Assembly: GCA_002730485.1 (NCBI GenBank)
Contig: PCAH01000022.1
Location: 1-18,232 of the forward strand
Source: Dehalococcoidia bacterium
GTDB lineage: Bacteria; Chloroflexota; Dehalococcoidia; UBA3495
Direction: 5' to 3'
DNA: 18,232 bases
Shown: piece by piece, positions 1 through 18,232 of the stretch
Layout: each line of letters opens with the position of its first letter
Position numbering within the stretch: position 1 is the first letter of the stretch
The notes under the pieces: model-generated
The model's input: the letters and a program-made list of their open reading frames with translations, nothing else
What the model was told of the DNA's origin: nothing
The model's database searches: none
Position numbers and translations under genes: made by a program

Positions 1-78
1 CCGGCCCCACGGGCCGGCCCCACGGGCCGGCGCCGGGCCGGCCCCACGGGCCGGCCCCACGGGCCGGCGCCGGGCCGG
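1..78. repeat. GC-rich palindromic intergenic tandem repeat
   Basis: Two complete 37-bp copies (1-37 and 38-74), with a third starting at the end. Each copy is built from two kinds of unit, GGGCCGGCCCCAC (13 bp, twice) and GGGCCGGCGCC (11 bp, once). The units contain perfect palindromes (GGGCCGGCCC, GGCGCC), so the array could fold into hairpins on either strand. It is cut by the left window edge, so its full length is unknown. It lies beyond the 3' end of the PAQR gene. The 79-196 spacer is AT-richer and I see no gene in it. The array could be a 3' processing element, a recombination site or a plain satellite; the sequence does not say which. Confidence 0.85.
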
Positions 79-196
79 TGTGTAAAATCTTGTGCCCGTG
101 TAGATGTCGACAGAGCAGCTGCCTATTAAGCCCACCAAGACGGTATGCGGCATGTATTCCGTTCTGATTGTCTTTAAGTGCTAAGCGTCATGATAA

Positions 197-1222
197 TTAA
201 TATTTTAAATTATTAGAAAATGCCACAACATACTCACTTCCTATAGACGTTACTATAGTTGCTGAAACCGCGAGAATGTGCCATAGCGCATGTGATGTAA
301 TAACCCAGCCTCCGCAGACACCTGGGTTCTTGTTGTAACACACGCAGCTAGGTTTCTTGTCATTTTCAAACCACGCGTCAGGGTAAAGAATAAAGTTGTC
401 AAGGATCATTCCGCTCACCAATATGGTTGTTCCCGCAACTCTTGATCCAACAAAAACCCATGCGCAGTCTTCTTCTAAGTTTTCAAAAGCTAGCGTTGCC
501 ACCAAAATCCAGGAAAATGATAACGCCGTACCGGCGGCGGCGCGAAGGCTGCTGTGCTCCAAATCTGTGTTTGTTGACCTAGCAATTCCAAGGTTACATT
601 TTGTTTCAAGGTATGCAAGGCGCGTCTCTTCCACTGTTAAGGTAGTCCGCCTGATCGCAAAGAATAGTAACAGGATAATCATTGCAATGAACACATCGGA
701 TACTGCTTGAAAGCGCAAACCTTCAAGGTTGTTGGAGACTATCGCGAGGTCAGACAGAGTGCCAAACGCAATCCCGATGTAGATTCCAAAGTAGTCAAAG
801 AAACGAGTAACAGTCGACCAAAAGGGGTTAGCCGAATAAATGTGATAAATGGAAGAAAGTGTAAAGGTGATTACGAATGAAATGTAAGACAGTGCAGCAA
901 GTTGTGATGACAGCGTTCCAATTGTTCCATTCGGCGTCAAGGGTCTTATAATAAAGTAAAGCAGGTATATCAGAGCCCCAAAAACATGTGTCCAAAAGTT
1001 TGCTCTTTCTACATGACCAGTGGGGCCGATGAAAGAGTCGGGGGAAGGGTCCTCGACCAGATTAACGCAAGCAACGCGCCACCAAATGTATTTAGTGTCC
1101 TTTATTTCGTATTGCTTAAAGCCGCCACTCTTTAACCCGGGTTCATCTTGCTCATCACAATCTTCACAGATGGATGGTATGGATTGTGGCACCAATGTTA
1201 CTTTTTCAGGGAACTTGAACAT
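197..1222 (-). CDS. PAQR / hemolysin-III family seven-helix membrane protein
   Basis: 341 residues from an ATG at 1222. About seven hydrophobic segments lie near residues 77-95, 107-126, 143-162, 174-190, 229-247, 254-279 and 308-327. The family signature is present: E72-x2-N-x3-H79 at the start of TM1, SSIYH ending in H127, FDYFGI with D143, and SHALWH with H311 and H315. In solved PAQR structures the equivalent His, Asp and two C-terminal His residues bind a zinc ion; members include adiponectin and membrane progestin receptors and bacterial hemolysin-III proteins, and several have ceramidase-like activity. The N-terminal 70 residues are hydrophilic with three Cys and are probably non-membrane. 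The ligand or substrate cannot be told from sequence. A good 5' splice-site match (GTGAGTATG) lies just before the stop, so a spliced C-terminal extension is possible but not needed. The gene is divergent from the plus-strand gene at 1312 across an 89-bp spacer. Confidence 0.85.
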   Translation of the reverse strand: MFKFPEKVTLVPQSIPSICEDCDEQDEPGLKSGGFKQYEIKDTKYIWWRVACVNLVEDPSPDSFIGPTGHVERANFWTHVFGALIYLLYFIIRPLTPNGTIGTLSSQLAALSYISFVITFTLSSIYHIYSANPFWSTVTRFFDYFGIYIGIAFGTLSDLAIVSNNLEGLRFQAVSDVFIAMIILLLFFAIRRTTLTVEETRLAYLETKCNLGIARSTNTDLEHSSLRAAAGTALSFSWILVATLAFENLEEDCAWVFVGSRVAGTTILVSGMILDNFILYPDAWFENDKKPSCVCYNKNPGVCGGWVITSHALWHILAVSATIVTSIGSEYVVAFSNNLKY

Positions 1223-1311
1223 CGATGCTCTTCACTTACTCTTTTCCTTTACTGTGCTTATCCCGCTAGCGCGCGGTACAATGTACGTGTCGATACGTGG
1301 AAGATTGTGTC

Positions 1312-1890
1312 ATGACACTGACATTGAAACGTTGCGTCGCTCTGATAGGAATTCTTCTAACTATCATATCATTCTCACGTGTCGCTGTTTTGTTTCTGGA
1401 AGCTCTTACAGAAGTCCGGTCGGAAAGGTTGCAAGATTCTGAACTTCTGGAACTGTGTAAACAAGGAGCAGCACGTGGTTCAATGAAGATGCGAGCAGCT
1501 TGCCTTCAGGCTCAAGCTGATAGAGCATCTCCAGTTGTTCTGAAGGCAATCCTACGCGCCGTATCTACTGCCTTTGCAGATTTCTCAGAGTCCGTATCAT
1601 CACCAGGAAAACTTATGGTTGTTATACTATTCGTCCTTTCGTCGTTATTCCTGCCTATACAAGGATGGATTCGGGCGCTTGTACCAACCGAGGAAGTGGT
1701 GGAGGGCCTTGGACACGTTGTGGTGTTGGCAGATCGCGTACGCAAGAAAGGACTTGGACGACAAGGCTCGTCTCGTGGTTTGCTTACAAGTAATAAACAC
1801 ATCACTGTGCCGTTCGATACACTGTCAACAACCCGGGACATCGAAGAGTCATTTATAGACATCGACTTTTTACACGAAAAGCGCGACTAA
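1312..1890 (+). CDS. Small protein with two predicted membrane segments, function unknown
   Basis: 192 residues from the first ATG of the frame; the frame is open a little further 5' but only through a GTG. A hydrophobic segment at about residues 8-29 could be a signal anchor. A second lies at 101-119. Between them is a loop (residues 45-100) with regularly spaced Cys and charged residues (ELCKQGAARGSMKMRAACL, then ADRASPVVLKAI) that looks constrained and helical. The tail after 120 is hydrophilic and ends in an acidic stretch (EESFIDIDF). I do not recognise the family. It shares an 89-bp divergent spacer with the PAQR gene and converges on the 379-residue gene with 48 bp between stop codons. 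A membrane role beside a membrane receptor-like protein is only suggestive. Confidence 0.72.
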   Translation: MTLTLKRCVALIGILLTIISFSRVAVLFLEALTEVRSERLQDSELLELCKQGAARGSMKMRAACLQAQADRASPVVLKAILRAVSTAFADFSESVSSPGKLMVVILFVLSSLFLPIQGWIRALVPTEEVVEGLGHVVVLADRVRKKGLGRQGSSRGLLTSNKHITVPFDTLSTTRDIEESFIDIDFLHEKRD

Positions 1891-1938
1891 TCCGTATTGT
1901 TTTGTAGAGTGACTTTTCAAGCTTGTTAAAATAATAGT

Positions 1939-3078
1939 TCACAAACAGCTCTTAAAAATGTTAAGAAGTGTATCGTAAATCTCTCTGTATGCATATTCGT
2001 TGCAATGTCCCTCTGCCATCAAGACTTCGAGACGCTCTCTCGCTTTCCAGACTTCTGCTCTTGTGCCGCTCATTCTCTCTGTTGTTTGACCATGCACCGA
2101 ACTCTGTGTGTCATCTTCTTGCTCCACATAGCTTGACTCTTCGCCCGATTCTTCGCCCGATTCTTCGCCCGATTCTTCGCCCGATTCATCTCCAGACTCC
2201 TCGCCTGACACTTCTCCACCCGTAAGCTCTTGCGGAAACTCTCCTGCGTGATGATCCATAGTAGACACGTCTCTGCCTGTGACTGGGTAGAGCGTGACTT
2301 GGTCGTTTGTGACTTGTTGGAGTCTGATGTATTGTAGTACCGGCGTGGATAAGAAATTCTGCATCAGCGAATTGCTGAATTTATCAATTCGACAATGAAA
2401 GCAATAATAGGCGCGAGGGCATTGATATCCCAACATTGACATTTCCGCAGCGCAGTCCGCGGACAATCTCTCGGACGGCGAGAAACCCAAAGAAATCTCA
2501 TCAACGGCTTTTTTTACTTGCCACAACAAAGCCGCGCCATGGTAAGATTCGTTGCGCATGTCCCACGAACCTTGGAAGAATATACCTTGCCTTACCCATT
2601 CGAACTCTTCCGTCCAAGTGGGCTCTTTCCATACGCGATCAAACACTACAGCCAAAACAAACGCCAGCTCTCTGTGTTTTGGATATTGGAAGTTGTACCT
2701 GTTCCATGTTCGGTATATTGACGAAGCGTTTATCAGTAACGTAGTCAAGCCGTAAGGTCTGTCCAGTATCTTCCGTATGCCAACAGCAATGCCGTTGTGC
2801 CACGAAAGGTTCATTTGTGCACGTTTACGACGGGGGTCTGCCAATGTGAAGAGGACGAACGTGTAAAACGACAAGAACTGCGACTCCGAAAGGTCTGCTG
2901 TAACCGCGACGGGCCAGTCAAAACACAAAGGCGTAAAGGAATTCGGTGAAGACGCATCGCTACCCCCATTGCAATTGATTGTCATAAATATATCCTGATC
3001 TGTGATGCCGTACATCAAAACACGATTCTTTGCGTCCCATACCAGTGCTTCGTCTATTTGCAGGTCATGCGCATCCAT
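1939..3078 (-). CDS. Unrecognised 379-residue protein with acidic Ser-Gly-Glu repeat
   Basis: Starts at an ATG at 3078 and stops with TGA at 1939. Residues 1-265 look like a globular domain, rich in aromatic residues (for example FDWPVAV, RTWNRYNFQYP, FEWVRQGIFFQGSW), with no signal peptide and no convincing membrane helix. A cysteine cluster at 220-229 (CPRAYYCFHC) could bind a metal. Residues 288-323 are a low-complexity acidic linker built on repeated S-G-E-E units. The C-terminal part, about 339-377, is predicted helical (AEVWKARERLEVLMAEG). I recognise no family. The long uninterrupted ATG-initiated frame with a non-repetitive core supports a real gene. It converges with the gene ending at 1890. 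Confidence 0.75.
   Translation of the reverse strand: MDAHDLQIDEALVWDAKNRVLMYGITDQDIFMTINCNGGSDASSPNSFTPLCFDWPVAVTADLSESQFLSFYTFVLFTLADPRRKRAQMNLSWHNGIAVGIRKILDRPYGLTTLLINASSIYRTWNRYNFQYPKHRELAFVLAVVFDRVWKEPTWTEEFEWVRQGIFFQGSWDMRNESYHGAALLWQVKKAVDEISLGFSPSERLSADCAAEMSMLGYQCPRAYYCFHCRIDKFSNSLMQNFLSTPVLQYIRLQQVTNDQVTLYPVTGRDVSTMDHHAGEFPQELTGGEVSGEESGDESGEESGEESGEESGEESSYVEQEDDTQSSVHGQTTERMSGTRAEVWKARERLEVLMAEGHCNEYAYREIYDTLLNIFKSCL
2134..2208 (-). repeat. 12-bp tandem repeat encoding S-G-E-E units
   Basis: Within the 379-residue gene. The plus strand shows consecutive near-identical copies of TCTTCGCCCGAT, flanked by diverged copies (TCATCTCCAGAC, TCCTCGCCTGAC). The period is a multiple of three, so copy-number change keeps the frame; it encodes SGEE/SGDE units. 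The inner copies are identical at the DNA level, which suggests recent slippage expansion. Confidence 0.9.
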
Positions 3079-3166
3079 TTCTGAAGGAGCCGACGAGGTG
3101 AAAGCAGCGAATTGAGTTTAGTCAGACGCAAAGCGAGTAGTGTTACACACAACTGTGCTTTGTAGG

Positions 3167-3254
3167 GTCGGAGCCGGTGTCGGCGCCGGTGTCGGCGCCG
3201 GTGTCGGCGCCGGTGTCGGCGCCGGTGTCGGCGCTGGAAAGTCGGCGCTGGAAA
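3167..3254. repeat. GC-rich intergenic tandem repeat (GTCGGCGCCGGT)n
   Basis: One variant 12-bp copy (GTCGGAGCCGGT, 3167-3178), four perfect copies of GTCGGCGCCGGT (3179-3226), then two 14-bp derivatives GTCGGCGCTGGAAA (3227-3254). Each 12-mer has the palindromic core CCGGTGTCGGCGCCGG across the junction, including GGCGCC. The array lies upstream of the 379-residue gene, in the spacer that also follows the giant gene. It shares the GGCGCCGG core with the array at 1-78. Short frames through it encode only Arg/His or Gly/Val/Ala runs and are not genes. Confidence 0.88.
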
Positions 3255-3273
3255 GTCTGTATCCCTGCATGGA

Positions 3274-3287
3274 TTTTTATAAAATAT
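3274..3287. promoter_or_regulatory. TATA-like AT-rich element
   Basis: TTTTTATAAAATAT reads as a TATA-box match on both strands (TATAAAATA on plus, TATAAAAA on minus). It is about 195 bp upstream of the 379-residue gene's ATG, with the GC-rich array between, and about 23 bp beyond the giant gene's stop. It could be a promoter element for the former or an AT-rich 3' end signal for the latter. No AATAAA or TGTAA polyadenylation signal was seen nearby. Confidence 0.3.
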
Positions 3288-3309
3288 CGAATTCAAAACA
3301 CCCTTACCT

Positions 3310-6300
3310 CTACAACAAAACACCTGTTCCAGCACGATCTGAAAGATAGCCCCAGCGCCCCGTGTAATGCGTTAAAATCGAGCTCTCCGTGGATATCAGC
3401 AAACAGCACCCAGCATCGTCTATTTCAAAAGCGTCTATGTCCATTCTCTCTGCATTATCGTGTGCAATGTCGCAGCATTGTTGCTGCGTGAGTTGGCAGG
3501 GTTCGCGCGAGACGAGGCTGTCACTTGTTGAAATTGAACGGAAGAAATAGTGTTTACTGAAGGCACATTCGTGTCCCTGCGGTGCCGTATCCGGGTTCTG
3601 CAACGCGGGCAGTGGAGGAGGATACGGCGGGCGTGGCGGAAGCTCTCCGTAGCGCGGCGATAGCGACATCTCCTTGATCTCTATTTCGCGGATCCAGAGC
3701 TGGCGGTATGATCCGGGAAGACTGATACGCACCCTGAGAGCGTCACCAAGGGCGTAGAGCTCGGCATCGGATGCCCGAGCGGACGCACACATATGCAGTA
3801 AAGCGCGGTCAGAAGTGGGCGAGGATGCTTCCGTCTGCGCAGCCTGAGACTGGCACGCGACCGGAGAGCCGTCACTCTTCTGTACGGATACCTCGTAGCC
3901 CTTACCACCGGTCGGTTCTGCAGACTTGAAGAAGAGTGAGGCGAGCTCCTCGTTGTCAGGAAGACGGATTCTCAGCCCCCAAAGGCGGTTCCCTCGCGAG
4001 GCTGGTGTCGAGGCAAGCACAATGTCCATGCTGGGGTTCTCGGTATTCTCAGCATCGGTGCCACAGTGTCGCGTTCCGGAAAGACAGCTTTCCGGAAGGG
4101 CACCACTGACGCACGGTAAGACTCCACTCGGTTGGTGATCCCCAAAGCATAGAGGCACTAACCCTGGGTCGGCACTTATCAGCCTTTGCTTCATGTCCCC
4201 AAGAGTCTCGGGTGTCACGTGGTACCCATCGGCGTACAGGGGGTCGAGCACGAGGGGCGGCGGCGACGGCGGCGACGGCGGCGACGGCAGAGGCGACGGC
4301 GGCGGCGATGGCGGCGGAGGCGACGGCGGCGGCGATGGCGGCGGAGGCGACGGCGGAGGCGACGGCGGGGGAGAGGGTGGTGGTGAGTACTCGTCTTCAA
4401 ATGGTACAGATATCTGCTGCTGAAGCACGCGAGCCTCAGGAAAGCTTCCCGTTGCCACCATCGAATCTACGTATGGTATATGGTAGAACTCCTCGTCATC
4501 TATTGAAGGCGAAGCCACTACTTCGGATAAGTCTGCCAGTTGCATGTCAGCATCAACGTCAACGTCTGTATCATTTGGTGGCATCACGTCTTCTGATAGA
4601 GTGCGACTTCTCTTTGCGGGGTAATACGCGACTCCAATCATCGGAATGCGTACCGTACTCAAGCGTAAGGAGGATACCGCCACCGTCAGAAGATTATTTG
4701 AAAGCGCGGGTAGCGGTGGAGGTTTCGGTGGAGGCGGAGAAAACGTTTGCGGGTCTGCCGGAGGGGGAGATGGTGGATCCAGAGCGTCGTAAAGCACGCT
4801 ACGAGTGATGGCGACCGCAAGTCGTTCACAGCGCGTGGTGGTGGTGAGGTAATACACCGACGTGCACGCCTGCTCCTCCATCGCCCGGATGGATGCCATC
4901 AGTTCCGATTGGGCCTGGACGTACGGCGGCGAAGGCGGGGGGTGCGGTAGCGGTGGGAGTGGATCGGGTGGAGGAGGATTGGGTTCCGGTGGCTTTGGCG
5001 ATGGCGGAGGCGCTGTGAGAGTGCGAAGCCACTGCTGCGACGGGTACAACTTGGGCTTTGAAAGAAGCCCAAGGTTGTCCTCGTAGCATCCCAGGGCGGC
5101 ATCGTCTTTGTAAGGAGCTTTCCAGCAGGCTGTGCCAGTGTATTCTTCTACGAGGCCCGAACAGCGGACTTTGGGAAGCAGCTCACGTCCGGTAAGATGC
5201 TGCAGGTTTGCAACAACGTCTGCTTCAAATGTTACCATGTAAGCTTCTCCCTGGTTTAGCTTGATTGGAGACAAAGATCTCTTAGGTGCACAGTTGACAC
5301 TGGGAAGTTCATTGCACATTTTGTTGTCAAAGACTGGAAGGTCGAGAAGGCGGTGCATGCCCGGACGCACAGACAGGTCGCTTGAAGACGTTATGTACAC
5401 AAACGATCGGAGATTGAGTCGGTGTCGCCGGTCGTCAATCTTTTCCTCTCCGCGATACCACGTCGGTACAATGAGACCATCAATGTCCTGCTTGCGTTTT
5501 GTGGGCGTATCATAAAGCGGAAGATCAAACTCGGGTGGGCGGGCGAGCGTGTCCTCGATGCTGATTTCCATTTCTGCACTGCAAAGTCTGTCGCGCTGCA
5601 ATGAAAAGGGTGATAGGTGCTTGCGCTGTCTTGCGTCGATTTCCAATTGCGTTCCCTTTCCACCCAAACCATTGCAGAACATTTGCATGGCAACGTCCTC
5701 GGGAGCAAATCCCTCGTGGCAGTTTGCGGCACCCAGGTAGGTGGACTGCATGGTCTCCAGGGATCCGTACCCGACGATGGGTGCAAATGTGTCAATCTCG
5801 TATCCACTTTTGAAGCTGTAGATGTCCTCGTGGTACTCCGGTTCAACTGGCACGCGGTAGCCTCCCACTCCTTGTCCGCAAATCGTTGCCATGAGACCAA
5901 GCGTGCTGTATTCCACCTCCGCGAGAGAGTCCTTGTCAAGACTCATCTTGATCTCGATCATAGCGTACAGGAGAAGGTTGCGGTCGTACTCCGAGACGTG
6001 CGCCCTGTCGTTGAAGTGAGGGTTTCCTTGGATGCTCGCCTGGGAGCGCGTGCCTGCGCCCGCCCGGCGCCGGTCGTCAAACAAGTTCCACAGTTCCTTG
6101 CACGCCGGACGCCATCTTCCAGTGTGCTTCGATTCCACGACACGCGCACCGATACCGTCTTTTGTCATTCCGTTCGAGGACAAGAACGCTTTCGTGATCT
6201 GGTGAGGTGTAACCTCGTAGTCGGCAATGTAGCGCCCAACGCTTGCGCCCATGCTCGAAGTGGCCACGTCCGAAAGCCGAGGGAAGAACTCCTCCAATTC

Positions 6301-7258
6301 CGTGCGCACCATCTGGAACCCGGCGGGGTCCGCGTCCACCAACACCTCGTACGCCGCGAGGGTCGCCGGAGGAGGCGGAGGCGGAGAAACATCGTACTCG
6401 AACCTGACTTTTGGAAGCTCGAAGTCAAATATGTCCACCTCGTACTGGAAAGACTCGTCCGCCTCCGCGCCCGGTGGACAACTCTCCTCAATTGTTGAAA
6501 AAATACAGCTGACGATTATCATATCCAGCGTCATCGCCGAAGCAAAAGCGGCCCCGGAGCATATGTCCTTGCGACTCTGCAGGTCCGGTCCCGAGTGGGA
6601 ACTGATCTCCACTTGTCTCATCAACTCGGCAAGCGTCGGGTCTAACACCTGAAAGCTCTCGCCAAACGCCTTGTTGAACTCCGCCTCTACCTCGTCGACT
6701 GTCTGATAGCCGCTGTGGAAGAGATCGTTGTACTCGATGAGCATGTCTTCGTTTGAGCAGATTTGGTGAACCCTCGCAAAGTAGCACAGGTTCTCAAGCC
6801 CAAACCGTGTTTCTTCGCACTGAGACAGTCGAGCGGCTTCTTCGTGAGTTATGGGACCTCCCTCGCAACGATCTGGCACCCATGTGGTGGGCCAACAGAC
6901 GCGGTTCAGGGGGCGTCCAACGTTGTCGAGTGGAAAAGGGAGGTTGTCCACAAAGTCGTTGACTGGGTCGATCACGATGTCGTTTACCAGGTCTTCGGCC
7001 CCCTGCTGTATCATATCAAATATGCGACTCATTAGAAGCTCAAATGGGTCGCCACCCTTGCACCTTACCATAGAGTTCGTGCTCACTTTGCGCCACATTG
7101 GCTGCAGCGTCAGTGCCATTTGGCAGACGCAGCCACCGAGACCAAATCTTCCAAAGCAAATCGAAAGCAACCTCACAACGCCCAGAACGTCCGCCCAGAC
7201 GGCGTCTACAATTCCGATGATGCTCGTAACCATATTAGAGCTACAATACTGATCGCAA
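3310..7258 (-). CDS. Exon 4 (last) of the giant gene: large helical module, proline linkers, C-terminal domains
   Basis: 1,315 residues to a TAG at 3310. It opens with a hydrophobic helical stretch (about 7100-7240, around SIIGIVDAVWADVLGVV) and a largely helical domain with scattered Cys to about 6400, which I do not recognise. Pro linkers follow near 6370, 4930-5010, 4690-4770 and 4250-4390. Between about 3665 and 3990 is a beta-rich segment (LWGLRIRLPDNEE ... LWIREIEIKEM) that resembles discoidin- or carbohydrate-binding-type domains. The last 90 residues form a Cys-rich module with QQQCCDIAHDN and DDAGCCLL, PAN/apple-like in appearance. No C-terminal membrane helix or GPI-type tail is seen, so the protein is probably released or wall-bound. 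Confidence 0.85.
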
Positions 7259-10200
7259 CTGTGAGCAGGGGGCGATAAGTAGGTCAGCACAAGCAGGGGT
7301 GTAATAGGGGTAAGAGGGTTCGAGTGTAAGCACTTACAGAGCGCACGTGGGAGGAGCACCGGCGCCGTGGAGCGAGGTGCGCTCGAGGTAACGGCACTTT
7401 GTTGAGCAGTCGCTTGGATCGGAACAGACGATAGCTGGCGTCACTAGACCGTCGCCATCGGAGTCTTCACCCGCCTCCACCAGCACACGCGGGTAAAGGA
7501 AGTTGCCTTCAATGGATGCGGTAGAAGAGTCGCCGTCCTTGATGTCGAGTTCCAGACCACAAAGGAACATGGAGACCTGCCTGTCAGCACAACCAAGGAC
7601 TCCGTCGACAACGGAGGCCATCGTTTGATCCTGGCATCCCTGGTTCATCGCGGAGTCCACGTCCACACAGATGCCATACTCTCCCGTTATGGCCTGTGTG
7701 GACGGGTCGGGGTCGAAGAAACTGCCAGATCCCTGCTCCAGATCCACGAATTTGATTTCTCCATAGTCTCCGGTAATCGCGACGTCGTAAAGCTTGTACA
7801 GTTTCTGGCACTGGTACCTGTCCCCGGTAAGAGGGTGCGCCGGACATCTCGAGTAGCAGTCAGAGTTGCGTCGGCAAGGCACTATGTATCCCGCGCGCGA
7901 GACCGGATTCCCAGTCTTTTGGTTGAATCCTGGAGTGAACCGGCCCATGGGCGAATTGCGCGCCTCCTTTCTGCAGGAAATGGAATCTCGCTGCACGTAG
8001 CCCTTGGGATTGTTGTGGCAGATGTGGTAGGCGTGCGCGGCCAGCCTCTCGGGAACCGCTATGTAGTTCTCGCCTCGTATGGCTCCGTGACTCGCCCTCG
8101 CCAACTGCCCCGCATCGGTGGTTTGCAAACAATTATTGAATCCGAGTTGGTCGCGCGCGATGGTGCACTTGACCACGCCTGCCGCGGCCTTGGCACTTCT
8201 GTAGGTGCACTGGCTGGTGCACTGCTCGCAGACCTCGTTGTTGCACGTCGCGTTGCGCGCGGAGATGTTGGCGCGGCACTCTGCCTCGCCCACGGATCCG
8301 TCTTCCAACACCAAGTCCCTGAACAGCCGCGACGCGCAATAGTATCGGTCTGGGCGTATCCACTCTTCGAGCTCGTAAATGCCAGCACGTATCGCCGTGT
8401 CAGCAATCGGCGAGCACTTCTTTATTTCTCCGGCCTCGCTGTAGCACCAAGGAGGAGCGTCGCTGAGGAGCTCCTCCGCTTCATCGCTTTCCGCCGCAGC
8501 GACGTTGTTTGGAGACCCCCAATGAGCGCAGAAACTCCCTTCTACGGCCTCTTCTGTTTTGTATCCGGCACAATGTGTGCCGTCTGCCGATATCCAGGGG
8601 TTGGGAGCCGCCTCGTAAGTGCGCCCGCAGAAGTGTGTTGCGCTTTTGATGCAAGGGCCTCCGATTTGTAACAACTTTTCCTCGACTGCCTTTTCTAGGG
8701 ATGATTGTTCTTGGCGCATTTCTTGCAGTCGAATGTCGAAGGCAACGGCGCGCGGAGGCGTTGGAGGCGCGAGGAGCCCCGGTGGCGTGCTAGGAAGCGG
8801 AGGCTCCTCGGGTGGTGGAGGAGCGTTGGGTGGACGATATGCGCTGAGGCCTCGAAGAGTGCGATCGAAAAGCTCAACCTGCTTCTGTTTGATTGTGAGC
8901 TTGTCCGTCAGCACCTTGAGCTCGCCCTGGAGTTCCTGCCCAATCTGGTCGCGCTTGTAGTTCTCCAGGATGATCTCTCCTATGGCGCAGTTCATCGAGG
9001 CAATCTCAAAGTCCGGGTTTTCAGACTTAGTGGTGGTGTAGTTTACAGAGACTCGCAACTCGTCGCTCAAGTCCCTACCAGAAGCCACCAGCATGTCTAG
9101 GAGCGCCTTTCGACTATCCGCTTCGATGAGAACAACCATGCAACGCGCCTGAAACTCCACGGGCTTCTGTTGCAAGTACTCGTCGTTGGGAGTACGATGC
9201 CCAACGCACTCCTTGTTTCGGTACAGCATTTCCCTTGTGGTTCCCGGCGCGGCGTGAATGCACTCCTGTGGGCGGTCCTCAAGCTGTCCAATCGTGACCT
9301 GTGCGCGCGAGTTGGACGAGTCGTACGGCGACGCGCGGTCTGAGCAGTCGGCTTCCTGCAGCCAGAGGCCCTGCGAACAAGGAACAAACAAAGGTGAGAG
9401 TAAGATGTACCACCCAATTGAACTTGAAGCCAGTTGTGTGAGTGTGGTTATGTGAGGGTTACAGGGAGGGGGGCAAGGTTAATGCATTGCGCACCTCGAT
9501 CAGTGCGGAGTCGGGGTAACCCTCGTCGCTGTCCAGAATTGCAATGGACCTTGCCTGCCACCCCGTGGCCTCGTGCTCCTCGATTATCTTGGCAGTTTCG
9601 CTGTTCAGCGGAAAGTAGATAAGTCGCGAAGCAAGGGTGCTTTCGATGGGCGGGAACCACGGCGACGGAGGAGGCGGGTTTGGTGGACTCGGGGGGGAAG
9701 GTGGGGGGTGCGGCGGCGGAGGGCTAGGTGGAGCATTTGGGGGTAGTGAAGGCGGTGGCGGAGGAGGCTCCGCGGGCGGAGGGAGTGGAAACGGCGAGGG
9801 TATCGACGGTGGAGGTGAAGGGGGAGACGGCCAGTCTGCCGGGGGAGGCGGCGGAGGCGGGGGTGGAGGTGGCGAGAATCTGGCGTCTGTAAAGTGCACG
9901 CACAGGCCCGGGCGGTGCCTTGGTGGCGCCGGTGGTGGACTGTTGGGGTTTGGCGGGGGCTCCGGCGGCGGCGGAGACGGTGGAGGCGGCGGAGGTCTGG
10001 GCTCTGGTGGAACGTTGGGCGGTGGGCTAGGGCCTTTTGCCAAAGACAGCTTTGGGCCACACCAACACCTGTTCATGACGTTCGGAAGTGCCGCTGTCCC
10101 GATTACATTCTCCTCCAATCCATAGCGCCCCACCTCGTGGCAGCGAAACGCGCACGAACCGCCATGGCGAGTCACAACGTGCCTGACGACGTCATCAAAC

Positions 10201-13200
10201 CCGTCACCGTCCAGGTCTACACACAAGATCTTGGTCGTGAATGGAAGCAAGTAATCCGGGTTTTGGTGGTCGTGGTAGGACCTCACCGGCTTGGCATTGC
10301 TGTACGCATTCGAAGAGCCGTACTCGTAAGCAACGGTCCACTGTCCCTCCCCCCCCGCAACCAGTTCCACCTGTCTGGTACTATCAGACGCTTGGTTTTT
10401 TAGATTGCAGAATGCCACCGAGTCGGTGCGAACGGATCCACCAAGCTCTTCCTTCGTTCTCTGTCCGGGGTACACGCCTCTCGAATGATTCTGGCCGGTT
10501 TGGCCGTTGTAGTCGTGACCGTATTCAGATTCGTTCTGTGACCAGTAGAATTCATTCGGAGCGTCTGCATTTGCAATCACCAGAAATCCATCCGCGTCTT
10601 TCATGTTGCCTCCCAAAACGTAAGACCCAGATATGGCAGTGCCCCTTTTGGGCTGCGCGTAGTGATCGGGACTAAATCCCGTTCTGGCGCTGATCACGGT
10701 GGGTGGGCTGTGCGCGCGGACGACGATCATGCTGGGAACTGTTGTGGACTCGCGCCCGTTGTCGATGAACCCAGACGTGGACGTTGCTGCGCTTGTTTTG
10801 ACAACCAGAGTCGAACCGTGGGCGTCTAGCACCACAAGGTTGTGGTTAGCATAATCCGAGTACGAGGTTACAACCTTCTTATTGTTTTCCACGGCAAATG
10901 GCAATCGGATCTTGAATTGGTACAAGTTGTCTTCCACACCATCAAATGTCACAGGTAAATAGCCAGTGTGTTCTGCAAAGGTCTGTTTTTTCAATTCCGA
11001 CGGCAGGCCATTGAAAACGGGGCAATATTGGGCATATGTTGCCGCACCTGTAACAAGAGTACAAAGAGTGGTTTCGGTTAGGTCCTTCGGCCCCCCTGAT
11101 GTGATAGTGCAACTGGCTCCGGGACAGGAATCCCAATCGTATTGATCGTCGTAATGGTTAAGGTCAACAAATTGGACACGGCTATCCATTGAAAGGCCGT
11201 GTGGCTTGCTGCTTCCACACTTGAAGAAACCACCGTCGTCGGTGAATTCGGAGACTAGGTTGCAACGTATCTGTGTTCCCGCTTTGGACGGTTTTATGGA
11301 CGCAAATTCCACCGCATCGTCGAATGTGTCGTACCGGGCCGGGTAAACAACTTCAAGGCATGTCCCAGAGTCGTAGCGTTTTTTATCAAAGCGTGCCGGA
11401 AACACAAAGCACTTTGGCGTCTTTCCTCTGAACAAGATGCATGCGTCCATCACGATGTCAAGTCCACTGTCAGTTGCGTAAACGTGCGTCATTGCCACGT
11501 CAACTACGCCATTGTCATTGACGTCGCCTATCCTTTGTGGGTAGTAGAAGATGGGGGTCTGGCCAGCTCCGGGTCTTTTCACTCCCAAAAACTCGCGTAT
11601 CTTGGCACTTGCCGTAGCATTGGAATAATCTTTCATGCAGTTGGGTGACATCTTTATGTCGAAGTTGTAACACGTTCTACCGTTGAAATTTTGACCACAC
11701 TCGTAGGATATCAGGTTGATGATGTGCGTCTTCAGGTCGTCTACGGTGCAATTCGGAGTCTGAACCAATTCCACGGGCATACTTTCCCACAAATTGGAGC
11801 AAACCTCATCACCCTGCACCTGTTTGCACGTAAACCTGCGAAGTATTTTTGTACCTCCATCGACGATGAAATTTTCACGATTGGTGAGGTAGTACGCATC
11901 AAACGAGAACTCCTCTCCCGGTTGGATTGCGGATCGCATGATGTACGCCTTGCCAGCGTCGTCCACAAACGCAATGTCCGGATACCCCTGACCGTCAAAG
12001 TCTACGACGTGCGCCTTCTTGATGACAAAAGAGCCGATCGTCACTGCAGTGACGTTGGAAAAGACACCAGAGCCATTGCCCGCGTAGAAGCGATTGCCGA
12101 CCAAGAGGTCTTGGTGGCCGTCAAGGTTAAGGTCGGCGGCCACAATCGACGAGCTTGTCTCCGAATCGAAGATGTCGTTTCCGATGTCGTGCTCCGTAAA
12201 GTTTGGCAAGGCGGGATTTAGGGCATTAGGAACCTCGCCCGAGTTCATCAGCGTGCTCGACATGTGGTTGGGGTGGCGAGCGACGTCGCAGCACTCGTGT
12301 TCTTCGGCACCGTCCTCGCAATCGTTTCCCGGAGTCGCGCTCCGGGGCACGTCGGTGTCGAAGTAATCGCACACGGTGACATTGGTGACGGGATCGACCT
12401 TGGGCATGTACTGCAGCTTGAACTCGGTCAGGTTGTTGCGGCACTCGGAGGTGGCGCTCATGAAGCCACCCATCGCCACGTCGACGCGCTGCGTGGAAAT
12501 GTCGTACGATTCCGCGAGGCGGCGGCCGGTTGGAGGAGGCGGCGGAGAATCGTTGCTTGTGATGAGGGGCCAGGCATGTCCCCACTCCGGCCAAGTGTAA
12601 ACTGACGGGCCGCGAAAAATCAATTGATCTGTTAAATCATTGGTTCGGTAAGCGGTTTCAAAGTCGATGCTGTTGTAGGGACAGTCCGGACTGCAAACAT
12701 TTGGATCGTTATAACCCGCGCACCTGGTCTCGCTGTTAGGAATATTAAATTGCGAACCGATGGTGTCTCCGGCTCCCCCTCTGAGGGCACAATCATCCGG
12801 AATCGATGGTGTACATCTTTCTGGGCACCATATGCAACGAGGAAGCGAGTATCCATCGTGAGTTTCTACGTGAGTGTCCAAGGCGGGGTTTCGTGTGCAA
12901 TGCGCTGATTGGTTTGCAAACGAATAGTTTGTGTATGGGGCGAAAATAGCCGAAGCACTGCAACCCGGCGGCCCCGTCGCCCACACAATCTCCCAACATG
13001 CATACCTTACCGGAGGCGGTGGTGGAGGCGGATGCGCGGGCGGTGCCGAGGGCGGCATGAGTGGCGGCGGATAGGGAGACGGTGGCGGGACGCGCCACGA
13101 CAGCACGGTTCCACCGATTGCGGCCAGCTTTGCGCCACAAATGCACGTCACGTCCATGTAGCGCTCATTGTCTCCCCACTGTTTTGGGTCGTAACCTTCG

Positions 13201-16200
13201 TCATTCGTAAGGCATTCGGGGTGCGCCGGCAGGCAAGCCTCGTCGTCGCCGTAGCGCCTCTCGTACATGCACCGTTCGAAGCAACCAGTCGCGGCCCGAT
13301 CTTCGTAAGGGTGTTCGCAACCCGAGTTGCACGTCTTGAATTGGTGTCTTGCCACGCAGCACTCGTGATCTTCCGCGGTAGTACAATCTGGGTACACCGC
13401 ACCAGAAGGCTGCCACTCCTCGTTTTGCAGCGTAAGTGACTTTGTGTTGTACATGCGGGTTGTGTCGAGACGCACCGTCAACGAGGGTACCGGTTTGTCA
13501 TCTGCACCCTTGGGACACTCGGGAGGCGTGCTGTAAACGTTACGGTGGACAAACTCCGGTGGCCATATAGTGCTTGCCACTGATTCTCCAGGGACAATCC
13601 CGTGATTCCACCTCCAGCAGTACGCGTTTTGGTCAAGGAAGAAGTCCGGTCCCAGATTGACACCGTTGATCCCTTTCACCGATTTTCCGAACGAGGTTGA
13701 GGGAAGGTTGGCCGCCGAGCAGACCATGGGCGGTGGCGGCGGGGGGCTCGGTGCCGCAGGAGCGTTAGGTGACGGGGGCGACGGCGGTGGGTAGCTGACG
13801 CTGCTGTTTAAGACCTTGTGCATCAGACGCACGGGCGTGAGCACATTGGTGAGGTCGTTGCTCGGCTTGCAAAAGTATGTGTTGGGTGGGTAGTTGTCGG
13901 AGTTGCCATCCTTGCCATCAAACTCGTTCCAGAAGACGCACACACTCGTTTCGGTGTGGCATGACTCAAAGTCGGAAGGGACTCTGGCGGCATACGCGTC
14001 TGGAGGCTCAAAGTGCGGCAGGTTTGTGACCCTTGAAGCGTGAGTGGAAAACCCCTTCCACAGGGTGTATTGCTGCTTGGAGCGTGTGGCGTGGAAAAGC
14101 AAGCAGCTTCCGGTGAGGTTGCTGCCGGAAATCGTTTCATTGTCCCAGATTCCCATCATGCCACCCACGACGTCTCGTTCCTTCATCAGGGCTCTGCATT
14201 CGTCTTGCGTGAAGCCTCTGCGCACTTCGTTCGGAACGAGGTGAAACGCTCTCAAAACATCTTGCGCAGGGAAATTATTGAAGCCGCGGTCGCCCGCCTC
14301 CGTGCCGGGGAAGGTGAGTCCCGCAAAGCCGACGCCGGCACGGAACGACCTCGTCTCCGCGGGGGACAGTTGATGCTCCTGCAGAGATGGCAGGCACTCC
14401 CAAGGGCACAAGGTCTCATGAAAAGTGCCGTCTGCCTCTAGCTCCCGCGCAAGCTCCAGCGCAGAGTCTACGGCACCTTCAAAAACGGGTATTCCGCCCC
14501 CGCAGCTTTCGATTCCACAGGTGATCTCAAACTTTCCATCAGAGTCTCTGTCCTGTGGGAACTCGTTGCCGTATGGGTGCCACGTGCGCCAATTGTTGTC
14601 GCTTGTTCCGGGCATCCCGGGTGGCCAGGGGTAGAGTGGGGGCGGAGGGGCCGGGGGTGGACTGGGTGGGTTCGGAGGCGGAGGGGGGTCAATCGGAAGC
14701 GCCCCCGCGAGTTGGTGCCACGGCGTGATCATGAGCTCAGCAAACGAACAGTCTTCAACACAGCCCTGTTCGCAATCTACCCCGTAGTCGGAGGTGTCTG
14801 TGGCACTGAAGACGGTCCCATTGATAGCCGAAACTCCGAGTTGGTCCTCCGACACGCTCCCGGGGCACCACGATTCCGTGTAACCATTCCACACAAAAGA
14901 ATCTTCTTGAGGATCGGGACGAGCATGAAGGCATGTGGACGCGCTGTAATAGACGGTACTGAAAGACGAGTTGTATGAGAATCGTTCGTCGTCAATGTCC
15001 GTGGCCAAGTTTTCGTGCCGGACGCATCGACACGTTCCTGAGGCGTGATCAAAGGAAAACGCGCTTATGTCCGCCAACGCGCAGTAGTCGACACATTTAG
15101 CCAAGGAAGATGCGTTGATCTCGTCGCACGGATCACCGCACAGATCGGGCGTAATCTGGATGCCGCTTCCGAAAGCCCGTTCGTAGTTCACCGTCCTGGG
15201 CACAAAAGTGCTACTCTCAGAGTTGCGATTTGTCCTCTCCACAAATCGCTGACGTGGGTGATTGGCGCGAATCAAGTAGATGTTTATGGTTTCTCCGAGG
15301 GAGCTCTCGGCATTCTTTCTCAGCCATTCCGTTGCGTCTGAGTCGGACGGAAGGCGGGGAGAAGACGTCTCGTAGCAGGAGCAGTTGGCCAGACTTGGCT
15401 GTATGTGCATCTGAAAGTAAGCGACCTGGTAGCGCCGAGCCGTAGACTCCAGGCAAGTCGATGCGCACCTCTCCTTCCACACCTCCGGCGACGTTGAGGC
15501 TTCGGGAAGGTCGCGCCACGCGTCGTGCCAGATGGGCACATTATGATTATTGTAGCAAGCAATGCACACATCGCACGCATCTTTCGAGTGTATGTTACAT
15601 TCGTCCGCATCTCCGTAGGTAGAACACTTGTGAGGTAGGCAGTCTTGTGGTGTACTGCACGACCTGCCTGAGTTATGCAAGCACAATCGTTTGAAGTCGG
15701 ATTTGCCACAGAACTCTTGGCCCACCGTTTCGTTACTCCACCCGGTTACATTGCATAGATCCTTGTAGCTCTGTGGAGGCGACGATAGCAAATGAAACTC
15801 CCTTCTTGATACGGCCGCGTGTCGCGCGCGCCACCCGTGCGCTATGTGCGCAACGCGCGAGGAAAGTGATGGCATGTCGACGTAGCGTTTCATTGAGCCA
15901 TTGACAAATCGCTTACCCGTCACATGGACTGTCCCACCTCGTCCCACAACGGCGTGGGCACTGTACAAGACAGTGTTTTCTGCCGGCACGGTCGCCATAG
16001 CATTGAGTGACATGTCGTTCCATTCGTCGCCCTCAGCTCCCTCTGAATCCCCGTAGCACGCGCACTCGCAGCGGTCCAGACCGGCGGGGGGAAGAGGTGG
16101 CGGTGGTGGAGGCTCAGGAGAAGGCGATGGCGCGTAGAGCGTGGGCACCCGTGGTGGCGGTGGCGACGGCGGCTTGGGCGGCGGCCTGGGAAGAAGCCCT

Positions 16201-18232
16201 CGTAGCTGCTGCAGTCGCCGGGACACCAATGGTGGACCTTTTAAGTGTTGCACGTACATGACACCACAATCGTGAAAATCAGTACCGAAGCCCGCGGACC
16301 CCCCTTGCGTCGTGTCGTCGCAAAAGTCGTTGAAGGCGTTTGATTCGGGAAGATTCGCAGTGAGGGCCAGCTCGTCTTGCCGAGCGCCGCAGAGGCGGCA
16401 ACTCGTACCATAATCACATTTAAACTCTCCATCCACCAGGAATGCGCCAAGGCCACCATCGGAGCACACTCTCCCGCCGTCTTGCTGGTAAGGGCACGTG
16501 TTGTTGCAAGACACGTGCGTGTACTGCGGCGGCGGTAAAGGCGGGCTGCTGGGGGGAAAAGGAGGGGGCGAAGGGAGGGGCGGCCTCAAGGCATCCGAGT
16601 ACGTGAGCGGTCCGTAGTCGACCCGGCGAAGGGGGCAATCATCTTTGTCATTCGCAAAACCGCAGATGGCGTATTCCTCGCCTTCGGAGTCCAACCCAAA
16701 AAATTCGGTTCCCTCGCCGCCATCTTCACATTGGTTATTCTTGGCGGTTGCGCATGAATTGTCGCCTATGATTGCGTTGCGTCCCACGTCTTCGCGGTGG
16801 CCACAAAGCGATACCTGTGCAACAATAACAGACACACACCGCTAAGCACTGCGCAAGGGCTGTGATGTATATAGTGCTGTGCAGTGTGTGGGTGAGATGA
16901 AGCGCAAACGCGGAGGCGAGTTGTGGGTCTCCAGCCACGGAAGAATTCAGAACGTCGATGGACTGCGGTACTTTACAACCCCGAACTGGCTTGGGTACTC
17001 CACTGTTTCAATCGGTATGAAGAAGCTATCCGTGCACCGTGTTGTGCATGTGCTCTTCAACGACCCCAACCTCGACGATTGGTTTCCAAAAGCACAGGTG
17101 GACCACATTGACCGCACCAGATCCAACAACCACAATGAGAACTTGAGGTGGGCGGACAGTACGCTGCAAAGTTCGAACCGGACTATGGCAGGCCGTTCAA
17201 ACAAGCGTGCAGCTGGTGTGACTGCATGGCATGTCGAGACCGACGTCGTAACCCGGCATGCCGACACAAAAGAAGCGGCGGAGCACACGGGTGTACACGC
17301 GACGAATATCACCCATTGCTTGGCCGGAAGGCAGATGAGTGCGAAAGGGTACGTCTTCTATCGATACATCAAGAACAAGGTAATCGAAGGAGAAGAGTGG
17401 CGACCAGTCGAAGGAGGCTACCAAGTATCGTCAGCCGGGCGCATCATGACGCCGACAGGAGTCGCGTACTTTCCCGAGGGTAAAGAAGACGGGTACCGGC
17501 ATGTTATGATCGATTATGTCCCGCGGAGCGTCCACATCCTCGTGTTGTCGGCATGGGAAGAGAGGCCATCCGACCACCACACCGTTGATCACATCAACCA
17601 GATCAAGTCCGACAACCGCCTCGAGAATTTGCGATGGGCAACGTCGAAAGAGCAGCGACAGAACCAAACGCAAAAGCCAGAGAGGATAACAAACGTCTGG
17701 GAATGCAGACGGGTGGGCGACAAAGAGTGGCAGATTGCTGGATCCACGTACGACGCTTGCAGGATGACCGGCGCAAAAGTTTCCGAAATTGCACACTGTG
17801 CCAGTCCGAAAAGTAGACACAAGACGACGCCAGGAAACGACGGAATCCGGTACGAATTCCGAAAGTACAAAGATCCAGACCAGGAAGACATTGAAGGAGA
17901 GGTGTGGAAGGTTGTGTGTGCTAGTGAGTGGGCTGAGGGAGGGAAGTATGCGCGTGTGATGGGTTTTAAATGATCGCGCGGCGCACCTGAGAACCATATG
18001 GGCAAACCGGTGGCCACACAGATCCCACGCCACCATCGCGGCACTCTTTGCCAGAGTAGATGCCATTCTTCAGACATCCGTCGGTAGCACCATTGAACTT
18101 GTACTCCGACAGTGGGGGCAGGGGCGACGGCGGGGGCGATGGAGGAGCCGGTGGCTCTCCGGGCGGGGGCGGCGATGGTGGGAGGGACGTTGCCGTGATG
18201 CTGAATGCGCGCAGGTTGCCCATCAAGTCGCG
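3310..18232 (-). CDS. Giant multi-exon, proline-rich, cysteine-rich FG-GAP surface protein (5' partial)
   Basis: One spliced gene, join(18232..17987, 16814..9495, 9370..7338, 7258..3310) on the minus strand. It yields 4,515 residues in the window and is open at the right edge. None of the open frames of exons 1-3 has a credible independent gene structure: the frames of exons 1 and 2 begin at TTG and GTG next to splice signals, and each ends just past a 5' splice-site match. All three joins keep the frame. The product alternates cysteine-rich modules with Ser-Pro-rich linkers, carries FG-GAP calcium-binding repeats and many N-x-S/T sequons, and has no clear C-terminal membrane anchor. This fits a secreted, cell-wall or virion-surface glycoprotein for adhesion or structure. 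The exact role is unknown. Further small in-frame introns cannot be ruled out. Confidence 0.8.
4250..4388 (-). repeat. Ser-Pro-rich tract (SPPP/SPPPP)n
   Basis: Imperfect 9-, 12- and 15-bp units of GGCGGCGAC/GGCGGAGGC type on the plus strand, encoding S-P3 and S-P4 repeats preceded by EYSPPPS and followed by LVLDPLYADGYHV. A hydroxyproline-type glycosylated rod is expected if the host modifies such motifs. The units are not identical, so the tract is under length rather than exact-sequence conservation. Confidence 0.85.
7259..7337 (-). other. Intron 3 of the giant gene (79 bp)
   Basis: The minus-strand 5' site is CTCT/GTAAGTGC, a full match to the consensus. A CTGAC branch-point candidate lies in TGTGCTGACCTACTT, and the 3' site is CCCCCTGCTCACAG/TTGCG. 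The junction splits a Leu codon (CT/T), giving PTCAL/CDQYCSSN, which continues the cysteine-rich style. Unspliced translation stops at the TAA inside GTAAGT. Confidence 0.9.
7338..9370 (-). CDS. Exon 3 of the giant gene: coiled coil and cysteine-rich modules
   Basis: 677 codons plus two bases of a split codon. The first part has two charged helical stretches likely to form coiled coils (about 8860-8960, around ELKVLTDKLTIKQKQVELF; about 8660-8750, around LQEMRQEQSSLEKAVEEKL), separated by a Pro-rich linker (about 8750-8840). The rest is rich in paired cysteines, with modules such as CEQCTSQCTY, CRRNSDCYSRC and CSDPSDCSTKC. One Asp-rich loop (DSDGDGLVTP, about 7440-7470) could bind calcium. 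It ends GCTCT before GTAAGT. No known family name can be given with confidence. Confidence 0.85.
9371..9494 (-). other. Intron 2 of the giant gene (124 bp)
   Basis: The minus strand reads GAG/GTGCGCAATG at the 5' site and CCTTGTTCGCAG/GGCCTC at the 3' site, with a strong pyrimidine tract. Removal joins phase-0 codons as PDSALIE/GLWLQEADC. Without splicing the upstream frame stops after VRNALTLPPSL, and the downstream frame has only an intronic ATG (MFVPCSQ) at its head. It has the same GTGCGC 5' site as intron 1. Confidence 0.85.
9495..16814 (-). CDS. Exon 2 of the giant gene: cysteine modules, FG-GAP repeats, proline linkers
   Basis: 2,440 residues in one open frame, flanked by CACAG at the 3' splice site and GAG/GTGCGC at the 5' site, both phase 0. 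In order: a diverged C-x-DGG module (about 16630-16760), Pro linker, a third C-x-DGG module ending CDYGTSCRLCGAR (about 16370-16480), a large Pro linker, a long Cys-rich section (about 14750-15800) with a WSC- or PAN-like stretch near 14960-15170, further Pro linkers near 14640, 13730, 13020 and 12530, two modules with the pattern EHECC-x-ARH (about 13345 and 12285), and FG-GAP repeats with Asp-rich loops (about 12090-12140, 11965-12010, 11480-11530, 10180-10220). It ends in the longest polyproline tract. Sequons such as NGS, NVT, NLT, NYS and NQS support passage through the secretory pathway. Confidence 0.85.
9640..10045 (-). repeat. Long polyproline / Ser-Pro tract
   Basis: Codes for runs of P interspersed with S, N and E, including an uninterrupted run of eleven prolines, broken once by a short non-repetitive segment (HRPGLCVHFTDARF). 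Such tracts form extended polyproline-II rods in hydroxyproline-rich algal wall proteins. On the plus strand the DNA is a long G-rich tract with many GGNGG runs. Confidence 0.85.
10180..12150 (-). other. FG-GAP (VCBS-like) repeat region of the giant protein
   Basis: Four calcium-binding loops of the D-x-[DN]-x-[DN]-G-x-x-D type are readable: ADLNLDGHQDLLVGNRF, VDFDGQGYPDIAFVDD, GDVNDNGVVDVAMTHVY and VDLDGDGFDDVVRHV. FG-GAP/VCBS blades build the beta-propeller of integrin alpha chains and many adhesins. The first two are adjacent, the others lie hundreds of residues apart, so either one large propeller with insertions or two incomplete ones is present. Confidence 0.75.
16865..16874 (+). promoter_or_regulatory. 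TATA box candidate for the intronic endonuclease
   Basis: TGTATATAGT, with TATATA at 16868-16873, ends 23 bp before the first ATG of the endonuclease (16897) and is the best TATA match in the 82-bp leader. The leader also has to hold the branch point and pyrimidine tract of the opposite-strand intron. A plus-strand promoter would let the gene be expressed independently of the host transcript, which carries it only as antisense. Confidence 0.45.
16897..17973 (+). CDS. HNH homing endonuclease with duplicated NUMOD4-HNH-NUMOD1-like units
   Basis: 358 residues from the first ATG; the longer frame begins at GTG. Unit 1: shortened NUMOD4-like segment (residues 8-28, ELWVSSHGRIQNVDG), HNH motif (VHRVVHVLF at 46-54; VDHIDRTRSNNHNENLRWA at 68-86), then a NUMOD1-like DNA-binding segment (about 122-156, with KEAAEHTG and CLAGRQMSAKGYVFYRY). 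Unit 2: NUMOD4 (165-190, GEEWRPVEGGYQVSSAGRI), HNH (VHILVLSAW; VDHINQIKSDNRLENLRWA at 229-247), and a more diverged helix-turn-helix-like segment (about 279-322). Residues 332-358 (IEGEVWKVV...) restart like unit 2's NUMOD4 but stop. The D-H and Asn positions typical of HNH nucleases are present in both units, although unit 2 has HI where unit 1 has the usual HR. Such proteins make sequence-specific breaks that copy their own gene into empty alleles. The gene is intact, antisense inside intron 1 of the giant gene. Confidence 0.92.
   Translation: MKRKRGGELWVSSHGRIQNVDGLRYFTTPNWLGYSTVSIGMKKLSVHRVVHVLFNDPNLDDWFPKAQVDHIDRTRSNNHNENLRWADSTLQSSNRTMAGRSNKRAAGVTAWHVETDVVTRHADTKEAAEHTGVHATNITHCLAGRQMSAKGYVFYRYIKNKVIEGEEWRPVEGGYQVSSAGRIMTPTGVAYFPEGKEDGYRHVMIDYVPRSVHILVLSAWEERPSDHHTVDHINQIKSDNRLENLRWATSKEQRQNQTQKPERITNVWECRRVGDKEWQIAGSTYDACRMTGAKVSEIAHCASPKSRHKTTPGNDGIRYEFRKYKDPDQEDIEGEVWKVVCASEWAEGGKYARVMGFK
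17987..18232 (-). CDS. Exon 1 in window of the giant gene (5' partial)
   Basis: 82 residues, open to the window edge (the frame already reads R-D-L-M-G-N at the border). It has a short strand-like end of an upstream domain, then a Pro-rich linker (about 18110-18185), then a cysteine module with the pattern C-x-DGG-x-G followed by CPYGSQ. The exon ends CTCAG before GTGCGC, a standard 5' splice site in phase 0. If unspliced, the frame runs on only six more codons to a stop (VRRAII). The true gene start is upstream of the window. Confidence 0.8.

Follow-up and report, generated by a model that had tools for sequence, protein, structure and literature searches.

The segment 16815-17986 of the window, by which we mean the whole 18,232-nucleotide stretch of DNA analysed, is likely a spliceosomal intron that is cut out of the transcript of a giant minus-strand gene, and sequence comparisons indicate that it is probably a mobile intron whose antisense tandem-HNH gene encodes a likely homing endonuclease, which would cause the entire intron to be copied into an empty target motif. 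By its anatomy and predicted way of working, the element is a "shintron", the name given in 2025 to the spliceosomal homing introns of Mirusviricota (Medvedeva et al. 2025, PMC12768974). The kind is therefore already in print and not new, its first report, in viruses, dating from that year (PMC12768974). When 16815-17986, 9371-9494 and 7259-7337, all predicted introns, are spliced out, the giant gene reads as one frame of 4,515 amino acids with an open 5′ end. The features of the window are as follows.

17987..18232, minus strand: giant-gene exon upstream of the intron, 82 amino acids, extending beyond the window
16815..17986, minus strand: predicted spliceosomal intron (GT-AG, 1,172 nt, phase 0) in the giant gene, junction set from homologues P0122, P0123 and P0124
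17981..17986, minus strand: 5′ splice site GTGCGC, the same six bases that open the predicted intron 9371-9494
16897..17973, plus strand: tandem-HNH endonuclease gene from its first ATG, 358 amino acids, antisense to the host gene
17497..17664, plus strand: HNH module 2, residues 207-262, with D237, H238 and N250 invariant in 12 sequences
17002..17178, plus strand: HNH module 1, residues 42-100 (364-aa numbering), with D75, H76 and N88 invariant in 12 sequences
16868..16873, plus strand: candidate promoter element TATATA, upstream of the HNH ATG
16841..16846, minus strand: candidate branch site CTTAGC, the same CTTAGC being present in both HNH introns of the related locus L081
16815..16840, minus strand: 3′ splice region GGTGTGTGTCTGTTATTGTTGCACAG
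9495..16814, minus strand: downstream exon, proline-rich, with Cys-rich motifs and FG-GAP repeats
9371..9494, minus strand: small ordinary predicted intron, 124 nt
7338..9370, minus strand: exon of the giant gene
7259..7337, minus strand: small ordinary predicted intron, 79 nt
3310..7258, minus strand: last exon of the giant gene

The GT...AG insert that an earlier note on this DNA had described is borne out. On the minus strand, the donor reads CAG/GTGCGC and the acceptor reads TTATTGTTGCACAG/GTATCG (slashes mark the predicted boundaries), and the CAG/GT junction falls at the site set by continuous homologues. The spliced window protein reads CPYGSQ/VSLCGHRED, to be compared with CQYGSQ-ISLCGHRED in P0122, CPYGSQ-VTLCGHRPD in P0123 and CDYGSS-HTLCGPRPD in P0124. 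Because these three homologues are continuous across the junction, its exact position is fixed, and the continuous frame and conserved motif that splicing had been said to restore are both matched by natural proteins. P0122 diverges upstream of the site and is possibly a paralogue. It should be noted that frame restoration alone is weak support, because the frame stays open for 46 of the 104 GT/AG pairs tried around the giant gene.

The longest stop-free frame in the insert, 375 codons, is longer than that in any of 2,000 sequences made by Markov shuffling of the insert, whose longest frames had a mean of 154, a 99th percentile of 293 and a maximum of 368. The HNH gene within it ends at 17973 and has 358 codons from the ATG at 16897 or 364 codons from an alternative GTG start at 16879, thereby occupying 92% or 93% of the insert, respectively; its relatives P0003 and P0004 likewise start with MKRKRGG. 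The core of an HNH enzyme contains D-H and N residues, and both predicted catalytic cores of the tandem-HNH gene are intact. The motifs are also retained in HNH copies at 65-69% identity over 356 columns, where P0002 (99% identical) served as a proxy for the window protein. A Pfam search returned HNH_3 (2.1e-13) over two stretches as well as an I-HmuI NUMOD-like match, with NUMOD4 exactly at the cut-off, and PHROG HNH families also match the protein. These results, together with the shuffles and the invariant residues, confirm the earlier claim of an intact double-HNH gene lying antisense and filling about 92% of the insert. The top PDB match is I-HmuI (1u3e), by sequence (4.6e-9) and by fold (6.0e-9). 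Matches to Lck kinase structures (E 0.016-0.018) were judged to be due to chance.

I-HmuI-type HNH enzymes usually reside in phage group I introns. I-HmuI is the closest solved relative of the window protein in both sequence and fold, and it belongs to this intron-borne type, which would accord with an endonuclease carried by an intein or by an intron of group I or II that splices itself. Such an element is nevertheless scarcely credible here, since only 13 nt and 82 nt flank the HNH gene, a non-coding total of 95 nt. A ribozyme intron was rejected on this size and on the lack of any match to the Rfam group I or II models: at gathering thresholds Rfam gave no match on the insert, and at E up to 10 there were four weak matches, none to an intron family. 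An intein was rejected on strand, with the HNH gene on the plus and the host gene on the minus strand. Both exclusions had been made in the earlier note and both hold. In addition, the single I-HmuI chain aligns to each of the two HNH modules of the window protein, and no ribozyme surrounds the window gene. A putative hairpin within the final 86 nt of the intron does not reach significance (z -1.7), since 10 of 200 shuffles were equally stable.

The same arrangement is found twice in one gene of L081, at the following positions.

L081 6636-7867: HNH-bearing insert 1, at the same codon boundary as in the window, reading TACGGTTCACAG/GT...CCCACAG/GTCACCGAATGCGG
L081 4927-6173: HNH-bearing insert 2, at the next equivalent motif of the same gene, reading TTCGGGACTCAG/GTGTGC...CCCCGCAG/TGCACCGCCTGCGG

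The antisense HNH genes in the first and second inserts are 38% and 41% identical to the window HNH, respectively, and excision of both inserts leaves a 290-codon open frame. Although they occupy different sites, the two introns have the non-coding 3′ strings CATGCATATAC and TTAGCGCGCGC in common, and ATATAC, the minus-strand reading at the candidate promoter TATATA of the window, recurs in both. These two introns of one gene have in common both short strings at their ends and HNH genes that are related, and the shared 3′ strings suggest that the intron end travels together with the HNH gene. The resemblance between the intron ends at the two L081 sites recalls introners, which are groups of highly similar introns within one genome (PMC12768974), but the window and L081 elements differ from introners, as there described, in that they carry an endonuclease gene and have a conserved target motif, and no family of near-identical copies was seen. 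The flanking reading frames of the window are separate in the DNA, as would be expected if a free-standing HNH gene simply lay between two separate genes and no splicing took place. This reading is highly improbable: P0122, P0123 and P0124 span the junction as one protein, the exon phases agree, and L081 has the arrangement twice in a gene that becomes one open frame upon excision.

The site is covered by 23 homologues. Nine of them are uninterrupted, one being 85% identical to the window's protein, and 11 are interrupted; the related loci do not show a pair of separate genes. The search for related loci with and without the insert, which had been proposed as a check, has found both kinds, with a related antisense HNH gene in the occupied locus L081. 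Good decoding as HNH was obtained among the 11 interrupted homologues only for P0143 and P0146, and weakly for P0147. The P0143 read-through decodes as an antisense HNH gene with a score of 125, which none of 200 shuffles matched (the highest scored 21), and all 53 of the 53 residues compared with HNH protein P0003 are compatible (40 of 52 for the window protein and 44 of 55 for P0004). P0146 scores 41.1 against 24.9 (0/200), with a slim margin in a second decoding test (35.2 against 34.4, 0/60). The donors of P0143 and P0146 read GC rather than GT. P0147 scores 27.5 (shuffle maximum 23.7, 0/60) and, in another test, 21.8 (maximum 21.8, 0/100), and it is not significant in the profile test (15.0, with 42 of 200 shuffles equally high). 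HNH decoding is not significant for P0125, P0132, P0130, P0144, P0148 and P0150, and the remainders of the interrupted P0126, P0133, P0136 and P0151 are too short for the test. One site is reused in homologous genes, as read from DNA in L081 and from decoding in P0143 and P0146.

Because few interrupted homologues decode as HNH, the intron position may predate the HNH gene. An old, immobile spliceosomal intron could thus have been colonised by a passenger HNH gene, the empty sites being intron losses, and the interruption of 11 of the 23 homologues fits this account, as do the interruptions without detectable HNH in P0144, P0125 and P0132. P0144 has a 99-nt in-frame insert at the site and falls far away in the host tree, in a part with full support. 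We nonetheless consider this account unlikely, since non-coding 3′ strings recur with HNH at the two L081 sites, and P0145 has a putative short intron without HNH that resembles the 3′ end of the window intron (it scores 25.2, whereas the best of 2,000 random segments reached 22.9), yet P0123, 88% identical over 304 aa, is unbroken at that place. Host and HNH identities are alike (73% over 81 aa for the window and P0143; 69% for P0002 and P0003), a similarity that would fit vertical inheritance with losses as well. In the host tree, HNH carriers are neither clearly clustered nor clearly scattered (49 of 500 shuffles as low).

Under the preferred reading, a spliceosomal intron that spreads by its own endonuclease, the spliceosome would remove 16815-17986 from the host-gene transcript, and the HNH enzyme would be expressed from its own promoter and would cut intron-free DNA encoding C-x-Y-G-[ST]-Q / x(2,3)-C-G-x-R. 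Repair by recombination would then copy the entire intron into the cut allele, and later loss of the HNH gene could leave a short ordinary intron, as perhaps in P0145. The earlier note described the element as a spliceosomal counterpart of a homing intron; as a way of working, this description has good support from sequence, the mobility of the element being read from the occupancy of sites. Like shintrons as published, the element has spliceosomal donor and acceptor ends, lacks a group I or II signature, bears a nested HNH gene and sits in particular genes; HNH accounts for 171 of the 334 intron-nested endonucleases in mirusviruses (PMC12768974). Shintrons lie mostly in virion morphogenesis genes (64.1%; PMC12768974), whereas the window element lies in a giant gene of extracellular type. 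The nested gene is antisense here, and strand is not discussed in the available part of the shintron account (PMC12768974). Nuclear rDNA group I introns can also carry homing endonuclease genes antisense to the host gene in a eukaryotic nucleus (PMC9548176), but in that case, as described, spliceosomal introns lie inside the endonuclease gene, whereas the spliceosome would excise the entire window element.

How spliceosomal introns are acquired is a long-standing question, and introns that encode a homing endonuclease of their own provide a route at the level of DNA. The published shintron case is based on occurrence in virus genomes (PMC12768974). Set against it, the present case has sites both occupied and empty, what may be a remnant without HNH, and a further site within one gene, and the empty, HNH-filled and possibly HNH-emptied forms at one site, together with the second motif, make the homing cycle directly testable. 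We suggest only tentatively, and as an idea that may well prove wrong, that HNH introns seed ordinary spliceosomal introns by homing into a short coding motif repeated along a giant gene, spreading from repeat to repeat within that gene and, once the HNH gene is lost, leaving an intron of about 100 bases, the empty, occupied and emptied forms being stages at one site.

A large DNA virus, possibly a mirusvirus, is the probable carrier, and it would rely on the spliceosome of its host. A cellular homing intron of the same anatomy in an uncultured alga, with the giant gene in the nucleus, is a less probable alternative, though one of some weight. The product of the giant gene is an SPPP-rich, Cys-rich protein of extracellular type with FG-GAP repeats, and its neighbour is of PAQR type, both of which would suit an alga, as would the outcome of scanning 2.9 million IMG/VR contigs with two patterns, by which no host-gene relative was confirmed. 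Viral collections likewise yielded no relatives of the host gene, the PAQR protein or the 379-aa protein, and no mirusvirus hallmark gene was recognised within the window. By HNH alignment these collections yielded at least 325 distant HNH relatives, 80 of which were kept, and no close one among the matches listed; 255 phage records match the HNH protein, all at less than 60% identity and 6 covering at least 80% of it, and the one IMG/VR pattern match, to the HNH protein alone, was unconfirmed. The Rfam scan of seven loci gave no match. In the bin that holds L081, models of NCLDV capsid, herpes-type terminase and eukaryotic ribosomal L6e found nothing, but none of the three gave a match in a control genome either, and the phage terminase model, positive in 6 of 14 controls, also found nothing. 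Against the alga, the gene content of the linked contigs favours a virus: the L081 bin is poor in Pfam domains, with a match for 15 of the 73 reading frames scanned on its small contigs, a share close to the figure of about 20% given for the genes of mirusviruses (PMC12768974), and matches to kinase, WD40, actin-type and RRM families are confined to bin contigs longer than 100 kb. Some small contigs of the bin may be bacterial. DNA polymerase B in the bin lies only on the 228-kb contig, and the two tRNAs found in the 41 loci scanned are both on contig C29.

The predicted GT-AG intron interrupts a Cys-rich motif of the giant minus-strand gene and carries a tandem-HNH gene on the opposite strand.

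Minus strand, most of it within the window: giant gene
16815-17986, minus strand: insert of 1,172 bases, donor CAG/GTGCGC, acceptor TTGTTGCACAG/GTATCG (slashes here and below mark intron boundaries)
16897 (ATG) to 17973 (stop), plus strand, opposite the giant gene: tandem-HNH frame of 358 aa (364 aa from the GTG at 16879)

The HNH frame contains two HNH cores, a NUMOD4 and an I-HmuI NUMOD-like domain. None of 2,000 Markov shuffles of the insert has a frame as long as its longest, 375 codons, although the best shuffle comes close (368 codons). The giant gene has two other predicted introns, both ordinary (124 and 79 nt); the 124-nt one also starts with GTGCGC. The joined exons encode 4,515 aa in one frame; the product has FG-GAP repeats, Cys-rich motifs and stretches rich in proline, and the second motif (CDYGTSCRLCGAR) is uninterrupted. 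GC-rich tandem repeats with 13- and 37-base units lie at the left end of the window (1-78), and 12-base GC-rich tandem units lie at 3167-3234, upstream of a 379-aa frame.

Frame restoration alone does not prove the junction, because the frame stays open with 46 of 104 GT/AG pairs tested around the gene. At the level of sequence comparison, the predicted junction is settled by homologues that are continuous across the site. Two protein searches returned 4 and, at E up to 10, 27 relatives of the host gene, one in common, giving 30 (P0122-P0151), the weakest of which is P0151 (E 0.016). Site coverage and breaks, called by reading the sequences, are as follows for these relatives, 23 of which cover the site.

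State of the intron site in relatives of the giant gene
Unbroken (9 of 23): P0122, P0123, P0124, P0127, P0128, P0129, P0131, P0138, P0142
Break at the site (11 of 23): P0125, P0126, P0132, P0133, P0136, P0143, P0144, P0145, P0146, P0147 (counted only if an upstream frame shift is allowed), P0151
Break near the site (3 of 23): P0130, P0148, P0150
Site not covered (7 of 30): P0134, P0135, P0137, P0139, P0140, P0141, P0149

The unbroken homologues read through the junction and bear out the claim of the earlier note that splicing restores a continuous frame and a conserved motif; related genes with and without the intron, which that note proposed to look for, are both present. P0122 (85% identity over 259 columns) reads VCQYGSQ-ISLCGHRED, against VCPYGSQ/VSLCGHRED in the window.

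A scan of genome contigs yielded 23 loci, and the match at PAUB01000044.1 (L081; bin Opitutaceae SAT155) covers nearly the entire enzyme. This contig encodes a giant-gene homologue with two antisense HNH genes.

L081 6636-7867: insert of 1,232 nt sharing the codon boundary of the window's intron, GACTACGGTTCACAG/GT...CCCACAG/GTCACCGAATGCGGCCACCGC
L081 4927-6173: insert of 1,247 nt at the equivalent place in the next motif, GACTTCGGGACTCAG/GT...CCCCGCAG/TGCACCGCCTGCGG

The first insert supplies, in DNA, the occupied related locus that the earlier note called for. Removal of both inserts leaves a 290-codon open frame reading FGCDYGSQ-VTECGHRSD and KCDFGTQ-CTACGVR. The non-coding 3′ ends of both inserts share CATGCATATAC and TTAGCGCGCGC; CTTAGC, also present in the window's intron, is a candidate branch site. 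The proteins of the two HNH genes (5016-6167 and 6708-7880) start almost alike, with 17 of 18 residues in common (MKRPVSPSLDP[ND]VAPIKA), yet the identity between the first protein, P0005, and the second is 43%, a possible sign of gene conversion at the shared end. The second HNH frame extends 13 bases beyond the intron into the host exon (7868-7880), so that the end of its coding sequence and the host gene share DNA on opposite strands. A third giant-gene homologue, on contig C4 of the same bin (L120, 7771-9261, plus strand), is unbroken at the intron site; its frame stops soon after CPFGSM/VRRSL, where the motif recurs further along the gene, which might reflect another intron at this place.

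Occupancy of the protein relatives was judged from protein sequences. Reading frames running from exon into insert were decoded as antisense DNA, every codon being allowed. Scores against the HNH family were compared with those of shuffles; control frames of the window, three in number, scored 59, 75 and 113 (highest shuffle 22.5). The tails of P0143 (125, shuffle maximum 21, 0/200) and P0146 (41, shuffle maximum 24.9, 0/200) decode as antisense HNH, with P0146 narrowly passing a second test against single proteins (35.2 versus 34.4). The decoded P0143 tail is compatible at 53/53 residues with P0003, a metagenomic HNH protein 68% identical to the window's enzyme. Decoding of P0147 is weaker (two tests positive, one not), and no HNH was found by decoding P0125, P0132, P0130, P0144, P0148 and P0150. 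Two occupied relatives start with GC, a minor donor. The 22-residue tail of P0145 (VRRASFRTHCTIYIAPQPLRST) gives no HNH by decoding; part of it fits the 3′ portion of the window's intron with a score of 25.2 (2,000 random segments reached at most 22.9), and its scores with the small introns of the window and with those of L081 are 10-13. From this intron-like tail and the negative decoding, the P0145 intron is expected to measure only about 100 bases and to lack the HNH gene. P0123, closely related to P0145 (88% over 304 aa), is unbroken at the site. Since same-site interruptions exist in relatives with no HNH detectable, the intron may have come first, occupying the site before the HNH gene arrived. 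Host and HNH divergence are similar in the one comparable pair, and the resolution of the host tree is too low to reveal transfer. A homing cycle would produce just these states, empty, filled and possibly emptied, although here they are spread over different genes or species.

Given the motif interruptions in the window and L081 and the possible one on C4, the putative homing enzyme likely targets the sequence that codes for C-x-Y-G-[ST]-Q / x(2,3)-C-G-x-R, recognition being our inference. Splicing of the host transcript would make the insert of little cost to the host gene, and the enzyme would be expressed from the opposite strand, presumably under a promoter of its own; a TATATA stands 5′ of the HNH ATG, with 23 bases between them. 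The enzyme would cleave the motif wherever the intron is missing, and the intron would be copied in when an occupied site templates the repair. Its predicted structure (mean pLDDT 83.9, pTM 0.52) has I-HmuI as top match. I-HmuI nicks DNA, whereas a chain with two HNH cores might make a double-strand break. An 11-base exact direct repeat, CGGTGGCCACA, occurs in both flanking exons (16795-16805 and 18008-18018), and in an intronless gene its copies would stand close, one on each side of the junction. They might serve a two-core enzyme as half-sites, or the repeat may be a chance product of the coding sequence.

Introns of this kind are already described in Medvedeva et al. 2025 (PMC12768974), the only such description among the literature matches listed, as spliceosomal homing introns of mirusviruses. 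The nested HNH gene in the window is antisense, whereas the exact terms "antisense" and "opposite strand" are absent from the main text of that paper.

We consider it fairly probable that the carrier is a virus. The gene content of the linked bin favours a large virus, bin membership itself being weak evidence. In favour of a cell, the giant gene looks like an algal surface protein, and IMG/VR yielded no confirmed relative of it in two pattern scans. Two further genes of the window bear on the carrier.

197-1222, minus strand: PAQR/haemolysin-III gene
1297-1890, plus strand, back to back with the PAQR gene: 197-aa frame, function not assigned

Relatives of both co-occur on two contigs of the L081 bin, C27 (31% and 58%) and C49 (33% and 47%). 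This bin comprises 39 contigs of 11-36 kb and twelve of >100 kb. A Pfam match (cut-offs 1e-3 or 1e-5) was found in 15 of 73 small-contig frames scanned, 7 of the 15 being HNH, GIY-YIG or PAQR; the frames were chosen mostly by length, some overlap or are possibly spurious, and some small contigs are possibly bacterial. PMC12768974 gives a Pfam annotation for about 60,000 of 295,521 mirusvirus genes. Bin searches found no virus hallmark genes, and those for kinase, WD40, RRM and actin-type genes matched only contigs >100 kb. The MAG, labelled as bacterial (Opitutaceae SAT155), seems to include foreign contigs that total up to about 0.6 Mb, with frames up to 4,700 aa; most of the frames Pfam-scanned on them (up to 4,310 aa) have no domain match. 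These contigs, including PAUB01000044.1 and other small ones, are probably viral or eukaryotic. On C27 (L114), an HNH protein gene (9303-10652, plus strand) and a GIY-YIG gene (11456-12325, minus strand) lie near each other, and this HNH belongs to a second group, also on C9 and C42, with mutual identities of 34-58%.
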